64,000 nucleotides of DNA from Candidatus Nanohalarchaeota archaeon (lineage in GTDB: Archaea > Nanohalarchaeota > Nanosalinia > Nanosalinales > Nanosalinaceae). Under the pieces are notes generated by a model. That model worked only from the letters and a program-made list of their open reading frames with translations, was not told the origin of the DNA and searched no databases. The position numbers and the translations under genes were made by a program. Below are positions 1 through 64,000 of the stretch, piece after piece; position 1 is the first letter of the stretch, and each line of letters opens with the position of its first letter. The stretch is from positions 186,001-250,000 of the forward strand of contig JALDAJ010000001.1 of assembly GCA_022729235.1 (NCBI GenBank). The letters run 5' to 3'.

Positions 1-1242
1 GACCGGGAGGACTACGACAATGTACTCAAGTACCTGGGTGGCGAATACGAACTGGAAGACCAGAACGTCTACAGGAAGATATGGCTCGACCACGAAGACG
101 GGCTTTTCGGGCGTTCGGGGAAGATGACCCGTGTAATCTACATGACCAATATCGGGACGATACCGGATGAAACAGGCTACGAGGTCTTAACACGCGGGAA
201 CAAGAACTACGTCGGCTCGCTGGAAGAAGAGTTTCTTGACCGTTTAACGAAAGGCGACATATTCACGCTGGGGGGAAAGACCTACCAGTTCTCGTACGCG
301 AAAGGCATGAAGGTTTACGTCGACCCGAAACCGCAGAAACAACCGACCGTTCCTTCCTGGTACTCGGAACGTCTACCTCTAAGCTACGACCTCGGTGTCC
401 GTATAGGGGAGTTCAGGCGCGATGTCAAGAAGCAGATAGAGATGGGTGCGCCGGACGACGGGATAGTCGAGTGGATAATGCACAACTACTACCTCGACGA
501 GAACACCGCGCACTCTATCTACCAGTACGTTAAGGAGCAGAAAGACTACTTCGGCGAGGTCTCCACTCACGAAGGTATAACAGTGGAGCGGTACATCGAC
601 GAGGAGAACCGGCAGAACCTGATATTCCACACAATCTACGGCAGGAGAACACACGACGCGCTCGCCCGCATCCTGGCGCACCTGTTACAGAAACGGGTCG
701 GGTCGAACATCGGAATGGTGATAGACGACAACGGGTTCATCCTTGTGACTCCACGCCGCCCTATCGATATAGACACATTGATGAACGAGCTCGCGGAATG
801 CGACCTTGAAGAAGAGTTGAAGGAAGCAGTCGCGAAGACCGAGCTGATGAAACGCCGTTTCAGACACGTCGCCGGAAGAAGCCTTATGGTGCTGAGGAAC
901 TACGCCGGTAACTCGAAGACGGTTGGACAACAACAGATGAAGTCCCACTTTTTGATAAGCGTGATACGGAACCGTTACGGGGAAGACTTCCCGATGATAA
1001 AGGAGACCTACCGGGAAATCATGGAGGGCGCGATGGACATAAAACACGTCAAAGAAGTCGTGGACGGCATCGACTCCGGTGAGGTATCGTTCGAGGTGAA
1101 GGACTCGCTGAAAGTGCCGTCACCGTTCTCACATAACCTTCTGCTCCAGGGCTCAACCGACGTGGTCAAGATGGATGACAAGAAGGAGCGCCTGCAGAAA
1201 CTGCATAAGCAGGTCATGGAAAGAATCGAAGCCGAGCACTGA
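1..1242 (+). CDS. Lhr-type large helicase, C-terminal part (5' end outside window)
   Basis: The reading frame is open from the first base, so this is the last 413 residues of a longer protein. It matches the C-terminal region of archaeal Lhr (large helicase-related) proteins, the part that follows the two RecA domains. The diagnostic stretches are GRRTHDALARILAHLL, VGSNIGMVIDDNGF and KRRFRHVAGRSLMVLRNY. The family unwinds RNA:DNA hybrids and forked DNA in repair. Walker motifs lie upstream of the window, so catalytic competence cannot be judged. The ATG at 124 is internal. The gene ends 32 nt before the vWA operon, which seems unrelated to it. Confidence 0.8.
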   Translation, partial: DREDYDNVLKYLGGEYELEDQNVYRKIWLDHEDGLFGRSGKMTRVIYMTNIGTIPDETGYEVLTRGNKNYVGSLEEEFLDRLTKGDIFTLGGKTYQFSYAKGMKVYVDPKPQKQPTVPSWYSERLPLSYDLGVRIGEFRRDVKKQIEMGAPDDGIVEWIMHNYYLDENTAHSIYQYVKEQKDYFGEVSTHEGITVERYIDEENRQNLIFHTIYGRRTHDALARILAHLLQKRVGSNIGMVIDDNGFILVTPRRPIDIDTLMNELAECDLEEELKEAVAKTELMKRRFRHVAGRSLMVLRNYAGNSKTVGQQQMKSHFLISVIRNRYGEDFPMIKETYREIMEGAMDIKHVKEVVDGIDSGEVSFEVKDSLKVPSPFSHNLLLQGSTDVVKMDDKKERLQKLHKQVMERIEAEH

Positions 1243-1274
1243 GCTATAAAATCGGGCGGTACAAACAAAGAGTC

Positions 1275-2969
1275 ATGCCTGTTGATCTTTTATCCCATTA
1301 CTTCCTGAGTCCTACAGGACTCCTCGCGCTTCTAGGACTGGTTCCTCTCATAGCGTTCTACTACTTCAAGCCGGAGCCGGAGGAGAAGGTGATGCCGTCG
1401 ATGCAGTTTTTTGCGAAAGAGGAGAAGTCCGGTGTTATCCACAGGGCGTGGAACCGGCTGATGAAGAATATCCTGCTGCTGGTCCACGTACTAGTGATAC
1501 TTGGATTTGCAGCTGCTCTCGCCGATCTATCCCTAGGTGGCGGAGTACCTGACGATGCGGTTATAGTTCTCGACAGATCCGCAAGTATGTCGAGCAGCAT
1601 GGATGATGCCAAAAGTTTCGTGGAATCTAACCTGGGGAACTCCAACACCCTGATACTGGTGGACGATGATATCGAGATCCCGCTGGAGAAAGCTTCTTCA
1701 GGAGAGGTACGCCGTTACCTGGACTCTGTGGAGTCCCGGGACACTAGGACAGATATCGCTGGCGGTCTCGACGTTGCACAGGGATACGACGGCACAGTTG
1801 TTGTTGCGAGCGACCTGAAGCAGACTGTCAGCGACCGTTCAACAGAGAACATGGTCGAGAGCATGGTAACAGAAGGACGTGATGTAAGACTCATGGACAC
1901 CGCTCCGATCAACTCTTGGGGAATCATAGATGTAAACCCTGGCAGGCACAACACTTCAGTAGATATCAAGAACTTCCGCTCTACCGGTCAGCATATCAGC
2001 GTCGAAGTCAACGGGAACACTGAAGAAGTAAGACTGGATGCGGACGAGGTCAGGACGTTGAAATTCTCATCATCTGACCTTAGCAGAGTATCTCTTCCCC
2101 CTGACGAGATGGACGCCGATGATTCTGCATACGTAAGCGTACCAGGAGAACAGGAGTTTGATGTCTTATTGATCTCTGACGACGGTAACCCTTACCTTGA
2201 GAAAGCTGTAGAACTCGTAGACTTCACAAATATCCGGACAGCCAGACCTCCTGTCAATACCGAGTTAGATGCAGATGTTTACGTGATAGGAGAGACCGAC
2301 CGCATCCTTACAGAGACCGCAGAGGAGATAGACTCACAGGTACAGGAAGGTGCTTCAGTCGTAACGTTCGCCCAGCCCCGTCTCAGGGAACTGGATATGG
2401 AAGCCTTACCCGGAGAGCTAGGGGGTGCCGGGCAGGAGAATGTGGAAATAGAGGAACCGCAGAGGATAAACATAGGTCCGACCACGGTTTACGACTTCAA
2501 CAAGAGCCAGGGAGAATCGTTATCCCACCCCGAAAACGCTGTAATAAGGTCAAGTCACGGACGCGGAGAAGTCCTTTTCTACAACGTCAACGACCAGGAC
2601 TTCCGGTACGACTTCCTCTACCCTATCTTCTGGAAAAACGTGCTTGAAGACCTTACAGGCAGACCTACTGTTGAAGAGCTAAACGTATTTACAGGAGAGA
2701 GCATAAACGATTCCAGGATAGAAACCCCTAGCGGAGAGCATAAACAGGGAGAGATAAAGATAACAGAGACAGGATTCTACAATACCTCCCGCGGCGTGTA
2801 TGCAGCAAACCTCGCCAGTGAAGCGGAATCACAGCCTGAAGAAATAGAACCTGATCTGGAGGTAGAGGATGATGAAGGAGAGAGGAGTCTTCAAAACCTG
2901 TTAGTACTTCTACTTGCGGGTATAGCCCTGACAGAGCTGATCTACCTGCGGCATACTGGTGATATATAG
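1275..2969 (+). CDS. BatA-like membrane protein with von Willebrand factor A domain
   Basis: 564 residues. The N-terminus has two hydrophobic helices (about residues 12-30 and 68-90) in the arrangement of the BatA N-terminal domain. A vWA domain follows, with the MIDAS start VLDRSASMSS (DxSxS) near residue 96, then a long beta-rich acidic region. A single C-terminal membrane helix (LLVLLLAGIALTELIYL) lies near residue 548. The protein should be anchored with both ends in the membrane and a metal-binding vWA domain for partner contact. It is the first gene of a co-directional set (1275-8361) with a second vWA protein, a coiled-coil protein, MoxR and DUF58. Such sets are thought to act in chaperone-like assembly of membrane or surface complexes; the client is unknown. 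Confidence 0.75.
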   Translation: MPVDLLSHYFLSPTGLLALLGLVPLIAFYYFKPEPEEKVMPSMQFFAKEEKSGVIHRAWNRLMKNILLLVHVLVILGFAAALADLSLGGGVPDDAVIVLDRSASMSSSMDDAKSFVESNLGNSNTLILVDDDIEIPLEKASSGEVRRYLDSVESRDTRTDIAGGLDVAQGYDGTVVVASDLKQTVSDRSTENMVESMVTEGRDVRLMDTAPINSWGIIDVNPGRHNTSVDIKNFRSTGQHISVEVNGNTEEVRLDADEVRTLKFSSSDLSRVSLPPDEMDADDSAYVSVPGEQEFDVLLISDDGNPYLEKAVELVDFTNIRTARPPVNTELDADVYVIGETDRILTETAEEIDSQVQEGASVVTFAQPRLRELDMEALPGELGGAGQENVEIEEPQRINIGPTTVYDFNKSQGESLSHPENAVIRSSHGRGEVLFYNVNDQDFRYDFLYPIFWKNVLEDLTGRPTVEELNVFTGESINDSRIETPSGEHKQGEIKITETGFYNTSRGVYAANLASEAESQPEEIEPDLEVEDDEGERSLQNLLVLLLAGIALTELIYLRHTGDI

Positions 2970-3021
2970 TGGTTAAATCCCGGTCTTCTATTAAAAAGAG
3001 AATACAGGAGGTTTTCGAGCG

Positions 3022-5268
3022 ATGATAGGGTTCGAGAACCCTGAACTCCTTGCACTACTTGTGTTAGCGCTACCCGGTCTCTACTTCACATGGAAAAACA
3101 GCGGGCGCTACAGGACAGTTGTCAGCTTTTCACACTCAATCCTGATAGTTCTACTGGTAATAACCGCAGCAGCACCTTACATAAACGTTGACGAAGAGAG
3201 CCTGGAACAGCAGGAAATCGTGCTTTTGAAGGATGAGTCGACATCAGCGAGCCTTATGGAGGAATACGAGCTTGACCTGGGAGATATCCAGGTGAGGGAG
3301 AAAGTTATCGCATCAGGAAACGAGTCAAATCTCAGGCGCGGATTCGAGAGAAGTCTTGAACCGGACACCATGCACCTCGCGGTAAGTGATTTCCAGTCCC
3401 AGGAATCACTGGACGGTCTGGAAGAGGAGTTCAACGATAGAAACGCAACACTCAACGCGCTCAAACCATCCATGGAGAACGAGGCTTCAGTATCTATAGA
3501 AGGACCTGACTCCACTGTCCCGGGAGCGTCCAACACTTTCCGTGTCAATGTCCACTCCACAGCTGACAAACCCGTACCCCGGGTCTACCTGGACGGGTCA
3601 AGAGTATCACTTGACCAGGTTGAAGACGGTACATGGGAGTTTACCCGTAGCTTCTCGGATAAAGGTAGCTACGAGATAGAGGCGGAGATATACTCACCGG
3701 ACAGATTTGAACAAAACAACAGGTACTACCACGCCGTTGAAGTCATTGAGAAACCAAAGGTGCTTGTATACGGAAGAGAAGGTACTATGGAAGAACAGCT
3801 GGAAGAGTTTTATGACGTTGAAACTAGCGAAACACTTCCAGAAGACCTCTCGGAATACTACACCGTGATAATGAAGGAACAACCTCCTCAGGACCCTGTA
3901 GAATACGTATCACGCGGTAACGGCGTGGTCTACACCGGCGAATACGACGAAGGTATGAGTGTGTTACCGGTAAGGGCGCTACCAGAAGGTGACCAGGACC
4001 AGGGTGCCAAGGTAATGATTGTTTTCGACATCTCGATAGCGGCAGGAGAATGCGTAAGGGAACAGGAAATAGAAGGGTTCACGATATGCGTGGAAAGCGA
4101 GGGAGAAGGAGGAGCAGTCCAGGAATCAAAACAGATAGCATACAACCTCGTAGAACACTTGCCCTACAATAACAGGGTTGGAGCGGTAGCATTCAATGAT
4201 GAAGCAGTACTCATAAGCGAACCTGAGCCACTCTACCTGAACAGAGACCACCTCACTGACAGGATCTCCCGGATAGACACCGGAGGACCTTCTTACTACC
4301 ACACCGGACTGCTTGGAGGAGAAAGAGCTCTGCGCGGAGAGGGTAACATGATATTCATAACCGACGGTAAACGGCACCCTGCAGGAGAAGCAGTCAACAC
4401 TATGTCCCGGGCAGAGGCTATAGCTGAAGACCTGGATGTACAACTGATAACTGTAGGAGTAGGGGATGAGCCAAACGAAGAATTCCTCTCCGACCTCGCA
4501 GAAAAAGGAAACGGATTCTACCTCGACGCAACTGACTCTCCAAGACTCCAGTTCCGGTTTGACGCAGGAGGTGCGGCAGGAGAAACAGTACCACTTGCCG
4601 TAGTCAACCCGAATCACTTCATAACCGACGGGCTTGAACTATCCTCATCCGCAACACATTTTGACTCCGTAGAACCAAAAAGAGGAGCAGATGTGCTTGT
4701 AACCGGTACAGACGGGAGAGAGTTCCTGACAACGTGGAGATACGGACTCGGCAGGACCGCAGCATTCACCGGCGGAACCACAGAACTTTCAGAAATCTCC
4801 GAGTTCGATCCCAGAATGCTTACCAGGACCGTGAGCTGGACAGTAGGAGATCCGAAAAGAAAACAGGAGGAATGGTTGGAAGTAGACTCAGCCAGAAATC
4901 CTGAAACCGTAGAAGTCAGAGCATCTCACAACATGGACGGATTAACAAGACAGGGAGAAGACCTTTACACCACCGAATTAGAGCCAGAAGAAACAGGTTT
5001 CCACGAGTTCAACGGACGGACATACGCGTACAACTACAACTCCGAGATAGAAAAAGTAGGTTACAGCGACGAGATGGAAGAGACCGTCCGGATGACCGGA
5101 GGACAGGTCTACGAACCCGGCGAAGAGACGCGGATAAAAGAGGATTTAGAACAGTTTGGAGAGAAGAGGATAACCACCAAGAAAAACCTTTCAAAATACA
5201 TCCTGGCACTCGCCTTCATACTCTTCCTTGCCGAAGTCGGGTACAGGAAGATGAATGGTAAAAAGTGA
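3022..5268 (+). CDS. Large membrane-anchored vWA protein, second of the MoxR operon
   Basis: 748 residues. Two N-terminal membrane helices (about 10-24 and 35-52) and one C-terminal helix (ILALAFILFLAEVGY) flank a long extracellular-looking region. A Rossmann-like stretch (residues 245-310, VLVYGREGTMEEQ) resembles the amidotransferase-like fold often found next to vWA domains in BatA-type proteins. A vWA domain spans about 330-510. Its MIDAS motif reads FDISIAAGE rather than DxSxS, so metal binding may be weakened. The later conserved element FITDGKRHPAGEA is kept. It lies 52 nt after the first vWA gene and the two probably pair in one complex. The family assignment is by architecture only. 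Confidence 0.65.
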   Translation: MIGFENPELLALLVLALPGLYFTWKNSGRYRTVVSFSHSILIVLLVITAAAPYINVDEESLEQQEIVLLKDESTSASLMEEYELDLGDIQVREKVIASGNESNLRRGFERSLEPDTMHLAVSDFQSQESLDGLEEEFNDRNATLNALKPSMENEASVSIEGPDSTVPGASNTFRVNVHSTADKPVPRVYLDGSRVSLDQVEDGTWEFTRSFSDKGSYEIEAEIYSPDRFEQNNRYYHAVEVIEKPKVLVYGREGTMEEQLEEFYDVETSETLPEDLSEYYTVIMKEQPPQDPVEYVSRGNGVVYTGEYDEGMSVLPVRALPEGDQDQGAKVMIVFDISIAAGECVREQEIEGFTICVESEGEGGAVQESKQIAYNLVEHLPYNNRVGAVAFNDEAVLISEPEPLYLNRDHLTDRISRIDTGGPSYYHTGLLGGERALRGEGNMIFITDGKRHPAGEAVNTMSRAEAIAEDLDVQLITVGVGDEPNEEFLSDLAEKGNGFYLDATDSPRLQFRFDAGGAAGETVPLAVVNPNHFITDGLELSSSATHFDSVEPKRGADVLVTGTDGREFLTTWRYGLGRTAAFTGGTTELSEISEFDPRMLTRTVSWTVGDPKRKQEEWLEVDSARNPETVEVRASHNMDGLTRQGEDLYTTELEPEETGFHEFNGRTYAYNYNSEIEKVGYSDEMEETVRMTGGQVYEPGEETRIKEDLEQFGEKRITTKKNLSKYILALAFILFLAEVGYRKMNGKK

Positions 5269-5299
5269 GGTCGAGAAATATGATAAAGAGGGATAACCA

Positions 5300-5737
5300 G
5301 TGAAGACTCCGATGCTTAAGAGGAGACTGAACCCCTTCCTCCTGATCTCCACAGTTCTCATACTATCACTCCTTGCCGGACTCTCCGTACTCTACCAGGG
5401 ACAGCTCGACAACGTAGTCTCACAGAAGGAAGACCTCAGCGAGGAACTGCAGGAGAAGAACGAACGCATCGCCGAACTCCAGCAGGAAACAACCAACCTG
5501 ACGATGGAACTTGAAGACACGGAAAGCGAACTGGACCGTTACGTGGACCTGTACGAGTCCGAAAACGAACGCAGGGAAGAACTACAACAAGAAGTCGACT
5601 TCCTAGAAGGCGAACTCGGACAGTTCAGCGGAGGCGGAACAGTAAGCGAGATAAACCAGAGCCTGGATATGATGTGCGAACTTCACCTATCGGAAACAGG
5701 GGATAAACCGATTCACTGCACACAGTGGGGTCACTGA
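5300..5737 (+). CDS. Membrane-anchored coiled-coil protein of the MoxR operon
   Basis: 145 residues. One N-terminal membrane helix (NPFLLISTVLILSLLAGLSV) is followed by a strongly charged heptad region (about 35-110, rich in E, L, Q and R) that should form a long coiled coil. The C-terminal tail contains two cysteines (MMCELHLSE and IHCTQWGH), which could bind a metal or form a disulfide. No family recognised. The stop codon overlaps the next start by one base (TGATG), so it is co-translated with the membrane gene that follows. A spacer or tether between the vWA proteins and the rest of the complex is a guess. Confidence 0.6.
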   Translation: MKTPMLKRRLNPFLLISTVLILSLLAGLSVLYQGQLDNVVSQKEDLSEELQEKNERIAELQQETTNLTMELEDTESELDRYVDLYESENERREELQQEVDFLEGELGQFSGGGTVSEINQSLDMMCELHLSETGDKPIHCTQWGH

Positions 5738-6489
5738 TGAGAGTAGAGAAACTGCTTAAACGGTTGAAAAGAGAGTTCGTGAAGGTCAACCTTTTGCAGG
5801 CATCACTGGACGCGTTACTGTTCTTCCTTTCCGTCAACCTCGTACTATTCCTGTTCTCAATAGAGATAATCCCTGGATTCTCTGATACCAAGGCGCTCGC
5901 AATCCTGACCTTTTTCTTCCTGATCGGCGACCTGTACCACCGCGCCAAAAACTACAACCTGGAAATATACGAGTATGAGAACCCTGAACTAGAAGAAGTT
6001 CTCAGGACTGCAAGAGACAACCTTGACCAGCGTAACATCGTCTCACAGGCACTTTTCGACGACCTGCTTGACCGCGCCAGGAAGGTCACGTCGGAAAGTA
6101 TAATCCCTAACAAGAAGATAATACAGAAGATAATCGTGGTCGGGATACTAAGCTTTCTCACTGTTTTCTCCGGTATCACCGGCTTCCAGATACAGGAAGA
6201 CGGCGTCGAACTCCTACCCAGCGTTGAAAGATTTGAAGAATACATAGGAGGCGGTGAGGACGAGTTCCAGTTCAGGAATACAACACAGATCTACGGAGAC
6301 GCAGAAGATGTAGACGCAGCGGATATGGATATAGACTTCAACATAACCGGTGAAGGAGAACGGCTGGAGGACGAAGGGATGGCAAGCCCTGAACCCGAGG
6401 ACATGACTCTAGACGTCACGGGAGACTCCATTGACGAAGACCTCGAACTCGCAAAGGAATACAGCCTGGCAATAAGAGAAATGCGATAG
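5737..6489 (+). CDS. Membrane protein of the MoxR operon, unknown family
   Basis: 250 residues from the ATG at 5737, which shares a base with the previous stop. An upstream in-frame start at 5725 would add four residues but overlaps further. Two hydrophobic segments lie near residues 28-46 and 50-66, and a third near 130-150 (IIVVGILSFLTVFSGITG). The last 90 residues are very acidic and low in complexity (DVDAADMDIDF, EDEGMASPEPED). The middle contains a positively charged helical stretch. I do not recognise the family. Position between the vWA genes and MoxR suggests it is part of the same membrane assembly. Confidence 0.55.
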   Translation: MRVEKLLKRLKREFVKVNLLQASLDALLFFLSVNLVLFLFSIEIIPGFSDTKALAILTFFFLIGDLYHRAKNYNLEIYEYENPELEEVLRTARDNLDQRNIVSQALFDDLLDRARKVTSESIIPNKKIIQKIIVVGILSFLTVFSGITGFQIQEDGVELLPSVERFEEYIGGGEDEFQFRNTTQIYGDAEDVDAADMDIDFNITGEGERLEDEGMASPEPEDMTLDVTGDSIDEDLELAKEYSLAIREMR

Positions 6490-6521
6490 GTTAAAATGGG
6501 ACTTTCACAAAGTAGATACAT

Positions 6522-7499
6522 ATGAAAATACAGGGCATGGACAAGGCAACGGACGATGCCGGAAACTACGGGAAGATAAACCAGAAACTGGCCCAAGCCC
6601 AGGAAGAAGTCAAGAAGGTTATAGTAGGCCAGGAAGAGGTCTTAGAAAAACTCCTTATATCTATCATGTGCGACGGGAACATCCTGGTAGAATCATACCC
6701 CGGGCTCGGAAAGACCAAAATGATACGTACCCTTTCCAGCGTTCTAGGACTGGATTTCTCACGGATACAGAACACGCCCGACCTGATGCCCTCGGACATA
6801 ACCGGGACACACATAATCGATGAAACCGGCGGGGAAACCGATTTCGTCTTCCAGAAAGGACCTATATTCGCGAACATGATTCTCGCAGACGAGATTAATA
6901 GGGCAACACCGAAGACCCAGGCTGCACTGCTCGAGGCAATGGAGGAGAAACAGGTCACCGCCGGAAACAAAAGCTACCAACTAGAAAAACCGTTCTTCCT
7001 CATGGCAACCCAGAACCCTATCGACCAGGAAGGAACCTACCCGTTACCAGAGGCGCAGAGCGACCGGTTTATAATGAAGATAAAGGTTGACTATCCCTCA
7101 GAGAACGAGGAAAACGAAATCGTTAACAGGTTCACATCAGAACTCAACTACGAACCAGAACTGGAAACAGTGCTATCGAAAGGTTCAGTGGTTAAAATAC
7201 AGGAGTTCGTCCGACAGGTACCTATCGCGGACGACATCAGGGAGAGGGCGGTCAGGATGGTGAAAAGAACACGTAACCACGAAGACCTGGACTGGGGTGC
7301 CTCACCGAGAGCATCGCTAAGCCTCGTAACGACCGCAAAGGCACGGGCGCTGATACAGGGAAGGAACCACGTGTCAGAGGATGATATCGAAAACATGGCT
7401 CTCCCTGTTCTCCGGCACAGGATAGGACTCAACTTCCAGGCAGAGAAGAAAGGAAAAACGGCTGAGGATGTGGTAGAGGAGATAGTGGACCAGACATAG
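6522..7499 (+). CDS. moxR: MoxR-family AAA+ ATPase
   Basis: 325 residues. Walker A is SYPGLGKTKM (about residue 54). Walker B is ILADEINRATPKTQAALLEAMEE. The sensor-1 region is MATQNPIDQEGTYPLPEAQSDRF. All are typical of MoxR ATPases. These act as chaperones that load metals or remodel vWA-domain clients, and they almost always sit beside DUF58 and vWA genes, as here. Start chosen at ATG 6522; a second ATG at 6537 would also give a plausible N-terminus. It is separated by 32 nt from the preceding gene and by 4 nt from the DUF58 gene, so it may have its own promoter as well as read-through. Confidence 0.9.
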   Translation: MKIQGMDKATDDAGNYGKINQKLAQAQEEVKKVIVGQEEVLEKLLISIMCDGNILVESYPGLGKTKMIRTLSSVLGLDFSRIQNTPDLMPSDITGTHIIDETGGETDFVFQKGPIFANMILADEINRATPKTQAALLEAMEEKQVTAGNKSYQLEKPFFLMATQNPIDQEGTYPLPEAQSDRFIMKIKVDYPSENEENEIVNRFTSELNYEPELETVLSKGSVVKIQEFVRQVPIADDIRERAVRMVKRTRNHEDLDWGASPRASLSLVTTAKARALIQGRNHVSEDDIENMALPVLRHRIGLNFQAEKKGKTAEDVVEEIVDQT

Positions 7500-7503
7500 G
7501 ACG

Positions 7504-8361
7504 ATGATAGAGCTTGACTTTCTCGACGAACTCGACAGATTTCAGCTGGCACTGAAAAAGAACTCCACAGAGCTGCAGCAGGGAGAACAAACATCAGCGT
7601 CGATGGGGCAGGGAATGGTTTTCGAGGACCACAAAAAATACGTCCCAGGAGACGATATCAGGAGGATGGACTGGAACGTCTACGCAAGGACCGAGGAACT
7701 CTTCATCAAGCGCTTCCAGGAAGAGAAAAGTGTTACAGTCCACGTACTAGTAGACCGTTCCTCATCGATGGACTATGGTCGCGTAAACAAGTACGAGTTC
7801 GCCTCAAAGATAGGGCTTGCGATCGCATACATGGTTTCCAATACCAACGACCGGTTCCGGTTCTCAGTATTCTCCGAAACAGTTACAGACATCTCATCCG
7901 CGAGAAGAAACGCTAACATGGGAGAAATCGTCGACACTATGAACGGTTTAAGACACACTCCTGAAAGCTTGATCGGGCGGTGCCTTACAGAATACTCAAA
8001 CCGGATACACAACAAGTCCACGATAGTCGTCCTCAGCGACTTCTTAACTGACATAGAGCAGATAGAAGAAGGAGTAGAACGCTTGAGAGGTGTTGACACG
8101 GTACTCGTTAACACTCTTGACGCCACAGAACTCGACCCGGACTTCGACGGTGACGCAATTTTAAAGGATCCCGAGAGCGATTCCCGGCTAAGAACCTATC
8201 TTTCCCGAAAGACAAAACAGGATTACCAGGACCGGTTAATGCAGCATACCTCACAGATAGAAGAGATAGCAGACAAGAACAACGCGCACTACCTACAGCT
8301 TTCAACAAACGAGGACCTCTTCAACGCATTCCTGAGAGTCTGGCGACAGCTTAACCGGTGA
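7504..8361 (+). CDS. DUF58 domain protein (vWA-like), MoxR partner
   Basis: 285 residues. The DUF58 signature is clear: KYVPGDDIRRMDWNVYARTE followed by IKRFQEEKSVTVHVLVD. Then RSSSMDYGRVNKYEFA supplies the DxSxS metal site of the embedded vWA fold. No membrane helix is seen, so it should act on the cytoplasmic face. It follows moxR by 4 nt. DUF58 proteins are the usual direct partners of MoxR ATPases. It ends the operon; the next gene is a phosphoesterase whose start lies 40 nt downstream. Confidence 0.88.
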   Translation: MIELDFLDELDRFQLALKKNSTELQQGEQTSASMGQGMVFEDHKKYVPGDDIRRMDWNVYARTEELFIKRFQEEKSVTVHVLVDRSSSMDYGRVNKYEFASKIGLAIAYMVSNTNDRFRFSVFSETVTDISSARRNANMGEIVDTMNGLRHTPESLIGRCLTEYSNRIHNKSTIVVLSDFLTDIEQIEEGVERLRGVDTVLVNTLDATELDPDFDGDAILKDPESDSRLRTYLSRKTKQDYQDRLMQHTSQIEEIADKNNAHYLQLSTNEDLFNAFLRVWRQLNR

Positions 8362-8400
8362 ACCTCTCTTACTAAAGAATTGCCATCAGAGAATCTTGTC

Positions 8401-9135
8401 ATGGAAATCTTAGGCTTTGAAACCATTGACTCACTGCCCCTACTGTACCGCCCGGAGCTGGACATGATAATCATCAGCGACCTGCATCTCGGGCTGGAGG
8501 GCTCAGTGACTTATGAAGGCGGATACGTTCCGCAGTTCCAGCTGGAAGGACTGATAGAAGACCTCGAACTCGCGAAAGAGGAGACCAACGCCTCAAGAAT
8601 CCTTGTCAATGGCGACCTGAAACACGAGTTCTCCACCACTCGGTACAGCGAGCAGAAAGAAATCGAGAAATTCCTGGGCTTCCTCAGCGATAGTTTTGAA
8701 GAAGTTATAGTCATCCAAGGCAACCACGACACTTTTCTCGAAAATCTCGTGGAAGACGTCGGCGAGTTCAAGGATCACCACCTGGAATCAGGCATCCTGT
8801 TCGTCCACGGGCACCAGGAATTTGACGATATAGAGGCAGAAGATTACGAAACCCTGGTTATCGGACACGAGCATCCCGCACTCGTGCTGAAAGACGAAAT
8901 CGGAGTAAAGGAGAAGGTGGACTGCTTCCTCTACGGCAAAATGCGGAACGGGAAAAATATCGTCGTGATGCCTGCATTTTCGAAAATATCCGGCGGCTCC
9001 AAGGTAAACCAGGTGCCTTCCAGCGAACTCCTGTCACCCGTGCTGAGAAACCAGGCCGATACCGGCGGTCTGAAGGCGGTCGCGGTCTCCAGAGAGGCAG
9101 GTCTCTTCGAATTCCCGGAACTTAATCGGATCTAG
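8401..9135 (+). CDS. Archaeal metallophosphoesterase (calcineurin-like fold)
   Basis: 244 residues from ATG 8401; a TTG at 8380 would add seven residues. All metal-ligand motifs of the calcineurin-like phosphoesterase superfamily are visible in order: DLHLG, NGDLKHE, GNHD, VHGHQ and GHEHP. This is the archaeal type often annotated as ICC-like phosphoesterase. In archaea such genes frequently neighbour Lhr helicases, and an Lhr gene ends 7 kb upstream here. The substrate cannot be told from sequence. The stop codon overlaps the stop of the convergent MFS gene. Confidence 0.85.
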   Translation: MEILGFETIDSLPLLYRPELDMIIISDLHLGLEGSVTYEGGYVPQFQLEGLIEDLELAKEETNASRILVNGDLKHEFSTTRYSEQKEIEKFLGFLSDSFEEVIVIQGNHDTFLENLVEDVGEFKDHHLESGILFVHGHQEFDDIEAEDYETLVIGHEHPALVLKDEIGVKEKVDCFLYGKMRNGKNIVVMPAFSKISGGSKVNQVPSSELLSPVLRNQADTGGLKAVAVSREAGLFEFPELNRI

Positions 9136-10304
9136 TTCTGCAGGCTGTGGGCAGCCACCAGGAATATAACCGCGGATATCCCTGCGGCAACTATGAAGCT
9201 AGCGTTCAGGCTCCATACCGAGGCGACTGTGCCCGCCATGAAGGGTCCCAGCGCCTGCCCCGAGTGCTTGAAAAGCTCCAGGAAGCCCACCATCTCGCTC
9301 TCAACAGCCTCCGGCACGTTCCTGTCAAAGACTGAGTGGAGTACCGGGGTAAACCCCGAAATCAGTGTCATCGCCACCAGGTAAAACCCGGCGAGGATGT
9401 ACAGCTCTCCGACTATACCCATCACGAAAAGGACTGGTGTCACCAGGAGCGCCAGCACAACCGTTACTTTCAGCTGTCCTACCCTGTCGCCGAGGTCGCC
9501 AAACACGAACTGGAACGTCCTCGGTAACGCAGCGGCTCCAAAGACAAGTCCCATAGTGACGAAGTCCGCACCCATTCTTTCCAGCATCAGCGGTATAGCG
9601 AGCCAGAAGAAGGAGAAAACTATCGAGTGCAGGAATATCAGGGCTATAGGCAGCTTTACGCCGCTCCAGTTCTCTTTCAGGTGCCGGATATCGTTGGAGT
9701 AAGTATTTCTCTCGAACAGGTCGTTCATGGAGTCGAAGAACCCTCTTTTACCTTCAAGACCGATGTAGACGTAGAAAACCAGTAGTGTAAGCATTGAACC
9801 TCCCAGCCAGATAAGTATCGGTAGCTGGAAACCGTGACTCATAATCAGGTAACCGCCTATAACCGGTCCCATAACCGCGGCGAGCTGTAGACCAAGAAGA
9901 AATACCGAGAGCGCCTCGGATTCGTAGTCCTCGTCCGCCGATTTCATAGAGACGCTCCATGATCCGCTCCAGACAAGAGATTTCATAACACCTTCACAAA
10001 CCTTCGCGGCACCTAGAAGCACCGGGACTGCCGTAAGGTAAAGTATAGATGGCAGGACACCGACAACAAAACCTGCAAATATCACTACCCTCTCACCTGA
10101 CCGCTGGACAAGGTTCCCAACAGGGATGTCTATCAGGACGGGTACGAAAGCGAAGAGCGAGGTAAGAACTCCTACCCAGAAAACGCTCATGTGCTGCTCG
10201 AAGTAAATCGGTAGAAAGTTCCAGACTGTATAAGCAGTAATCCAGTAAAGGAAGAACACTACTGACAGGTACTTTGCTATCTCCGGTATCCTGTCAAACT
10301 TCAT
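9132..10304 (-). CDS. MFS transporter
   Basis: 390 residues with about 12 hydrophobic helices in two halves separated by a charged loop (residues 186-215), as in the Major Facilitator Superfamily. The loop between helices 2 and 3 reads GNLVQRSGERVVIFAG, a recognisable form of the MFS GxxxDRxGRR motif. The second-half repeat is GDLGDRVGQLK. The substrate is unknown; drug or metabolite efflux would be typical for this size. The two convergent genes overlap by 4 nt at their 3' ends. It starts at ATG 10304. Confidence 0.85.
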   Translation of the reverse strand: MKFDRIPEIAKYLSVVFFLYWITAYTVWNFLPIYFEQHMSVFWVGVLTSLFAFVPVLIDIPVGNLVQRSGERVVIFAGFVVGVLPSILYLTAVPVLLGAAKVCEGVMKSLVWSGSWSVSMKSADEDYESEALSVFLLGLQLAAVMGPVIGGYLIMSHGFQLPILIWLGGSMLTLLVFYVYIGLEGKRGFFDSMNDLFERNTYSNDIRHLKENWSGVKLPIALIFLHSIVFSFFWLAIPLMLERMGADFVTMGLVFGAAALPRTFQFVFGDLGDRVGQLKVTVVLALLVTPVLFVMGIVGELYILAGFYLVAMTLISGFTPVLHSVFDRNVPEAVESEMVGFLELFKHSGQALGPFMAGTVASVWSLNASFIVAAGISAVIFLVAAHSLQN

Positions 10305-10353
10305 CGAACTTCTGTAAATCTTTGATAAATCGCCGCGTTAAAAAGGTCTCGAT

Positions 10354-10572
10354 TCAGTGAGTGATGAACGGATCATCTTCCGATTCCTCTTCTTCCTGTT
10401 CTTCTTCCCGCTCTTTCTGACGCTGTATGAACTCCTTTTTCGCCTCTTCCTTCAGCTCCTGGTAGCGCTTCTCCGCCTTGTCCTGGTTCGTCCCTGCTTC
10501 CTCCTTCTTCAACTCCTGGTACCGGGTCTCGGAGTCCTCCTCGCTGTCGTCACTGTTGAACAGGTCAGTCAC
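10354..10572 (-). CDS. Small highly charged helical protein
   Basis: 72 residues if read from the GTG at 10572; an ATG at 10608 would add 12 residues but overlaps the upstream gene by 44 nt. The GTG overlaps the upstream stop by only 8 nt, the usual style in this genome. The protein contains a repeated element (RYQELKKEEA and RYQELKEEAKKE) and ends in an acidic run (EEEQEEEESEDD). It is probably a single charged helix or coiled coil. No family recognised. It follows the membrane protein at 10565-10789 and may be its soluble partner. Confidence 0.5.
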   Translation of the reverse strand: MTDLFNSDDSEEDSETRYQELKKEEAGTNQDKAEKRYQELKEEAKKEFIQRQKEREEEQEEEESEDDPFITH

Positions 10573-10789
10573 GTCTATCCCTCCCGACAAAAGGCAGGTA
10601 TCTTTCAAGCACGAAAAGCTTTCCTATCGTCTTCGACGTTTTCTCGATGGATTCAGCAGATCGCTCAACCGAACGGATGGTTCTATCAAGATTTCTCAGG
10701 ATAAATATCAGATAGACGAATACTCCTAGAAAAACCAGTTTGATGGCAGCGTCCAGCGCCAGATTCAACGTCGCAAGATCTACGGGCAT
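10565..10789 (-). CDS. Small single-pass membrane protein with helical tail
   Basis: 74 residues. One membrane helix (AIKLVFLGVFVYLIFIL, about residues 15-31) is followed by an amphipathic segment with heptad-like spacing (RTIRSVERSAESIEKTSKTI). This resembles the DUF948-like pattern of a membrane anchor with a short coiled coil, but I cannot assign a family with certainty. It overlaps the charged-helix gene downstream, suggesting a two-gene operon. Function unknown. Confidence 0.5.
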   Translation of the reverse strand: MPVDLATLNLALDAAIKLVFLGVFVYLIFILRNLDRTIRSVERSAESIEKTSKTIGKLFVLERYLPFVGRDRRD

Positions 10790-10841
10790 ATACAGACTTT
10801 ATAGTCCTCGATTATTATATTCTTGGCTACTTCGAGAAAGT

Positions 10842-10849
10842 CTTAAAAG
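10842..10849 (+). promoter_or_regulatory. TATA box of the histone-fold gene
   Basis: The sequence CTTAAAAG lies 37 nt before ATG 10880, which would give a 5' leader of about 10 nt. This spacing supports ATG 10880 rather than 10853 as the start. Confidence 0.5.
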
Positions 10850-10879
10850 CCTGTGAACGGAAATTTCAGGTGTGATAAC

Positions 10880-11221
10880 ATGGTAGAAGTCCCAGAAGAC
10901 ACAAACGTTGCAGATCTTCCTTTCACACACGCCAGGATTAAAAGAATGATAAGAGACAAGGCGTCAGACGGCCAATACGTGCGCTCAAACGTATACTATG
11001 GCCTTAACCTTCTCCTAGGCGAAATCGCGGAAGAAATCATCGACAACATGATGGACACAGAAGCCGCATACGTCGAGAAACATCACCTTGATCACGCAGC
11101 CAGGAAATACGAGAAGGTCGAGAACATCATCCAGGAGAAAGAGAGGGTCTCCCGGAAACTTGACGCGCTAGCGTCAGACATCGAGCGGCTTTCACGCGAG
11201 GTCGAACAGGCCGACCACTAG
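10880..11221 (+). CDS. Histone-fold protein with C-terminal coiled-coil tail
   Basis: 113 residues from ATG 10880; a longer frame from 10853 would start upstream of the likely transcription start. The first 70 residues fit a histone fold: helix 1 FTHARIKRMIRDKA, long helix 2 YVRSNVYYGLNLLLGEIAEE, helix 3 VEKHHLDHAARKYEKVE. Unlike ordinary archaeal histones (65-70 residues) it continues into a helix with heptads (KERVSRKLDALASDIERLSRE). Histone variants with coiled-coil tails have been described in prokaryotes, and this may belong with them. It is monocistronic, with a TATA-like CTTAAAAG at 10842. DNA-binding arginines cannot be placed confidently without a structural model. Confidence 0.6.
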   Translation: MVEVPEDTNVADLPFTHARIKRMIRDKASDGQYVRSNVYYGLNLLLGEIAEEIIDNMMDTEAAYVEKHHLDHAARKYEKVENIIQEKERVSRKLDALASDIERLSREVEQADH

Positions 11222-11282
11222 ACCATTTCCTCCATCCCTTTTCTTTCTATCTCTATCTGGGACACCGACCCTTTTTGAATCT

Positions 11283-11297
11283 TATAACATTGTTATA
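11283..11297 (+). promoter_or_regulatory. Perfect palindrome, probable operator of the HTH gene
   Basis: TATAACA-T-TGTTATA is a perfect 7-1-7 inverted repeat ending 5 nt before ATG 11303. It overlaps the TATA-like region of the HTH gene directly downstream, which fits autoregulation by the encoded DNA-binding protein. This is inferred from position only. Confidence 0.5.
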
Positions 11298-11302
11298 CTC
11301 TG

Positions 11303-11644
11303 ATGCGTTTCGAAGCCGAGGTCATAACCGAGGAAATCCTCCCTGCGATAAGGAGTATCATCGCCACTAGACTTCACCAGGAGTACGGTCTGACACAGGA
11401 GGAAATAGCCAACAGGCTCGAAGTCACACAGCCCGCTGTATCTCAATATTTAAGCCAGTCGCGCGCCGACCAGGACGTGGTAGAGAAATTGAGAGATGAC
11501 CCGCAGGTAGACATCATGCTGGACGATGCCTCGGGTAACGCCGCGAAGGGTAAAGAGTTCTCAGGAAATGTCTCGCAGGTAATCGAAACCGTGCGTGACA
11601 AGGGACTGCTCAAAGAGAAGTTTCAGGACACCAAGAAACTCTAG
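11303..11644 (+). CDS. Helix-turn-helix transcriptional regulator
   Basis: 113 residues. The N-terminal half carries an HTH of the Xre/lambda-repressor type (YGLTQEEIANRLEVTQPAVS, about residues 28-47), the layout of the short archaeal HTH regulators whose C-terminal part senses a ligand. The C-terminal 60 residues are unassigned. A perfect palindrome just upstream of the start suggests autoregulation. The stop overlaps the stop of the convergent surface-protein gene inside a CTAG. The target genes and ligand are unknown. Confidence 0.75.
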   Translation: MRFEAEVITEEILPAIRSIIATRLHQEYGLTQEEIANRLEVTQPAVSQYLSQSRADQDVVEKLRDDPQVDIMLDDASGNAAKGKEFSGNVSQVIETVRDKGLLKEKFQDTKKL

Positions 11645-13698
11645 TTCTCGAAGCCGTCCCACTCGAATTCTTCTGCCTCTTCTTCAGCCCTATCCACTAG
11701 ACCTTTCAGCCTATCCTCGATATCTTCGATAATCCCTGTATCTATGTCATATCCTTCAAGGAGCTCTCCCGTATCATAGTCTTCACTTCTGTAGAGGAAA
11801 CCTCCTACGCCCGCTATAACAAGCAGGGTTAATCCGCCTCCAACCATAAGAAACGTGTTCCTGCGGTCTATCCTGTGCTCTCTTTCAATATCCTCAAGAG
11901 CGTCACTAGCCTTCTGGTAATCCTCTTCTATATTTTCAAGGTAGTCAGAGATTTTATAGTACTCCCCATCTTCCTTTGCATCTCTTGCCCCATCTATCCT
12001 GTTCCTGAAGTCAGAGGTCTCTGATTCCAGTCTCTCCATCCTCTCACCGGATAGCACGCCTTCAAGCCGCGTTATATTTTGCTCTAGAAGTTCGAACCTG
12101 TCCTCGTACCCGGACAGATCAGACTCAAGCCGTTCTTCCTGGTCTCCCGTAGCCCTGACCGCAAGAGTTGTCTCCTCCGATACAAGGTCTCCGGCAGAAA
12201 TCACCAGGTCATAACCCCCGACATCAGCTTCATCAGTCGGTACAGTGAACATGGCTGTTGTCGAGTTGCCAGGTCTGAGTTCATCAATCGTATAAGTATC
12301 GGAGAAAAGTTCGTCAGCAGAGGCAGATATATCAGTTCCGGGAATGAAAACATCACCAGTATTCTCCACCGTTACGCTGAAAGTCGTTGATTCCCCTGCC
12401 TCTACCGAGACGTTTTCAGGGGTTGAAAAGCTGAGGTCAGGATCTGCGTCCGGGTCATAAGTGAACTCACTAGTCTCTGCTTCACTCCACCAGCCTGCAT
12501 TATCCCGGAATCTGACGTAAAGCGTGTGTTCTCCAGCATCGAGACCGGCTACCGAAGCAGTGAACTCGTCCGTGGTATCATTTATTTCAACCGGGGCGCC
12601 ATCACCGGTATCAAGACCATCATCGTTGTAGAAGTATTCCAGCTCATCCAGTCCTGAAGCATCAAATGCATCGAACTCGACAGGGAAGTTATCATTGACC
12701 AGTCCGGAGGGCATCTCAAGAGAAACTACTGTCGGCGGACTCGCGTCAAAGACAAACTCGAAAAATCCTTCCTCCTCACAGTTACCCGCCATGTCACAGA
12801 CCTCAACAGTCAGGTTTACCTCTTGATCAGTGTAGTCGTCATCTATTTCGCAGCTGGTCGTAGTATCAGTTATACCTTCCACGCTATCAATAGTATCTCC
12901 ATCCTCATCCTGGCATTCCAGGTTAACGCCTTCATCCTCACTGTTATCCGCGATTTCTATCGTAAGACTGTCACCATCCTCCCATTTATGGATTCCAGGG
13001 GACGGGGTGAAACTTGGGTCAACCTCGAAGTCAATCGTGGTATCGACCGTGAACTCCCATGTTTCAGAATCACTGTTATAACCTTCATCAAAGGCTGTAG
13101 CTTCGATAGTATACTCTCCGTCATCAAGCCCATCTCCAAGTTCTATAGTACAGGTTTCTGAATCGGAATCCGCGTCGATGCAGTCTTTCTCATCGATTTC
13201 ATCACCGTCACCGTCCTCGATAGATACCGTGATATTCTCTATATTCGACGTCTCATCGGTAGCCTCGACCTCTATTTCGGGTTCATCATCATTGGTGAAT
13301 TCATCCGGTCTCTCGAGAGAAAGCTCCGGGTTATTGTTATCTACCGTGACTTCTATTATCTCCCAGTCCTCCTCACTTTCTGTCTCGTTAGCCCTGAGTT
13401 CGTAAGTCCCTGTACCTGCATCCGACAGATCCCAGTCATAGACCCAGTCGTTATCATCTTCAGACTCGAAATCATACAGTTCGCCCCATTCGTCATCGGA
13501 GTCTTCCCGGTAAGAAAACGCGACAGGACCTGAGTCACTATTCACCGTTAGTGGGTACTCCTCCGCCATCGCATCAGATATAACACCCTCGTCCTCTGGA
13601 TCAACCCATTCAAGCGCTACCGCGGCTCCGACAAGCAGTGCTGTAGCAGAAACCAGTACTGTTAATTTGGAGACCGGGTTTTTGGTGGCGGAGAACAC
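11641..13698 (-). CDS. Giant acidic surface protein with Ig-like repeats and C-terminal anchor
   Basis: 685 residues with a GTG start. The N-terminal hydrophobic segment (SKLTVLVSATALLVGAAVAL, residues 9-28) is a signal peptide or anchor. Several beta-sandwich domains follow, recognisable from repeated phrases such as TYELRANET, EYTIEATAFDEG, VNLTVEVCDMAGNC and TLYVRFRDNAGWW, and an NPF/CARDB-like segment (SVEAGESTTFSVTVENTGDVF). After these come a helical stretch (about 510-590), a membrane helix (FLMVGGGLTLLVIAGVGGFL) and a short acidic cytoplasmic tail. The central domains contain paired cysteines (DCIDADSDSETC; CDMAGNC), likely disulfides. A cell-surface or adhesion role is inferred, relevant for a host-attached DPANN cell. 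Confidence 0.7.
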   Translation of the reverse strand: MFSATKNPVSKLTVLVSATALLVGAAVALEWVDPEDEGVISDAMAEEYPLTVNSDSGPVAFSYREDSDDEWGELYDFESEDDNDWVYDWDLSDAGTGTYELRANETESEEDWEIIEVTVDNNNPELSLERPDEFTNDDEPEIEVEATDETSNIENITVSIEDGDGDEIDEKDCIDADSDSETCTIELGDGLDDGEYTIEATAFDEGYNSDSETWEFTVDTTIDFEVDPSFTPSPGIHKWEDGDSLTIEIADNSEDEGVNLECQDEDGDTIDSVEGITDTTTSCEIDDDYTDQEVNLTVEVCDMAGNCEEEGFFEFVFDASPPTVVSLEMPSGLVNDNFPVEFDAFDASGLDELEYFYNDDGLDTGDGAPVEINDTTDEFTASVAGLDAGEHTLYVRFRDNAGWWSEAETSEFTYDPDADPDLSFSTPENVSVEAGESTTFSVTVENTGDVFIPGTDISASADELFSDTYTIDELRPGNSTTAMFTVPTDEADVGGYDLVISAGDLVSEETTLAVRATGDQEERLESDLSGYEDRFELLEQNITRLEGVLSGERMERLESETSDFRNRIDGARDAKEDGEYYKISDYLENIEEDYQKASDALEDIEREHRIDRRNTFLMVGGGLTLLVIAGVGGFLYRSEDYDTGELLEGYDIDTGIIEDIEDRLKGLVDRAEEEAEEFEWDGFEN

Positions 13699-13747
13699 TG
13701 TTAGACGTTTCCTCTCATACGTTTAAGTAATATTTGTCGTCAAGGCA

Positions 13748-14407
13748 CTACTGTCCCTGGAAGAAGTTGTCAAGCTCCTGCTTCTGCTCTGCTGAACCAA
13801 CTAGCAGGAGCTGGTCCTCCTCATCTATACGGATGTTGAGATCTCCTGTAAGCACCTTGTCCGGCTGTACAACAGCCACGACCTTGAACCTGTCCGGGAA
13901 GCTCCCGTCCTCCTGTATCTCCGTAACCGTTGAACCTATAAGATTAGAATCCTCCTTTATCAGCGCCTTCAGAACCTCGCGGTCGTTCTCAAGGTTGGCG
14001 AGCTTCACCAAGTAAGGGTGTTCCACGGTAGAAAGGAACTCACTGATAAGCAGGTCGGTGTGACCGATTGTCTCCGCACCGATGACCTGGAACGCGTCGT
14101 AGTATTCCTCATCCTCTACGCGGGAAACTACCTTCGGTACACCGTATTTCTTCCCGAGAGAGCATATAACCATGTTCTCATTGTCGTCCTTCGAGGTAGA
14201 AATCAGGACGTCAGCCTCGGTGATACCCGCGTCCTCCAGCGCTGATAGCGTGGAAGGTGACTTGTTGATAACCGTCGCACCGGATGACGAATACATCCTC
14301 TTGCACCTGTCCTCGTCCTCGTCGATTATAACAACATCATGCCTGTCTTCAAGCCTGCCAACGAGCCTGCGGGAGAGAGTGTTTATACCAGCTATAACGA
14401 CGTACAT
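13748..14407 (-). CDS. trkA: TrkA, regulatory subunit of Trk potassium uptake
   Basis: 219 residues with one RCK_N Rossmann domain (IAGINTLSRRLVGRLE, then VIIDEDEDRC binding NAD) and one RCK_C domain (about 140-215). The gating-ring subunit binds NAD/ATP and controls the TrkH channel. The first glycine motif reads AGINTLS instead of GxGxxG, so nucleotide preference may differ. Its start overlaps the trkH stop by one base, so the two are co-translated. Potassium uptake matches the acidic, salt-in style of the proteins here. Confidence 0.88.
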   Translation of the reverse strand: MYVVIAGINTLSRRLVGRLEDRHDVVIIDEDEDRCKRMYSSSGATVINKSPSTLSALEDAGITEADVLISTSKDDNENMVICSLGKKYGVPKVVSRVEDEEYYDAFQVIGAETIGHTDLLISEFLSTVEHPYLVKLANLENDREVLKALIKEDSNLIGSTVTEIQEDGSFPDRFKVVAVVQPDKVLTGDLNIRIDEEDQLLLVGSAEQKQELDNFFQGQ

Positions 14408-15843
14408 TACGAAGTATCTTTGAACAGGTCGCTATTAAAGATTGCCAGAAGCGGTAGCATCTCAAGACGTCCAGCAAGCATACCCGCCATCCAGGCTACT
14501 TTGACGAGAGGCGACATCGAGACCATGTCCACACCGTCCATGTAGACCGGACCCATGTTACCTATGGAGGACACACTACCAGAGAGCGCAGCCAAGAAAG
14601 ATACATCTTCGAACGCAACCGTGACTAGCGCAAGCAGAAAAACCGCAGTGGTCCAGACAAAGAAGAGCACCGAGATAGTCCTGACCGTCGAGTTCTCCAG
14701 TATCTCACCATCAACTTTCACCTCGTTTACCGCCGTATCAGGAAGAGAATACGACCTTATACGCGTCCTCATCAGCTCTATCATCGTCTTCACACGGAAA
14801 ACCTTCACACCACCGGAGGTCGAACCTAGAGAACCCCCGCAAAACATGACACCTATGAATAAAACCTGGAGCGCAACCGAAAGACTAGCTAAAGACATCG
14901 TTGAGTAACCTGTCGATGAAATAACCGCGGCGGACTGGAATGCTGAATCCAGCAACGACGAACCAGCACCATTACCATTCCTGAAAAGCTCAATTGCCAT
15001 CAAAGCCGTAATCAACAGGAATATCTTGAGGTACAGCTTGAACTCCGAGTTCTTCCTGAGAGAAGAGATATCCCCTCGGATAACCTTGTAGAGCAGAACG
15101 AAGTTTACACCACCAATAAGCATGAAAACAACTGTAGCAGCCTCAATCGACGTGGACTCGAAGCCAGCTATACTTGACCCCATGGTAGAGAAACCACCTG
15201 TCGAAATAGCTGAGAACGCGTGAATAACCGCGTTAAACGGCGTCATCCCCAGGATTATGTAGGTAGATATTATCACCGCAGTAAGGAAACCGTAAACCTT
15301 CCACAGCGTGAAAATCGACTTTGTCAGAGAAGGTCTTATAGAGCCCGCGTCAGTCTTGTGCGCCTCCGCAGAGAAAAGACGTCGGGAGACACCTCCTGAT
15401 TCACGAAGTACCGCGATGAAGAACGTTAGAACCCCGAGACCTCCCAGCCACTGCATGAAGGAGCGCCAGAAAAGTATCGAGTTAGGGAGTTCTTCGGGCG
15501 CAAGAAACATCGAGATACCTGTCGTTGTAAGACCGGCAGCTGCCTCGAAGAACGCGTCAACCATCCCTAGATATGTGATCAGAGGTATAGCTCCGAAACC
15601 TACCGCGAGAACCCATCCCAGCACCGTTGCGAACATAGCCTCGCTGGTTGTCGGCTCCATCTTCTCGCCCCCCATCTTCACCGCGTAACCAAGCACCATC
15701 GCCGATATAGCTGCGACGACAAAACCTGAAGAGATATACAGTGGCTCAGCGTAGTAGACCGCGATCAGCAGCGGTAGCGCTATCATCACCGAGAACACCT
15801 GCAGGAAGTTCCCTACAAACCGCAGAATCACCGGTGTGCGCAT
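14407..15843 (-). CDS. trkH: TrkH potassium channel subunit
   Basis: 478 residues with repeated pore-loop (MPM) units. The selectivity-filter glycines are visible in AAGLTTTGISMF, SAISTGGFSTMG, AAVISSTGYSTM and SSIGNMGPVYM, four filters as in TrkH/KtrB. The conserved loop GGSLGSTSGGVKVFR is the TrkH signature that contacts TrkA. It is first of the trkH-trkA operon. The gene reads away from rps6e; the 106 nt between the two starts holds both promoters. Confidence 0.92.
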   Translation of the reverse strand: MRTPVILRFVGNFLQVFSVMIALPLLIAVYYAEPLYISSGFVVAAISAMVLGYAVKMGGEKMEPTTSEAMFATVLGWVLAVGFGAIPLITYLGMVDAFFEAAAGLTTTGISMFLAPEELPNSILFWRSFMQWLGGLGVLTFFIAVLRESGGVSRRLFSAEAHKTDAGSIRPSLTKSIFTLWKVYGFLTAVIISTYIILGMTPFNAVIHAFSAISTGGFSTMGSSIAGFESTSIEAATVVFMLIGGVNFVLLYKVIRGDISSLRKNSEFKLYLKIFLLITALMAIELFRNGNGAGSSLLDSAFQSAAVISSTGYSTMSLASLSVALQVLFIGVMFCGGSLGSTSGGVKVFRVKTMIELMRTRIRSYSLPDTAVNEVKVDGEILENSTVRTISVLFFVWTTAVFLLALVTVAFEDVSFLAALSGSVSSIGNMGPVYMDGVDMVSMSPLVKVAWMAGMLAGRLEMLPLLAIFNSDLFKDTS

Positions 15844-15949
15844 AGTACCGAGTTACCCGGAACCGGAATAAATAAGCCAGGCTTAGAAGGGATTGAAAAG
15901 GTTTACTTTCCAATCTCAGGATGCTCGGGCAACTGAGCGGTGATACACT

Positions 15950-16324
15950 ATGCAAGTTACAATCGGAACACAGGACGGCGAAACGTTTCAAACCGAAGTA
16001 GACGACGCTTCTCAACTCACAGGAAACAAGATAGGAGACGAGATAGAAGGCGGAATCGTCGGACTCGACGGCTACACCCTCAGAATTACAGGTGGAAGCG
16101 ACAGCGACGGTTTCCCGATGAGAGAAAGCATCGACGGAACCGGCAGAAGACGCGTTCTAATAGGAGAAGGCTCCGGAATCAACGAGGAAGAAGACGGAGT
16201 CAGGAGAAGAAAATCCGTGAGAGGAAACACCATTTCCGAAGACATCCAACAGCTCAACACGCAGGTAGTAGAAGAAGGAAGCAAAAGCGTCGAAGAACTA
16301 CTCGGTGAAGAAGACGAAGAATGA
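15950..16324 (+). CDS. rps6e: 30S ribosomal protein S6e
   Basis: 124 residues, matching archaeal S6e throughout: VTIGTQDGETFQTEV at the start, the core IGDEIEGGIVGLDGYTLRITGGSDSDGFPM, and RRRKSVRGNTISEDIQQLN. The tail is acidic. A GGTGA ribosome-binding motif precedes the ATG. In many archaea S6e precedes aIF2-gamma, as here. The stop (in AATGATT) overlaps a leftover ATGA that begins a 56-bp hairpin element separating it from aIF2-gamma. Confidence 0.93.
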   Translation: MQVTIGTQDGETFQTEVDDASQLTGNKIGDEIEGGIVGLDGYTLRITGGSDSDGFPMRESIDGTGRRRVLIGEGSGINEEEDGVRRRKSVRGNTISEDIQQLNTQVVEEGSKSVEELLGEEDEE

Positions 16325-16376
16325 TTCGAAAATCGGAGATTTTCTACATCACACAGAAACAACGAGGTAGTTTCGA
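16321..16376 (+). repeat. 56-bp two-hairpin element between S6e and aIF2-gamma
   Basis: The interval from the ATGA that overlaps the S6e stop to the base before the aIF2-gamma ATG is exactly 56 bp. It holds hairpin 1 GAAAATC-GGA-GATTTTC (16328-16344) and a weaker hairpin GAAAC...GTTTC (16356-16374) directly before the start codon. Removing 56 bp would restore an ATGA stop/start overlap. Same layout as the elements at 31375, 31834 and 37018. Confidence 0.6.
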
Positions 16377-17564
16377 ATGACAGGGACACCCGAAGTAAAC
16401 ATCGGACTGGTAGGTCACGTAGACCACGGGAAGACCACCTTGACGCAGGCTTTATCCGGTAAATGGACGGACGAGCACTCTGAAGAACTGAGAAGAGGTA
16501 TCACTATCAGGATTGGTTACGCCGACATAACATACTACGAAAACAGTGACGGCGAACTGAACGTCGACGGAGACGGAGAAGAAGTAAGAACCGTTTCACT
16601 TGTTGACGCACCAGGGCACGAAACGCTGATGGCAAACGTTCTTTCTGGAGCCGCCATAATGGACGGCGCAGTACTGCTTATCGCGGCGGACGAGGAATGC
16701 CCGCAACCACAGACACGGGAGCACCTAGCCGCGCTCGACATGATAGGTATCGACAACATCGTCATAGCGCAGAACAAGATAGACCTCGCCGATGAGGATC
16801 AGGTAAAGGAGAACTACCAGCAGATACAGGAGTTCGTGGAGGGAACGGTCGCGGAGGACGCGCCAGTTATCCCTATAAGCGCCCAGCACGGCGTCAATAT
16901 CGATGCACTACTGGAAGCTATCGACAGGGAAATCCCTACCCCCGAGAGAGAACCTGGCGCGGAGCCGAAGATGCTTGCCGCGCGCTCGTTCGACATCAAC
17001 AAGCCAGGCACGCCTATAGAAGACATCAGCGGAGGCGTAATCGGCGGAAGCCTTGTCCAGGGAGAACTGGAAGAGGGTGAAGAAATCGAGCTGAGACCTG
17101 GTAAAAGAGATGGTAAAAACTGGGAGCCGGTAACGACAACTATAGAAAGCATCATGCAGGGCTCCGAACAGACCGGTAAAGGTGATCCCGGCGGTCTACT
17201 CGCGATAGAGACCGGTCTGGACCCGTCCATGACTAAATCAGACGGTCTCGCAGGCAATGTCCTCGGACGTGAAGGAGAACTTCCGGAGACTACAAATCAG
17301 CTGGAGCTGGACGTTGACCTCATGGAAGCTCTCGTAGGGGCTGAGGAAGAGCAGGAGATAGAGAACATCAAAGAGAAGGAGACTCTGATGCTTAACGTAG
17401 GTACCCAAAAAAGCGCTGGAGCAGTTACACAGGCCGGAAAAGACGTGAGAATACAACTCAAGGTACCTGTCTGCGCAGACGAAGGAGACAGAGTGGCGAT
17501 TTCCCGGCAGATAGGCTCTCGATGGCGTTTAATCGGTCATGCGCAGATAAAGAGCCTTGAATAA
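16377..17564 (+). CDS. eif2g: Translation initiation factor aIF2, gamma subunit
   Basis: 395 residues. G1 VGHVDHGKTTL, switch I RRGITIRIGYAD, G3 DAPGHE, G4 NKID and G5 SAQ are all present. The zinc-knuckle cysteines found between G1 and G3 in many archaeal aIF2-gamma are absent; the region reads YYENSDGELNVDGDGE. The protein carries Met-tRNAi to the small subunit as a heterotrimer with alpha and beta. It is shorter than the usual 410 residues because of the missing knuckle. Confidence 0.93.
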   Translation: MTGTPEVNIGLVGHVDHGKTTLTQALSGKWTDEHSEELRRGITIRIGYADITYYENSDGELNVDGDGEEVRTVSLVDAPGHETLMANVLSGAAIMDGAVLLIAADEECPQPQTREHLAALDMIGIDNIVIAQNKIDLADEDQVKENYQQIQEFVEGTVAEDAPVIPISAQHGVNIDALLEAIDREIPTPEREPGAEPKMLAARSFDINKPGTPIEDISGGVIGGSLVQGELEEGEEIELRPGKRDGKNWEPVTTTIESIMQGSEQTGKGDPGGLLAIETGLDPSMTKSDGLAGNVLGREGELPETTNQLELDVDLMEALVGAEEEQEIENIKEKETLMLNVGTQKSAGAVTQAGKDVRIQLKVPVCADEGDRVAISRQIGSRWRLIGHAQIKSLE

Positions 17565-17606
17565 CCACGCGGTTTTTTATAACCCAAGTATCTAGTTGAT
17601 GGTTAT

Positions 17607-19124
17607 ATGGTCCTCGACACCGCTCTGCTCGCTCCGGCGAGCGGAGAAGACGCCCTGTTAAGGGTGCTTTTTGCCCTTCTGATACTTGTATTTGGACATA
17701 TAGGTGTGAAACTTGTAGGGCTTGCATCGAGAAAGTTATGGATTCAGGGCAGAGACTTGAACAAGAAAGAGGTTAAAGAAAGACATGAAGCCCTGCAGTA
17801 CCTTACGTACCTGTTTGACGGCGCAGTAGTCGTAGTTGCTCTATTGTATCTCAACGCAGGAATTACTACGGATATAACCACGGAATTTGTACAGTTCATG
17901 CCTGAACTCCTATCTGTCATCCTACTTGGTATACTCGGAATCATACTCATCAACCTCGGTGTAAAGCTAGGGGCAGAATTCCTCGAAATCCTCGGTATGA
18001 AAAGCTACCTCCGGGAAGTAGGTCTCTCGGGAAGCGCACTAAATGTTATCGCAGGACTGGTCAAGGCGTTCCTATACCTTATCCTCCTCCAGATAGCTCT
18101 CGAACAGCTCGGTGTAGGAGAGACTTTCATCAGCGAGCTCGTGACTGCCTCATCCTGGGCTGCCGCACTACTGGCTGCAGGGCTACTTTTCTACGGGTTT
18201 AAGGATTTGTTCCAGAACTTTGCTGCAGGGATTTACCTCAAAAACTCAAGGCTAGTGAGACCTGGAGAAGAGATTAACATGGGTGATGAAACCGGAGAGA
18301 TAAAAGAGATCTCGCTCTTCAGCGCCACAGTTAATACTGACACAGGTTATACCCTGCTAACCCCTAACAAGGAGGTCATGAACTCAGATATCCGTTTCAA
18401 GAGGACTAAAAGCGACGTGGAGACCCTGGAGGATATGAAGGACTACTTCGTCGCCGAAAAGGAGTCCTACAGCGGACCTGCATCGATGGAGATGGCGCTT
18501 GATATCTTCGGCTACAGGAAAGATCAGGAAGAGATAGACGAAGCAGCGGAAAGCCTTGATCCGGAAGACCTCATCACTGCGGTAGAGGAACTGACAGAAG
18601 AAGAGGTAAGAGGTGCTTTCGTACCTCAAGAGAAGATAACAGACATAGGCGACGAATTCAAGGCATGGTTCAATGACGGGGCGTTGCTAACAACATACTT
18701 CGACCGCGAGAAACTGTTCTCCGAGTCGGGCGGAGAGTACGCTCTCTCAGTAGGCTTTGAATCCGATGAGACGCTCGTGATAGACCCGAGCTCGAAGACA
18801 GGCGGAGTTTACTACGTCAACAGGCAGAAACTCTATGAGGCGATGGAGAACAGAGGCTATCTGGTGCTCGCACCTGAGGGAACAACCGCTTACTGGCGTA
18901 TAAAGAACGATTTGATATACGGAGACAAGAACTACTACGAGGAACTCTCCAAGACCCTGGAAACACGGCTGACAAAGATTCTGAGACAGGGAAGAATACT
19001 GAAGAATGTTATGCCTTCGTCCGTGAAGAGCTACATGGAGAACTGGAGATCAGAGCGATACGTCACACGCATATGGCAACCAGAAAAACAGGGGGGAGAA
19101 AATGAGGCTTCTAAAAATAACTGA
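17607..19124 (+). CDS. MscS-type mechanosensitive channel fused to a C39-peptidase-like domain
   Basis: 505 residues. The first 190 residues contain about five hydrophobic helices. The MscS core follows (FAAGIYLKNSRLVRPGEEI, then VNTDTGYTLLTPNKEVMNS). From about residue 270 the protein turns into a C39-like domain: ESYSGPASMEMALDIFGY aligns with the C39 motif around the catalytic Cys, and YALSVGFESDETLVIDPSS aligns with the His/Asp half. The Cys is replaced (YSGPA instead of CGPA) and the usual His is missing, so it should bind rather than cut peptides. The last 23 nt overlap the first ATP-grasp gene. The fusion and neighbours suggest a channel gated or modified through a peptide tag. Confidence 0.72.
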   Translation: MVLDTALLAPASGEDALLRVLFALLILVFGHIGVKLVGLASRKLWIQGRDLNKKEVKERHEALQYLTYLFDGAVVVVALLYLNAGITTDITTEFVQFMPELLSVILLGILGIILINLGVKLGAEFLEILGMKSYLREVGLSGSALNVIAGLVKAFLYLILLQIALEQLGVGETFISELVTASSWAAALLAAGLLFYGFKDLFQNFAAGIYLKNSRLVRPGEEINMGDETGEIKEISLFSATVNTDTGYTLLTPNKEVMNSDIRFKRTKSDVETLEDMKDYFVAEKESYSGPASMEMALDIFGYRKDQEEIDEAAESLDPEDLITAVEELTEEEVRGAFVPQEKITDIGDEFKAWFNDGALLTTYFDREKLFSESGGEYALSVGFESDETLVIDPSSKTGGVYYVNRQKLYEAMENRGYLVLAPEGTTAYWRIKNDLIYGDKNYYEELSKTLETRLTKILRQGRILKNVMPSSVKSYMENWRSERYVTRIWQPEKQGGENEASKNN

Positions 19125-19905
19125 CCAGGAGCACGGTCAACTCGATAGAGAGTTCGATGAGGTAGAATCGGCCGGAATCGATGATATATCACCCCAGATA
19201 ATAAACGGGGAGAAAAGCGTAGTTGTCAATGGTAGTTCGATATCAGATTACAACTCGGCCTTCCTTGAGATACCCTCGAAAAATGCGATATTCGGGCGTG
19301 TGCTGCTAGAAGCTATAGAGGAGGAGAATGTTACAGTCAACTATCCTTCGATAGCCTTTTTCGTAATGGCCAAGAAAAACTATCTCTACTACGTCCTACA
19401 CCAGAAAGACATTCCTGCCCCGAGGACAGTAGCAGTTGCATCAGAGAAGGCAGCCAGAAATGTAGAGAAAGAGTTGAAAGGACCGCTAGTTGCCAGGCGG
19501 ATAGAAGACATGGAAGAGGTAGAAAGGAAAAAACTGGAGACGGTTGACGGGATACACGATTTCGCGGAAGGATCGGAATACGAGGAAGATATACTCCTCT
19601 TCCACGAGTACAGCAACGGGGATAAATACAAGTGCCTCGTAATCGGGGACAGTATCTTATCTCTCCAGGACACCTCAGACAACTGGAGGTTTGATAATAG
19701 CAGTCTCCAGTACTCCAACCTTTCCAGCGACCGGAAGGAGACTGTTAAAAAGGCGGCAAGAGCTGTCGGAACCAGGTACGCAGAAGTGATACTTAGAGGA
19801 GACGAGATAACCGATATCAACCCCAACCCCGACCTCCAGATGTACTCAGATCTCTCAGGTAAAAACATCTACGGCAGTGTCGCGGAGGTCCTGAAAAATG
19901 AGTGA
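19102..19905 (+). CDS. Divergent RimK-type ATP-grasp protein, possibly inactive
   Basis: 267 residues; start at ATG 19102 behind a strong GGGGGAG ribosome-binding site inside the previous gene. The ATP-grasp fold is recognisable: PSIAFFVMAKKNYLYYVLHQ, GPLVARRIEDME, DILLFHEYSNGDKYKCLVIG, and a last metal motif ITDINPNPDL. Several normally conserved residues differ: Arg in place of Lys in the beta-sheet, and CLVIG instead of the Arg-containing motif. It overlaps the active-looking ATP-grasp gene downstream by 8 nt. A heteromeric ligase with one catalytic and one degenerate subunit is a reasonable guess. Confidence 0.65.
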   Translation: MRLLKITDQEHGQLDREFDEVESAGIDDISPQIINGEKSVVVNGSSISDYNSAFLEIPSKNAIFGRVLLEAIEEENVTVNYPSIAFFVMAKKNYLYYVLHQKDIPAPRTVAVASEKAARNVEKELKGPLVARRIEDMEEVERKKLETVDGIHDFAEGSEYEEDILLFHEYSNGDKYKCLVIGDSILSLQDTSDNWRFDNSSLQYSNLSSDRKETVKKAARAVGTRYAEVILRGDEITDINPNPDLQMYSDLSGKNIYGSVAEVLKNE

Positions 19906-20788
19906 CACAAGGCTCGCAATAGTATACGGGGAAATCTCGACCAAGCACCAGCTAATTATGGAACGGGCAGAAGACATCTTCGACTCCGTTCTCGCAGCAC
20001 CGGTAGACGGATTAAAATACATCTACGGCAAGGACGAGACAAAAGTGCTTTACAAAGATATCGACCTCACCGAGTTCGACGCGGTCTACATAAGAATAGA
20101 TGACCGAGACGCTATGTTTGCGGAGCACCTTGTAGAAGTACTGAATGAGGAAGAAGTTATCACCCAGGCTGAGAACGACACATTTGCGTATGACTCCAAC
20201 AAGTTCTACAACATGAAAGTGCTTGCAGAAAACGGGGTGAACGTACCCGACTCCGTATACACTCTATCACCTGATGTAGCCGTTGAAGCAGCGGAGAAAC
20301 TTGGATACCCGGTTATAATGAAGACTGTCAAAGGCGCAGGCGGGGAAGGCGTTATGCGCGCAACATCCGAGAACGAACTAAAACCTGTGATGGATACGAT
20401 GAAATCACTGGAGCAAGAGATCTGTCTCCAGGAGTACAAGGAGCACGACGGCAGTGACACCCGGATGGTCGTGATAGGCAATCACGTAACAGGATACGGT
20501 CGTACCTCAGGCGGAGACGACTGGAGGTCAAATATATCTGCAGGAGGAGAACGAACAGAAGCAGAAATAGATGAGGAGAAAAGAGAGATAGCACTGAAAG
20601 CAGCCCGGTCAACCGGTTTCGATATATGCGGATGCGACATGATAGATACGGAAGAAGGCTTCTACGTCCTGGAAGTCAACGGAGCCTTCGCAGTTAACGA
20701 AAAAATGAACGAGATAATAGGCGATGACGTTATACTACGCCTAGTTGAAAGGATGCACGAGAAGGCTATTGAAAAGAATCGTGACTAA
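19898..20788 (+). CDS. RimK/glutathione-synthetase-type ATP-grasp ligase
   Basis: 296 residues with a full set of ATP-grasp elements: PVIMKTVKGAGGEGVMRA, LQEYKEHDGSDTRMVVIG, GRTSGGDDWRSNISAGGE and the metal-binding FYVLEVNGAFAV. RimK-type enzymes ligate an amino acid to a carboxylate of a peptide, protein or small molecule using ATP. The usual second Asn of the last motif is seen as EVNGA. It is third in the operon with the MscS-C39 fusion and the divergent ATP-grasp. The stop overlaps the stop of the convergent third ATP-grasp gene. Confidence 0.85.
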   Translation: MSDTRLAIVYGEISTKHQLIMERAEDIFDSVLAAPVDGLKYIYGKDETKVLYKDIDLTEFDAVYIRIDDRDAMFAEHLVEVLNEEEVITQAENDTFAYDSNKFYNMKVLAENGVNVPDSVYTLSPDVAVEAAEKLGYPVIMKTVKGAGGEGVMRATSENELKPVMDTMKSLEQEICLQEYKEHDGSDTRMVVIGNHVTGYGRTSGGDDWRSNISAGGERTEAEIDEEKREIALKAARSTGFDICGCDMIDTEEGFYVLEVNGAFAVNEKMNEIIGDDVILRLVERMHEKAIEKNRD

Positions 20789-21717
20789 CCCATAGATACC
20801 AGAGTTTCAACAAGCCCTTCTACAGTCGGAAGCTTCCGCTTCTTAATCTCTTCATCTTCATAGAAAGCGAGACCTGGCTTCGAATTGAATTCCAGAACCC
20901 ACGGCTTACCATCACTATCGATCATCATATCGACCGAGTATAGACAGGGCTCGTATTTACTGAATTTCTCTTTGACACCCTGAACAGTATCCAGAGCTGT
21001 CTCAGGAACTTCCTCAAGATCAACAAAAGTGATTTCACCCCCAAGATGCACATTACTCAGGAGCCCTTCATCCGGCGTCCTTATATAGGCGAGAGTGTTC
21101 TCCCCGTTCAAAACATAGACCCTTAGATCGTGGACTCCCTCGATACCCAGCTCTTCGATACCTTCAGTCTCTATGAAGCGTTGTACGAGCAGATCTTCTT
21201 CAGGTTCGAACTCTGAGATGTCCTCTATGACCTCTATACCTTTCCCTCCAAAATCGTATCTAGGCTTCACGATAACACGGTCATACTTCTCCAGCATATC
21301 TTTGACCGTCTTCCTATCCGCCTTCTTTGTCTCAGGAATAATACCAGGAAACTCTTGATAGGTTAGAAGCTTATCCTTGCATATCTCCTCAAGATCAAAG
21401 CGGTTCAATACCGGGAGAGCTCTGTTCAACTTTTTCTTCAGCGGAACTGTTTCATCATCAAATTTGAACTTATCGAAAACCACGTCTAACTCAACATCTT
21501 CGACCTCTCTCCAGCCCCCGTCTCTATAAGTAAACCCCTTTCTCAGCCCTGTATCTTCTATCCAGTTAAAATTAGCGATAAAGACCTTACCTCCTCTCTC
21601 TTCAGCAATCTCTGAGAAAATAGCGTAAGACGAGTTCATGTGATCTATATCTTCCCGAAACGGTCTACCTTCCTCACCATTAACCTCATCATCCCAGAGA
21701 ACACTGATTTTCTTCAT
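20785..21717 (-). CDS. Third ATP-grasp ligase, RimK/glutathione-synthetase type
   Basis: 310 residues from ATG 21717, where the family-typical start MKKISVLWDDEV begins; the frame extends 40 codons further but that part lacks conservation and runs into the opposite gene. ATP-grasp motifs: YDRVIVKPRYDFGGKGIEVI, LLVQRFIETEG, HDLRVYVLNGENTLAYIR and KPWVLEFNSKPGLAFY. Its N-terminal domain differs from the other two ATP-grasp proteins. It is convergent with the operon at 17607-20788 and divergent from the DUF1704-like peptidase gene, so the ligases and peptidase share one locus. Confidence 0.82.
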   Translation of the reverse strand: MKKISVLWDDEVNGEEGRPFREDIDHMNSSYAIFSEIAEERGGKVFIANFNWIEDTGLRKGFTYRDGGWREVEDVELDVVFDKFKFDDETVPLKKKLNRALPVLNRFDLEEICKDKLLTYQEFPGIIPETKKADRKTVKDMLEKYDRVIVKPRYDFGGKGIEVIEDISEFEPEEDLLVQRFIETEGIEELGIEGVHDLRVYVLNGENTLAYIRTPDEGLLSNVHLGGEITFVDLEEVPETALDTVQGVKEKFSKYEPCLYSVDMMIDSDGKPWVLEFNSKPGLAFYEDEEIKKRKLPTVEGLVETLVSMG

Positions 21718-21778
21718 AGAACAATCCGGTACTTCACCGCTTAAGTCACTTTTTAACAAGCGATAGGCAAGATATATT

Positions 21779-22999
21779 ATGGAAATCGATTTCTCCAGTG
21801 CGGGCGAAGAAACACTGGAAGAGGCGCTCTCAAACAACTCAGACCCGAGTGTGCACGTGTCAAGCGATAGACCCTTAGAAGACCTTTACAACGCCACGCT
21901 ACTCCTGAAGGACAAGGTAAGCGTCGTCAAGAACGCCGGCATCTCCAACCGCGTAGAAGAAAGAGAGCGGTTCATGGATGCATGGGACAACGGAAAAGGC
22001 TTTGAGCCTGACTTCGAGTTCCAGAACTTTCCCTATAACGCAGAAACCACGCTAATGGTGCTTGAGAAACTAAAACAGGAACTGGAAAAAATAGATCAGG
22101 AAACAATGAAGAAGTACGGCGCCAGAGAACTCGGAGCCCAAGACGTCAGAGATCTGTTTAAAGGACTCTTCCAGGAGTACAGGCTGTACGTCCAGCTGGT
22201 CGACTCTATAGACGACCGCGAAAGGTGGAAGAAGAACTCGCTGGAGATCTGGCCGATGATAGATCAGGGTCACGTAGATAAATGCCGGAAAAAGCTGGAG
22301 AAAGGCTTCAAAGTCGAAGAAAAAGACAAAGACTTGGACTCTCACGACCTCAAGTCGATGTGGAAGGAGGAATTAGAGTGTTTGGGCGTGGAATGGAACA
22401 TTGAAGTACGTGAAGTAGGAGGATGCTTCAACATACCAGAGGAGAGAACAGTTGTAGTCGCTGACGGAAGCAACGAGAAACGATATTATTCACGAGAAGA
22501 AGCTCGCATGTTGACTATGCACGAGCTCTTCCACGTGACAAGAGCTTACAACGGAATCAAAGCCGGTGAGAGCGCAGGACTACCTCCCATCCTCGGACTT
22601 CACACCCCTTTTTATGACATGACAGAGGAGGGCGGCGCCATCTACCGCGAAAAGCAGACTAACGTAGACTACCCGGAGAAAGGAAAAGACTACTACCTGA
22701 GGGCATTGGCAGCATACTACCAGCATCAAGATATCGAGTTCCAGGAGATAGTAGAGAAACTGGTCGACCTAGGAGGTAGCGTCGAAAGAAGCTTCTACTT
22801 AGCCGCGAGAAACCGCGAGATGCTCCGGCACCACATCTACCTCGGCGGCTACTGGAAACAGTGGAAGCAGAGGGAAAACGTGGAACCATTACTTCTAGGA
22901 AAAGTCAACCCGGAATGGGCGGAGAGGTTATGGAGTGAAGTAGAAGCAGAAGGTATGCTGGAGAAACCACCGGTTACTTCCAACGACCTTTTCGACTAG
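21779..22999 (+). CDS. DUF1704/MATCAP-like zinc metallopeptidase
   Basis: 406 residues. A metal site is visible at MHELFHVTRAYNG (residue 243 region) followed by GLPPILGLH and DMTEEGGAIYREKQ. This spacing mirrors the DUF1704 (QEGLA-motif) family, whose eukaryotic member MATCAP removes the terminal tyrosine from tubulin. Here the motif is HExxH, while the relatives I recall have HExxxH, so the assignment is probable rather than certain. DUF1704 genes in bacteria often sit beside ATP-grasp ligases, exactly the context here. Removal of a C-terminal residue added by the neighbouring ligases is the inferred role. Confidence 0.62.
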   Translation: MEIDFSSAGEETLEEALSNNSDPSVHVSSDRPLEDLYNATLLLKDKVSVVKNAGISNRVEERERFMDAWDNGKGFEPDFEFQNFPYNAETTLMVLEKLKQELEKIDQETMKKYGARELGAQDVRDLFKGLFQEYRLYVQLVDSIDDRERWKKNSLEIWPMIDQGHVDKCRKKLEKGFKVEEKDKDLDSHDLKSMWKEELECLGVEWNIEVREVGGCFNIPEERTVVVADGSNEKRYYSREEARMLTMHELFHVTRAYNGIKAGESAGLPPILGLHTPFYDMTEEGGAIYREKQTNVDYPEKGKDYYLRALAAYYQHQDIEFQEIVEKLVDLGGSVERSFYLAARNREMLRHHIYLGGYWKQWKQRENVEPLLLGKVNPEWAERLWSEVEAEGMLEKPPVTSNDLFD

Positions 23000-23085
23000 A
23001 CGCTTTTTCTTCGGTTTCAAGAAGATTCTGGAGATACGTCCACAAGACTAATTTAATTTCAGCCCGTTAATTCGTTCTAGATAGA

Positions 23086-23577
23086 ATGGACTTCGTTGTA
23101 AGAGTCGATTATTCAACTGGTTTGGAGGATAAAATCGGATCAAAAGCTGACAGTAGACAAGAACTTTCTGAAATACGAGACCAGTTCTATAAGCCCAACG
23201 GAACGAAGTTGTCAGATTTCAGTCCGCGAGATGTAATCGTTAGAAAACGTACATTTCCAGAGAAAAAGACGCTGGTCAAAATAAACATTATCCAAAAGCC
23301 CCTGGGATACACAGACACAAAAGAGGATGTTGAGAACATTGAAGACTATGAAAAATGGGGAGAATTTACCTCTTACGCCGTCGAATACAGGCTGACCGTA
23401 GAGAACAAGAAAATTCCGATCCTGATAGAAACATTTGACTTCGGCAAATTTATCAAGATAGAATCTCCGTCACCAGAGATACTAGACAGTATTCTCCAAG
23501 AACTTAACCTAGATAGAAGCGAGATAATTGAAAAGAACTCGGCCGAACTACTCGCAGAAGAGAGGGATATGATTTAG
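23086..23577 (+). CDS. Uncharacterised protein, weakly CYTH-like
   Basis: 163 residues. The strand pattern VIVRKRTFPEKKTLVKINII followed by AVEYRLTVENKKIPILIETF and GKFIKIESPSPEILDSILQE resembles the second half of CYTH proteins (class IV adenylate cyclase/thiamine triphosphatase), but the N-terminal ExExK motif is not evident. The gene is richer in A/T than its neighbours, a possible sign of transfer. It stands alone between the peptidase and the PIN gene. Confidence 0.35.
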   Translation: MDFVVRVDYSTGLEDKIGSKADSRQELSEIRDQFYKPNGTKLSDFSPRDVIVRKRTFPEKKTLVKINIIQKPLGYTDTKEDVENIEDYEKWGEFTSYAVEYRLTVENKKIPILIETFDFGKFIKIESPSPEILDSILQELNLDRSEIIEKNSAELLAEERDMI

Positions 23578-23627
23578 TATTTCTCAACCAAGAGGCTCCT
23601 TTAAATCTCCCTCTCCAAGAAAAGTTT

Positions 23628-24008
23628 ATGGAAAAGAAAATCCTGCTTGACACAAATTTCCTTGTAGCACCTTTCCAGCTCTCGCTCGACGTTTTCGATG
23701 AACTGGAGCGCATCTATCCGCACGCCGACATCTACACGCTGGACGATGTTATCCAGGAGGCGAAGAGCATTGAATCCGGCCGCTACATATCTCTGGTGGA
23801 GAAACTCATTGAGACACAGGACGTAGAAGTACTTGAAACAGAGGGCGAGGGAGACGTCGACGACCTGCTAGTACAGCTCTGCGATGAGTACGTGGTCGCG
23901 ACCAACGACCGCGAACTAAAGGAGCGTTTACTGGACAGAGACGCCGAAGTCATCATTATCAGAGGCAAGAACCATCTGGAAGTCAAGAACCAGCAGGACT
24001 ACCTGTAG
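23628..24008 (+). CDS. PIN-domain endoribonuclease-like protein
   Basis: 126 residues. PIN fold with acidic residues in LLDTNFLVAP, DDVIQEAKS, DVDDLLVQL and ATNDRELKERL. This is the Fcf1/UPF0129-like archaeal PIN protein that in many archaea lies between aIF2-gamma and the RNA polymerase E' gene, as it does here after the accessory island is ignored. A role in rRNA processing is likely from family and context. No toxin-antitoxin partner is seen. Confidence 0.82.
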   Translation: MEKKILLDTNFLVAPFQLSLDVFDELERIYPHADIYTLDDVIQEAKSIESGRYISLVEKLIETQDVEVLETEGEGDVDDLLVQLCDEYVVATNDRELKERLLDRDAEVIIIRGKNHLEVKNQQDYL

Positions 24009-24067
24009 TAGGAAACACCATTTAAAAGTTGCGTCAAATCCTCTACTTGTTCTGAGGTATAAAACAG

Positions 24068-24640
24068 ATGTACAAGAGGCTGACAGTGGAAGATTCCGTT
24101 AGGGTACCTCCCGAGCACCTGGGAGATGACCTCGAAGAAAGCGTCCAGGCAGGACTAAAAGAAGAAGTAGAAGGAGAGATCCAGGAAGGACTCGGTGTCG
24201 TGATCGGCGTTGAAGAAGTGAACTCTATCGAAGGCGGCGATATCAAACCGGAGGACGCGGGAGTACACTACGATGTCGAGTACCAGGCGATAGTTTACGA
24301 GCCTGAACTGCATGAGGTAGTGCACGGCGAGGTTGTTGACGTAACAGGATTCGGAGCATTCGTAAGGATAGGTCCTTTCGACGGACTGTGCCACGTAAGC
24401 CAGGTCATGGATGAGTACGTCAACTACGATGAAGAGAACGAGATGCTGGTCGCCGAGGAAGAAAACTTCTCTGTAAGCGTAGGAGATGTATTGATTTCAA
24501 GAATAATCGCAGTTTCACTCGAGAACCAGGAATCCAACAAGATCAACCTGACTATGAGACAGCCCGGACTCGGGAAGGACGAGTGGATCGAAAAATACGA
24601 AGAAGAACAGATAAGTGAAGAGGAAGAAGCCGAGGCATAG
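24068..24640 (+). CDS. rpoE1: RNA polymerase subunit E' (Rpo7/Rpb7)
   Basis: 190 residues. The N-terminal RNP-like domain (YKRLTVEDSVRVPPEHLG) is followed by an S1 domain (HGEVVDVTGFGAFVRIGPFD, HVSQVMDEYV). It forms the stalk of archaeal RNA polymerase with Rpo4 and binds emerging RNA. The C-terminal tail is acidic. It is followed 10 nt later by Spt4, the common archaeal pair. Confidence 0.93.
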   Translation: MYKRLTVEDSVRVPPEHLGDDLEESVQAGLKEEVEGEIQEGLGVVIGVEEVNSIEGGDIKPEDAGVHYDVEYQAIVYEPELHEVVHGEVVDVTGFGAFVRIGPFDGLCHVSQVMDEYVNYDEENEMLVAEEENFSVSVGDVLISRIIAVSLENQESNKINLTMRQPGLGKDEWIEKYEEEQISEEEEAEA

Positions 24641-24650
24641 GTGATCATCG

Positions 24651-24836
24651 ATGGCAGAGAAAGCGTGCAAAAACTGCAATAGAATAGTAGATGGCGCCGA
24701 TGAGTGCCCAGTGTGCAAGAACAACGATCTCTCCAACTCGTGGAGCGGACTTGTTGTCATATACGACCCTGAATCTGAAATCGCGGAAAAACTCGGAATC
24801 CAGACCCCTGGTCGGTACGCCATTCGTGTTAAATAA
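24651..24836 (+). CDS. spt4: Transcription elongation factor Spt4 (RpoE'')
   Basis: 61 residues. Zinc-binding cysteines C6, C9, C19 and C22 in KACKNCN and DECPVCK, followed by the conserved WSGLVVIYDPESEIAEKLGI. Spt4 pairs with Spt5 to close the polymerase clamp and support processivity. Its position between rpoE1 and rps24e is the standard archaeal order. Confidence 0.95.
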   Translation: MAEKACKNCNRIVDGADECPVCKNNDLSNSWSGLVVIYDPESEIAEKLGIQTPGRYAIRVK

Positions 24837-24868
24837 AAAGCTTTCTCCAACTGTTGAGGATACAAACC

Positions 24869-25369
24869 ATGGAAGCAAGAATTGAATCAGTACGTGAAAA
24901 CCCTCTGCTCGACAGGTTCGAGGTAGAGGTAACACTTGAACACGAAGGAGAATCGACACCGAGCGAAGAAGATGTAGTTTCAAGAATCGCAGCGGAAAAC
25001 AACCTCGACGAAGGCAACATCGAAGTAAACGGCATCTACACAGGCTTCGGTTCACAGACCTCAAGAGCAGAACTGAAAATCCGTGAAGAGTTCGACTATG
25101 ATGAAAACCTCGAGGAAGAAGCCGAGGATCGTGAAGAAGTCGGTGGTGTCGAAGAAACTAGTGAACCAGAAACCGAGGATGAAGAGGAAACAGAAGACGA
25201 AGATGCTTCCGAAGCCGACTACGAGGAACTCGTCGACAACACAATCAGCGACGCCAAAGACGCGCTCGAAGAACTCGAAGAACCAGACTACCAGGCAGCA
25301 CTCGAAGCAGAAAAAGACAACAAAAACCGCACAACATTCACAGACTGGCTGGAAAACCAGACTGAATAA
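24869..25369 (+). CDS. rps24e: 30S ribosomal protein S24e with appended C-terminal module
   Basis: 166 residues from ATG 24869; the frame opens five codons earlier. The first 80 residues are S24e (NPLLDRFEVEVTLEHEG, IAAENNLDEGNIEVNGIYTG, GSQTSRAELKI). Then comes an acidic linker (residues 85-115) and a 55-residue helical module ending ELEEPDYQAALEAE and TFTDWLEN. The same module, with the same linker, ends ribosomal protein L24 at 32645. Typical S24e is about 100 residues and lacks it. The module may dock a shared factor on both subunits; this is inference. Confidence 0.92.
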   Translation: MEARIESVRENPLLDRFEVEVTLEHEGESTPSEEDVVSRIAAENNLDEGNIEVNGIYTGFGSQTSRAELKIREEFDYDENLEEEAEDREEVGGVEETSEPETEDEEETEDEDASEADYEELVDNTISDAKDALEELEEPDYQAALEAEKDNKNRTTFTDWLENQTE

Positions 25370-25407
25370 AAGCTTAAAAGCACAGAGCGGAACAGGTGAA
25401 TTATCAG

Positions 25408-25605
25408 ATGGCGATTCTACGTAACGATGAAATACGAGACATGGACACCGGTGAACTCGAGGAGAAAATGAATGATTTACAGAAAGAGCTTGTCGAGGAA
25501 CGCGGTCAAATCGAAGTCGGAGGTTTTGCAGATAACCCTGGACGTATCAAAGAGATGAAGAAAACCGTTGCAAGGATTAAAACAGTTCTCAACGAACGCG
25601 AGTAA
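25408..25605 (+). CDS. rpl29: 50S ribosomal protein L29
   Basis: 65 residues from ATG 25408 (frame opens at 25396). Two-helix L29 with LRNDEIRDMDTGELEEKMND, LQKELVEERGQI and GRIKEMKKTVARIKTVLNE. In archaea L29 is followed by SUI1 and Rpp29, then S17; here SUI1 follows directly but Rpp29 and S17 are displaced by inserted genes. Confidence 0.93.
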   Translation: MAILRNDEIRDMDTGELEEKMNDLQKELVEERGQIEVGGFADNPGRIKEMKKTVARIKTVLNERE

Positions 25606-25614
25606 AAAATACTG

Positions 25615-25926
25615 ATGTCAGAGACTTGTCCTAAATGTGGAATGCCTGAGGATCTTTGTGTATGTGATTCTATAGCCAAAGGCGAACAGACTATAACCGT
25701 TAAACTCGATACCAGAAGTTTCGGCAAGGAGATGACCGTTGTCGAAGGGCTTGACGATGGAGAAGTAGACCTGGGAGATCTCGCATCGACGCTCAAGTCG
25801 AAACTCGCCTGCGGAGGAACCGCCAAGAACGGTCAAATCCAGTTACAGGGCGACCACACCAGGAGAATCACGGAAGTACTAGTCGAGGAAGGCTTCGACG
25901 AAAGCCAGATAGAAGTGAACGCGTAG
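25615..25926 (+). CDS. SUI1/aIF1 translation initiation factor
   Basis: 103 residues. An N-terminal zinc-ribbon-like start (CPKCGMPEDLCVC) precedes the SUI1 fold (GKEMTVVEGLDDGEVDLGDL, KLACGGTAKNGQIQLQGDHT). It monitors start-codon selection on the small subunit. Located 10 nt after rpl29, as in other archaea. Confidence 0.93.
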   Translation: MSETCPKCGMPEDLCVCDSIAKGEQTITVKLDTRSFGKEMTVVEGLDDGEVDLGDLASTLKSKLACGGTAKNGQIQLQGDHTRRITEVLVEEGFDESQIEVNA

Positions 25927-25937
25927 CCGCATCAGCT

Positions 25938-26279
25938 CTATAACATACCTATCTCGGCATCACTGTAGTCAGTATCAAGAACCCTGACAACAGCTTCAAC
26001 CTCTGCCAAGTCGTTGAATTTATAGGACTTCTTTTCCCACGCCCTGTATACCTCATCGTCTTTCCAGCTTGAGGCGTATAGAAAGATGTCTGCAGACACA
26101 CCGTCTTCCTCCAGTTCAGTAACTACCTCTATCTCCAGTTCGGATCCCTCATACACATCGTTCTCCTCCATAAATCCTCTTACAGCCATTTCTACTTCCT
26201 CATCCTGAAATCCATATTCAGGCAGGTTACCCTGCGAGAAGTCTTCCTGTCCCCCCGGGCTCTCTTTATCGGTACTCAT
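25938..26279 (-). CDS. Acidic hypothetical protein
   Basis: 113 residues, opposite in direction to the flanking ribosomal genes. The N-terminal 30 residues look disordered (ESPGGQEDFSQGN), followed by an alpha/beta-looking domain (VRGFMEENDVYEGSELEIEV, SADIFLYASSWKDDEVYRAW). No family recognised. It interrupts the usual SUI1-Rpp29 neighbourhood and is part of an accessory insert. Confidence 0.55.
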   Translation of the reverse strand: MSTDKESPGGQEDFSQGNLPEYGFQDEEVEMAVRGFMEENDVYEGSELEIEVVTELEEDGVSADIFLYASSWKDDEVYRAWEKKSYKFNDLAEVEAVVRVLDTDYSDAEIGML

Positions 26280-26370
26280 AATGTCTTCATAAAGTAAGCT
26301 CGCCTTATAAACAAGAGTTCACAGCGCCGTAAACAATATTATAATAGGTCTCAAATCCCTGCCCGAGAAC

Positions 26371-26682
26371 ATGCCCGGCGCAGTATTTCTTGAAGGCGAC
26401 AGCATCAACCTACGGACAGTCGAAGAAGGAGACCTTGAGAGGATAAGAGACATCTACAACCATCCTGAAGTAAGGAGATTCATTACTAACGACCGACCTG
26501 CAAACCTCGAACAGGAACGCGACTTAGTCGCCCGTGTAATAGAATCCAACGAAGCGTCACAGCAGGTCTGGGAGAAACTCGGGTTCACGCAAGAAGGAGA
26601 GCTCCGGGAAGAAATCTTCAGGAACGGAGAATACGAGAACGCATATATCTACGGACTTCTAAAGGAAGAGTGGGGCGGATGA
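26371..26682 (+). pseudogene. GNAT acetyltransferase with internal deletion
   Basis: 103 residues. The first 55 residues match the RimJ/RimL-type GNAT start (INLRTVEEGDLERIRDIYNH, EVRRFITNDRPANLEQERD). The last 40 match the end of the same family (SQQVWEKLGFTQEGELREEI, YENAYIYGLLKEEW). The central acetyl-CoA binding part (about 70-80 residues with the Q/RxxGxG/A loop) is missing, with the reading frame kept. Family members are about 175-185 residues. It is probably a decayed gene, although a small folded remnant cannot be excluded. It overlaps the methyltransferase start by 4 nt. Confidence 0.65.
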
Positions 26683-27401
26683 GCGAGAATCTTTACGAAA
26701 ATCGGGCGAAGTACTACGACATCCTCTACCGTGACAAAAACTATGAAGGAGAAGTCGAGTTCATAGTCGAGAAGTTCGAGGAACACGCTGAAACGGATAG
26801 TAGAAGACTACTGGTGCTCGGGTGCGGAACAGGAAACCACTCGAAACACATCCAGGACCACGGTTTCGAGGTAACCGGTCTCGACCTTTACGAAGACATG
26901 CTTGAACACGCCAGAGAGAAATGTGATGGAGATTTCAGGCAGACCAATCTACCTGAGATAAACGCGGCGGGCGAATACGACCTGATCCTGATGCCGTTCA
27001 CTATTATCAACCATCTACCGGAAGAAAAAGCCAGGGAAACGTTGGAAAACGTGAAAGATATGCTTGCAGACGGCGGAGCCCTGATATTTGACAACGGAGG
27101 TTTCTCGCTTGATGAGGACGAGACCGTTTCAAAACCCTTTATAGAAACAGTATCTAAAGAAGAAGATGTCGGCAGGATTGGACAGGTACGGGATTCTGGA
27201 GAAAACCAGGTTACATTCAACTCCATGATTTTCACCCGCGAAGGTTTCTTCGTTGACGAACATGAACTCTGGAACTACGACGACACGGAGATAGAGAATA
27301 TCCTTGAGGAACAAGGATACAGGTACGAGAAAAACAAGGACGGCTACGGGACAGATTCACCGAAAGACCACGGAACAGCCTTCATAGCATGGAGGAGCTA
27401 G
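26679..27401 (+). CDS. Class I SAM-dependent methyltransferase
   Basis: 240 residues from ATG 26679, inside the ATGA overlap with the preceding gene. The SAM-binding motif I is LLVLGCGTGNHSKHI, motif II DLILMPFTIINHLP. The C-terminal substrate domain includes TFNSMIFTREGFFVDEHELW. It resembles small-molecule methyltransferases of the DUF4942/bacillosamine-like group, but the substrate is unclear. It ends one base before the Rpp29 gene. Confidence 0.85.
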   Translation: MSENLYENRAKYYDILYRDKNYEGEVEFIVEKFEEHAETDSRRLLVLGCGTGNHSKHIQDHGFEVTGLDLYEDMLEHAREKCDGDFRQTNLPEINAAGEYDLILMPFTIINHLPEEKARETLENVKDMLADGGALIFDNGGFSLDEDETVSKPFIETVSKEEDVGRIGQVRDSGENQVTFNSMIFTREGFFVDEHELWNYDDTEIENILEEQGYRYEKNKDGYGTDSPKDHGTAFIAWRS

Positions 27402-27402
27402 A

Positions 27403-27687
27403 ATGCCTATAACACCTGAAAACCTGCCGCGCCACGAACTTATCGGACTCAAAGCAGAGGTCGTGGAGAGCGAGGACGAGAACCAGACAGGTATCAAGGG
27501 AGAAGTGCTCGACGAGACACAGAACACGCTGAGAATCAGGGACAAACAGGTCGAGAAGAAGATCTCCGTGTTCCGTTTTACGCTTCCATCAGGAGAAAAA
27601 GTAAAGGTCGATGGCGAACTCATCGCGAAACGACCAGAGGAACGCGTAGACATGAAACTGCCCGGTAAATGGGAGCATCCAGACTGA
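27403..27687 (+). CDS. rnp1: RNase P protein subunit Rpp29 (Pop4)
   Basis: 94 residues. LPRHELIGLKAEVVESEDEN and TGIKGEVLDETQNTLRIRD followed by KKISVFRFTLPSGEKVKVDG match archaeal Rpp29. It binds the specificity region of RNase P RNA with Rpp21. In most archaea it sits between SUI1 and S17; here the next ribosomal gene (S17) is 3.4 kb away. Confidence 0.9.
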   Translation: MPITPENLPRHELIGLKAEVVESEDENQTGIKGEVLDETQNTLRIRDKQVEKKISVFRFTLPSGEKVKVDGELIAKRPEERVDMKLPGKWEHPD

Positions 27688-27703
27688 AAAAAGGATATAC
27701 TAC

Positions 27704-28012
27704 CTACAGACCTATATTTCCGCCTGAATTATCCTCTATCGAATATACAAAACCGTTCTCTTCGACCTGTTTACCTATACTTGGACTTGAGATACCAGCT
27801 CTCTTACAAAACCTCTTCACATCTCTTCGAATCCCGGGCTTGACAGAACCCTCATCCCAGCATATAGAAACCCACATACGGTCATCTGTAGTGCCTACAG
27901 AAACGCCGTATCGTCCATCAAAATTATCGTCTAGGAAATCTCGGAGTTCTTCCTCATACTCTTCACAAGAACCTATTTCCTCATAGACGGAGTTGGATGA
28001 ATCGCCAAACAC
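27704..28012 (-). CDS. Hypothetical protein, paralogue of the protein at 50107
   Basis: 102 residues. The central segment GRYGVSVGTTDDRMWVSICW parallels DGYGVSIGTNNDNFEVYVTP of the protein at 50107-50376, and both continue with a helical stretch (RRDVKRFCKRAGIS versus EEDVRRAINPGAYC). It has several cysteines. Family not recognised; the pair seems lineage-specific. Confidence 0.5.
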   Translation of the reverse strand: MFGDSSNSVYEEIGSCEEYEEELRDFLDDNFDGRYGVSVGTTDDRMWVSICWDEGSVKPGIRRDVKRFCKRAGISSPSIGKQVEENGFVYSIEDNSGGNIGL

Positions 28013-28040
28013 TAACGAAAGGTTGAACTAGAACAGTTTT

Positions 28041-28583
28041 ATGGCTGATCGAGAAACACAGTATATGAACCTGGAGATAGACAACGAGAACTACAGCGCG
28101 ATGCAGATTGAAGGCAGGATAAGAGAGCTTGTGGAAGAAAACGAGCTCTGCTCACTCGCCACCGTACAAGAAAACAATAATCGCGATCCTTCAGCACATA
28201 TCGCCACCGCATGGTACGCATATGATGACGAACTCCGGCTCTACGTTCTGACGCCGCCCGACACCGATCACGCGAAGAACCTGGAAGAGAACGACTCCAT
28301 CGCACTCACCATTTTCGACAGTCACCAGGACTGGAGCGCCAAGAAGAAAGGGCTACAGGTGTTCGGGACCGCGGAAAAGATACCGGACGAAGACGCGGAA
28401 GAAGCGCTCGAACTCTACAACCAGCGTTTCCCGGGACTGGAGGAGCACGCGTCCACGACGGAAGAACTACAGGACCTCGACTCCAGCTTCTACGTGATAA
28501 CACCGGAGCGTATCAAACTTTTCGACGAGCCTGCCTTTGGAAATGAGACATGGATAACCGCCGAGCTCTACTACAGGGACTAG
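28041..28583 (+). CDS. Pyridoxamine 5'-phosphate oxidase-like flavin-binding protein
   Basis: 180 residues. Split-barrel FMN-binding fold: ELVEENELCSLATVQENN, HIATAWYAYDDELRLYVLTP, NDSIALTIFDSHQDW, KGLQVFGTAEKIPDEDAEEA and FYVITPERIKLFDE. This group includes F420/FMN oxidoreductases and heme-degrading enzymes; the substrate cannot be told. A second in-frame ATG (residue 9) is possible. It stands in the accessory insert between Rpp29 and S17. Confidence 0.82.
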   Translation: MADRETQYMNLEIDNENYSAMQIEGRIRELVEENELCSLATVQENNNRDPSAHIATAWYAYDDELRLYVLTPPDTDHAKNLEENDSIALTIFDSHQDWSAKKKGLQVFGTAEKIPDEDAEEALELYNQRFPGLEEHASTTEELQDLDSSFYVITPERIKLFDEPAFGNETWITAELYYRD

Positions 28584-28927
28584 ACTGATTCGTACCGGAA
28601 ATGTACTTCTAACTCGTCTTCATGAACAGCATCGACATACCAGTACGAACCCGAAGAAAGGAAAGTCGGCTCATATTTCTGACCGTATATCTCTCCTTCC
28701 TCTGCCATAACCTCCAACACACCTATCCACTCCTCTAGCTCTCTATCCCTATACGTTACAGGCTCTCCATACCTAAAATCATCGATTTCTCCACCAACAG
28801 ATTCTTCTCTAGCCGGGTAATCTAGTACGTCGAAATCATCCAGGTAGCCGTTATAACCCAATCTGTGAAAAGGATGGTTCAGCTGCCTCCACAACCTCTC
28901 TCTAAAAACAGGTCGAGCACCAGCCAT
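28580..28927 (-). CDS. Hypothetical protein rich in aromatic residues
   Basis: 115 residues. The N-terminus is basic (RPVFRERLWRQLNHPFHRLG) and the rest acidic with many Tyr and Trp (SSGSYWYVDAVHEDELEVHF). No family recognised. Convergent overlap of 4 nt with the flavin-binding protein gene. It lies behind the hydrolase gene on the same strand. Confidence 0.5.
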   Translation of the reverse strand: MAGARPVFRERLWRQLNHPFHRLGYNGYLDDFDVLDYPAREESVGGEIDDFRYGEPVTYRDRELEEWIGVLEVMAEEGEIYGQKYEPTFLSSGSYWYVDAVHEDELEVHFRYESV

Positions 28928-28949
28928 ATTGTATTAAGACCGTGAGCGA

Positions 28950-29516
28950 TTAAATGCTGACATTCAGAACAGTATCTAAAAGCTCCGGGAACTCCTCATA
29001 GCCCGCGTCCTGGTTCAGGTGCTTCCCGCCCTCGATAACCTCCAGTTCCGCGTCAAGCTTCTCTTCAAGCTCTTCTGCTTTCTCCAGCGACACGTACGGA
29101 TCGTTGTCGGAATGGAAAATATAGAACTCGCCACAGCTCTCTCGGATATTTTCCCAGTTGAAATCGCGCTCTGCGAACGACTCGTTCAGTGGGTCGAACT
29201 TCTCTAGCCCTAGCGGACCGACGAAACCCGCGACCAGAAACGCCGCTTCGATTTCGAAATCCTTGATATCCAGTAAATCCAGTACGAACACTGCGCCCGT
29301 GCTGTGACCAATCATGATAGAATCTTCATTGATCTCATCCTCGTACTCTTCGAAAACTTCCAGCCAGTTCTCCAAGCTCTGACCGTCCATCGTCGGAAAC
29401 TCCGGCACAAACACCTCGAACCCGCGCTCCTCCAGCTCCTCCTTCAGCCATCGGAACCAGTGCTGACCCGGATTACTACCGGTGCCGTGGAAGATGAATG
29501 CTGTTCGGTTGGGCAT
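28950..29516 (-). CDS. RBBP9/YdeN-type serine hydrolase
   Basis: 188 residues. The oxyanion start IFHGTGSNPGQHWFRWL, the nucleophile elbow IMIGHSTGAVFVL (GHSTG), the Asp in HSDNDPYVSLEKA and the His in GGKHLNQDAGY form a complete triad. Members of this family are small alpha/beta hydrolases of unknown natural substrate. No signal peptide, so cytoplasmic. Confidence 0.87.
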   Translation of the reverse strand: MPNRTAFIFHGTGSNPGQHWFRWLKEELEERGFEVFVPEFPTMDGQSLENWLEVFEEYEDEINEDSIMIGHSTGAVFVLDLLDIKDFEIEAAFLVAGFVGPLGLEKFDPLNESFAERDFNWENIRESCGEFYIFHSDNDPYVSLEKAEELEEKLDAELEVIEGGKHLNQDAGYEEFPELLDTVLNVSI

Positions 29517-29602
29517 AAGACGAAATAGCTAAATACACAAAAAAATCTAACGGAACTGAGTTGTAACTATATAATAAATATTTTTCTGAGAAACTTCTCT
29601 CT

Positions 29603-30811
29603 ATGACCGACGTTGATTACGATGTAATAGTTGCTGGCTCTGGACCATCAGGAGGGCAGTTCGCTAGATACTTTACAAGAGAATCTGACTACTCTCTTGC
29701 TCTTCTGGAAAGAGATGAAAACCTAGGAGATAACGATAAATCAACGGCAGGGAGTTTTCCCGAGGTCGTAGACGAAAGAAATATCCCTGACTGGGTCGTT
29801 ATGGATGAAAACGAAGAAGTTATTTTGGAGAGTCCAAACGAGCAAGCTACTCTACCTATACATAACTACGTGCTAGACTTCCCTGCTCTGCAGGAATTCC
29901 TAGGACAAGAAACGGAAGAATACGGGGGAGATATCTACACTGATGCGAGAGTTGTCGGCCCTATAAGAGAAAATAACAGAGTTAAAGGAGTAGAATACGC
30001 GAACGGCTCTGGCGAGACGAAAGAAATGACAGCTCAAATAGTAGTAGATGCTACAGGACCTGCCTCAGTTATTGCATCGGAACTAGGATTATTCGATAAA
30101 GAACGGGCTCAGAATGCAGTGGGTCTAGAGTATGAGGCAAGAGGAAACTATGAGCCGGAAGACGCGATGGTTTTCAGCTTTGACCATGAAGACGCTCCTG
30201 GCGGATATGCATGGACATTTCCCTCCGGTGATGATGTCTTTAAAGCAGGAGTGTGCTATGTAGACGACTTTAGAGAAAAACACGGAGACGGACGTAACCT
30301 ACGGGAACTTGTCGATGACTGGGTCGAAGATGACAGATGGGAAATAGATGAAGTACGAGCAGAACATGGAGGAAGAGCTCTTTCTGACAACTCAATTAAT
30401 CAAAGAGCTACAGATGGCTTCATGGCGATAGGCGACTCCGTCTCCAGCATAAACCCTCTATTCGGTGAAGGTATTAGACCCGGAATGGAGTCTGCAGACA
30501 TGGCAGCCCAAGTAGCAATAGAGTCTCTTAAAGAAGATGACATCAGTGAGGAGAGCTTGAGAAGATATGACCAAAGATGGAATCAAGAAAAAGGTCGAGG
30601 CTGGAGAATCCAGAAGATTTTTGGTGAGCTGATATACGACTTCAATGAAAATCAACAAGATGAGTTTGTTAGAAGATCAGACCAGCTTTCAGAAGAAGAA
30701 ATAGAAGATTTCATGAGCTATGAAATCCCTCTAAGAACCTTAGCAAGGCTCTATCCCTTTGAGATCAAGGATCTAAAGAAAGCACCAGAACTTGGAAGAC
30801 ATCTGATTTGA
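29603..30811 (+). CDS. Geranylgeranyl reductase-family flavoprotein
   Basis: 402 residues. FAD-binding DYDVIVAGSGPSGGQFARYF, second FAD motif VVDATGPASVIASELG, and the C-terminal GFMAIGDSVSSINPLFGEG. This family saturates isoprenoid chains of archaeal lipids, or oxidises related substrates. The sequence is more A/T-rich than its neighbours (many AGA and TCT codons), suggesting separate origin. Lipid-modifying genes are rare in DPANN genomes, so a different substrate is possible. Confidence 0.8.
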   Translation: MTDVDYDVIVAGSGPSGGQFARYFTRESDYSLALLERDENLGDNDKSTAGSFPEVVDERNIPDWVVMDENEEVILESPNEQATLPIHNYVLDFPALQEFLGQETEEYGGDIYTDARVVGPIRENNRVKGVEYANGSGETKEMTAQIVVDATGPASVIASELGLFDKERAQNAVGLEYEARGNYEPEDAMVFSFDHEDAPGGYAWTFPSGDDVFKAGVCYVDDFREKHGDGRNLRELVDDWVEDDRWEIDEVRAEHGGRALSDNSINQRATDGFMAIGDSVSSINPLFGEGIRPGMESADMAAQVAIESLKEDDISEESLRRYDQRWNQEKGRGWRIQKIFGELIYDFNENQQDEFVRRSDQLSEEEIEDFMSYEIPLRTLARLYPFEIKDLKKAPELGRHLI

Positions 30812-30830
30812 GCAAGACAGACAAAACCCC

Positions 30831-30838
30831 TTTTAAAG
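30831..30838 (+). promoter_or_regulatory. TATA box upstream of structured RNA candidate
   Basis: TTTTAAAG follows a C run and would place a transcription start near 30858, just before the outer stem of the RNA candidate at 30871-30993. Confidence 0.4.
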
Positions 30839-30870
30839 TTTACTTTCTCTTGCGTAGTTACGAGCTTTGT

Positions 30871-30993
30871 CCGCTTGGAGTCGGTTGATGACCGGATGCC
30901 TGTTGTCTGGGCGTCGGGTCTGAGGACGATACTCTGGGCGACCCAGTAGGAAAAACCTACCTGTCAGGTCGCTTTCTAGAAGACTTCAAGCGG
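30871..30993 (+). ncRNA. Structured non-coding RNA candidate between lipid gene and S17
   Basis: No convincing ORF crosses this stretch. CCGCTTGGAGTC (30871-30882) pairs with GACTTCAAGCGG (30982-30993) over 12 positions, one of them a G-U pair, closing a fold of about 120 nt. Inside, GCGACC/GGTCGC (30938-30943 with 30967-30972) encloses the hairpin GTAGG-aaaaa-CCTAC. A second pairing, GGGTC/GACCC (30916-30920 with 30940-30944), excludes the GCGACC stem, so two folds compete. A UGAUGA and a CUGA resemble C/D boxes but their spacing is not standard. It could be a stable small RNA or a leader element; no RNase P or SRP signature is seen. Confidence 0.45.
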
Positions 30994-31045
30994 AGTATAA
31001 ACCCTCGCGGGTTTAATGGCCGAGAAACCGTTAACGGTTTCGTTC

Positions 31046-31055
31046 GGTTTAAAAG
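31046..31055 (+). promoter_or_regulatory. TATA box of the S17 operon
   Basis: GGTTTAAAAG lies about 33 nt before ATG 31082. It supports that ATG as the S17 start rather than the in-frame ATG at 31016, which lies upstream of the promoter. Two hairpins precede it: AAACCC-TCGC-GGGTTT, and the palindrome GAAACCGTTAACGGTTTC. Confidence 0.55.
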
Positions 31056-31081
31056 AGTTCGTTTCGAGGATTGAACACACG

Positions 31082-31378
31082 ATGTCAGACGGAAACAAGT
31101 CACAGAAAGCGGAAGAATTCCCGAAGAGAGGGAACTCCTTCGAGGGAGAGGTAGAGTCCACGAAGATGGACAAGTCCGCGACAGTAAGATGGGCGTATTC
31201 TGAAGAAGTCCCGAAGTATGAGCGTTACGAGAGAAGAAATACCAAGATAACCGTTCACGTCCCGGAAGATATCGAAGTAAGCGAGGGCGACCATGTAAAA
31301 GTTGTCGAGACCCGCCCGATTTCCAAGACCAAAAGCGCCGTGATAACAGAAATAATTCAAAACGGTGACGAGCAATGA
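31082..31378 (+). CDS. rps17: 30S ribosomal protein S17
   Basis: 98 residues from ATG 31082, chosen because of the TATA box at 31046. RGNSFEGEVESTKMDKSATV, YERYERRNTKITVHVPEDIE and GDHVKVVETRPISKTKSAV are the S17 OB-fold blocks. It starts the long co-directional run to SecY. Its stop lies in an ATGA that begins a 56-bp hairpin element before L14. Confidence 0.93.
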   Translation: MSDGNKSQKAEEFPKRGNSFEGEVESTKMDKSATVRWAYSEEVPKYERYERRNTKITVHVPEDIEVSEGDHVKVVETRPISKTKSAVITEIIQNGDEQ

Positions 31379-31430
31379 AGCTTTCCGCAGGAAAGACTTC
31401 TCGCAGAAATCACCCGAAAGGTGATTTCGA
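31375..31430 (+). repeat. 56-bp two-hairpin element between S17 and L14
   Basis: Runs from the ATGA overlapping the S17 stop to the base before the L14 GTG, exactly 56 bp. Hairpin 1 is CTTTCC-GCA-GGAAAG (31381-31395). Hairpin 2 is GAAATCACC-CGAAA-GGTGATTTC, and its 3' arm contains the GGTGA ribosome-binding site of L14. ATGAAG at the left edge and GTGAAA at the right look like two copies of the start region. Confidence 0.65.
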
Positions 31431-31829
31431 GTGAAACCGGTAGGAGCAAATATTACAAGGACTCTGGACAAGGAAGCTGTTCTCACATGCGCTGACAACT
31501 CTGGCGCCCAGAAACTGCAAATAATCGGTGTCAAGCACACACAGGGCAGGCGTTCAAGAAGAGAGTCAGCTGGTGTAGGCGACATCGTAAAGGTCAAGGT
31601 TCTGAAGGGAGACCAGGAAGTCATGCACCAGGTCTTCGACGCAGTTATCGTGAGACAGGCAAAAGAATACCAGAGAGCCAACGGCATGAGGATTTCGTTT
31701 GAAGATAACGCAGCTGTACTTGTAGAGGAAAACATGCTACCAAAAGGATCTGAAACCCGTGGACCGATCGCGAAAGAAGTAGTTCAACGCTTCAGCCCGA
31801 TCGGAAAAATTGCTTCACAGGTGGTGTAA
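31431..31829 (+). CDS. rpl14: 50S ribosomal protein L14
   Basis: 132 residues with GTG start. ITRTLDKEAVLTCADNSGAQ, VKHTQGRRSRRESAGVGDIV and RGPIAKEVVQRFSPIGKIAS match L14. The start codon follows directly on a hairpin that can hide its ribosome-binding site, which would couple L14 translation to passage of ribosomes from S17. Confidence 0.94.
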   Translation: MKPVGANITRTLDKEAVLTCADNSGAQKLQIIGVKHTQGRRSRRESAGVGDIVKVKVLKGDQEVMHQVFDAVIVRQAKEYQRANGMRISFEDNAAVLVEENMLPKGSETRGPIAKEVVQRFSPIGKIASQVV

Positions 31830-31833
31830 AATC

Positions 31834-31889
31834 ATGACAAATGATTTTACGGCTCGCAGAAAATCTCTGATTTTCGAGTGGTGTAAAAA
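31834..31889 (+). repeat. 56-bp two-hairpin element between L14 and L24
   Basis: From a vestigial ATGA just behind the L14 stop to the base before the L24 ATG, 56 bp. Hairpin 1 AAAATCAT-gacaa-ATGATTTT (31828-31848), hairpin 2 GAAAATC-TCT-GATTTTC (31859-31875). The 11-mer GTGGTGTAAAA occurs at 31821 (end of L14) and again at 31878, flanking the hairpins like a target-site duplication. Confidence 0.7.
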
Positions 31890-32645
31890 ATGAGCGAAAC
31901 AGAGAACTGGAGCAGGGAATGGAACTCAAGCACGGATCCTTCCAAACAGCGCAAGTACAGGGATAACGCGCCGCTCCACGTAAAAGACAAGATGATTTCA
32001 GCTAACACCTCCGAAGTTATCAGGGAAGAACTCGGCACACGTTCGATCCAACTGAAAGTGGGTGACCGGGTAAGAGTCATGAGAGGCGATGAGAAAGGTA
32101 AGGAAGGAATCGTCAGCGACATCGACAGGGAGGAAGAAAAAGTATACGTACACGGCATAATTGTTGAACGAACAGATGGTACTGAAAGAGAAATCGCACT
32201 GAGACCGTCAAACCTGCAAGTCCAGGCGATGAATATCGAAGACGACATGAGGATGGAGAAATACGATATCGATGACTTCGAAGCTATCCGCGTTGAGGAA
32301 GAAGAGATGGAAGAAGCCCTCGAAGAAGACGAGGAAGGAGAGATGATGGAGCAGATGCAGACCGGAGAAAGCTCCCTGGAAGCAGGCGAAGACGAGGAAG
32401 AAGACACCGAGGATGAAGAGGAAACAGAAGACGAAGTAGACGAGGAGACATCCGAGGAAGAAACAGCAGAAGACGAAGATGCTTCCGGAACCGACTACGA
32501 TGACATCGTTGACAACACGATCAGCGACGCCAAAGAACAACTACAGGAACTCGAAGAACCAGACTACCAGGCAGCACTCGAAGCGGAAGAAAATAATAAA
32601 GATCGTAAAACCTTCAAAGAATGGCTTGAGAACAAAGCAGAGTGA
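31890..32645 (+). CDS. rpl24: 50S ribosomal protein L24 with appended C-terminal module
   Basis: 251 residues, roughly twice the usual archaeal L24 (about 120). Residues 1-115 are L24 (LHVKDKMISANTSEVIREEL, KVGDRVRVMRGDEKGKEGIV, VYVHGIIVERTDGTEREIAL). A very acidic linker (about 135-190) leads to a 55-residue helical module (TDYDDIVDNTISDAKEQLQE, ELEEPDYQAALEAE, TFKEWLENKA). This module is shared with S24e at 25369, including near-identical codons over almost 40 nt, so it was copied between the genes recently or is kept alike by gene conversion. Confidence 0.92.
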   Translation: MSETENWSREWNSSTDPSKQRKYRDNAPLHVKDKMISANTSEVIREELGTRSIQLKVGDRVRVMRGDEKGKEGIVSDIDREEEKVYVHGIIVERTDGTEREIALRPSNLQVQAMNIEDDMRMEKYDIDDFEAIRVEEEEMEEALEEDEEGEMMEQMQTGESSLEAGEDEEEDTEDEEETEDEVDEETSEEETAEDEDASGTDYDDIVDNTISDAKEQLQELEEPDYQAALEAEENNKDRKTFKEWLENKAE

Positions 32646-32651
32646 TAATAT

Positions 32652-33314
32652 ATGGCACACGATAAACGACTCCCGGCACCAAAGCATTACCCTATCAAGA
32701 GGAAGGAGACTAAGTACATCTCCACTATAGAGGGTTCAAGAAGCCGTGAAAACGCTGTTCCCGCGGTAGTAGTGCTGAGAGAGATTCTGGGATACGCAGA
32801 GAACGAAACAGACGCGAAAAAGATAGTACAGGACCGCGAACTACTTAGAAACGGAGAACCGGTAACCGACATCAGGCAGGGTATCGGAATCCTTGATACC
32901 GTGGAGCTTCCAAAAACGGAGGAGGCTTACCGCGTACTGAGAAGCGGTCAAGACCTGAGATTTGTACCTGTAACAGATGAAGAGAAAGTCGTCACAAAAA
33001 TAGTAGGTAAAGATTCTGAAGGCGACGGTTACGTCTACCGGCTTCATAACGGAGAGAATTACAGGACGGATGACGAATACGCGACAGGTAACACGCTCAT
33101 CTTCAACTCCTCGGTAACCGAAGTAGAACTGGAAGAAGGAGCGCAGGTAGTAGTTATAGACGGTAAACACGCCGGTCAGATAGCAGAGCTTAAAGAGATA
33201 AGCGAACACCGCATGAACCCGGACATCGGCGTTATAGAAGCTGATACAGAGTTTGAGACACAGCTTAAAAACCTTGTAGCAGTGGAAAAGGTCCAGCTAG
33301 GTGAAGAACAGTGA
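32652..33314 (+). CDS. rps4e: 30S ribosomal protein S4e
   Basis: 220 residues. Begins DKRLPAPKHYPIKRKETKYI; S4-like RNA-binding and KOW regions include VPAVVVLREILGYAENETDA, DTVELPKTEEAYRVL and VVIDGKHAGQIAELKEI. Six nt after L24, in standard archaeal order. Followed by a hairpin element before L5. Confidence 0.93.
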   Translation: MAHDKRLPAPKHYPIKRKETKYISTIEGSRSRENAVPAVVVLREILGYAENETDAKKIVQDRELLRNGEPVTDIRQGIGILDTVELPKTEEAYRVLRSGQDLRFVPVTDEEKVVTKIVGKDSEGDGYVYRLHNGENYRTDDEYATGNTLIFNSSVTEVELEEGAQVVVIDGKHAGQIAELKEISEHRMNPDIGVIEADTEFETQLKNLVAVEKVQLGEEQ

Positions 33315-33360
33315 ATGCTGAAAGCGTTCACTTCGCAGAGAATCACAGGGTGATTTTCGA
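33315..33360 (+). repeat. 46-bp two-hairpin element between S4e and L5
   Basis: GAATGC occurs at 33313, where the S4e stop and a vestigial ATG meet, and again at 33359 including the real L5 ATG. Between them are GAATGC-tgaaa-GCGTTC and GAGAATCAC-AGG-GTGATTTTC. It is a 10-bp shorter relative of the 56-bp elements, and shares the phrase ACTTCGCAG before hairpin 2. Confidence 0.6.
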
Positions 33361-33870
33361 ATGCAGGAGATGAAGGAAATCCAGATCGAAAAAATAGTAG
33401 TTAACGCAGGGGCAGGAGAAGTAGGAGATGAGGTCGAGAAATCAGTAAGGCTCCTGGAAAAGCTTACCGGCAAACAGCCAGTAAAGACAGAGTCCCGTCG
33501 GGAAGCCAAGACTTTCGGTCTTAGAGGCGGACTCGAGATAGGTGTTAAGATAACTCTTAGAGGAGAAGAGGCAAGAGAATTCCTGGAAAAAGTACTTCCA
33601 GCTGCTGACAACGAAATCGATGCCTCAAGCTTTGACGGCAACGGCAACTTCGCGTTCGGTATCTCAGAGTACATCGACGTACCAGGAGTAGACTATGACG
33701 GAGATATCGGTATGAGAGGGTTCGAAGTAGTTGTAAACCTTGAAAGACCAGGATACCGTGTAAAGCGGCGCGACTACAAGCCTTCAGAAGTCGGAAAAGA
33801 CCACGAGGTCTCCGATGAAGAAGCAAAGGAGTTCGTTGAAGAGGAACTTGGTGCAGAGGTGACAAACTAG
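33361..33870 (+). CDS. rpl5: 50S ribosomal protein L5
   Basis: 169 residues. [60 protein letters not shown] and [16 protein letters not shown] are L5 blocks. It binds 5S rRNA. The ATG sits directly after the hairpin element. Two nt before S14. Confidence 0.94.
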
Positions 33871-33872
33871 AT

Positions 33873-34097
33873 ATGGGATACGAAGACGTACTAGACCAGA
33901 TCAAGCATAAGGAAGGTGACCGGAAAGCCTTCGAGAAACATAATACTCCAAAGGAGAGAGATTACGGAAAATCCAAGAAAGAATGCCGGCGCTGTGGAAG
34001 GACAGGAAGAGGAGTCATCTCAAAATACGGACTCAACTACTGTCGACAGTGCTTCCGCGAGATTGCGGAAGAGCTCGGCTTTAAACAGCTCAAGTAA
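33873..34097 (+). CDS. rps14: 30S ribosomal protein S14, zinc-binding type
   Basis: 74 residues, slightly longer than the usual 55 because of an N-terminal extension ([20 protein letters not shown]). Zinc cysteines C38, C41, C57 and C60 lie in KECRRCGR and NYCRQCFRE. Standard position between L5 and S8. Confidence 0.93.
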
Positions 34098-34108
34098 GGT
34101 AGATAACA

Positions 34109-34498
34109 ATGCAGCAAGACACACTCAGCGACGCACTGTCCTCAATCAACAACGCAGCGAGGACGGGTAACGAATACGCAACGGTCGCACCCACAAGCAA
34201 CCTGGTAAAGAACGTACTTGTCAAGCTACAGGAAGAGAATTACATAGGAGTATTCGAACTTGTAGAAGACGGTAAGGGCGGAAAATTCAAGGTAGAGGTC
34301 AAGCCAGAGATCAACGAATGCAAGCCTGTAAAGCCAAACTTCTACGTAGGGAACGATGAATACACGAAGTGGTCCAAGAGATACTTACCGGCAAGAAACT
34401 TCGGAAAACTACTCGTAACAACACCTGAAGGCGTACTAACCCATGAAGAGGCTCACGAGAAAGGAGTGGGTGGAAAACTACTCGGATACGTCTACTAA
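34109..34498 (+). CDS. rps8: 30S ribosomal protein S8
   Basis: 129 residues. DTLSDALSSINNAARTGNEY, KNVLVKLQEENYIGVFELVE, and the C-terminal RYLPARNFGKLLVTTPEGVL with HEEAHEKGVGGKLLGYVY match archaeal S8. It binds 16S helix 21. Confidence 0.95.
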   Translation: MQQDTLSDALSSINNAARTGNEYATVAPTSNLVKNVLVKLQEENYIGVFELVEDGKGGKFKVEVKPEINECKPVKPNFYVGNDEYTKWSKRYLPARNFGKLLVTTPEGVLTHEEAHEKGVGGKLLGYVY

Positions 34499-34507
34499 GT
34501 GATACAG

Positions 34508-35041
34508 ATGGAACTCAAAACCGAACTCGGAGACGCGGAAGCAGAATACGAAGACGGAGTGCTTAGAGTCAGCGATAACGATGGAGAAGTCGAAAAGAAG
34601 CTGGAGCACGCACAGATCGATGTAGAAGTGACAGACGAGGAAGTAGTTTTCTCCACCGAGAGCGATAGAAAGGACATGGAGAGTATAGTCAAGACTTTCC
34701 AGAGACACCTGGAGAACATGCTCAAAGGACTGGAAAGCGACCACGTATACCGGATGAAAGGTGTCTACGCACACTTCCCGATGACTATCAAACAACAGGG
34801 AGAAGAGATCCATCTCGAGAACTTCATGGGAGAAAGAGCACCCAGAGTCATAGAGATAATGGACGGTGTAGACGTCTCCATCAACGGCGAAGATCTTGAA
34901 CTAAGAGGTCCAGACAAGGACAAAGTTTCACAGACTGCAGCCCGTATAGAACAGGTATGCAAGAAAGGAAACCGCGATCCCAGGACATTCCAGGACGGAG
35001 TATACATAACAGAAGCCGAAGAAGGTGGTTCAGATGAGTAA
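34508..35041 (+). CDS. rpl6: 50S ribosomal protein L6
   Basis: 177 residues from ATG 34508; a GTG at 34499 would add three codons. Two L6 folds: [20 protein letters not shown] with [20 protein letters not shown], then [20 protein letters not shown] and [16 protein letters not shown]. Overlaps the L32e start by 8 nt. Confidence 0.93.
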
Positions 35042-35381
35042 AGACAAAGATTTCAAGAAAGAGGATAGCCACAAGAAGAAGGGATATCCTGGCAAATGGA
35101 GGAGACCGAGAGGGCGACACTCCCGCATCCGGCTGGAGAAGAAAGGCGCTCCTGCAAAGCCAAAAGCAGGATACAGGACAGAAAAAAATGCTAGAGGGAA
35201 ACATCCTTCCGGGTACGAGGAAGTACTCGTACACAATACTGGCGACCTTGAAGAGATCGATACCGAGACAGAGGCAGCAAGAATCGCCTCAAAGGTCGGC
35301 GCAAGAAAAAGAGAGACTATACTTGAAAAAGCTGACGAACTCGAAATAGAAGTACTGAACCCAGGTGATAATGATGAGTGA
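35034..35381 (+). CDS. rpl32e: 50S ribosomal protein L32e
   Basis: 115 residues from ATG 35034. [40 protein letters not shown] and [20 protein letters not shown] match L32e. The first residues are a charged extension. Overlaps L6 and L19e, as common in this operon. Confidence 0.93.
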
Positions 35382-35820
35382 TTTGAAGAGCCAGAGACGG
35401 ATGGCTGCAGAAGTAATGGACATAGGAGAGAACCGTGTATGGATCGATCCTGAACAGACAGAAAGAGTCGAAGAAGCTATCACACGACAGGATATCAGGA
35501 ACCTGATTGAAGGCGGTGCAATCCAGAAGAAAAAGGTGAAAGGAACCTCCCGGGGTCGCACAAGAGAGAACAGGAAGCAGAAAACAAAAGGACGTAGAAA
35601 AGGACATGGGTCTCGGAAAGGAAAGAAGACAGCGAGAAAAGAGAATAAGAAACGATGGATGGAAAAAATCCGTGCGATCCGATCCAGGCTTAAAGAGATG
35701 AGAGACGAAGGAGAAATCTCACAGGAACAGTACAGGACGCTCTATGACAAATCAAAAGGCGGATTCTTCCGGGACATAAAACACCTTGAAAACCACATAG
35801 AAGAAGAAATGGAGGTATAA
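35374..35820 (+). CDS. rpl19e: 50S ribosomal protein L19e
   Basis: 148 residues from ATG 35374 (an adjacent ATG at 35371 is equally usable). [20 protein letters not shown], the basic linker [19 protein letters not shown] and the long helix [20 protein letters not shown] match archaeal L19e. Start overlaps the L32e stop. Confidence 0.93.
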
Positions 35821-35828
35821 CGATAAAC

Positions 35829-36341
35829 ATGGCAGATTCATCAAACTACCACGTACCGTTCAGGCGGAGAAGAGACCAGAAGACAGACTACGACCAGAGA
35901 CTGGACCTGTTAAAGTCAGGTAAACCGAGAGCAGTTGTAAGACTCTCAAACAACCATACTAGAGTCCATATAGCTGAATACAGTCAGAAAGGAGATGAAA
36001 ACAGAGTTCAGACAGTTTCCGGAGATCTAGAAGAGTACGGATGGGATGGGCACTCAGGCAACATCCCTGCAGCATACCTAACCGGATACCTAGCAGGTAT
36101 GAAAGCAGACATCAGTGAAGCAGTACTCGATGTAGGACTTAAAAATGTCAAGAAAGGAGGAAGAATATTCGCCGCAGTACAGGGACTTAGAGATGCAGGC
36201 GTAGAAGTACCTGTAGGAGAAGACATGGTACCGGAAGAAAGCCGGTTAAGAGGAGAGCACATCGAAGAGATGCGGGAAACAGATACTACTGAAAACTTTG
36301 AAAAAGTCAAAGAAAACATCAACGAGGAAAACGACGGCTGA
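35829..36341 (+). CDS. rpl18: 50S ribosomal protein L18
   Basis: 170 residues. YHVPFRRRRDQKTDYDQRLD, KPRAVVRLSNNHTRVHIAEY, NIPAAYLTGYLAGMKADISE and VLDVGLKNVKKGGRIFAAVQ match archaeal L18, which binds 5S rRNA with L5. Standard order L19e-L18-S5. Confidence 0.94.
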   Translation: MADSSNYHVPFRRRRDQKTDYDQRLDLLKSGKPRAVVRLSNNHTRVHIAEYSQKGDENRVQTVSGDLEEYGWDGHSGNIPAAYLTGYLAGMKADISEAVLDVGLKNVKKGGRIFAAVQGLRDAGVEVPVGEDMVPEESRLRGEHIEEMRETDTTENFEKVKENINEENDG

Positions 36342-36347
36342 TACACG

Positions 36348-37016
36348 ATGGCGCAGGAAGAAGTAGAAGAGGAAATATGGAACCCGAAGACCGAACTCGG
36401 TAGAAAAGTCGCAAACGGGGAAATCACACGGATAGATGAAGCACTGCACGCAGACGAGAAAATAATGGAGCCTGAGATAGTTGACCACCTCGTCAACCTG
36501 GACGAAGAAGTAATGCTTATCGGAGGAACACCAGGCAAGGGAGGTGGTAAAAGACGTACTGTATCCAAGAGAACCGCAAGGATGCACAAGTCAGGCGCAC
36601 GTTACAGGACAAAAGCTATGTCCGTACTTGGAGACAGGAACGGCACCATAGGACTCGGAAACGGGGAAGCAAACGATACTAGAGCAGCGATTGAGAACGC
36701 AGCAAGGGAGGCAAAACTTAACCTGGTATCTGTGGACAGAGGATGTGGTTCATGGGAATGCGCCTGCGGAACTGAACACAGCGTGCCTTTCGAAGTGGAA
36801 GGTAAGTCAGGGAGCGTAACGGTAACCCTGAAACCTGCACCGAAAGGTATCGGTCTTGCAGCAAGCGATGACATGGCAAAGATGCTCGAACTTGCGGGAT
36901 ACCAGGATGTATGGGTACAGTCCCGCGGAAAGACAAGGACACGTGAAAACCTTATCCGCGCAGGATTTAACGCGCTGAAGAAAATCAACGAGATGAAGAG
37001 AACAGAGGATAAATAA
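36348..37016 (+). CDS. rps5: 30S ribosomal protein S5
   Basis: 222 residues. WNPKTELGRKVANGEITRID, RYRTKAMSVLGDRNGTIGLG, KPAPKGIGLAASDDMAKMLE and DVWVQSRGKTRTRENLIRAG match S5. A cysteine-containing loop (GCGSWECACGTEH) typical of archaeal S5 is present. Followed by a 56-bp hairpin element. Confidence 0.94.
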   Translation: MAQEEVEEEIWNPKTELGRKVANGEITRIDEALHADEKIMEPEIVDHLVNLDEEVMLIGGTPGKGGGKRRTVSKRTARMHKSGARYRTKAMSVLGDRNGTIGLGNGEANDTRAAIENAAREAKLNLVSVDRGCGSWECACGTEHSVPFEVEGKSGSVTVTLKPAPKGIGLAASDDMAKMLELAGYQDVWVQSRGKTRTRENLIRAGFNALKKINEMKRTEDK

Positions 37017-37017
37017 G

Positions 37018-37073
37018 ATGACGAAAATCAGAGATTTTCTAAATCACCAGGAACTCAAAGGTGAGTTTCGGTA
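37018..37073 (+). repeat. 56-bp two-hairpin element between S5 and L30
   Basis: From an ATGA just after the S5 stop to the base before the L30 ATGA, exactly 56 bp. Hairpin 1 GAAAATC-AGA-GATTTTC (37023-37039); hairpin 2 AACTCA-aagg-TGAGTT (37052-37067), whose 3' arm overlaps the L30 ribosome-binding site GGTGAG. Closest in layout to the element at 16321. Confidence 0.65.
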
Positions 37074-37421
37074 ATGATAGCAGCTGTAAGAATAAGGAGC
37101 GATACTGACGCGAGACAGAAAGTGGCAAGGACGCTGGACAACCTCGGATTGAGGAGGAATAACCAGTGCGTGGTTCACGAGGACTCGGAATCTATCAGGG
37201 GTATGCTTAACGTTGTAAAAGACTACGTTGCCTACGGAGAGATAGACGAAGAAACAGTAGAGAAACTAGAGGAAAGAAGAGGAGAAATCCTTGAAAACGG
37301 TGATACAGTAAACCTGTCACCTCCTAGCAAGGGATACAGGAGTACAAAGAAAAACCACGGACAGGGCGGCTCCCTAGGTGAGCGGCCGGACATGAACGAA
37401 CTTATCTCCAGGATGGTATAA
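37074..37421 (+). CDS. rpl30: 50S ribosomal protein L30
   Basis: 115 residues. IAAVRIRSDTDARQKVARTL, LGLRRNNQCVVHEDSESIRG, MLNVVKDYVAYGEIDEETVE match archaeal L30 (bacterial L30 homologue with extension). It lies between S5 and L15 in the standard order. Confidence 0.93.
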   Translation: MIAAVRIRSDTDARQKVARTLDNLGLRRNNQCVVHEDSESIRGMLNVVKDYVAYGEIDEETVEKLEERRGEILENGDTVNLSPPSKGYRSTKKNHGQGGSLGERPDMNELISRMV

Positions 37422-37435
37422 GCAGGTGATTGATA

Positions 37436-37861
37436 ATGGTAAAACGTAGAAAGAAGAAAAAGAAATCCGGATCATACGGCAAAGGCTCTTCCAAGAAGGG
37501 TCGCGGAGCAGGAAGTAGAGGTGGTCGCGGAGCTGCAGGACAGGGAAAGAAAGGGATGCAGAAGAAGATGACTAAAGACGGCATCCACGAACTCGGAGAG
37601 AAAGGATTCTCAAGCCAGACAGAGCAGAACGGGATTAACTTGAGAGATATCGACCAGAGAATAGAAAGTTTCGTGGAACAAGGTCTTGCAGAAGAAACAG
37701 ATTCAGGGTACGTTTTCCACGCAGATGAGGCAGGTTACGAAAAGATACTTGGATCAGGAAAGCTGACAAAGGAAATAGAGGTTCATGCTGAAAAGTTTTC
37801 CTCAACCGCGGAGAAAAAGATTGAAGAAGCGGGAGGAGAAGCTGTAAAAGTAGAGGAATAA
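37436..37861 (+). CDS. rpl15: 50S ribosomal protein L15
   Basis: 141 residues from ATG 37436. Basic, glycine-rich N-terminus (KRRKKKKKSGSYGKGSSKK, GAGSRGGRGAAGQGKKG) and globular domain VFHADEAGYEKILGSGKLTK. It precedes secY by 4 nt, the conserved archaeal and bacterial neighbour. Confidence 0.92.
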   Translation: MVKRRKKKKKSGSYGKGSSKKGRGAGSRGGRGAAGQGKKGMQKKMTKDGIHELGEKGFSSQTEQNGINLRDIDQRIESFVEQGLAEETDSGYVFHADEAGYEKILGSGKLTKEIEVHAEKFSSTAEKKIEEAGGEAVKVEE

Positions 37862-37865
37862 GGTA

Positions 37866-39254
37866 ATGTCCTACATAGTAAAAGCCGCAGGATATCTTCC
37901 AAGCGTAAAGGAGCCGGAGAAAGAGCAGTCTCTCAAACAGATGCTGACATGGACCGGTATCGTACTTCTACTATACTTCACGCTTGCAGAAATCAGCATT
38001 TACGGAGCCGACCACGCGGCGGTCGAACAGGCACTCCAACAGCTTGAAACATTCCAGACCCTTCTAGGAGCAGAAATTGGTTCTATCGTTACACTGGGAA
38101 TCGGACCTATCGTCACAGCATCGATTGTACTACAGATGATGGTCGGATCCGACCTCCTGCCCTGGGACACCAACACCGACGAAGGCAGGGCGAAGTTCCA
38201 GAGCACGCAAAAAGTACTCGCATACAGCCTCTGTGTAGTCAATGCACTAGGATTCGTTCTGACAGGGACATTCGGAAACGTTATGGGAAGTCCTTTCCTC
38301 ATAGCCCTACTAACAGGACAGATAGCGCTGGGCGGAATGATAATCGTTATACTGGACGACCTCATACAGAAATGGGGCTTCGGATCAGGAGTAGGACTGT
38401 TCATCGCCGCAGGAGTTTCAAAAGCAGTATTCGTCTCCGCGTTCTCACCCTTAACAACCACAGGAGAACTCTACTGGACATCCGGCGGTAACCCTGTAGG
38501 CGCTCTATTCCTGTTCGCCAACACACTCGACCTGACCGCATTGATGCCTATAATCTCGGCAGCAGCAGTTTTCGCGGTCGTCGTGTACATGCAGTCGATG
38601 AGAGTAGAGATACCGCTGACCTTTGGAAATGTAAGAGGATTCGGACAGAAATGGCCTCTCAAGTTCCTGTACACCAGCGTCATGCCAGTCATCCTGCTGG
38701 TAGCTCTCATCGCAAATATACAGATCGCAGGAACCGCACTCGCAGGACAGGACGGATGCTCGGTACTGGGATGCTTCTCAGGCGGGCAGGCAACCTCCGG
38801 ACTGGTGCTATGGCTTAACGCGCCGACAGAGGTATTTGAGAATCTTATCAGCACAGGATTCGCAGCAGTCGGTGCGATCGATATGATCCGTGTGCTCTTC
38901 TACCTATCCATATACTCAATCGGAGGGATAGTCTTCTCTGTATTCTGGGCAAAAACAACCGGACAGGGCTCTGGAGACGTCGCGGAACAGATCTCCCGGA
39001 CAGGAATGAAAGTTCCAGGGTTCAGGAAGGATACAAGAATAATCAAGAAAGTACTCGACCGTTACATCCCCGGGCTCGCAGTACTGTCCGGACTCGTAGT
39101 AGGTCTCCTCGCAGCGCTCGCCGACATGACAAGGGCAGCGGGTGGAGGAATCGGTGTACTTCTTACCGTCATGATCCTCTACCGAATGTACGAACAGCTA
39201 GCGCAAAAGCATATGGAAGAGCTCCACCCTGCGATGAGAGAGTTCTTCGAATAA
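37866..39254 (+). CDS. secY: Preprotein translocase subunit SecY
   Basis: 462 residues with ten membrane helices. The plug and lateral-gate regions are visible: YFTLAEISIYG, LGIGPIVTASIVLQMMVGSD, QKVLAYSLCVVNALGFVLTG and the cytoplasmic loop IPLTFGNVRGFGQKWPLKFL. It is the last gene of the ribosomal run. A DUF106 insertase-like gene follows after 37 nt, grouping two membrane-insertion functions. Confidence 0.95.
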   Translation: MSYIVKAAGYLPSVKEPEKEQSLKQMLTWTGIVLLLYFTLAEISIYGADHAAVEQALQQLETFQTLLGAEIGSIVTLGIGPIVTASIVLQMMVGSDLLPWDTNTDEGRAKFQSTQKVLAYSLCVVNALGFVLTGTFGNVMGSPFLIALLTGQIALGGMIIVILDDLIQKWGFGSGVGLFIAAGVSKAVFVSAFSPLTTTGELYWTSGGNPVGALFLFANTLDLTALMPIISAAAVFAVVVYMQSMRVEIPLTFGNVRGFGQKWPLKFLYTSVMPVILLVALIANIQIAGTALAGQDGCSVLGCFSGGQATSGLVLWLNAPTEVFENLISTGFAAVGAIDMIRVLFYLSIYSIGGIVFSVFWAKTTGQGSGDVAEQISRTGMKVPGFRKDTRIIKKVLDRYIPGLAVLSGLVVGLLAALADMTRAAGGGIGVLLTVMILYRMYEQLAQKHMEELHPAMREFFE

Positions 39255-39291
39255 CTCACAATTTAAAAGCGTTCCCGCAGAGAGATTTGTT

Positions 39292-40023
39292 ATGGCTGGT
39301 ATCGAAGCACTGCTTACAGCGATGTACGGCTTCTATGACGCTATTTTCCAGCCTGTACTCCTCTTCGGACCCTATATCTCGCTCGCGTTCTTTTCCGCAG
39401 TACTGGCCGCACTTTTTTCCATAATCTACTGGTACCTGCTTGACATCGAGAAGGCAGACGAAATCAAGGATAAGCTGAGCGAACAGCAGGAAAAGATGAA
39501 AGAGGCCAGAAGTGACGATGAGAGCGACAAGGCATCAGAGCACATGCAGAAGACGATGCAGCTCAACCAGGAACTCATGAAGCTTAACCTGAAGCCTATG
39601 ATCGCCACGATGGTCTTCGTTGCACTGATATTTCCCTGGCTCAGCTACACATTCTCCCCAGCAGTAGCGCTAGAACCGGTAAATGACCATGTATTCGAGG
39701 GGGAGCTGGAGTATGCAGGACAGGTGGAACAGATACAGGTTGACAACTCGACAGATCCTGCTACGGTAACCGTTAACGGTAGCGAAGGAGAAATAGGCGG
39801 ACTAGTCGAGGCTCACAACATTGAATGGGAGCTGGTTCGTTTCGGTGAAAACGGAGGGTTCTTTGCCGTACAGGAAGGGCTTATACTCAGCGTAAGCGCA
39901 AAGTTCATCGACCTACCATTCACACTACCCTACATCGGTGGAGCACTTAACTGGCTAGGATTCTACATCCTCATCGCGATGCCCCTAACATACGGATTCC
40001 GAAAGCTTTTAGGCGTAGCATAA
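39292..40023 (+). CDS. DUF106 membrane insertase-like protein (EMC3/YidC-like)
   Basis: 243 residues. Helices near 20-50, 103-122 and 205-240, with a cytosolic coiled coil (EKADEIKDKLSEQQEKMKEA, HMQKTMQLNQELMKLNLKPM) between the first two, are the layout of the archaeal DUF106 proteins related to EMC3/TMCO1/YidC. A beta-rich extracellular domain of about 75 residues (VFEGELEYAGQVEQIQVDNS) is inserted before the last helices. The location after secY matches other archaea. It likely assists membrane protein insertion. Confidence 0.82.
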   Translation: MAGIEALLTAMYGFYDAIFQPVLLFGPYISLAFFSAVLAALFSIIYWYLLDIEKADEIKDKLSEQQEKMKEARSDDESDKASEHMQKTMQLNQELMKLNLKPMIATMVFVALIFPWLSYTFSPAVALEPVNDHVFEGELEYAGQVEQIQVDNSTDPATVTVNGSEGEIGGLVEAHNIEWELVRFGENGGFFAVQEGLILSVSAKFIDLPFTLPYIGGALNWLGFYILIAMPLTYGFRKLLGVA

Positions 40024-40056
40024 ACCGGCTTAAAGCTTCACCCAGCATCCATCACT

Positions 40057-41022
40057 ATGACCGATAAACACTGGTACACCCGGGAAGCATCTGAACCTTC
40101 TGAAGACTACGGGACGAGACCTGAGAAAAGATCTATAGAAGAGCTTCTGGAACAAGGGATTTTGATAGTTGATAAACCGTTCGGACCGACAAGTAACCAG
40201 GTATCAGGCTGGATAAAGGAGGAGCTCGATTTAAAGAAGACAGGTCACTTCGGAACACTTGACCCGAACGCGACAGGAGTCCTACCGATAGGTGTCAACC
40301 GTGGAACCCGGATACAGGAAGCGCTTGCAAAAGCCCGGAAAGAATACGTTTTCGAGGCAGAGCTGGGCGAAGAGAAGCCAGAAGACGATATACGAGAGGC
40401 AGTAAAGAGCTTTGAAGGAGTCAACAAACAGGTACCTCCAGAAAAGAGCGCGGTCAAAAGAGAGGAACGTGAACGCGAAGCATACGAGACCGAACTGCTT
40501 GAAGTCCAGGAGAATCAAGTTCTTGGACGGGTTAGATGTGAATCAGGGTTCTACGTGCGCGTCATGATAGAACAGCTCGGAGAGAAACTTGACACATCGG
40601 CAGAGATGACCGAATTACGGCGGACAAAACAGGGAGAACTCAGCGAGGAAGACACCGCAACACTGCAGGATATAGTCGATGCATACAACTTCTACCGCAA
40701 GGAAGGTAAGGAAGAGGAAATCAGGAAAGTTTTACATCCCATCGAGAGGGCGGTCGCACACATGCCGAAAATCGTTATCAAGGATACCGCAGTCAACGCT
40801 GTCGCAAATGGTTCCGACCTCGGATCAACCGGCATCTCAAAGCTGCAGGACGGCATCCAGGAAGGCGATAGAGCGGCAATCATGACACTGAAAGGCGAAC
40901 TCGTGGCGCTCGCAACCGCGCAGATGACCTCAGAAGAGATGTACGACCAGAAAGGTACAGCAGCCACACTGGAAAGCGTTCACATGAACCCAGAAATCTA
41001 TCCGAAAAAGTGGAAACGGTAG
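40057..41022 (+). CDS. cbf5: rRNA/tRNA pseudouridine synthase Cbf5 (archaeal dyskerin)
   Basis: 321 residues. TruB-like catalytic core LIVDKPFGPTSNQVSGWIKE and HFGTLDPNATGVLPIGVNRG (catalytic Asp in TLDP), RCESGFYVRVMIEQLG, and a C-terminal PUA domain (KIVIKDTAVNAVANGSDLGS, GDRAAIMTLKGELVALATAQ). It is the H/ACA RNP enzyme and also modifies tRNA position 55. The usual GHSGTLDP is GHFGTLDP here. Confidence 0.93.
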   Translation: MTDKHWYTREASEPSEDYGTRPEKRSIEELLEQGILIVDKPFGPTSNQVSGWIKEELDLKKTGHFGTLDPNATGVLPIGVNRGTRIQEALAKARKEYVFEAELGEEKPEDDIREAVKSFEGVNKQVPPEKSAVKREEREREAYETELLEVQENQVLGRVRCESGFYVRVMIEQLGEKLDTSAEMTELRRTKQGELSEEDTATLQDIVDAYNFYRKEGKEEEIRKVLHPIERAVAHMPKIVIKDTAVNAVANGSDLGSTGISKLQDGIQEGDRAAIMTLKGELVALATAQMTSEEMYDQKGTAATLESVHMNPEIYPKKWKR

Positions 41023-41055
41023 AGGAATTATTAGTATGGAGGATAAAATCTTGAT

Positions 41056-41568
41056 ATGAAACTGATAATAACAGACGAGGAACCTGACCTCGACGGCGCA
41101 GCTTCCTCCTACGCGTATGCTGAATTTCTCAAAAAGAACGATGAAAAAGCAGTAGGAGCCGTATTCGGCGACCTGAACGAACAGACGGAACAGATACTTG
41201 AAGAACTTGACGAGGAGATACAGGACGCCTCTTACTACCTGTACTCCGCGGACGAAATCATCATCGTAAGCGCGAGCAGTATGGACCATATCTCACGGCG
41301 CATATCCCCTGACAAAGTCGTAGAAATCATCGACCACGAAGACGTCAGCAAGGAAGACTTCCCGGAGGCAGATATCGAGATAGAAGGCGTCAGCACCGCA
41401 TCAACCATTATCGCGGAGAAATTCCGGGACAACGACATCGAGGTAAGCAAGGGCGCAGTCACACTACTACACGCGGCGATAACTTCCACCATTGAAGAAC
41501 TGGATGACGAAGAAGTAACCGACCGCGACCGGGAAATAGTCGAGTGGCTGGAAGAACAGAAAGAATAA
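41056..41568 (+). CDS. DHH-family phosphoesterase-like domain protein
   Basis: 170 residues. It resembles the N-terminal domain of DHH enzymes, mainly manganese-dependent pyrophosphatase: DEEPDLDGAASSYAYAEFLK, VVEIIDHEDVSKEDFPEADI and GVSTASTIIAEKFRDNDIEV, LLHAAITSTI. The canonical DHH is reduced to IDHE and the C-terminal DHHA domain is missing, so it may not be a complete enzyme. It sits behind cbf5 by 33 nt. Confidence 0.65.
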   Translation: MKLIITDEEPDLDGAASSYAYAEFLKKNDEKAVGAVFGDLNEQTEQILEELDEEIQDASYYLYSADEIIIVSASSMDHISRRISPDKVVEIIDHEDVSKEDFPEADIEIEGVSTASTIIAEKFRDNDIEVSKGAVTLLHAAITSTIEELDDEEVTDRDREIVEWLEEQKE

Positions 41569-41587
41569 CTCCTCTCCAGCAGGGTAG

Positions 41588-41595
41588 CTTATAAG
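41588..41595 (+). promoter_or_regulatory. TATA box of tRNA-Ser
   Basis: CTTATAAG begins 46 nt before the tRNA-Ser 5' end, close to the 43-49 nt seen at the tRNA-Leu(TAA) and tRNA-Glu genes of this window. Confidence 0.55.
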
Positions 41596-41633
41596 ATTCT
41601 TAGTCAAGCTCTTCCTCATAGTGGCTTCCATAA

Positions 41634-41780
41634 GCCGGGGTGACTGAGTCTGGACGAAAGTGCCAGCCTGGAATAGCCGGCTCCTCTTTGAGGTGACGGC
41701 TTGAGAAGAGCTCTTCTCTTCGATCCCAGTCAGCTGGTGACCCATACCGGGTCTCCTGGGTTCAAATCCCAGCCCCGGCG
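41634..41780 (+). tRNA. tRNA-Ser (anticodon GGA) with intron
   Basis: Acceptor arms GCCGGGG and CCCCGGC pair fully, discriminator G. The T arm is CTGGG-TTCAAAT-CCCAG. The anticodon stem CCAGC (41663-41667) pairs with GCTGG (41733-41737). The loop reads CTGGAA, giving anticodon GGA, and the variable arm GACCC...GGGTC is long as in serine tRNAs. A 58-nt intron at 41674-41731, after position 37, splits the loop. It includes the hairpin GAAGAG-CTCTT-CTCTTC. Mature length 89 nt. CCA is not encoded. Confidence 0.85.
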
Positions 41781-41833
41781 TCTTCGACGCCTTGCTGGAT
41801 TTGATTATCCTCACATCTCTCACGAGAAGTTCA

Positions 41834-41892
41834 GGGTTCAAATCCGAGAAATCCAGTTCTGGTTTCGAGTTGCAGAAAATCTTTTGATTTTC
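41834..41892 (+). repeat. Partial T-arm copy and hairpin downstream of tRNA-Ser
   Basis: GGGTTCAAATCC of the tRNA-Ser T arm (41758) is repeated at 41834, 76 bp downstream. It is followed by GAAAATC-TTTT-GATTTTC (41875-41892) and the phrase CGAACCC. The acceptor end itself is not clearly repeated, so this is the weakest of the five tRNA-flanking copies. Confidence 0.45.
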
Positions 41893-41962
41893 GAACCCAT
41901 ATCCGGCGCTTATCTAATATTCAGCCGGTTTTATAACCGAACTTCACCAAATCTTGTCCATC

Positions 41963-42811
41963 ATGAAAAAATCTATCTTACTCGCAACACTTGTACTCGC
42001 TATAGGCGTGGGATTCGCGAGTGCACAGGACGCGGAGACTCAGGAAGAACCTCAACCTGACGAGGAGGTACCTGAAGAAGTAAGTACAGGATGGTTTACA
42101 CCTGACTCAGCGCTCTACGGGCTCGAAACTGCCTGGGATAACACAGGTATGGCTCTAGGAGTCAAGTCTCCTGGCGATGTAGCCCAGAAGAGAGCTGCCG
42201 AAGCTCAAGTAATGGCTGAAGAAGGAAACTACGGGGCAGCACAGAGGGCGGCGGAAGGACTTGAGAACGCCGCATCAAGAGCCGGAGATGACGATATCGA
42301 AGGTATTGAACAGGCAACATCGACACTTGAAAGAGTGATCGAAGATGCGCCTGAAGAAGCCCTTGAAGGCCTCCAGACAGCGATGGAGAACGTGGCGGAA
42401 GCGGGTCCGGAGGATTTAGAAATCGAACCAGGACCACCGGGAGATGAACCAGGTGAAGACGTAGAACCCGGACAGCCGGATGACGAGCCTCAACCAGGTG
42501 ACCAACCGAATGGTGACGCTGAAGCAGGCGGTGAAGAAACTAGAGAGATAGTAGTAGAGAACGACGGGATGTCATTCGAAACAGGAGAAATCGAGGTTGA
42601 AGAAGGAGAAGAAGTAACTATCACATTCGCCAACCAGGGCGGTATCCACGACCTGAGAATCCCTGAACTTGAAGTAGGAACAGAGGAAATCTCAGGCGGA
42701 GAACGAGCGTCCTTCACCCACACCTTTGACGAACCAGGAACTTACGAATTTGAGTGCAGCGTCGGCAACCACGCCGAACAGGGTATGACTGGAGATATAG
42801 TAGTTGAGTAA
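41963..42811 (+). CDS. Secreted cupredoxin with DUF5667-like domain (halocyanin-like)
   Basis: 282 residues from ATG 41963. Signal peptide KKSILLATLVLAIGVGFASA. Residues 40-140 resemble the DUF5667 helical domain (GWFTPDSALYGLETAWDNTG, EAQVMAEEGNYGAAQRAAEG). A Pro/Asp/Glu-rich linker follows (GPPGDEPGEDVEPG). The C-terminal 95 residues form a plastocyanin-like domain with copper ligands His (GGIHDLR), Cys (YEFECSVGNH), His (GNHAEQ) and Met (QGMTGD). It should be an extracellular electron carrier. A C-terminal anchor is absent. Confidence 0.82.
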   Translation: MKKSILLATLVLAIGVGFASAQDAETQEEPQPDEEVPEEVSTGWFTPDSALYGLETAWDNTGMALGVKSPGDVAQKRAAEAQVMAEEGNYGAAQRAAEGLENAASRAGDDDIEGIEQATSTLERVIEDAPEEALEGLQTAMENVAEAGPEDLEIEPGPPGDEPGEDVEPGQPDDEPQPGDQPNGDAEAGGEETREIVVENDGMSFETGEIEVEEGEEVTITFANQGGIHDLRIPELEVGTEEISGGERASFTHTFDEPGTYEFECSVGNHAEQGMTGDIVVE

Positions 42812-42869
42812 ACCCTGTTCCTGGGACTCCTTCCTTTATTTTTACTACTTGCGTCTTGAAGCCAGTTCT

Positions 42870-44237
42870 TTAATCTATATAGAGAGTTTTCCTATTCACG
42901 AACTCTTTGATGCCTTCCTCTCCAAGCTCTCGACCGTAGCCAGAGTTCTTCACTCCGCCAAAGGGCAGTCTAGGATCGGATTTTACTAGTTCGTTAACAA
43001 ATACATTCCCTGCTTCTAGCTCTCTACTAAGTCTTTCCGCCCTTTCCAAGTCTTGTGTCCATATTGAGGCGCCTAGACCGTATGGAGTTCTATTTGCAAT
43101 TTCAACTGCTTCTTTTTCGGAAGAAACCGTAAAGACTGAAGCTACAGGTCCGAATAGTTCTTCTTCATAAGCCGGTGTTTCCTCCGGGATATCTCTTAAA
43201 ATCGTGGGTTCGTAGAAGAATCCGTTTCTATCCGGTATGCTGCCGCCGGTAACCACTTCAGCTCCTGCTTTAACTGATTCTTCAACCTGAGCGGCAAGTT
43301 CATCTCTCAGGTCTTTCCTTGCTATAGGGCCTATATCTACATCTTCGTTCGCCGGATTTCCGATTTGCATGGATTCAAACTGATTCTTAAGCATCTCCAG
43401 GCATTCATCAGCGATGTCCTCGTGCACTATTATTCTTTTTGCGGCGATACAGCTCTGTCCGTTGTTAAGAAGCCTTGATGTCGTGGCTACCTCACATGCT
43501 TTCTCTATATCTGCATCTTCAAGAATTATGAATGGGTCGCTGCCGCCAAGTTCTAGAACCGTCTTCTTCAGGTTTTCTCCCGCCTGTCTTGCCACCGCTT
43601 TTCCAGCTCCCGTGCTTCCTGTCAGAGTTACTCCTCTGACCCGGTCATCTGCTATAATTTTGGAGGCTTGATCGTTTGTCACGTATATATTCTGGAACAC
43701 GCCCTCAGAGAACCCTGCGTCTTTAAAGATTTCTTCTATCTTCGCAGCAGTTTTCGGGACATTTGGCGCATGTTTCAATATACCTACATTCCCTGCCATC
43801 AGGTTTGGTGCGGCGAAACGCATTACCTGCCATAGAGGAAAGTTCCAGGGCATTATCGCGAATACCGGTCCTAGAGGCTCATATCTTACCGTGCTTTTCT
43901 GCGCATCTGTAGGTATATTCTTCTCCGATAAGTAAGACTCAGCATATGATGCGTAGTGTTCACATACCCACGCACATTTCTCTACCTCTGATTTTGCAGA
44001 ATTTATGGGTTTGCCCATCTCCTCTGTCATTGTTTCAGAGAGTTCCTTCGAGTTCTCTCTAAGTAAATCAGCTACTTTTCTCATTTTCTGCCTTCTTTCT
44101 TCAAACCCTGTCTTTCTCCATTCTTGGAACGTTTCCCAGCTTTTCTCCAGGACTTGTCTCACTTCTTGATCTGGAGCAGTTTCAAACTCCTCTATATTTT
44201 CCTCCGTAGCCGGGTTAACTATCCTGTATTTTGACAT
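42870..44237 (-). CDS. NAD(P)-dependent aldehyde dehydrogenase (succinate-semialdehyde type)
   Basis: 455 residues from ATG 44237, preceded by a GGAGAG ribosome-binding site; an upstream in-frame start at 44261 is less likely. Catalytic Cys in NNGQSCIAAKRII, catalytic Glu in VLELGGSDPFIIL, cofactor site FTGSTGAGK-like VTLTGSTGAGKAVARQAG and PWNFPLWQVMRFAAPNLMAG. The best fit is the succinate-semialdehyde/non-phosphorylating group. It overlaps nothing but follows the acetolactate synthase-like gene at once. Codon use is A/T-richer than the ribosomal region, suggesting a transferred two-gene operon. Confidence 0.87.
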   Translation of the reverse strand: MSKYRIVNPATEENIEEFETAPDQEVRQVLEKSWETFQEWRKTGFEERRQKMRKVADLLRENSKELSETMTEEMGKPINSAKSEVEKCAWVCEHYASYAESYLSEKNIPTDAQKSTVRYEPLGPVFAIMPWNFPLWQVMRFAAPNLMAGNVGILKHAPNVPKTAAKIEEIFKDAGFSEGVFQNIYVTNDQASKIIADDRVRGVTLTGSTGAGKAVARQAGENLKKTVLELGGSDPFIILEDADIEKACEVATTSRLLNNGQSCIAAKRIIVHEDIADECLEMLKNQFESMQIGNPANEDVDIGPIARKDLRDELAAQVEESVKAGAEVVTGGSIPDRNGFFYEPTILRDIPEETPAYEEELFGPVASVFTVSSEKEAVEIANRTPYGLGASIWTQDLERAERLSRELEAGNVFVNELVKSDPRLPFGGVKNSGYGRELGEEGIKEFVNRKTLYID

Positions 44238-44248
44238 ATCTCTCCACT

Positions 44249-45889
44249 TCAAGTTGGACAAATCATTTCTCCAAGTTTTTCAGTCAACCTGTGATTTTCC
44301 TCGGGATCCACGGGAACCTCGATTACATCTACTTCTCCACTGTCCAGCGACTTCTCCAGTATTTCTGTAAGCTGGCAGGGCGATTCAACTCTGTGACCTT
44401 GAGCACCATAGCTCTCCGCCAGCTTCACGAAGTCAGGATTGTCGAACTCTGCGCCGAACTTGTGACCGTATTCATCCACCTGTTTCCATGTTATCGCACC
44501 TAATTCCTGATCATTGAATACCAGAAGCGTCAAATCAAGATTTAGACGTGTGGCTGTTTCAAGCTCTTGGGCGTTCATAACAAAACAGCCATCCCCTATT
44601 GTAGCTACTATATTCCTCTCAGGTTCCGCCAGCTTTGCACCTATAGCTCCAGGAAGCGCTATCCCCATAGTAGCCAGTCCGTTTGAAACAATGAACGTGT
44701 TGGGTTCATAGGTAGGGTATAACCTGCTCATCCAGAGTTTATGGGCTCCCGTATCTGTTATAAGCACGTCATCATCCGCCAGATGTTCTCTAAGATCATG
44801 CACTATTCTCTGGGGCTTCATAGGAAGTGAATCATCATTTGTGTACTTGTTAAACTCGTCTTCTATAAACCTCTTCAGGTCTCTCGAATATTCAGCATCT
44901 TTTCCTTCTATATCCTCCTCTTTCAAAGTCCTCAAGGATTGTCTAATATTCCCTACCATCTGTGCTGAAGGCCTGTAATGTTTGTCGACTTCCGGAATCC
45001 GTGAATCAATATGAATGATTTCCTTATCTCTATCAGGATTCCATTTTTCAGGATAATATTCTATGTAATCCGTACCTACGGCGATAATAAGGTCGGCCTT
45101 TTCTATACCACACATCACATAATCCCGGTTCTGAAGACCGATTGTACCGATAGAAAGGTCTTCTCTAGCCGAAATAGCTCCTTTACCCATGAAAGTAGTC
45201 ACGACAGGAATATTATTCTGTTTTACAAACTGTGTGAGCTCCTCAGACGCGCCGGAACGTATAACGCCGTTACCAGCTATTATATACGGATTTTCAGAAT
45301 CCTCTATTAGTTCAGCTACTTCTCTGACAGTTTCAGCGTCCGGTTTTGTATCGCTGTCAAGTCCGGGTTTCGGCAGCAAAGGTTCGCCAATATCCTTGTT
45401 TTCCAGGACATCCGCGGGAAGCTCTATATGAGTGGCTCCCGGTTTCTCAGACTCAGCAATCTGAAAGGACTTCCTGACTATTTCAGGTATAGCCTCCGGT
45501 TTTTCCACGGACTTATTGAACTGGGTGACTTCACTTAGAATATTTACGACATCAATATACTGGTGTGATTCCTTGTGCGTCTTATCTCTTTCTAGTTGAC
45601 CCGTTAAAGCTACTAGCGCGCCTGCATCCAGGTTTGCGTCAGCGACAGCTGTAATAAGATTCGTGGCTCCCGGTCCAAGAGTTGAAAGACATACCCCTGC
45701 ATCTCCTGTCAGCCTTCCATAAACATCCGCCATGAAAGCCGCTCCTTGCTCATGCCTTGTTAAAACAAGATCGATATCGGAGCGAGAAAGTTCGTCCATT
45801 ATACTCGTGGTCTGTTCACCCGGCAAACCAAAGATGTATTCCACTCCTTCATTTTCTAATGCCTTGATGAGAAGCTCAGAGCCTCTCAT
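44249..45889 (-). CDS. Acetolactate synthase-like thiamine diphosphate enzyme
   Basis: 546 residues. FGLPGEQTTSIMDELS, the catalytic Glu in TRHEQGAAFMADVYGRLT, and GPGATNLITAVADANLDAGA are the AHAS/AlsS N-terminal pattern. The TPP motif is GDGCFVMNAQELETATRLNL followed by LLVFNDQELG. No regulatory subunit gene is nearby, so it may be the catabolic type or a related 2-oxoacid-converting enzyme. It shares the operon with aldehyde dehydrogenase and lies 72 nt after a regulator gene, with a perfect inverted repeat at its promoter. Confidence 0.83.
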   Translation of the reverse strand: MRGSELLIKALENEGVEYIFGLPGEQTTSIMDELSRSDIDLVLTRHEQGAAFMADVYGRLTGDAGVCLSTLGPGATNLITAVADANLDAGALVALTGQLERDKTHKESHQYIDVVNILSEVTQFNKSVEKPEAIPEIVRKSFQIAESEKPGATHIELPADVLENKDIGEPLLPKPGLDSDTKPDAETVREVAELIEDSENPYIIAGNGVIRSGASEELTQFVKQNNIPVVTTFMGKGAISAREDLSIGTIGLQNRDYVMCGIEKADLIIAVGTDYIEYYPEKWNPDRDKEIIHIDSRIPEVDKHYRPSAQMVGNIRQSLRTLKEEDIEGKDAEYSRDLKRFIEDEFNKYTNDDSLPMKPQRIVHDLREHLADDDVLITDTGAHKLWMSRLYPTYEPNTFIVSNGLATMGIALPGAIGAKLAEPERNIVATIGDGCFVMNAQELETATRLNLDLTLLVFNDQELGAITWKQVDEYGHKFGAEFDNPDFVKLAESYGAQGHRVESPCQLTEILEKSLDSGEVDVIEVPVDPEENHRLTEKLGEMICPT

Positions 45890-45937
45890 AATCGAATCTC
45901 TCCTCCCGGAGATTTCTGCCTATCCATACTAATGTGT

Positions 45938-45956
45938 AAAAATGTTGCACATTTTT
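45938..45956 (-). promoter_or_regulatory. Operator at the acetolactate synthase promoter
   Basis: AAAAATGT-TGC-ACATTTTT is a perfect 8-3-8 inverted repeat in the 72-nt gap between the regulator and the acetolactate synthase-like gene. On the minus strand it overlaps the TATA-like TTTAAAAAT. Binding of the neighbouring HTH protein here would block transcription initiation. Confidence 0.6.
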
Positions 45957-45961
45957 AAACA

Positions 45962-46270
45962 TTAAAGTCGTTCGATTGCCTCCCTCTTTTCCTCCATCCA
46001 CAAATCCAGTTCTTTACTGGCTTTCTCCCTGAGACTCTCAGAATCCATTGAATAGACATGTTCCCTCCCATTTCTTGAAACCTTAACCAAACCTGCTTTC
46101 TTAAGTCCTGACAGGTATCTCTGAACAGTGCTTCTGTCAAGATTGATACTATCAGATAGCTCTTTAACCGTCATCTCCTCTCCACAAAGCTCCATCAGGA
46201 TATCTACATCCCTACTTTTCAGCTTGAAAACAACACTCAAGAGCTCCTCTAACTCGGGGGAACACTCCAT
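45962..46270 (-). CDS. Winged-helix transcriptional regulator of the ALS/ALDH operon
   Basis: 102 residues from ATG 46270. A TATA box (AATAAAAGTA, 46291-46300) lies 26 nt upstream, favouring this leaderless start over the GTG at 46315. HTH: EEMTVKELSDSINLDRSTVQ with RYLSGLKKAGLVKVSRNGRE as wing. The start is MECSPELEELL; one cysteine precedes the domain. It belongs to the broad TrmB/ArsR-like archaeal regulators. It is upstream and co-directional with the operon it likely controls. Confidence 0.75.
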   Translation of the reverse strand: MECSPELEELLSVVFKLKSRDVDILMELCGEEMTVKELSDSINLDRSTVQRYLSGLKKAGLVKVSRNGREHVYSMDSESLREKASKELDLWMEEKREAIERL

Positions 46271-46350
46271 ACATGTAAATAAAGAAACTATACTTTTATT
46301 CTTGAAACGTATCACAGCCAGCCAGAAGCCCGAATCCCTTTAACACGACC

Positions 46351-46369
46351 TTAATCAGTACCTGATTAA
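46351..46369 (+). promoter_or_regulatory. Perfect inverted repeat upstream of zinc-finger and DtxR-like genes
   Basis: TTAATCAG-TAC-CTGATTAA, an 8-3-8 inverted repeat in the 205-nt gap between two divergent genes. Could be an operator for either the regulator on the left or the genes on the right (46475, 46713). Confidence 0.45.
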
Positions 46370-46474
46370 TAGCTACTAACACGCGATTTCTGCAGAAGCC
46401 GTAAGAGAAACGAGTGTTCAAGGGACACACACAACATTAATAAACTTTGCGGTAACAACAGTTCTCTTGTAACC

Positions 46475-46681
46475 ATGACAGAATGCGAAATCTGTGGTAG
46501 AACCGAGAAAGAACTCAGCGAAGAGTTCGGACGCGAGATCAAGGTTAGCGAGCATGAAGGCATGAACAAGTGCCAGAAATGCCTCAGCGAGTACCAGAGA
46601 GAGACAGGGGAAGAAAAAGTCGAAGACCTTGATAACGAGCTCGCGGAAAGTAAGGACTGGAAAGACGTCGTAACGGCGTAA
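46475..46681 (+). CDS. Small zinc-finger-like protein
   Basis: 68 residues. Two cysteine pairs, ECEICGR (C4, C7) and KCQKCLSE (C33, C36), are spaced as in a treble-clef or zinc-ribbon. The rest is acidic and helical. A TATA-like ATTAATAAAC lies about 40 nt before the ATG. Function unknown. The DtxR-like gene follows 31 nt later. Confidence 0.6.
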   Translation: MTECEICGRTEKELSEEFGREIKVSEHEGMNKCQKCLSEYQRETGEEKVEDLDNELAESKDWKDVVTA

Positions 46682-46712
46682 CATTTCTATTTCTTCCTTC
46701 CAAAACTTAGAC

Positions 46713-47063
46713 ATGCCACAGCCAGAAAACTATCTCAGAACCATCTACGAACTCTCCGAGAAAGGAGAGAGTTCTACAGCCAACTCCGAAGTAGCTGAGG
46801 CTCTAGACGTATCAGACGCAAGCGCCTCGGAAGCCATACAGAAACTGGAGGAGCGAAATCTAGTGTGCAGAGCACCCTACAAAGGCATTACCCTGAGCCC
46901 ACCCGGGAAAAAGCAGGGAGAAAAACTCTCCAGAAAATACAGCGTACTTGTAAAATTCTTCGAATGGTTAGGAGTTGAAAACCCTGAAAAAGAAGCTGTT
47001 GAAATAGAACACGCGATTTCCAGTGATGCCACGGAAAAGATAGAAGAACTCGTCAACAGATAA
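46713..47063 (+). CDS. DtxR/MntR-like metal-dependent regulator
   Basis: 116 residues. PQPENYLRTIYELSEKGESS, NSEVAEALDVSDASASEAIQ and KLEERNLVCRAPYKGITLSP are the DtxR winged helix; GVENPEKEAVEIEHAISSDA corresponds to the dimerisation helix with metal ligands (E, H). The C-terminal SH3-like domain of longer DtxR proteins is missing, as in MntR-type members. A typical DtxR-box, TTTAGGC-AA-GCCTAAA, is found 3 kb away at 50086. Confidence 0.82.
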   Translation: MPQPENYLRTIYELSEKGESSTANSEVAEALDVSDASASEAIQKLEERNLVCRAPYKGITLSPPGKKQGEKLSRKYSVLVKFFEWLGVENPEKEAVEIEHAISSDATEKIEELVNR

Positions 47064-47117
47064 CATGTCAACGATATCAGTCCTCCAGGAACTAGTCCCC
47101 CAAGAATAGACTGTTTT

Positions 47118-47123
47118 CTTAAG
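47118..47123 (+). promoter_or_regulatory. TATA-like box upstream of tRNA-Gln and its 5' copy
   Basis: CTTAAG (in TTTTCTTAAGTG) lies 37 nt before the partial copy at 47155 but 93 nt before the tRNA itself. The other tRNA genes have TATA boxes 43-49 nt upstream. The partial copy is therefore inside the transcript. Confidence 0.4.
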
Positions 47124-47154
47124 TGTTGCCTTCTTTCAGTAAAATGTACGAAAC

Positions 47155-47210
47155 AGCCCCCTGGTGTGAACGCAGATACGAGATCTGCTTGAAGCACACA
47201 GGAAGCAAAT
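47155..47210 (+). repeat. 56-bp element with 5'-end copy of tRNA-Gln
   Basis: AGCCCCCTGGTGT, the first 13 nt of tRNA-Gln, is present at 47155 and again at 47211, exactly 56 bp apart. Between them the sequence folds: CCTG-g-TGTG pairs with CACACAGG, enclosing the hairpin GCAGAT-acgag-ATCTGC. It therefore also contains a short antisense of the tRNA 5' end. Confidence 0.65.
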
Positions 47211-47342
47211 AGCCCCCTGGTGTAGCGGTCAATCATAGCGGCCTTTGGCACCTCAAGTTCTCGTCAGGGAACGAGGACTTTGAAGAGCTCTGCTCTTCAG
47301 GTGAAGATAGCCGCTGACCCAGGTTCGAATCCTGGGGGGGCT
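47211..47342 (+). tRNA. tRNA-Gln (anticodon TTG) with intron
   Basis: Anticodon stem GCGGC (47238-47242) pairs with GCCGC (47310-47314). The loop CTTTGG gives anticodon TTG. The T arm is CCAGG-TTCGAAT-CCTGG. A 60-nt intron at 47249-47308 begins CACCTCAAG and ends GGTGAAGAT, and contains GAAGAGC-TCT-GCTCTTC. The 3' strand has only six pairing positions (GGGGCT) for the seven-base 5' strand AGCCCCC, so one G is missing in a G-run. Mature length is 72 nt. Confidence 0.82.
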
Positions 47343-47346
47343 AACC

Positions 47347-47628
47347 ATGGCATCAGAAGTACGTGCATCCCACATCCTGGTCGACAGCAAGGAAAAAGCA
47401 CAGAACATAAAAGAACAGCTGGACAACGGAAAAAGCTTTGAACAGCTGGCAAAGGAGGCAAGCGAATGTCCCTCATCGGAGAAAGGAGGAGACCTCGGAT
47501 TTTTCGGAAAAGGTGACATGGTCAAGCCGTTCGAGAGGAAGGCGTTCAGCATGGATGTCGGCGACGTTTCCGGACCTGTCAAGACAGAGTTCGGGCATCA
47601 CCTGATCAAGAAGACTGATGAACGCTGA
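47347..47628 (+). CDS. Parvulin-type peptidyl-prolyl isomerase
   Basis: 93 residues, a minimal parvulin. VRASHILVDSKEKAQNIKEQ, GGDLGFFGKGDMVKPFERKA, and TEFGHHLIKKTDE cover the fold with the catalytic His residues (ASHIL, GHHLI). No signal peptide, so it is a cytosolic folding helper. It starts 4 nt after tRNA-Gln, and is probably transcribed with it. Confidence 0.92.
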   Translation: MASEVRASHILVDSKEKAQNIKEQLDNGKSFEQLAKEASECPSSEKGGDLGFFGKGDMVKPFERKAFSMDVGDVSGPVKTEFGHHLIKKTDER

Positions 47629-47678
47629 ACGCTGTCCACCCTTTATAAAATTTAGAGTGAAGTTGAGTGGTACGGGTT

Positions 47679-48170
47679 ATGTCTGAGACAAAAGAAGTTG
47701 TAAGAATTGCAAGAACAGATATCGACGGCACCAAGCCTGTAGCCAAAGCTATAACCTCACTGCAGGGTGTCGGCGAGACTTACGGTCACGCAGTATCACA
47801 GGTAATAGATGTAGATACAGAGACCAAGATAGGAGACCTTAGCGATGAAGAAATCGATAAAATCGAGGATACTATAAGAAGCCCGGAGGAAGCCGGAATC
47901 CCTGAATGGCTCAGAAACAGAAGAAAAGATAGGGAAGAAGGAGATGACCAGCACCTGATAGGTTCGGATCTTGAACTGAAAGAAGAATTCGATATCAGGC
48001 GCCTGAAAGAAATCGACTCGTACAAGGGCTGGAGACACGAAATCGGACTACCTGTTAGAGGACAGAAGACCAAGTCCTCGTTCAGATCAGGTTCAAAAAT
48101 CGGTGTTTCACGCGCACGCCTAAGAGAAGAAGCTTCCGAAGGCGGCGGAGACGACGAAGGTGAGGAGTAA
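47679..48170 (+). CDS. rps13: 30S ribosomal protein S13
   Basis: 163 residues from ATG 47679, 34 nt after the TATA box TTTATAAAAT; the upstream in-frame start at 47667 is less likely. VRIARTDIDGTKPVAKAITS, LQGVGETYGHAVSQVIDVDT and RLKEIDSYKGWRHEIGLPVR match archaeal S13. The tail is acidic. It opens the S13-S4-S11-RpoD run. Confidence 0.94.
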   Translation: MSETKEVVRIARTDIDGTKPVAKAITSLQGVGETYGHAVSQVIDVDTETKIGDLSDEEIDKIEDTIRSPEEAGIPEWLRNRRKDREEGDDQHLIGSDLELKEEFDIRRLKEIDSYKGWRHEIGLPVRGQKTKSSFRSGSKIGVSRARLREEASEGGGDDEGEE

Positions 48171-48192
48171 TGCACGGACAAGGTGATTTTGA
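48170..48192 (+). repeat. Remnant of a hairpin element between S13 and S4
   Basis: A vestigial ATG overlaps the S13 stop (TAATG). 23 nt later GGTGATTTTGA-GTG provides the S4 start. The phrase GGTGATTTTGA matches the 3' half of hairpin 2 in other elements (31420, 51750), but the 5' half is missing, so it looks like a deleted copy. Confidence 0.45.
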
Positions 48193-48783
48193 GTGGTAAA
48201 AAAACTGAAGAAGCAGTACGAGACTCCTAACGAAGGATGGAACCAGGAAAGAATTAACAGAGAAATAGAGCTTATGGAGGAATACGGACTGAAGAACAAG
48301 GAAGAAGTCTTCAAAGCCCAGAGCCAGCTAAGAAGCCTGAGACGCGAAGCCCGTAACCTGGTAGCATCGGAAAACGAGAAGGAAAGGAAAGATCTTATTG
48401 AGAAAGCCAACCGGCTAGGGATTGTAAAAAAGGATGCAGAGCTTGAGGATATACTATCCCTAAGTGTTACAGACTTCCTTAACAGGAGACTCCAGACCGC
48501 AGTAAACAGGCGAGGATATACAGACACAGTGCAGGAGGCACGACAGCTTGTTGTTCACGGTCACGTTTACGTCAACGGACAGAGAGTAAACGTCCCGAGC
48601 TACATGCTTACACAGGAGGAAGAAAAAGGTATAGAGGTAATACTGCCTGAACCAGAAGATGAAGAAACAGAGCAGGAAGAAGATGAAGCCGAAGCAGAAA
48701 CAGGTGAAGAAGAGGAAACGGAAGAAAATGAAGAAGCAGAGGAAAAAACTGACGAAGAATCCGAAACGGAGGAAGAAGAATGA
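48193..48783 (+). CDS. rps4: 30S ribosomal protein S4
   Basis: 196 residues with GTG start. [40 protein letters not shown] and the S4 RNA-binding motif [20 protein letters not shown] match archaeal S4 (rps9 of eukaryotes). The C-terminus is an unusually long acidic tail of about 50 residues. Overlaps S11 by the ATGA. Confidence 0.94.
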
Positions 48784-49160
48784 CTAAAGGAATAGTTAAC
48801 ATCTACTCAAGCTTCAATAACACGATAATCCACATAACTGATGCTACAGGAGCTGAAACAATTTCCCGTATATCATCAGGCATGGTTACCGACAAAGGTC
48901 GGCTCCAGGGAGAACCGTTCCCTGCTATGAAGGCAGCGAAACAAGCAGTAGAGGAGGCACTGGAGAAAGGCATAGAAGAAGTAGACATCCAGGTAAGAGC
49001 ACCTGGAGGACAGAAACAGAAGATGCCCGGGAAAGGCGCACAGCCAGCTATCCGTGCGATTTCACGAAGCGAAATCGATGTCGGAAACATCGAAGACGTT
49101 ACACCCGAACCACACGACGGCGTAAGAGCCAAAGGCGGTAAGAGAGGTCGAAGAGTATGA
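48780..49160 (+). CDS. rps11: 30S ribosomal protein S11
   Basis: 126 residues. [60 protein letters not shown], and [20 protein letters not shown] match S11. ATGA overlaps with S4 and with RpoD. Confidence 0.95.
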
Positions 49161-49729
49161 ATATCGAAGTTGAAACAGAAGAAGACGGCGTCATGGAACT
49201 AAGACTTGAAAACGGGAACGCCGCAGTAGCGAACACTCTAAGACGCACAATGATGGCTAAAGTACCAACCCTCGCGGTACAGCACCTGGATATCGTGAAG
49301 AACGAGTCAGGTATTTTCGATGAAGTCCTGGCTAACAGGGTCGGACAGGTACCATTTACTATACCCGATAACGTTGAAGAAGGCGATACCGTGAACATCG
49401 CCCTGAAACAGGAAGGACCCGGAACAGTACTCGCTGAAGATCTCAAAACAGACAACGACGAGGCAGAACCTGTCAACCCAGAAGCTGTATTAGTCAGCCT
49501 GAAAGAAGATCAGGCACTGGAATTCGAGGCAGAAGCACAGCTAGGACGCGGTAAGGACCACACCAAACACCAGGGAGGAACAATCGGCTACGAGAAAGTC
49601 GATGAAGGAGAATTCCTCTTCAGGATAGAATCAACTTCCGGCTACAGCAACGAAGAACTCGTGGAAGCTGCGATTCAAGAAGTCAAGCAGGAACTTGATG
49701 AGTTCGAAGAAGCAGTTGAAGAGCTGTAG
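49157..49729 (+). CDS. rpoD: RNA polymerase subunit D (Rpo3/Rpb3), short form
   Basis: 190 residues. [40 protein letters not shown] and the [20 protein letters not shown] motif are diagnostic. Rpo3 normally has an inserted domain with ferredoxin-like cysteines and a length of about 230-270; here that insert is absent and no cysteine is left, so no iron-sulfur cluster. Confidence 0.93.
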
Positions 49730-49765
49730 AATTTTTCTCTCATTCTGGATAACCTACCTCCCCCA

Positions 49766-49773
49766 CTTTAAAC
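49766..49773 (+). promoter_or_regulatory. TATA box of tRNA-Leu(TAA)
   Basis: CTTTAAAC begins 49 nt before the tRNA 5' end. Confidence 0.5.
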
Positions 49774-49814
49774 TCTTCTACATTAATTCTCCTCTAGAGC
49801 CAGCTGTATCCAAC

Positions 49815-49965
49815 GCCGGGGTGGCCGAGTGGCTAAAGGCGCGGGACTTAAGTTCCTCAAGTTCTCCGACAGGGAGAACGAGGACCTAGAAGCGAACGCA
49901 CGTGAGCTTCGTGAGGATATCCCGTCCCCGCAGGGGGTGCGCGAGTTCAAATCTCGCCCCCGGCA
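49815..49965 (+). tRNA. tRNA-Leu (anticodon TAA) with intron
   Basis: Acceptor GCCGGGG with CCCCGGC, discriminator A; T arm GCGAG-TTCAAAT-CTCGC; variable arm TCCCC...GGGGG. The anticodon stem CGGGA (49842-49846) pairs with TCCCG (49920-49924). The loop CTTAAG gives anticodon TAA. A 66-nt intron lies at 49853-49918, starting TTCCTCAAG and ending GTGAGGAT, whose ends pair (TCCTCA/TGAGGA). Its first half is similar to the intron of tRNA-Gln. Confidence 0.88.
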
Positions 49966-50043
49966 AATAATTTTTTCTGGCGAGATTTAATAAGCGGCAG
50001 AAAATCTCCGATTTTCAACCGAGTTCAAATCCCTGCCCCGGCA
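49966..50043 (+). repeat. 78-bp element with 3'-end copy of tRNA-Leu(TAA)
   Basis: The last 23 nt of the tRNA (49943-49965, beginning GAGTTCAAATC and ending CCCCGGCA) are repeated at 50021-50043 with three differences, offset exactly 78 bp at both ends. The intervening part contains GAAAATC-TCC-GATTTTC. No 5' half or anticodon arm is present, so it is not a second tRNA. Confidence 0.65.
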
Positions 50044-50085
50044 TTTTCAGTGCTTACAAGCTGTAAGAACAGACCTTCCGAAAAG

Positions 50086-50101
50086 TTTAGGCAAGCCTAA
50101 A
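50086..50101 (+). promoter_or_regulatory. DtxR-type box
   Basis: TTTAGGC-AA-GCCTAAA is a perfect 7-2-7 inverted repeat of the DtxR/IdeR type (TTAGG...CCTAA). It lies just before the small gene at 50107. The DtxR-like regulator at 46713 is the obvious candidate binder. Confidence 0.6.
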
Positions 50102-50106
50102 AAAGG

Positions 50107-50376
50107 TTGTACTCTAGTGCAATGTTTGTTATGTCCTATAGTAAAGATTTCTCCCATCTTGAAGACACAGTGAAAACCTGCCTAGGAGACGGTTATGGAG
50201 TCAGTATAGGCACCAATAATGATAATTTTGAGGTCTACGTGACACCAGCAGACGGGCTAAGCAGCGAAGAGTTGGAAAAAATTGAAGAAGACGTACGTCG
50301 AGCTATCAATCCAGGAGCATACTGCGACAGTCACAGACTTGAGGAGTTCTATAGAGTGAGAATCCGCGCCCCATAG
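50107..50376 (+). CDS. Hypothetical protein, paralogue of the protein at 27704
   Basis: 89 residues from 50107; ATG starts at 50122 or 50131 are also possible. The core DGYGVSIGTNNDNFEVYVTP matches GRYGVSVGTTDDRMWVSICW of the protein at 27704-28012. Not recognised as a known family. A DtxR-type box sits 6 nt upstream, so expression is probably metal-controlled. Confidence 0.5.
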   Translation: MYSSAMFVMSYSKDFSHLEDTVKTCLGDGYGVSIGTNNDNFEVYVTPADGLSSEELEKIEEDVRRAINPGAYCDSHRLEEFYRVRIRAP

Positions 50377-50455
50377 CTCTCAAACCATGACACCAGCGCA
50401 ACCGATTTATAAAGTTTTATCTCAACTGAATGACTACAGCCATCAGTGGTCTCGG

Positions 50456-50497
50456 TCGAACCTCTGGTTCGAGCCGTTGAGAAGATCTCTGATCTTC
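50456..50497 (+). repeat. Two-hairpin element in the L18e leader
   Basis: TCGAACC-TCT-GGTTCGA (50456-50472) and GAAGATC-TCT-GATCTTC (50481-50497): two 7-bp stems with identical TCT loops, 8 nt apart. The stretch TTGAGAAGATC is nearly the same as TTGAGAAGAGC in the tRNA-Ser intron. A GAGGTGA ribosome-binding site follows at 50504. Confidence 0.6.
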
Positions 50498-50518
50498 GAA
50501 CCGCGAGGTGAATACATC

Positions 50519-50869
50519 ATGGATAAAAACGCAGACCCAACCAACCCAGTACTTATCGAAACTCTAGATGTTCTTGAGGAGCAGGAAGCTCCTATATGGA
50601 ACTCAGTTAGAGAAAACCTTGGAAAAGTTAACCGTCAACGACCTGAAGTCAATATATCGGATATCGAAAGGATCGCAGAGGACGGAGAAACAGTTGTTGT
50701 ACCTGGTAAAGTACTTGGAGCCGGAAGACTGACAAAGAACGTTACAGTCTCCGCATTCGACGTTTCAAAAGGTGCAAGACAGAAAATCGAAGAAGACGGC
50801 GAGTTCATGTTTATCCAGGATTTAGTTGAGGAAAATCCCGAAGGAGAAGGGGTGAGAATAGTAAAATGA
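50519..50869 (+). CDS. rpl18e: 50S ribosomal protein L18e
   Basis: 116 residues from ATG 50519, preceded by GAGGTGA. The frame opens at 50387, but the extra 44 codons cover the TATA box (TTTATAAAG, 50405-50415 area) and hairpins and are not protein-like. DPTNPVLIETLDVLEEQEAP, TVVVPGKVLGAGRLTKNVTV and FDVSKGARQKIEEDG match L18e. First gene of the L18e-L13-S9-RpoN run. Confidence 0.94.
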   Translation: MDKNADPTNPVLIETLDVLEEQEAPIWNSVRENLGKVNRQRPEVNISDIERIAEDGETVVVPGKVLGAGRLTKNVTVSAFDVSKGARQKIEEDGEFMFIQDLVEENPEGEGVRIVK

Positions 50870-51303
50870 CTGATACAGAAAATGTGGTAGTGATCAACGC
50901 TGAAGGCAAAGTAATCGGAAGACTGGCGTCAGAAATCGCGAGAAAAGTTAGAGACGGAGAAGAAGTAAGAGTTGTGAACTCTGAAAAAGTAGTTATCTCA
51001 GGCGATGAAGAAGAGATAAAAGCTGATTACAGACAGAGACACGAGAGAGGCGCAAGACACGACGGTCCTTACTTCCCAAAGAGACCTGACAAGATACTGA
51101 AGAGAACAGTCAGAGGCATGCTACCGTACAAGAACCAAGAGGGTCGAGAGGCATTCAAAAGAGTCAAGACCTACCTGGGTGTCCCTGAAGAGTTCGAAGA
51201 CTACGAAGAAGTTGAAGAGGTCAAGGAAGGAGACGAGCTGAAGAACCGGAACTATGTAAAACTTGGCGAAGTATCCAAGCACATCGGGTGGACTCCTAGA
51301 TGA
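50866..51303 (+). CDS. rpl13: 50S ribosomal protein L13
   Basis: 145 residues. VVVINAEGKVIGRLASEIAR, RHERGARHDGPYFPKRPDKI and RTVRGMLPYKNQEGREAFKR match archaeal L13. ATGA overlaps with L18e and S9. Confidence 0.95.
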   Translation: MTDTENVVVINAEGKVIGRLASEIARKVRDGEEVRVVNSEKVVISGDEEEIKADYRQRHERGARHDGPYFPKRPDKILKRTVRGMLPYKNQEGREAFKRVKTYLGVPEEFEDYEEVEEVKEGDELKNRNYVKLGEVSKHIGWTPR

Positions 51304-51707
51304 GCGATGAAGCATTCGGAACCGGGAAAAGAAAGACAGCGAAGGCTAGAGCAAGCATAGAAGAGGGCGAAGGAACACTTAGGATTAACTCCAAGCCCCT
51401 GCACACGCTGCCCAAGATGTCCCAGCAGAGGATTAAAGAACCGCTTACCATCGCTGGCGAAGAAATAATAGAAGAAATCAGCATAGAGGTCAATAGCAAC
51501 GGGGGCGGAGTACAGGGACAGGCAGAAGCCATCAGGATGGCTATCGCCCGCGCACTAGTAGAATACACAGACAGCGACGAACTCGAAAACAAGTTCCGTG
51601 AATACGACAGGAACATGCTGGTCGAGGACCCACGAAGAACTGAGACCAGAAAACCCTCACAGTCGAGCAAAGGAGCCCGACACAAACAACAGAAGTCCTA
51701 CAGGTGA
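51300..51707 (+). CDS. rps9: 30S ribosomal protein S9
   Basis: 135 residues. FGTGKRKTAKARASIEEGEG, NSNGGGVQGQAEAIRMAIAR, and the basic C-terminal end SSKGARHKQQKSYR (contacting P-site tRNA) match S9. Usual order after L13. Confidence 0.95.
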   Translation: MSDEAFGTGKRKTAKARASIEEGEGTLRINSKPLHTLPKMSQQRIKEPLTIAGEEIIEEISIEVNSNGGGVQGQAEAIRMAIARALVEYTDSDELENKFREYDRNMLVEDPRRTETRKPSQSSKGARHKQQKSYR

Positions 51708-51714
51708 TCAGCAG

Positions 51715-51764
51715 TGCATTTCACTGAAATGGACTTCGCAAAAACTCACGGAGGTGAGTTTTGA
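51715..51764 (+). repeat. 50-bp two-hairpin element between S9 and RpoN
   Basis: GTGCA at 51715 is repeated at 51765, where GTG is the RpoN start. Hairpin 1 CATTTC-act-GAAATG; hairpin 2 AAAACTCAC-ggag-GTGAGTTTT, whose 3' arm is the ribosome-binding site. The linking phrase GGACTTCGCA matches the elements at 31375 and 33315. Confidence 0.65.
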
Positions 51765-51962
51765 GTGCAGATACCAGTTAGATGTCTTTCATGCGGAAAA
51801 GTTATCGCAGACAAGTGGGAAGAATTCCAGGAACGTACAGAAGAAGGTGAGGACGCTGGAGAAGTACTTGACGACCTCGGAGTCGACAAATACTGCTGCA
51901 GAACAATCTTCCTGACCCATGTCGACACAATCGATGAAATCGGGGAACACAAGATTACTTGA
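51765..51962 (+). CDS. rpoN: RNA polymerase subunit N (Rpo10/Rpb10)
   Basis: 65 residues with GTG start. Zinc cysteines C7, C10, C44, C45 (RCLSCGK, YCCRTIFLTHVD) define Rpb10. Follows S9 as in other archaea, here separated by a 50-bp hairpin element. Confidence 0.95.
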   Translation: MQIPVRCLSCGKVIADKWEEFQERTEEGEDAGEVLDDLGVDKYCCRTIFLTHVDTIDEIGEHKIT

Positions 51963-52344
51963 GTAACTTCCTCAGCGCTGGAAGAATCATCTCCAGATTA
52001 GGAGCCAGCTCTATATCCTCCAGCTTAGAGGAGTCAATCCACTCCATCTCAGAGAATTTTTCCTCTTTTATCTCCGGCTCTCCGCTCTTTATCTTCGAAA
52101 GATATCCGTGCCAGAGAAAAAGTTCTCCATCATGCTGGAACTCTCCGCTGAAAAACGGTTTCTCAAGCGCCACTTCGACACCGAGTTCCTCCCCTGCCTC
52201 CCTCACAGCGGCTTCGGTCGGCGACTCCTCGTCTTCAACCTTGCCACCAGGCACCTCCCACCAACATTCATCTTCCCTGTAAAGAAGGAGGACCTTGCCG
52301 TTCTCGACTATAACATTACCTGCAAGTTCAGTTACGCCGCTCAT
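51955..52344 (-). CDS. NUDIX hydrolase
   Basis: 129 residues. Complete Nudix box in GGKVEDEESPTEAAVREAGE followed by ELGVE. The fold starts LAGNVIVENGKVLLLYREDE. The MutT/ADP-ribose pyrophosphatase type cannot be told apart. Convergent overlap of 8 nt with rpoN. Confidence 0.9.
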   Translation of the reverse strand: MSGVTELAGNVIVENGKVLLLYREDECWWEVPGGKVEDEESPTEAAVREAGEELGVEVALEKPFFSGEFQHDGELFLWHGYLSKIKSGEPEIKEEKFSEMEWIDSSKLEDIELAPNLEMILPALRKLLK

Positions 52345-52498
52345 AACTCCTCTGCACCCTCCCGGAGTTCATTTATTTCTCGATTATTTCCCGAAAACAG
52401 GCATCCTACCACCATAAAATCTCCATATCACTGGAAATTTCTTAATCTTCCGGATATATCAGTCAGGTTTTTATTCCAGCCTCCTTCAAACCTTCCTA

Positions 52499-54742
52499 AT
52501 GGGTATCGATAGTTTCCTGGACAAGCTGAAATCAAGTGATGAGGACTTCGAGGAGCAGATTGAACAGCTCCAGGAGGAGGAAACAACCGAGGTACGGAAC
52601 CAGATCAATAATGCTATCGGCGAATCACTTTCAGAGCTTGAAAATGAGTGGAAGAAGGCGTTCGAGACATACCGGAAACGCGACCAAGAACGCTTCCTTG
52701 AGGCAGTCAAGAACATAAAGAGAAATATAGTTGAGGAAATATCCGAGGAACTGGGGGAAATAACTGAACGAGAGCACGAAGAGATAGAACAGCAGATAAA
52801 AACACAGTTAGGGACTTTTGAACAGCGGCTAGGAAACGTAGAACAGGAATTAAAGCACGATATTGGTACAAAGGCAGACAGAAACTGGGTAGAAGAACTT
52901 GAAGACCGTATCGAACAGTTTCTAGAAGAAGAAAAACAGCTCGAAGAAGAATTTGACGGATTCAGGTCCGAAACCAACTCCCGCCTCAACGAGCTTCGGA
53001 CTGATACGTCAGAGAACCGAGAAATAGTGAAGAGCCTCCAGGAAAACCTGGAGAAGCATGAATCCGGCACTGATAACCGATTCGAGAAGCACCGGGATAG
53101 ACTAAACGCTGAAAGCCAGACCCGGGAAGAGATGGAGGAACGCCTCAAGAACAGGATATCCTCGCTCTCGACCGAGTTCGACTCCATGGAGGAGTCTGTA
53201 CACGAGAAGACACAGAACGTACTTGACTCGAACAAGAAGATGTCCCAGAGACTGGACAACATCCAGAAACGGATGGACGAAGCCGGGGAGGCAAGACTGA
53301 ATCTCCGTGAGGAACTTGAAAAAGAACGGGAGCAACGTCTCGAAGAAGTAAAGAACAAGGTGATAGAAAAGACACCAGATCATGAAGATGTCAACAGACT
53401 CCGGGAGAAGCATGCCTCGCTCCAGAACGAGATGGATGAGAAAGCTGAAACAACCGAGATAAGCCGGCTTGAGGAGAACATCGGATCTTTCGAGAAAAGA
53501 CTTGACAGTTTATCAGAAACATTACCGGAGAAACATGAGATTCAGAACCTTGAAGACCGGGTGGAAGAAGTCAAAGAGGAATTATACGGATCTCTGGATG
53601 AGACACGCGGAGACCTGCACGAACGGATTGAGGAGAAAGTTGCGGAGATACAGGAAGAGATAAACCAGCTCGAGGACGCGGCAGAACACGACCGGAACGA
53701 GCTCTGGGGTAAGACAAGCGAACTCGGCTCCTGGCTGGAATCCATACAGGGACGGGTTGAAGAGGTTGAAGACAACAGGGACGAGTTCTGGGACAACCTT
53801 GAGACCACGAGAGCGGAACAGCGGGAGCTAAGGCAGGATGTTGAAGAAAAAGAAGAGAATCTGTCATCTAGAATAGAGGGTGTCGAGAACTCTCTCAATT
53901 CACGGGCAGATAACCTTGAGGAAAACATGTCACAGAACAAGAGCGAGCTGGAAGCCCGGATAGAAAGGGAGACCGGAGAAGTGAGAGATAAACTATCTTC
54001 AAGAATCCAGGATGTTGAAAGCGGTGCTGAGTCAAGAATGGACTCTATACAACAGAGCATATCCGAGACAAAGAACGACTTCGAGACCCAGCTGGACAGG
54101 AAGACAAAGATGTTGAGACAGGATCTAAACGATAATTTAGAGCAGGAAGTCGAGATACTTGACAACAAAGTTGAATCCAACAGGGATAGTCGTGAATCGA
54201 TGAGAAGCGAAGTGAAAGGAGAGCTCCAGTCTGTAGAGAAGAAAGTTGACAGCCTCAACCAGGAGATGGAAGGACTGCGTTCAAGGCTCGAAGACGAAAA
54301 AGCAAACCTGAAACAGGAGCTGATGAATGTAGAAAACGAGATCGATGATCTCAGATCAGAAATAGGGAAAAAAGCGGACAAATCCCGGTTCTCAAACATC
54401 GATGTCGAAGCTCTACACCGCAATGCACAGCAGTTGCAGGAAAGAGCAGAAACCGCGCCCGGTAGCGGTACCGCACCGCCCGAAAACAACAATCAACAGG
54501 ATTTAAGCGATACTCTGAGACCCTCCGAAGTTACCTGGAACATGGAAGGTAACCGTGCAAAAGTAGAGGGAAGTTTAGAGTTCAGGAGAAATATTGACGG
54601 CAACTACCTGTACACTTTCTCAGACGGACAGGACAGCATCATAGTCAAGAGCAACTTAAGACTTGAAGAAGGACCGGAAACGCTTACAGGAAGAATAAAG
54701 ACAATGGACGACATTCTCTACCTCGAACCTGAACACGCTTAA
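52499..54742 (+). CDS. Long coiled-coil protein with C-terminal OB-fold-like domain
   Basis: 747 residues. From about residue 10 to 640 the sequence is almost uninterrupted charged heptads (for example RLEENIGSFEKRLDSLSETL, LQSVEKKVDSLNQEMEGLRS), with no ATPase motifs, so it is not an SMC or Rad50 protein. A short Pro/Gly linker (TAPGSGTAPPENN) leads to a 75-residue domain (WNMEGNRAKVEGSLEFRRNI, YLYTFSDGQDSIIVKSNLRL) that looks like an OB-type barrel. A scaffold or chromosome-organising role is a guess. No signal peptide. TATA-poor promoter region. Confidence 0.6.
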   Translation: MGIDSFLDKLKSSDEDFEEQIEQLQEEETTEVRNQINNAIGESLSELENEWKKAFETYRKRDQERFLEAVKNIKRNIVEEISEELGEITEREHEEIEQQIKTQLGTFEQRLGNVEQELKHDIGTKADRNWVEELEDRIEQFLEEEKQLEEEFDGFRSETNSRLNELRTDTSENREIVKSLQENLEKHESGTDNRFEKHRDRLNAESQTREEMEERLKNRISSLSTEFDSMEESVHEKTQNVLDSNKKMSQRLDNIQKRMDEAGEARLNLREELEKEREQRLEEVKNKVIEKTPDHEDVNRLREKHASLQNEMDEKAETTEISRLEENIGSFEKRLDSLSETLPEKHEIQNLEDRVEEVKEELYGSLDETRGDLHERIEEKVAEIQEEINQLEDAAEHDRNELWGKTSELGSWLESIQGRVEEVEDNRDEFWDNLETTRAEQRELRQDVEEKEENLSSRIEGVENSLNSRADNLEENMSQNKSELEARIERETGEVRDKLSSRIQDVESGAESRMDSIQQSISETKNDFETQLDRKTKMLRQDLNDNLEQEVEILDNKVESNRDSRESMRSEVKGELQSVEKKVDSLNQEMEGLRSRLEDEKANLKQELMNVENEIDDLRSEIGKKADKSRFSNIDVEALHRNAQQLQERAETAPGSGTAPPENNNQQDLSDTLRPSEVTWNMEGNRAKVEGSLEFRRNIDGNYLYTFSDGQDSIIVKSNLRLEEGPETLTGRIKTMDDILYLEPEHA

Positions 54743-54745
54743 AAG
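54738..54745 (+). promoter_or_regulatory. TATA box of tRNA-Glu
   Basis: GCTTAAAAG, at the very end of the coiled-coil gene, is 43 nt before the tRNA 5' end. Confidence 0.5.
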
Positions 54746-54780
54746 TGTTATACTCGATTTCTTCTATACTCATTTACAAT

Positions 54781-54855
54781 GCGGCCGTGGTGTAGTCCGG
54801 TCAATCATCTCGGCCTTTCGAGCCGATCACCCGGGTTCAAATCCCGGCGGCCGCA
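54781..54855 (+). tRNA. tRNA-Glu (anticodon TTC)
   Basis: 75 nt without intron. Acceptor GCGGCCG with CGGCCGC and discriminator A; anticodon stem TCGGC-CTTTCGA-GCCGA, anticodon TTC; T arm CCGGG-TTCAAAT-CCCGG. CCA not encoded. Confidence 0.95.
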
Positions 54856-54911
54856 TAACCTTTCAGGTTCTACTTGAGCCGGGTTTTGAAGGAAAAATCC
54901 TGGCGGCCGCA
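54856..54911 (+). repeat. 56-bp element with 3'-end copy of tRNA-Glu
   Basis: GGCGGCCGCA, the tRNA-Glu 3' end (54846), is repeated at 54902, exactly 56 bp downstream. A degraded T arm precedes the copy (CCGGGTTTT...AAAATCCTGG). Hairpin 1 is AACCT-TTC-AGGTT, hairpin 2 GGGTTTT/AAAATCC. The phrase TACTTGAG before hairpin 2 resembles CTTCGCAG of the operon elements. Confidence 0.6.
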
Positions 54912-54932
54912 CTTAATTATCTTCTATAAACA

Positions 54933-55250
54933 CTACTCGTTATTCTGCTTATACGTGCTCCACATGTAAACCAGTCTCTTGAAACAGTTCTTCCAGTCGT
55001 CTTCTCTGGTGAAGAACATCTTCTTCCATTCACCATCAATTTTCAGCATTATAGAGGGAAAAACAGGGTCAAGCTCGAAATCCAGGTCTTCTACATCCGA
55101 ATATTTCACGGAGTCAAGTATGATCTCTCTCGAAAACATGTCCGAAATCCGCTCCCAGTCCTCCACATCTTCTCTTTCCCGGGAAATACTTCCAAGACCT
55201 AAAGTGACATCACCCAGTTTTGATTCAAAGGTCTCCTCATCTTCGTTCAT
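54933..55250 (-). CDS. Hypothetical protein, last gene of the citrate-lyase-like operon
   Basis: 105 residues. Alternating strands and acidic loops (FESKLGDVTLGLGSISRERE, IILDSVKYSDVEDLDFELDP, PSIMLKIDGEWKKMFFTRED) suggest a PH-like or small beta domain. It directly abuts the citryl-CoA lyase-like gene. Family not recognised. Confidence 0.5.
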   Translation of the reverse strand: MNEDEETFESKLGDVTLGLGSISREREDVEDWERISDMFSREIILDSVKYSDVEDLDFELDPVFPSIMLKIDGEWKKMFFTREDDWKNCFKRLVYMWSTYKQNNE

Positions 55251-55952
55251 CTAATCACCGATGTACTCTCCTTCTTCACGCCGGAAGTCTTCCTCGTCCA
55301 TCTCTTCACGTACGTGCGCGACGAGTCCCGGTGTCCTCGCGATTATGAACAATCCTTTCCCAAGTTCAGGCTCCCAGCCGAGGTCAGACATAACCGAGGC
55401 GATAGCACCGTCCACATTGATAACCAGCCGTGTCTTCCTTTCTGCGAACTCTTCCTGTATCCGTCTTATCTTCTCAACGTGCTCTCCAGCGATGCCAAGT
55501 TCTTCCGCTTTCTCGAATATCTTCTCGGCTCTAGGATCCTCCTCGTCATAGACCTTATGCCCTATACCAGGGAGTTTCTCACCCCTGTCGAGGCATCCTT
55601 CAACTATCTCTTCCGCCCCGTCTTCCTGCTGGAGCATCTCCATCGCGCCCTCGATAGCGCCACCGTGCTTGTCGCCGAGCGCGAGCACGCCAGAGGCTAC
55701 ACTAGCATTCATATCGTTTCCTCCGCTCTGGACGGTGCGGGCGGAAACAGTTGACGGGTTGCCGATGCCGTGGTCGATACAGCTCGAAAGTATCGTGTTG
55801 AAAATTTCCGATTCTCCGTCGCTTGGCTCTTCCCCTCTCAGCACCAGCCAGATAGCGTCCGCGAAATCCATGTCCATCACGTCTTCCAGTAGCTCTCCTC
55901 GGACAACCGCGTCCTCACCGCTTGAAGAGATACTAGTCTCCCACTCCGACAT
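55251..55952 (-). CDS. Citryl-CoA lyase-like short citrate synthase
   Basis: 233 residues from ATG 55952 (GTG at 55961 possible), far shorter than citrate synthase (about 370-430) and equal to the citryl-CoA lyase part of ATP-citrate lyase. All three catalytic positions are seen: His in GDKHGGAIEGAMEM, His in GIGHKVYDEEDPRAE and Asp in NVDGAIASVMSDLG, then FIIARTPGLVAHVREE. It would cleave citryl-CoA to acetyl-CoA and oxaloacetate. It is in one operon with both synthetase halves. Confidence 0.82.
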   Translation of the reverse strand: MSEWETSISSSGEDAVVRGELLEDVMDMDFADAIWLVLRGEEPSDGESEIFNTILSSCIDHGIGNPSTVSARTVQSGGNDMNASVASGVLALGDKHGGAIEGAMEMLQQEDGAEEIVEGCLDRGEKLPGIGHKVYDEEDPRAEKIFEKAEELGIAGEHVEKIRRIQEEFAERKTRLVINVDGAIASVMSDLGWEPELGKGLFIIARTPGLVAHVREEMDEEDFRREEGEYIGD

Positions 55953-56355
55953 GTTCTTCACCCGATTTGTTGATCGAGATTTGTCGCATCGTAAGGTCTT
56001 CCAGTATCTCGTTTACCGATACTTCGCCTGGTTCAAGGGCTTTCAAGAGAGATGAGCCGACCCTTTTCCTCCAGACCTCATCTATTTTCTCTCGGGTCCT
56101 ACCCGAACCATCTTCATAGGTAAGCTCGATTACCGCATTTTCCTCACCGCTGGCGTAGACCTCTATAGTATGACTTGAAGAATCTATTTTCAGGTAACGC
56201 GCATCCTCTCCCAGTTGCATCTCTAGAGATTCCTCGTCCTCATATCTGTCACCGTGGTCGCGTAGTTGTGCCAAAAAACGGTTAATATCATACTCCTCAC
56301 CTATACTACTTTTCCGGTAAGCAATACCTCCTTCTCTTCCGTATAACGTCCTCAA
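55933..56355 (-). CDS. Hypothetical protein inside the citrate-lyase-like operon
   Basis: 140 residues. Begins RTLYGREGGIAYRKSSIGEE; contains a beta-rich core (LKIDSSSHTIEVYASGEENA, VIELTYEDGSGRTREKIDEV) and a helical end. It overlaps the start of the lyase gene by 20 nt and the end of the SucD-like gene by 4 nt, so its product is made together with theirs. No family recognised; an accessory subunit is possible. Confidence 0.5.
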   Translation of the reverse strand: MRTLYGREGGIAYRKSSIGEEYDINRFLAQLRDHGDRYEDEESLEMQLGEDARYLKIDSSSHTIEVYASGEENAVIELTYEDGSGRTREKIDEVWRKRVGSSLLKALEPGEVSVNEILEDLTMRQISINKSGEEHVGVGD

Positions 56356-57242
56356 AGTATCTCCTCCAGTTTGTCGCCTATCTCGTGGTGCACGTCTACC
56401 ACGTGTGCACCTGCGTCTTGGAGGGCTTTAACTTTACCTGACGGCGTGCCTCTTTCACCCCTTATGATGGCGCCGGCGTGCCCGTACTTCTTCTCGGGCA
56501 TCTCCTCCGTGAACTTTCCGGCGATGAAAGCAATCAGCGGCTTCGAGAACCCTCCCTTCTCCAGCAGTTCCGCGGCTTTCTCTTCGTAGGTACCGCCTAG
56601 CTCGCCGTACATGACGACCGCTTCCGTCTGAGGGTCTTCCTCGAAAAGCTTTAGCGCGTCCTCGAAGGACGTTCCGGCGATTACGTCTCCGCCGAGACCA
56701 GCTGCTGTCGAGATACCGTAGCCTTTCTGCCTGATGACCCACGCGGTCTCCGTTGTCATCCCTCCGCTCTTCGATATCACTCCTACCTTACCCGGCTCGT
56801 ATACTTTTCCAGGACTGCTTCCGCCGATAGGCCCGAGCTTGCACTCGCCCGGCGTTATTATACCGACCGAGGTCGGTCCGACAACTCTTGCGCCTTTCTC
56901 TCTTGCTTTCTCGTTTATCTTCCACGCATCTTTCGTAGGTATCCGTTCAGTCACGATGTTAAGGAGCGGTATATCGTTCTCCAGCGCCTCGAACGCTGCG
57001 TCTTTAGCCGCGAAGCTGGGTACGTACACGAGCGATGCATTAATTTCTGGGTGCTCGTTAAGCGCCTCCCTGACGGTGTCGTAGACCGGTACGCCCGTGA
57101 CTTCCTGCCCGCCTTTGCCCGGAGTCACGCCCGCGACGACGTCGGTCCCGTACTCTATCATCTCCGGTACTTTTTCGGATGCCTCCCTGCCTGTTATTCC
57201 CTGGACCAGTACCTTTGTATCCTCATCAACCAGTATACTCAT
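56352..57242 (-). CDS. SucD/AclA-like CoA ligase alpha subunit
   Basis: 296 residues. CoA-binding start VLVQGITGREASEKVPEMIE, GKVGVISKSGGMTTETAWVI, SFEDALKLFEEDPQTEAVVM and the phospho-histidine site EKKYGHAGAIIRGERGTPSG. This is a full succinyl-CoA synthetase-type alpha chain. Combined with the SucC/AclB-like gene and the lyase it fits a citryl-CoA synthetase small subunit. It overlaps both neighbours by 4 nt. Confidence 0.87.
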   Translation of the reverse strand: MSILVDEDTKVLVQGITGREASEKVPEMIEYGTDVVAGVTPGKGGQEVTGVPVYDTVREALNEHPEINASLVYVPSFAAKDAAFEALENDIPLLNIVTERIPTKDAWKINEKAREKGARVVGPTSVGIITPGECKLGPIGGSSPGKVYEPGKVGVISKSGGMTTETAWVIRQKGYGISTAAGLGGDVIAGTSFEDALKLFEEDPQTEAVVMYGELGGTYEEKAAELLEKGGFSKPLIAFIAGKFTEEMPEKKYGHAGAIIRGERGTPSGKVKALQDAGAHVVDVHHEIGDKLEEIL

Positions 57243-57895
57243 TCTTGCGTCATCTCTTCTCGAACCGCGTCTTCGATGTTTTCAAAGCTGAGTTCTTCTA
57301 TCTGTTTCCCGTTCCAGTCGGAGCCAAATGTGTTGAACTGTTTCACCCAGACGAACTCCATGCCGACTTTCCGGCATCCTTGATCCACTCTCGCATTGTT
57401 TCCAAAATAGGTGAACTCCTCCGCGCGTTCGTCCCGGATATTGAGAAAAGCCTGGAAAATATCTCTCGATGGTTTCTCCGCGCCGACTTCTTCTGAGACA
57501 ACGTAGCCCTCGTAGTTGATGTAGTGGTTCCTGAAAACATCAATCATGAACTCTTTCTCCTCCACAGAATTGTCGCTGATGAAGCCTATAGTTCCCAGCT
57601 GAGAGTTGCACCTCATAAGGGTTTCGGGTATCTCGCTTCCCGCGATGAACCTCCGCGCCTTTCTCCTGTACGCCTCCACTATATCTTCCGGGTCTGCCTT
57701 GAGATTGTTCGACATCAGGAAATCGTGGACCTCCTGTAGCTTGAAGATGTTGTACTCGTAAATCGGGAACCTCGGTATATCCTTCTCAGGGTATCCCTGC
57801 TCCACCAAGACATCCTTCACCGCCTCGTTCATCAAACGGTCGTCCGGCAGTAAAGTGTCGCCGATGTCGAATACAGGTGTTTTAATCCTAGCCAT
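57239..57895 (-). CDS. HAD-superfamily hydrolase
   Basis: 218 residues from ATG 57895, which overlaps the upstream stop by 8 nt. Motif I is VFDIGDTLLPDD: the nucleophile Asp is present, but the second Asp of DxD is Gly, as in some HAD subgroups. Motif II ...GFISDNS, motif III/IV EVGAEKPSRDIF and FGNNARVDQGC. A phosphatase for a small phosphorylated metabolite is likely. Its place between the two ligase subunits hints at a repair or detoxifying step in the same pathway. Confidence 0.8.
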   Translation of the reverse strand: MARIKTPVFDIGDTLLPDDRLMNEAVKDVLVEQGYPEKDIPRFPIYEYNIFKLQEVHDFLMSNNLKADPEDIVEAYRRKARRFIAGSEIPETLMRCNSQLGTIGFISDNSVEEKEFMIDVFRNHYINYEGYVVSEEVGAEKPSRDIFQAFLNIRDERAEEFTYFGNNARVDQGCRKVGMEFVWVKQFNTFGSDWNGKQIEELSFENIEDAVREEMTQE

Positions 57896-59057
57896 CAGTC
57901 GAAACCTCCGGTTTCTCATCCTCCGAACTCTCCGAGTTTCGTCCGTCCACCATCTCCATCAAGACCTCCGCGGTCTCAGTCATCGGAGTGTCATTCCTGA
58001 AAAGCTCCATTTCGAGCCCGAGTTTGTCGCGGGTCTCCCTCAGCAGCTCGAACGCTTTATCGGCGTTCGGTCCGTCTCGCCTCACAACTATCGGGTAGTC
58101 CGGCTCGATTTCTTCCAGCGCCTGGCAGAAGCCTTTCATGGTGCGATAGATGTCGGTGTTGTTTGCTGTTCCTCCTGCATGCCAGCAACCCTCAAGACCG
58201 GGCTTTGAAAGCACTATTTTCGATAACCGGTAGACCTTCTCCGTGGGCGGATTGCCCCCGTATTCAGTGTAGTTCGCCGGGCTTCCGCCGTACGATATCA
58301 GCGCGTCCATATTTGTCAGTGACGCGCCACCCCCGGCAAGCATCATCGCGATGTCGCCGTCCAGCTCGGTGTATTTGCCCGCGATTCCATGGTGGTCGTC
58401 CTCATCGATTCTCTCCGCTTTAATCTCTCTATCTGTTTTCTCCCTGCCGAACTCTGACCGCTCCGAATAGTCGCGGTCGTGCCTGTAGGACGCGTCATCC
58501 TCTAAATCTATCACCGCATCCAGAACCACATATCCCTCTCCCGTCTTGACGAGCGGGTTGACCTCCAGCATCCGGGCGTCCTCCTCGAAGAAGCAATGCG
58601 CCAGCTTCTCCAGCGCGGAACCCAGTTTAACGATGTCGTCGCTTTCTACACTGTTCTCCTTCAGAAACTGCCGTATCCTCCACTGCAGGACATCTTCAAG
58701 CACCAGTTTCTCGACTTCTCTATCCTCGATTCCTGTTCCACCGTCTCTAGAAAACATGAGCACAGGTTTTCTCAAATCGGTATCGTAGATTATAGCGGCG
58801 TAGTATTCCGCCGAGTAATCAACTTTCTCCTCGACCAGGACTTCCTCCACACGGCGACCATTGACCTCGCTACCTCTCATCTCCGAGGCAATTTCCTCTG
58901 CTTCCTTCCTGCTGGATGCGAACTTGACACCGCCGTGCTCCTTCCTGTTCTTCGCCAGCACCTGTGCCTTGACCACGTACTCTTCTCCGTTATCGCGGGG
59001 CGTCTCCAGACCGTAGTTTTCGAGAAGTTCCTTGGCTTCGTGTTCGAAAAGCTTCAC
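57888..59057 (-). CDS. SucC/AclB-like CoA ligase beta subunit
   Basis: 389 residues from GTG 59057, where the family start VKLFEHEAKELLENYGLETP begins; a TATA box lies 25 nt upstream. ATP-grasp part: VLVEEKVDYSAEYYAAIIYD, DARMLEVNPLVKTGEGYVVL. The C-terminal part has MMLAGGGASLTNMDALISYG, NYTEYGGNPPTEKVYRLSKI and AGGTANNTDIYRTMKGF. These are nearer to ATP-citrate lyase beta region (GGGAS...YGEYSG...GGxIANFTD) than to succinyl-CoA synthetase. A 25-residue acidic tail is extra. Confidence 0.82.
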   Translation of the reverse strand: MKLFEHEAKELLENYGLETPRDNGEEYVVKAQVLAKNRKEHGGVKFASSRKEAEEIASEMRGSEVNGRRVEEVLVEEKVDYSAEYYAAIIYDTDLRKPVLMFSRDGGTGIEDREVEKLVLEDVLQWRIRQFLKENSVESDDIVKLGSALEKLAHCFFEEDARMLEVNPLVKTGEGYVVLDAVIDLEDDASYRHDRDYSERSEFGREKTDREIKAERIDEDDHHGIAGKYTELDGDIAMMLAGGGASLTNMDALISYGGSPANYTEYGGNPPTEKVYRLSKIVLSKPGLEGCWHAGGTANNTDIYRTMKGFCQALEEIEPDYPIVVRRDGPNADKAFELLRETRDKLGLEMELFRNDTPMTETAEVLMEMVDGRNSESSEDEKPEVSTDG

Positions 59058-59079
59058 GTTAACCGTGTTGTATCCAAAA

Positions 59080-59087
59080 CTTAAAGC
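59080..59087 (-). promoter_or_regulatory. TATA box of the citrate-lyase-like operon
   Basis: On the minus strand GCTTTAAG lies about 25 nt before GTG 59057, predicting a leaderless mRNA and deciding the start against ATG 59093. Confidence 0.5.
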
Positions 59088-59108
59088 ATTCACTGAGAAT
59101 CGGATACC

Positions 59109-59627
59109 ATGGTATACACCGGTCGCGGCGATAAGGGAGAAACTGATCTCGGCTCAGGCGAGAGCGTGGGAAAGGACTCGGAGAGACTTGAAGCGTACGG
59201 AACCGTCGACGAATTAAATTCTCTTCTCGGCGTGGTAGCTTCGAAGTCAGAGAGAAAAAGAGAGGATATCGAGGCGATACAGAACGAGCTGCATATTTTA
59301 CAGGCGGAGCTAGCAGACATGAACTCGGAGCACAGGATTACTGAAGAAGACATCGATAGGCTTGAAAACGAGTGTGATTCTTACCAAGAAGAACTGCCTC
59401 ATCCAGGAGGTTTCGTAATATCCGGGGGTACGGAAACTGCAAGCTATCTACATCTTGCACGTTCAGTAGCGAGGAGAGCAGAGAGAAAAATTGCGGCGCT
59501 GAGAAACGAGAAATATATCCAGCCAGAAGTATTGACGTATATTAACCGGTTGAGCGACCTGTTCTTCCTGATGGCGCGGCACGAGAACCATGTTGAAGGT
59601 GTCGAGGAGAAGAATCCGGACTACTGA
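59109..59627 (+). CDS. Cob(I)alamin adenosyltransferase, PduO type
   Basis: 172 residues. VYTGRGDKGETDLGSGESVG, RLEAYGTVDELNSLLGVVAS, PGGFVISGGTETASYLHLAR and SVARRAERKIAALRNE with NRLSDLFFLMARHEN are the PduO signature with the ATP-binding residues. It makes adenosylcobalamin, so the cell probably uses a B12-dependent enzyme or takes up cobalamin. Divergent from the citrate-lyase-like operon. Confidence 0.93.
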   Translation: MVYTGRGDKGETDLGSGESVGKDSERLEAYGTVDELNSLLGVVASKSERKREDIEAIQNELHILQAELADMNSEHRITEEDIDRLENECDSYQEELPHPGGFVISGGTETASYLHLARSVARRAERKIAALRNEKYIQPEVLTYINRLSDLFFLMARHENHVEGVEEKNPDY

Positions 59628-60374
59628 TTACATCTTCCGCGTCCATTCGTTGCTGGAGAACTTTTCATCAGCCAGTTCGCACGCCTCTTCAAGCTCTTCC
59701 TCGGTCAGCGAACCTTCTTTCCCACCGTATTCTTCCTTGAACTTTTGCTTCATCTCGTCGATGACTTCTTCCCGTGAATGTTCGATATAGTCCTTCATTA
59801 CCGCAACCCGTTTCTCCGCAGATTCTATCGCCTTGTCCGACACTTTCTCCTTACCGATGCGCAGAGCTTTCAGCATCTTTCTAGTATCGAGGTCGTAGCT
59901 CAGCATGGTGTGGTGCAGTACCGCGTCCTGTTTCCTCAACTGTGCGGCACCACCGATTTTCCCGTCCGGGTGCTCTATGTCGTTTAGAGGTCTCCACTCC
60001 ACGTCAAGCCCAAGAGAGTTCAGCGCCTGGATAGCCCATCTGTCAAGCTCACGGTAGCTTTTTTCGACGTCCGCCGGCACCTCCTTCTTCGGTATGTAGA
60101 GCGAGTAAGTTATCACGTTTCCAGGTTCGGCGTACATCGCACCACCGCCCGTTATACGCCGTACGACCTCTATCTCGTTCTCCGTCACATAGCCATGCTG
60201 TACCTCATCTTGGTATGCCTGGAATCTTCCAAAAGGAATCGAGGAATTCTCGCGGTGCCAGAAGCGCAGTGTCGGACGCATCTCTCCACTATCCAGCTTC
60301 TCGGTCAAAACTTCGTCGAGGGCGTGGTGCACCGCCTCCGAGTATCTTCCTTCATCTATTATACGCCACTTCAT
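59628..60374 (-). CDS. lplA: Lipoate-protein ligase A, catalytic subunit
   Basis: 248 residues. VVRRITGGGAMYAEPGNVIT holds the RRxxGGGxxxH-type loop, the catalytic Lys is in HPDGKIGGAAQLRKQDAVLH, and MLSYDLDTRKMLKALRIGKE is the end of the catalytic domain. The C-terminal accessory domain is encoded separately upstream, overlapping by 4 nt, as in the bipartite LplA-LplB enzyme of Thermoplasma. It lipoylates 2-oxoacid dehydrogenase or GcvH proteins, which are not in this window. Confidence 0.9.
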   Translation of the reverse strand: MKWRIIDEGRYSEAVHHALDEVLTEKLDSGEMRPTLRFWHRENSSIPFGRFQAYQDEVQHGYVTENEIEVVRRITGGGAMYAEPGNVITYSLYIPKKEVPADVEKSYRELDRWAIQALNSLGLDVEWRPLNDIEHPDGKIGGAAQLRKQDAVLHHTMLSYDLDTRKMLKALRIGKEKVSDKAIESAEKRVAVMKDYIEHSREEVIDEMKQKFKEEYGGKEGSLTEEELEEACELADEKFSSNEWTRKM

Positions 60375-60643
60375 CCAGACACCACCTTTTCCAGTGCTTC
60401 CACGACATGCTCCGGGGAGAAACCTATGAGTTCCGCGTCTACATCCTCGATAGCATCTATGACTTCTTCTTCGGAGAAGTCTGTTGGAACTCCTGTTATA
60501 GCCTCTTCTATATCTTCAAGGGCTTCAGGCGGCTGGATGAAGAAATCACCGGTTATAGAGATCTGGTTAAAGACATCGTCAAAATCAGCCTCCACTTGAA
60601 CGAGCTTACCGTCCGGTACTTTAACCGAGGCTTTCTCTGCCAT
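60371..60643 (-). CDS. lplB: Lipoate-protein ligase accessory subunit LplB
   Basis: 90 residues from ATG 60643, 25 nt after a TATA box, so translation is probably leaderless; the frame opens at 60682 upstream of the promoter. KASVKVPDGKLVQVEADFDD, ISITGDFFIQPPEALEDIEE match the C-terminal domain of LplA. It is required for the adenylation step in bipartite archaeal ligases. Confidence 0.87.
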   Translation of the reverse strand: MAEKASVKVPDGKLVQVEADFDDVFNQISITGDFFIQPPEALEDIEEAITGVPTDFSEEEVIDAIEDVDAELIGFSPEHVVEALEKVVSG

Positions 60644-60665
60644 ACGTAGAACGGTTAAATCCCAA

Positions 60666-60673
60666 TTTATATA
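60666..60673 (-). promoter_or_regulatory. TATA box of the lplB-lplA operon
   Basis: TATATAAA on the minus strand, 25 nt upstream of ATG 60643. A clear leaderless arrangement. Confidence 0.65.
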
Positions 60674-60699
60674 GGTTGTCAAGACTAACTTCCGGTTAA

Positions 60700-61446
60700 A
60701 TGGGTCAGGTAGAGGGAATATCTTACCGTACAGAGAAAGGGGAAGGAACTCCTCTAGTCTTCATACACGGGTGGCTATGCTCGAAGGAGACCTGGGAACC
60801 TATAGATGACGAGCTTGAAATCGATAATCCGAAGGTGTTCTACGATTTGCGCTGTCACGGCGAATCCTCCTGTTCAAAATTCGACTTTGATATCCTGGCA
60901 GAGGATCTCAAAACCGTTATAGAAGAGCTCGGACTGGAGAATCCGGTACTGGTCGGGGACTCGATGGGAGGTATGGTTGCATTGACCTATGCCGTCCAGT
61001 ACGACGGTTTTTCAGGACTCTTTCTAACCGGGACCTGTGCCTCAACACCTGAACCCGAGAACTACTCGCCGCGTTTCTTCCTCGAAAAATTCGGTTCTAT
61101 GGACCGGCGTGCGTGGGCGATAGAGATAATCGAGAACTATGCCTCTGACACAGATAACGTGGAGGCGAAGGATGCAGCCCGTAAGACCCTTATAGAGGCG
61201 GGAGACACCGAAGTGATCTATGGTTTAGGTTCGATGATAAGCTACGATTTGAGAGACAGGTTAGAAGAGTTAGACACGTCTGCCGCGGTCGTGGCAGGAA
61301 AGAAAGACGGAGCGATAACTATGGAAAAATCAAAAGAACTAGCAGAGATTCTTGACGCAGAGTTACATAAAATCGATGCCACACACCTGATGTTCTCAGA
61401 GAAACCGGGAAAGATAGCCAGTTTACTTGAAAACTTCCTCTCCTGA
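60700..61446 (+). CDS. Alpha/beta hydrolase
   Basis: 248 residues. VFIHGWLCSKETWEPIDDEL (oxyanion region), VGDSMGGMVALTYAVQ (nucleophile Ser), [18 protein letters not shown] (Asp) and KIDATHLMFSEKPG (His) form a complete triad. It resembles the pimeloyl-ACP esterase/haloperoxidase group; the substrate is open. It lies between two lipoate-ligase loci; a lipoyl-related esterase is conceivable but unproven. Confidence 0.87.
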   Translation: MGQVEGISYRTEKGEGTPLVFIHGWLCSKETWEPIDDELEIDNPKVFYDLRCHGESSCSKFDFDILAEDLKTVIEELGLENPVLVGDSMGGMVALTYAVQYDGFSGLFLTGTCASTPEPENYSPRFFLEKFGSMDRRAWAIEIIENYASDTDNVEAKDAARKTLIEAGDTEVIYGLGSMISYDLRDRLEELDTSAAVVAGKKDGAITMEKSKELAEILDAELHKIDATHLMFSEKPGKIASLLENFLS

Positions 61447-62322
61447 TTCTAAATCTTCAAATCCGTCATATCTACCCTGTAGAGAGAACCTGTTCCTGCT
61501 GTCTCCTGTCAGGAGGCAGAAGCCACGGTAATCCCTGCCTTCACCATCCACAGGATTTTCCAGCCACTCGTCTGTCGAGTAACGTTCCCTTCTCCAGTAA
61601 TCCATACCATCATCTGTAAGACTCTCCTCCCTATACTCAAAGGGAAACTTGTCGGCGATATGGTCCAGGAAGTGCTCCTGGTAAGACTCCTTCAATCCCG
61701 TCCTGTTTAACGCCGGATCCTCCGAAAGCGCTGGTAGGCGCTCTATATACTTTTTCTCTTCTACTTGGTGCTCCTCGCCGTCCCTGAGCCTTATCCACCT
61801 TTCCAGGTCCTCCGCAGGCCACTCCTCGAGAGAGACCATGCCAACGAAAAGGATTGAACCTGAATCATAGTCTACGTAAGTGCTGTTGCCTGACAGGGGC
61901 TTACCATCCAGCAGAACACATAGCTCGTCACTGTCTTCCGCGAGACCCAACCTCTCCTGTTCAACGCCAACATCCACGCAACTATCGATAATCGAAGGTC
62001 CTATGTAGCGTTCGAACAAGTCCTCTTTACGTCCCGGATACTCTCCTGACTCCGGGAGCGCTATCGCGTAGTGGAAGTCTCCCGGCTTTATCATTATCGC
62101 GGAGCCACCGGTCAGCCTCCTGTTAAGCGGCAGACCGTCACCCTTTATCTCCCCCTGATTCACGTGATTCAGGGGTTCCGATCTTGCAAGAGAGATTCCT
62201 TCTTTACTGAACTCCGAGACATCGACGACAGGCATACCTTCTCTCGCCCGGCTGAGATGGCGATTGTAAGCCGAGAAGACCTTCTCTATATCGCCTTCTA
62301 TACTCTGTAGTTCCGCGTCCAT
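61423..62322 (-). CDS. Second lipoate/biotin ligase-fold protein
   Basis: 299 residues from ATG 62322. RRLTGGSAIMIKPGDFHYAI is the LplA-type loop and LLDGKPLSGNSTYVDYDSGS carries a lysine at the catalytic position. The C-terminal third has no counterpart in the first LplA. It may be an octanoyl/lipoyl transferase or amidotransferase with another target. The 3' end overlaps the convergent hydrolase gene by 24 nt. Confidence 0.72.
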   Translation of the reverse strand: MDAELQSIEGDIEKVFSAYNRHLSRAREGMPVVDVSEFSKEGISLARSEPLNHVNQGEIKGDGLPLNRRLTGGSAIMIKPGDFHYAIALPESGEYPGRKEDLFERYIGPSIIDSCVDVGVEQERLGLAEDSDELCVLLDGKPLSGNSTYVDYDSGSILFVGMVSLEEWPAEDLERWIRLRDGEEHQVEEKKYIERLPALSEDPALNRTGLKESYQEHFLDHIADKFPFEYREESLTDDGMDYWRRERYSTDEWLENPVDGEGRDYRGFCLLTGDSRNRFSLQGRYDGFEDLESGEEVFK

Positions 62323-62356
62323 CTTTAACCGTAGATGAAAATAGGCGACACTACCT

Positions 62357-62366
62357 GTTAAAAAAC
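62357..62366 (+). promoter_or_regulatory. TATA box upstream of tRNA-Leu(TAG) and its 5' copy
   Basis: GTTAAAAAAC lies 44 nt before the partial copy at 62401, the normal tRNA-promoter spacing here, but 110 nt before the tRNA itself. Confidence 0.5.
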
Positions 62367-62400
62367 TAGTCACCAACTCAGTTTACAGTATTCTCCATAC

Positions 62401-62466
62401 GCGGGGGTAGCCAAGAATAGCTTGCCAACCCCCTCCTCAAAAACAATAGGCAAGCCTTTACCCCAT
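62401..62466 (+). repeat. 66-bp element with 5'-end copy of tRNA-Leu(TAG)
   Basis: GCGGGGGTAGCCAAG, the first 15 nt of the tRNA, is present at 62401 and again at 62467. The first copy pairs with CTTGCCAACCCCC right behind it (11 pairs, two mismatches, loop AATAG), so it forms a long hairpin that also contains antisense to the tRNA 5' end. Confidence 0.65.
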
Positions 62467-62549
62467 GCGGGGGTAGCCAAGTGGCCAAAGGCGCAGGATT
62501 TAGGCTCCTGTCCTGCAGAGGTTCGCAGGTTCGAATCCTGTCCCCCGCA
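62467..62549 (+). tRNA. tRNA-Leu (anticodon TAG)
   Basis: 83 nt, no intron. Acceptor GCGGGGG with CCCCCGC, discriminator A; anticodon stem CAGGA-TTTAGGC-TCCTG, anticodon TAG; T arm GCAGG-TTCGAAT-CCTGT with a terminal G-T pair. CCA not encoded. Confidence 0.93.
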
Positions 62550-62615
62550 CTATTACATCTCGCTCAAGACAGCGACCTGCAAACATTCCATGTTTGCTCT
62601 ATCTCAAAAGATGTC

Positions 62616-63266
62616 TCAGGAAGCCTCCGGCAACAGTTCTGGGAGAACATCTTGAGCGGTATAGGGTGATACTGCAAAGCCTGTGTCCGGTCCCTGTCTG
62701 GCACTGATTATACCTGCTACTTCTCCTTCTTGAGTTATCATAGGTCCGCCTGAATTACCTGGTCGTATAGATGCCTCTATCCTCACCGCGTCCTCTATTG
62801 TAACACCTTCCTGGGTCATGACGGAATGGTTTAAGCCACTTACTTCTCCTATAGTAGTCTTCTTCCCCTGTCCGTGCGGATTACCTATTATAAGCAGTTC
62901 CTGGTTCTTTTCCGGAAGCTCTTCAGCTATCTCAAGTTCATCGGCTTCAGACGGTATTTCCTCCATTTCCAGCACTGCTAGGTCGCTGTCGTAGTCCCTG
63001 CCTACAATCTCCGCATTTTTCCATTCTCCCTCACCGAAGCTTACGTGTATTGTTCCCAGAGGATTGTTTCTAGGGGCTACAACATGGTTATTTGTAACGA
63101 TGTAGTTTGACTCGTAAACAAAACCTGATCCCATATTCAGCTCCTCCCCTCCCCACCCCTTGATTTCGACCACAGATTCGCTATAACTCTCGTCAAAGCC
63201 CTCAATCTCTGCTGCTGCAGGATACACCAGAAAAGCCACGATAACTAGGAGATAGACCGGTTTCAT
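62616..63266 (-). CDS. Secreted trypsin-like serine protease (HtrA-type domain)
   Basis: 216 residues. Signal peptide KPVYLLVIVAFLVYPAAAEI. Triad: His in YIVTNNHVVAPRN, Asp in GRDYDSDLAVLEMEE, Ser in ASIRPGNSGGPMITQEG. There is no PDZ domain, so it is only the protease part of a DegP/HtrA-like protein. It should act outside the membrane, perhaps on surface or host proteins. Directly downstream lies tRNA-Leu on the other strand. Confidence 0.88.
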   Translation of the reverse strand: MKPVYLLVIVAFLVYPAAAEIEGFDESYSESVVEIKGWGGEELNMGSGFVYESNYIVTNNHVVAPRNNPLGTIHVSFGEGEWKNAEIVGRDYDSDLAVLEMEEIPSEADELEIAEELPEKNQELLIIGNPHGQGKKTTIGEVSGLNHSVMTQEGVTIEDAVRIEASIRPGNSGGPMITQEGEVAGIISARQGPDTGFAVSPYTAQDVLPELLPEAS

Positions 63267-63360
63267 TGTCTTATCTATCTATATTTCTCAGTTTTGAAGA
63301 ACTCCTGTAGCGTATGTAATATTTGACGCTATATCAATTCCAGAAGAATCATATAAACCC

Positions 63361-63687
63361 TTAATAGTCATCTTCATCCTCTCTTACCTCATCCCAGAGT
63401 TCATCGAGACCGTTCTCACGGTATACCTCTCCTACCCTGTCATGCATTCCATCCATTAAACCTTCAAGCCCTTTGGCACCTACCACTGCACCGAGCATGA
63501 ACGCGCTGACAGAGTTATAATCAGAATAACTGTATAGCAATCCTGTAGCGGCTACCGGCTGGTACGTTTCTTGTCCAGCATTCCCAGGAAGTTTCCCTGC
63601 ATCATCAAGCAACCGCAGGGAACCGGCTATGCTAGCTGAAATCGTGGCTCCGGCTAGAAAGCTCCCTGCATACACAGAATCCTCCAT
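63361..63687 (-). CDS. Small membrane-associated hypothetical protein
   Basis: 108 residues. Weakly hydrophobic glycine/alanine-rich segments (GSFLAGATISASIAGSL and SVSAFMLGAVVGAKGLEGLM) could be two membrane helices; the end is acidic (DEVREDEDDY). Family not recognised. Six nt after the DUF502 gene on the same strand, probably co-transcribed. Confidence 0.5.
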   Translation of the reverse strand: MEDSVYAGSFLAGATISASIAGSLRLLDDAGKLPGNAGQETYQPVAATGLLYSYSDYNSVSAFMLGAVVGAKGLEGLMDGMHDRVGEVYRENGLDELWDEVREDEDDY

Positions 63688-63693
63688 CGGAAA

Positions 63694-64000
63694 TCACGGG
63701 TCGATGTGCCTCCCTTTTCCAGTCACCTGTTTCTGTTCAAACCCGGCGCCGAAACCGGCGCTCAGGACGCGGGTTATAGCCTCAGTTTTCGTCTCATCGG
63801 TTCTCGTCACCCATTGCTCATCTATCTCAACGAGGAAACCGGAGGTTATATTCGGGGAGGTCGGTATAAATACAAGGTTTTGTCCTCTTTTGCACCCGTT
63901 ACCAGTCTCAAACCCGGTGATTTTCATCCCTCCTAGGTCAACTTTAACCGGGTGCCCGAAGTCAGAGCTTCCGAGGACTGTGTCAGCAGTTGTCTTTGTT
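63694..64000 (-). CDS. DUF502-family membrane protein, C-terminal part (5' end outside window)
   Basis: The frame stays open to the window edge. DFGHPVKVDLGGMKITGFET and LVFIPTSPNITSGFLVEIDE, then KTEAITRVLSAGF, match the soluble half of DUF502 proteins (VFVPTTPNPTSGF motif), which usually have two membrane helices before it. The function of the family is unknown. The visible ATG at 63927 is internal. Confidence 0.78.
   Translation of the reverse strand, partial: TKTTADTVLGSSDFGHPVKVDLGGMKITGFETGNGCKRGQNLVFIPTSPNITSGFLVEIDEQWVTRTDETKTEAITRVLSAGFGAGFEQKQVTGKGRHIDP

What the first reader, a model, noticed from the sequence alone, without database searches (positions are those of the whole stretch)
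17607..22999. Putative peptide-tagging system: MscS/C39 fusion, three ATP-grasp ligases and a MATCAP-like peptidase
Four overlapping or adjacent genes plus one divergent gene combine a mechanosensitive channel carrying a C39-like domain, an apparently inactive and two active-looking RimK-type ligases, and a DUF1704-like metallopeptidase. ATP-grasp amidoligases add amino acids to peptide ends. DUF1704 enzymes in eukaryotes (MATCAP) remove a terminal residue from tubulin. A write/erase pair beside a channel with a binding-only peptidase domain suggests that channel gating or stability is set by a reversible peptide tail, perhaps in response to osmotic stress.
Basis: partly seen in the sequence, partly recalled or inferred. 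Interest (0 to 1): 0.85.

Follow-up and report, generated by a model that had tools for sequence, protein, structure and literature searches.

The report
Archaeal channel–ligase–peptidase gene cluster
In tiny salt-loving archaea, a pressure-sensitive channel fused to a peptidase-like domain is encoded with a paired dead and live amino-acid-adding enzyme; where the channel's own peptidase has died, a relative of a human tubulin-trimming peptidase usually sits beside it, which points to an uncharacterised system that builds and trims short amino-acid chains at the membrane.

Summary
The window (a 1.03-Mb Nanohaloarchaeota genome) encodes an MscS channel with a papain/C39-like C-terminal domain, a degenerate RimK-like ATP-grasp protein (AG1), an intact RimK (AG2), a divergent intact TTL/YheCD-like ATP-grasp (AG3) and a MATCAP/QEGLA zincin. 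The core (MscS-C39, AG1, AG2) occurs in three archaeal phylum-level groups, also where it does not sit beside eIF2γ; MscS-C39 is in 25 of 28 Nanohaloarchaeota genomes. AG1 has lost catalytic residues in every copy examined; AG2 keeps them. The C39 domain is not generally "binding-only": most relatives keep Cys-His-Asp. The window copy lost Cys and His (S289, E377). All seven loci with a linked MATCAP have a dead C39; no live-C39 locus examined has one. Live-C39 loci instead often carry GCS2, a P-loop protein, AstE, M20, M29 or N-formylglutamate amidohydrolase. One dead-C39 genome lacks MATCAP, and two independent losses could explain the pattern. Best reading: a membrane-anchored module that ligates and removes amino acids (probably glutamate), its hydrolase moved from cis to trans here. 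That the channel's own tail is the substrate is unshown. New variant of known amidoligase–peptidase systems (closest: Pseudomonas RloABC).

The parts
17607..18422 (+). MscS channel moiety: about five hydrophobic helices, TM3-like Gly/Ala helix and beta domain (residues 1-272)
   Evidence: PF00924 7.8e-8 at residues 200-262; PDB MscS/YnaI/MscK hits 1e-6 to 1e-5; hydropathy
18423..19121 (+). C39/papain-like domain (residues 273 to about 434) plus C-terminal extension with an invariant W near the end (W490); it takes the place of the usual MscS C-terminal cage domain
   Evidence: PF13529 in 25/25 family members; AF2 pLDDT 80 and Foldseek Alr0975 3e-7, ComA/PCAT1 2-3e-4; alignment A2
18471..18473 (+). 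Position of the catalytic Cys: Ser289 here, Cys in most relatives
18735..18737 (+). Position of the catalytic His: Glu377 here, His in relatives with the Cys
18783..18785 (+). Asp393, third triad position, invariant
19102..19905 (+). AG1: degenerate RimK-like ATP-grasp protein, predicted inactive partner of AG2
   Evidence: NCBIfam MptN/RimK about 1e-6; hhalign with AG2 99.7%; Gly-rich loop, RSN motif and D/E/N metal ligands not conserved; 23-nt overlap with MscS
19898..20788 (+). AG2: RimK-family alpha-L-glutamate-ligase-like ATP-grasp enzyme with intact catalytic residues (K142, R210, N212, D247, E259, N261)
   Evidence: PF08443 3e-35, TIGR00768 144.5 vs 143.4 bits; PDB RimK 7e-44; residues invariant in 22/22; 8-nt overlap with AG1
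20785..21717 (-). AG3: YheC/D-TTL-like ATP-grasp ligase, catalytic D282/E295/N297 near-invariant (longest ORF to 21837)
   Evidence: PF14398 1e-15, PF03133 TTL 1e-10; 18-row alignment
21779..22999 (+). MATCAP/DUF1704/QEGLA zincin, divergent from AG3
   Evidence: PF08014 4e-9, TIGR02421 3e-13; profile hit to KIAA0895L 7z5g 1e-13
22520..22534 (+). HELFH zinc motif (H248-H252), the short HExxH form

Best explanation
The genes form one functional module that builds and removes short amino-acid chains, probably glutamate, at a mechanosensitive channel. AG2 is the ligase; AG1 is a catalytically dead homologue that most likely works as its partner subunit; both are translationally coupled to the channel. 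The papain/C39-like domain on the channel's cytosolic end is, in the ancestral form, the hydrolase. In the lineage of this window that domain has lost its Cys and His and probably only binds the substrate, while a separate metallopeptidase of the MATCAP family does the trimming, together with a second ligase (AG3). Shown: gene content, homology, intact or lost catalytic residues, operon overlap, deep conservation, and that linked MATCAP occurs only with a dead C39. Inferred: glutamate as the added residue, AG1-AG2 complex, replacement of the cis hydrolase by MATCAP, and any effect on channel opening. The acceptor (the channel's own C-terminus, another protein, or a free peptide) is not determined.
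For: MscS-C39 in 25/28 Nanohaloarchaeota genomes; MscS-C39, AG1 and AG2 adjacent in all loci long enough to tell in Nanohaloarchaeota, the Aenigmatarchaeota-labelled group and the Diapherotrites-labelled group, and MscS-C39 plus AG2 alone in a further phylum-level group. Outside Nanohaloarchaeota the core is not beside eIF2gamma/S6e, so linkage is not just a static neighbourhood. AG1 dead in all 22+11 copies, AG2 intact in nearly all. Linked MATCAP in 7 loci, all with dead C39; in none of the live-C39 loci (Fisher 2e-6 on 32 loci without correction for kinship). G020 (dead, MATCAP) next to its sister L069 (live, GCS2) is a second event outside the main family. Other loci fill the same region with other hydrolases and ligases: GCS2, AstE, M20, M29, FGase, extra RimK. 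Bacterial QEGLA genes sit in FGase-QEGLA-ATP-grasp operons.
Against: No experiment and no predicted complex. G007 (99% complete) has a dead C39 and AG3 but no MATCAP anywhere, so replacement is not strict. A single Cys loss within the main family is not rejected (AU p 0.196); with one more event in G020 the association rests on as few as two events, and the independent-pairs test cannot reach significance. Glutamate specificity is inferred from RimK kinship only.
Confidence: 0.5

Rival explanations
1. One reading: ligases and MATCAP add and remove a tail on the channel's own C-terminus, which sets gating or stability.
For: Strict linkage of ligases to the channel; every MscS-C39 ends with a conserved W-x-P-type motif followed by a short, often acidic tail; MATCAP family enzymes are C-terminal carboxypeptidases (PMC10499314) and RimK acts on an acidic C-terminus (PMC12239564).
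Against: In the minimal systems (L028, L029) the protein ends right after the W-x-P motif without a tail. Acidic tails are common in halophiles. The seeming tail conservation next to the stop codon is explained by the overlapping AG1 start. Accessory enzymes in relatives act on small molecules in their known families.
Confidence: 0.2
2. Soluble glutamyl-peptide pathway: AG2/AG1, AG3 and GCS2 make a free alpha- or gamma-glutamyl peptide (an anionic osmolyte or thiol-like compound), peptidases break it down, and the channel with its peptidase domain releases or senses it on osmotic downshift.
For: GCS2, FGase, AstE and M20 next to the core in relatives; closest fold of the C39 domain is Alr0975, which acts on glutathione; Trk potassium uptake genes lie next door in Nanohaloarchaeota; RimK can make free poly-glutamate (PMC11957791); Rlo mutants fail in hypo-osmotic medium (PMC12239564).
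Against: No transporter or regulator confirms a metabolite pathway; Trk linkage is not seen outside Nanohaloarchaeota; hydrolase families are variable, so the product need not be the same everywhere.
Confidence: 0.25
3. The neighbourhood is only a conserved housekeeping gene order (S6e, eIF2gamma, RpoE, S24e) in small genomes, and the genes do not work together.
For: In Nanohaloarchaeota the whole stretch from TrkA to S24e is syntenic.
Against: Core recurs with other surroundings in other phylum-level groups; 8- and 23-nt overlaps; variable part always contains ligases, hydrolases or the P-loop protein.
Confidence: 0.05

Closest known systems
RloABC of Pseudomonas aeruginosa (secreted retropepsin RloA, inactive transglutaminase fused to 7 TM helices RloB, ATP-grasp RloC; PMC12239564)
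   Same: One locus with a membrane protein carrying an inactive papain-fold-type domain, a RimK-like ATP-grasp protein and a separate peptidase; linked genetically to hypo-osmotic tolerance
   Different: Here the membrane protein is an MscS channel with a C39-like domain, usually catalytically intact; peptidase is a MATCAP zincin; a dead RimK homologue is always present; archaea, not Proteobacteria; RloB's domain is predicted periplasmic
RimK/RimB polyglutamylation of ribosomal protein RpsF (PMC11957791)
   Same: RimK-type writer with a dedicated protease eraser
   Different: No channel, no dead RimK partner, different peptidase fold; bacterial bS6 (RpsF) is not homologous to the archaeal S6e next door
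Bacterial FGase-QEGLA-ATP-grasp operon (NZ_CP080529, NZ_CP132312)
   Same: MATCAP-family peptidase beside an ATP-grasp ligase; FGase also occurs beside AG2 in two archaeal loci
   Different: Ligase is glutathione-synthetase-like; no MscS-C39; QEGLA there is about 610-660 aa
Eukaryotic tubulin tail cycle: TTL/TTLL ligases and MATCAP/TMCP carboxypeptidases (PMC10499314)
   Same: TTL-superfamily-like ligase (AG3) adjacent to a MATCAP-family peptidase
   Different: Catalytic motif is HExxH here, HExxxH in eukaryotes; no tubulin substrate known; AG3 scores higher to YheC/D than to TTL
Dead C39 domain in a transporter (HlyB C39-like domain, 3zua; from own knowledge, structure seen as a Foldseek match)
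   Same: A catalytically dead C39 domain on the cytosolic side of a membrane transport protein, kept for binding
   Different: ABC exporter, not an MscS channel; no ligases

Membership tests
MscS mechanosensitive channels | TM3-beta domain module | tested here: met
   PF00924 above cut-off; PDB hits to MscS, YnaI, MscK
MscS mechanosensitive channels | C-terminal alpha/beta cage domain | tested here: not met
   Region after residue 272 is a C39/papain-like domain; hence an MscS variant
C39/papain-like peptidases | Fold | tested here: met
   PF13529 25/25 members, AF2 and Foldseek
C39/papain-like peptidases | Cys-His-Asp triad in the window copy | tested here: not met
   S289, E377, D393; intact in most relatives
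RimK-family ligases (AG2) | ATP-grasp fold with intact D/E/N metal ligands and R-S-N motif; RimK-family score | tested here: met
   TIGR00768 144.5 vs 143.4 bits; residues invariant
RimK-family ligases (AG2) | Adds glutamate to a carboxyl terminus | not testable with these tools
   Biochemical property
RimK-family ligases (AG1) | Intact catalytic residues | tested here: not met
   Gly-rich loop, RSN and D247/N261 positions lost or variable in all copies
MATCAP/DUF1704 (PF08014) | Profile score above curated cut-off | tested here: met
   36.3 vs 27 bits
MATCAP/DUF1704 (PF08014) | HExxxH zinc motif with downstream Glu | tested here: not met
   HExxH form in all locus-linked copies, downstream E-E-G kept; unlinked archaeal copies mostly have HExxxH. 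A divergent member, not a typical one
MATCAP/DUF1704 (PF08014) | Fold | tested here: inconclusive
   Model pLDDT 58, no significant Foldseek match; profile match to 7z5g 1e-13
RloABC system | RloB (inactive transglutaminase + 7TM) and retropepsin RloA | tested here: not met
   Membrane protein is MscS-C39 and peptidase is MATCAP; similar architecture, not a member

The most novel reading that the evidence does not exclude
A reversible amino-acid tail, written by a dead/live RimK pair and a TTL-like ligase and erased either by the channel's own C39 domain or by a MATCAP peptidase, directly controls a mechanosensitive channel in DPANN archaea: an archaeal counterpart of the tubulin tail cycle acting on a channel.
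Probability: 0.12. Interest if true: 0.9.

Novelty: new variant of a known kind. Interest (0 to 1): 0.62.

Why it matters
If right, it couples a mechanosensitive channel to enzymatic peptide building and trimming, for which no precedent was found in the papers searched, and it supplies a natural experiment (live C39 versus dead C39 plus MATCAP) that predicts what the unknown prokaryotic MATCAP/QEGLA family does. It would also give a function to a deeply conserved module in tiny host-dependent archaea with few assigned genes, and offer a prokaryotic setting to study MATCAP-type and TTL-type enzymes outside tubulin.

Tried and rejected
Conserved C-terminal tail motifs (LDEF[TI]D, E[TA][TS]EDN) as a modification site: rejected, since they fall in the 20-23 nt overlap with the AG1 start codon region. 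Archaeal S6e next door as a RimK substrate: rejected as evidence, because it is not homologous to bacterial bS6 (own knowledge) and the core lies elsewhere in other groups. Strict phylogenetic proof of correlated C39 loss and MATCAP gain: too few independent events. The founding review of amidoligase-peptidase neighbourhoods (Iyer et al. 2009, PMC3268129) is not held, so its content was not checked. Searches for papers on MscS with a C39 peptidase, and for ATP-grasp with DUF1704, returned none. Searches centred on L-handles failed and were repeated from G-handles.
Full report
What is there. The window lies at 186001-250000 of a 1,027,595-base single-contig genome; its relatives are Nanohaloarchaeota. 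The channel gene carries an MscS beta domain and about five hydrophobic helices. After residue 272, where MscS normally has its alpha/beta cage, a different domain begins. AG1 overlaps the channel gene by 23 nt and AG2 overlaps AG1 by 8 nt, so the three are probably translated together. AG3 is convergent with AG2 (4-nt overlap) and divergent from the MATCAP gene; homologues indicate a start at 21717.

The C39 domain. The window copy alone scores poorly (PF13529 0.18), but all 25 family members match PF13529, the best at 9.8e-13, and 15 match phytochelatin synthase. A model built on the 25-sequence alignment (pLDDT 80) matches Alr0975, a primitive phytochelatin synthase that acts on glutathione (3e-7), and C39 peptidase domains of ComA and PCAT1 (2-3e-4). 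In most relatives the Cys, His and Asp of the triad are present. In the window the Cys is Ser289 and the His is Glu377, Asp393 being kept. Both residues are lost in most of the other dead copies as well; in the close pair L036/L053 only the Cys is lost.

The ligases. AG2 is a RimK-family enzyme (E. coli-type RimK 8e-44) with every catalytic position invariant in 22 copies. AG1 aligns with AG2 over its full length, but the glycine-rich loop, the RSN motif and the metal ligands are lost or variable. This holds in the Diapherotrites-labelled group too, so AG1 is an old pseudoenzyme kept beside an active paralogue. A phylum-level group with the minimal system (G035, G057, G308, G313) has MscS-C39 and AG2 without AG1. 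AG3 keeps its catalytic D/E/N and passes the Pfam cut-offs for YheC/D and TTL.

The peptidase. The MATCAP assignment rests on sequence: PF08014 above cut-off, and a profile of 13 archaeal members that finds human KIAA0895L at 1e-13. The model of the window protein was too poor to add anything. All locus-linked copies have HExxH, whereas the eukaryotic enzymes have HExxxH (PMC10499314), as do most unlinked archaeal copies.

Conservation. MscS-C39 is present in 25 of 28 Nanohaloarchaeota genomes, 5 of 156 genomes of the Aenigmatarchaeota-labelled phylum-level group, 11 of 87 of the Diapherotrites-labelled group, and 4 of 19 of a further group. A pattern scan of about 85,000 prokaryote species found it only in such DPANN lineages, within the limits of that method. 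In Nanohaloarchaeota the genes sit between eIF2gamma and PIN/RpoE; elsewhere the surroundings differ but the core stays together.

The variable part. Downstream of or beside the core lie: AG3 plus MATCAP (window, G002, G003, G004, G005, G009); other RimK-like genes plus MATCAP (G020); GCS2 with or without AG3; a MobB-like P-loop protein with or without AG3 or AstE; or, in the Diapherotrites-labelled group, extra RimK, GCS2, M20, M29 and, in two loci, N-formylglutamate amidohydrolase directly after AG2. FGase, QEGLA and an ATP-grasp gene form an operon on rhizobial plasmids, so the same parts recur together in bacteria.

Live C39 versus MATCAP. Seven loci have a linked MATCAP and all seven have a dead C39. 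No locus with a live C39 has one. Of three other dead copies, two are on contigs that end too early (L053, L057) and one, G007, truly lacks MATCAP. Fisher's test gives 2e-6 but ignores kinship. On a tree of the channel, AG1 and AG2 the changes number four each. A single loss within the main family is not rejected (AU p 0.196), and G020 is one more event. The association is thus suggestive, not proven. Genomes with a dead C39 also never carry the P-loop protein or GCS2 at the locus. MATCAP genes elsewhere in the genome do occur in some live-C39 genomes.

Mechanism. The simplest account is a writer/eraser module attached to a mechanosensitive channel: AG2 (with AG1) ligates amino acids, the channel's C39 domain hydrolyses, and in this lineage a MATCAP peptidase has probably taken over the hydrolysis while the dead domain may still bind. 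The nearest characterised architecture is RloABC of P. [quoted passage not shown] What is modified remains open.

Verdict. A real, deeply conserved and, as far as the papers searched show, undescribed module; a new variant of the known class of amidoligase-peptidase systems. The specific claim of channel gating by a reversible tail is untested.

Noticed in passing
window 19102-19124 and relatives: Apparent conserved channel C-termini (LDEF[TI]D in some, E[TA][TS]EDN in others) coincide with the overlap with the AG1 start and are explained by the shared nucleotides.
   Followed up: yes
window MscS-C39 residue W490; all relatives: An invariant Trp in a [RQ]-[LIV]-W-x-P-like motif lies at or near the C-terminal end of every copy (25/25), including the minimal systems; possible docking site.
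   Followed up: partly
L144:2967-3683, L145:7654-8346: N-formylglutamate amidohydrolase (PF05013, 2e-42 and 3e-34) directly follows AG2, mirroring the bacterial FGase-QEGLA-ATP-grasp operon.
   Followed up: partly
L037, L038, L040, L043, L045, L047, L050: A 340-aa protein with an N-terminal barrel-like part and a MobB/CobQ-like P-loop (GxxxxGKTT variant SRMDAGKTT) is divergent from the core only where C39 is live; function unknown.
   Followed up: partly
G006 versus G013 (L037, L057): Two species of one genus carry different versions of the module at the same site (live C39 + P-loop versus dead C39 + AG3), suggesting in-place exchange.
   Followed up: no
window 23086-23577: A 163-aa ORF without Pfam match between the MATCAP gene and the PIN gene; absent from that place in the relatives examined.
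   Followed up: no
window 11641-13698: 685-aa protein with Big_13 and CARDB Ig-like domains, probably a surface protein, next to TrkA/TrkH.
   Followed up: no
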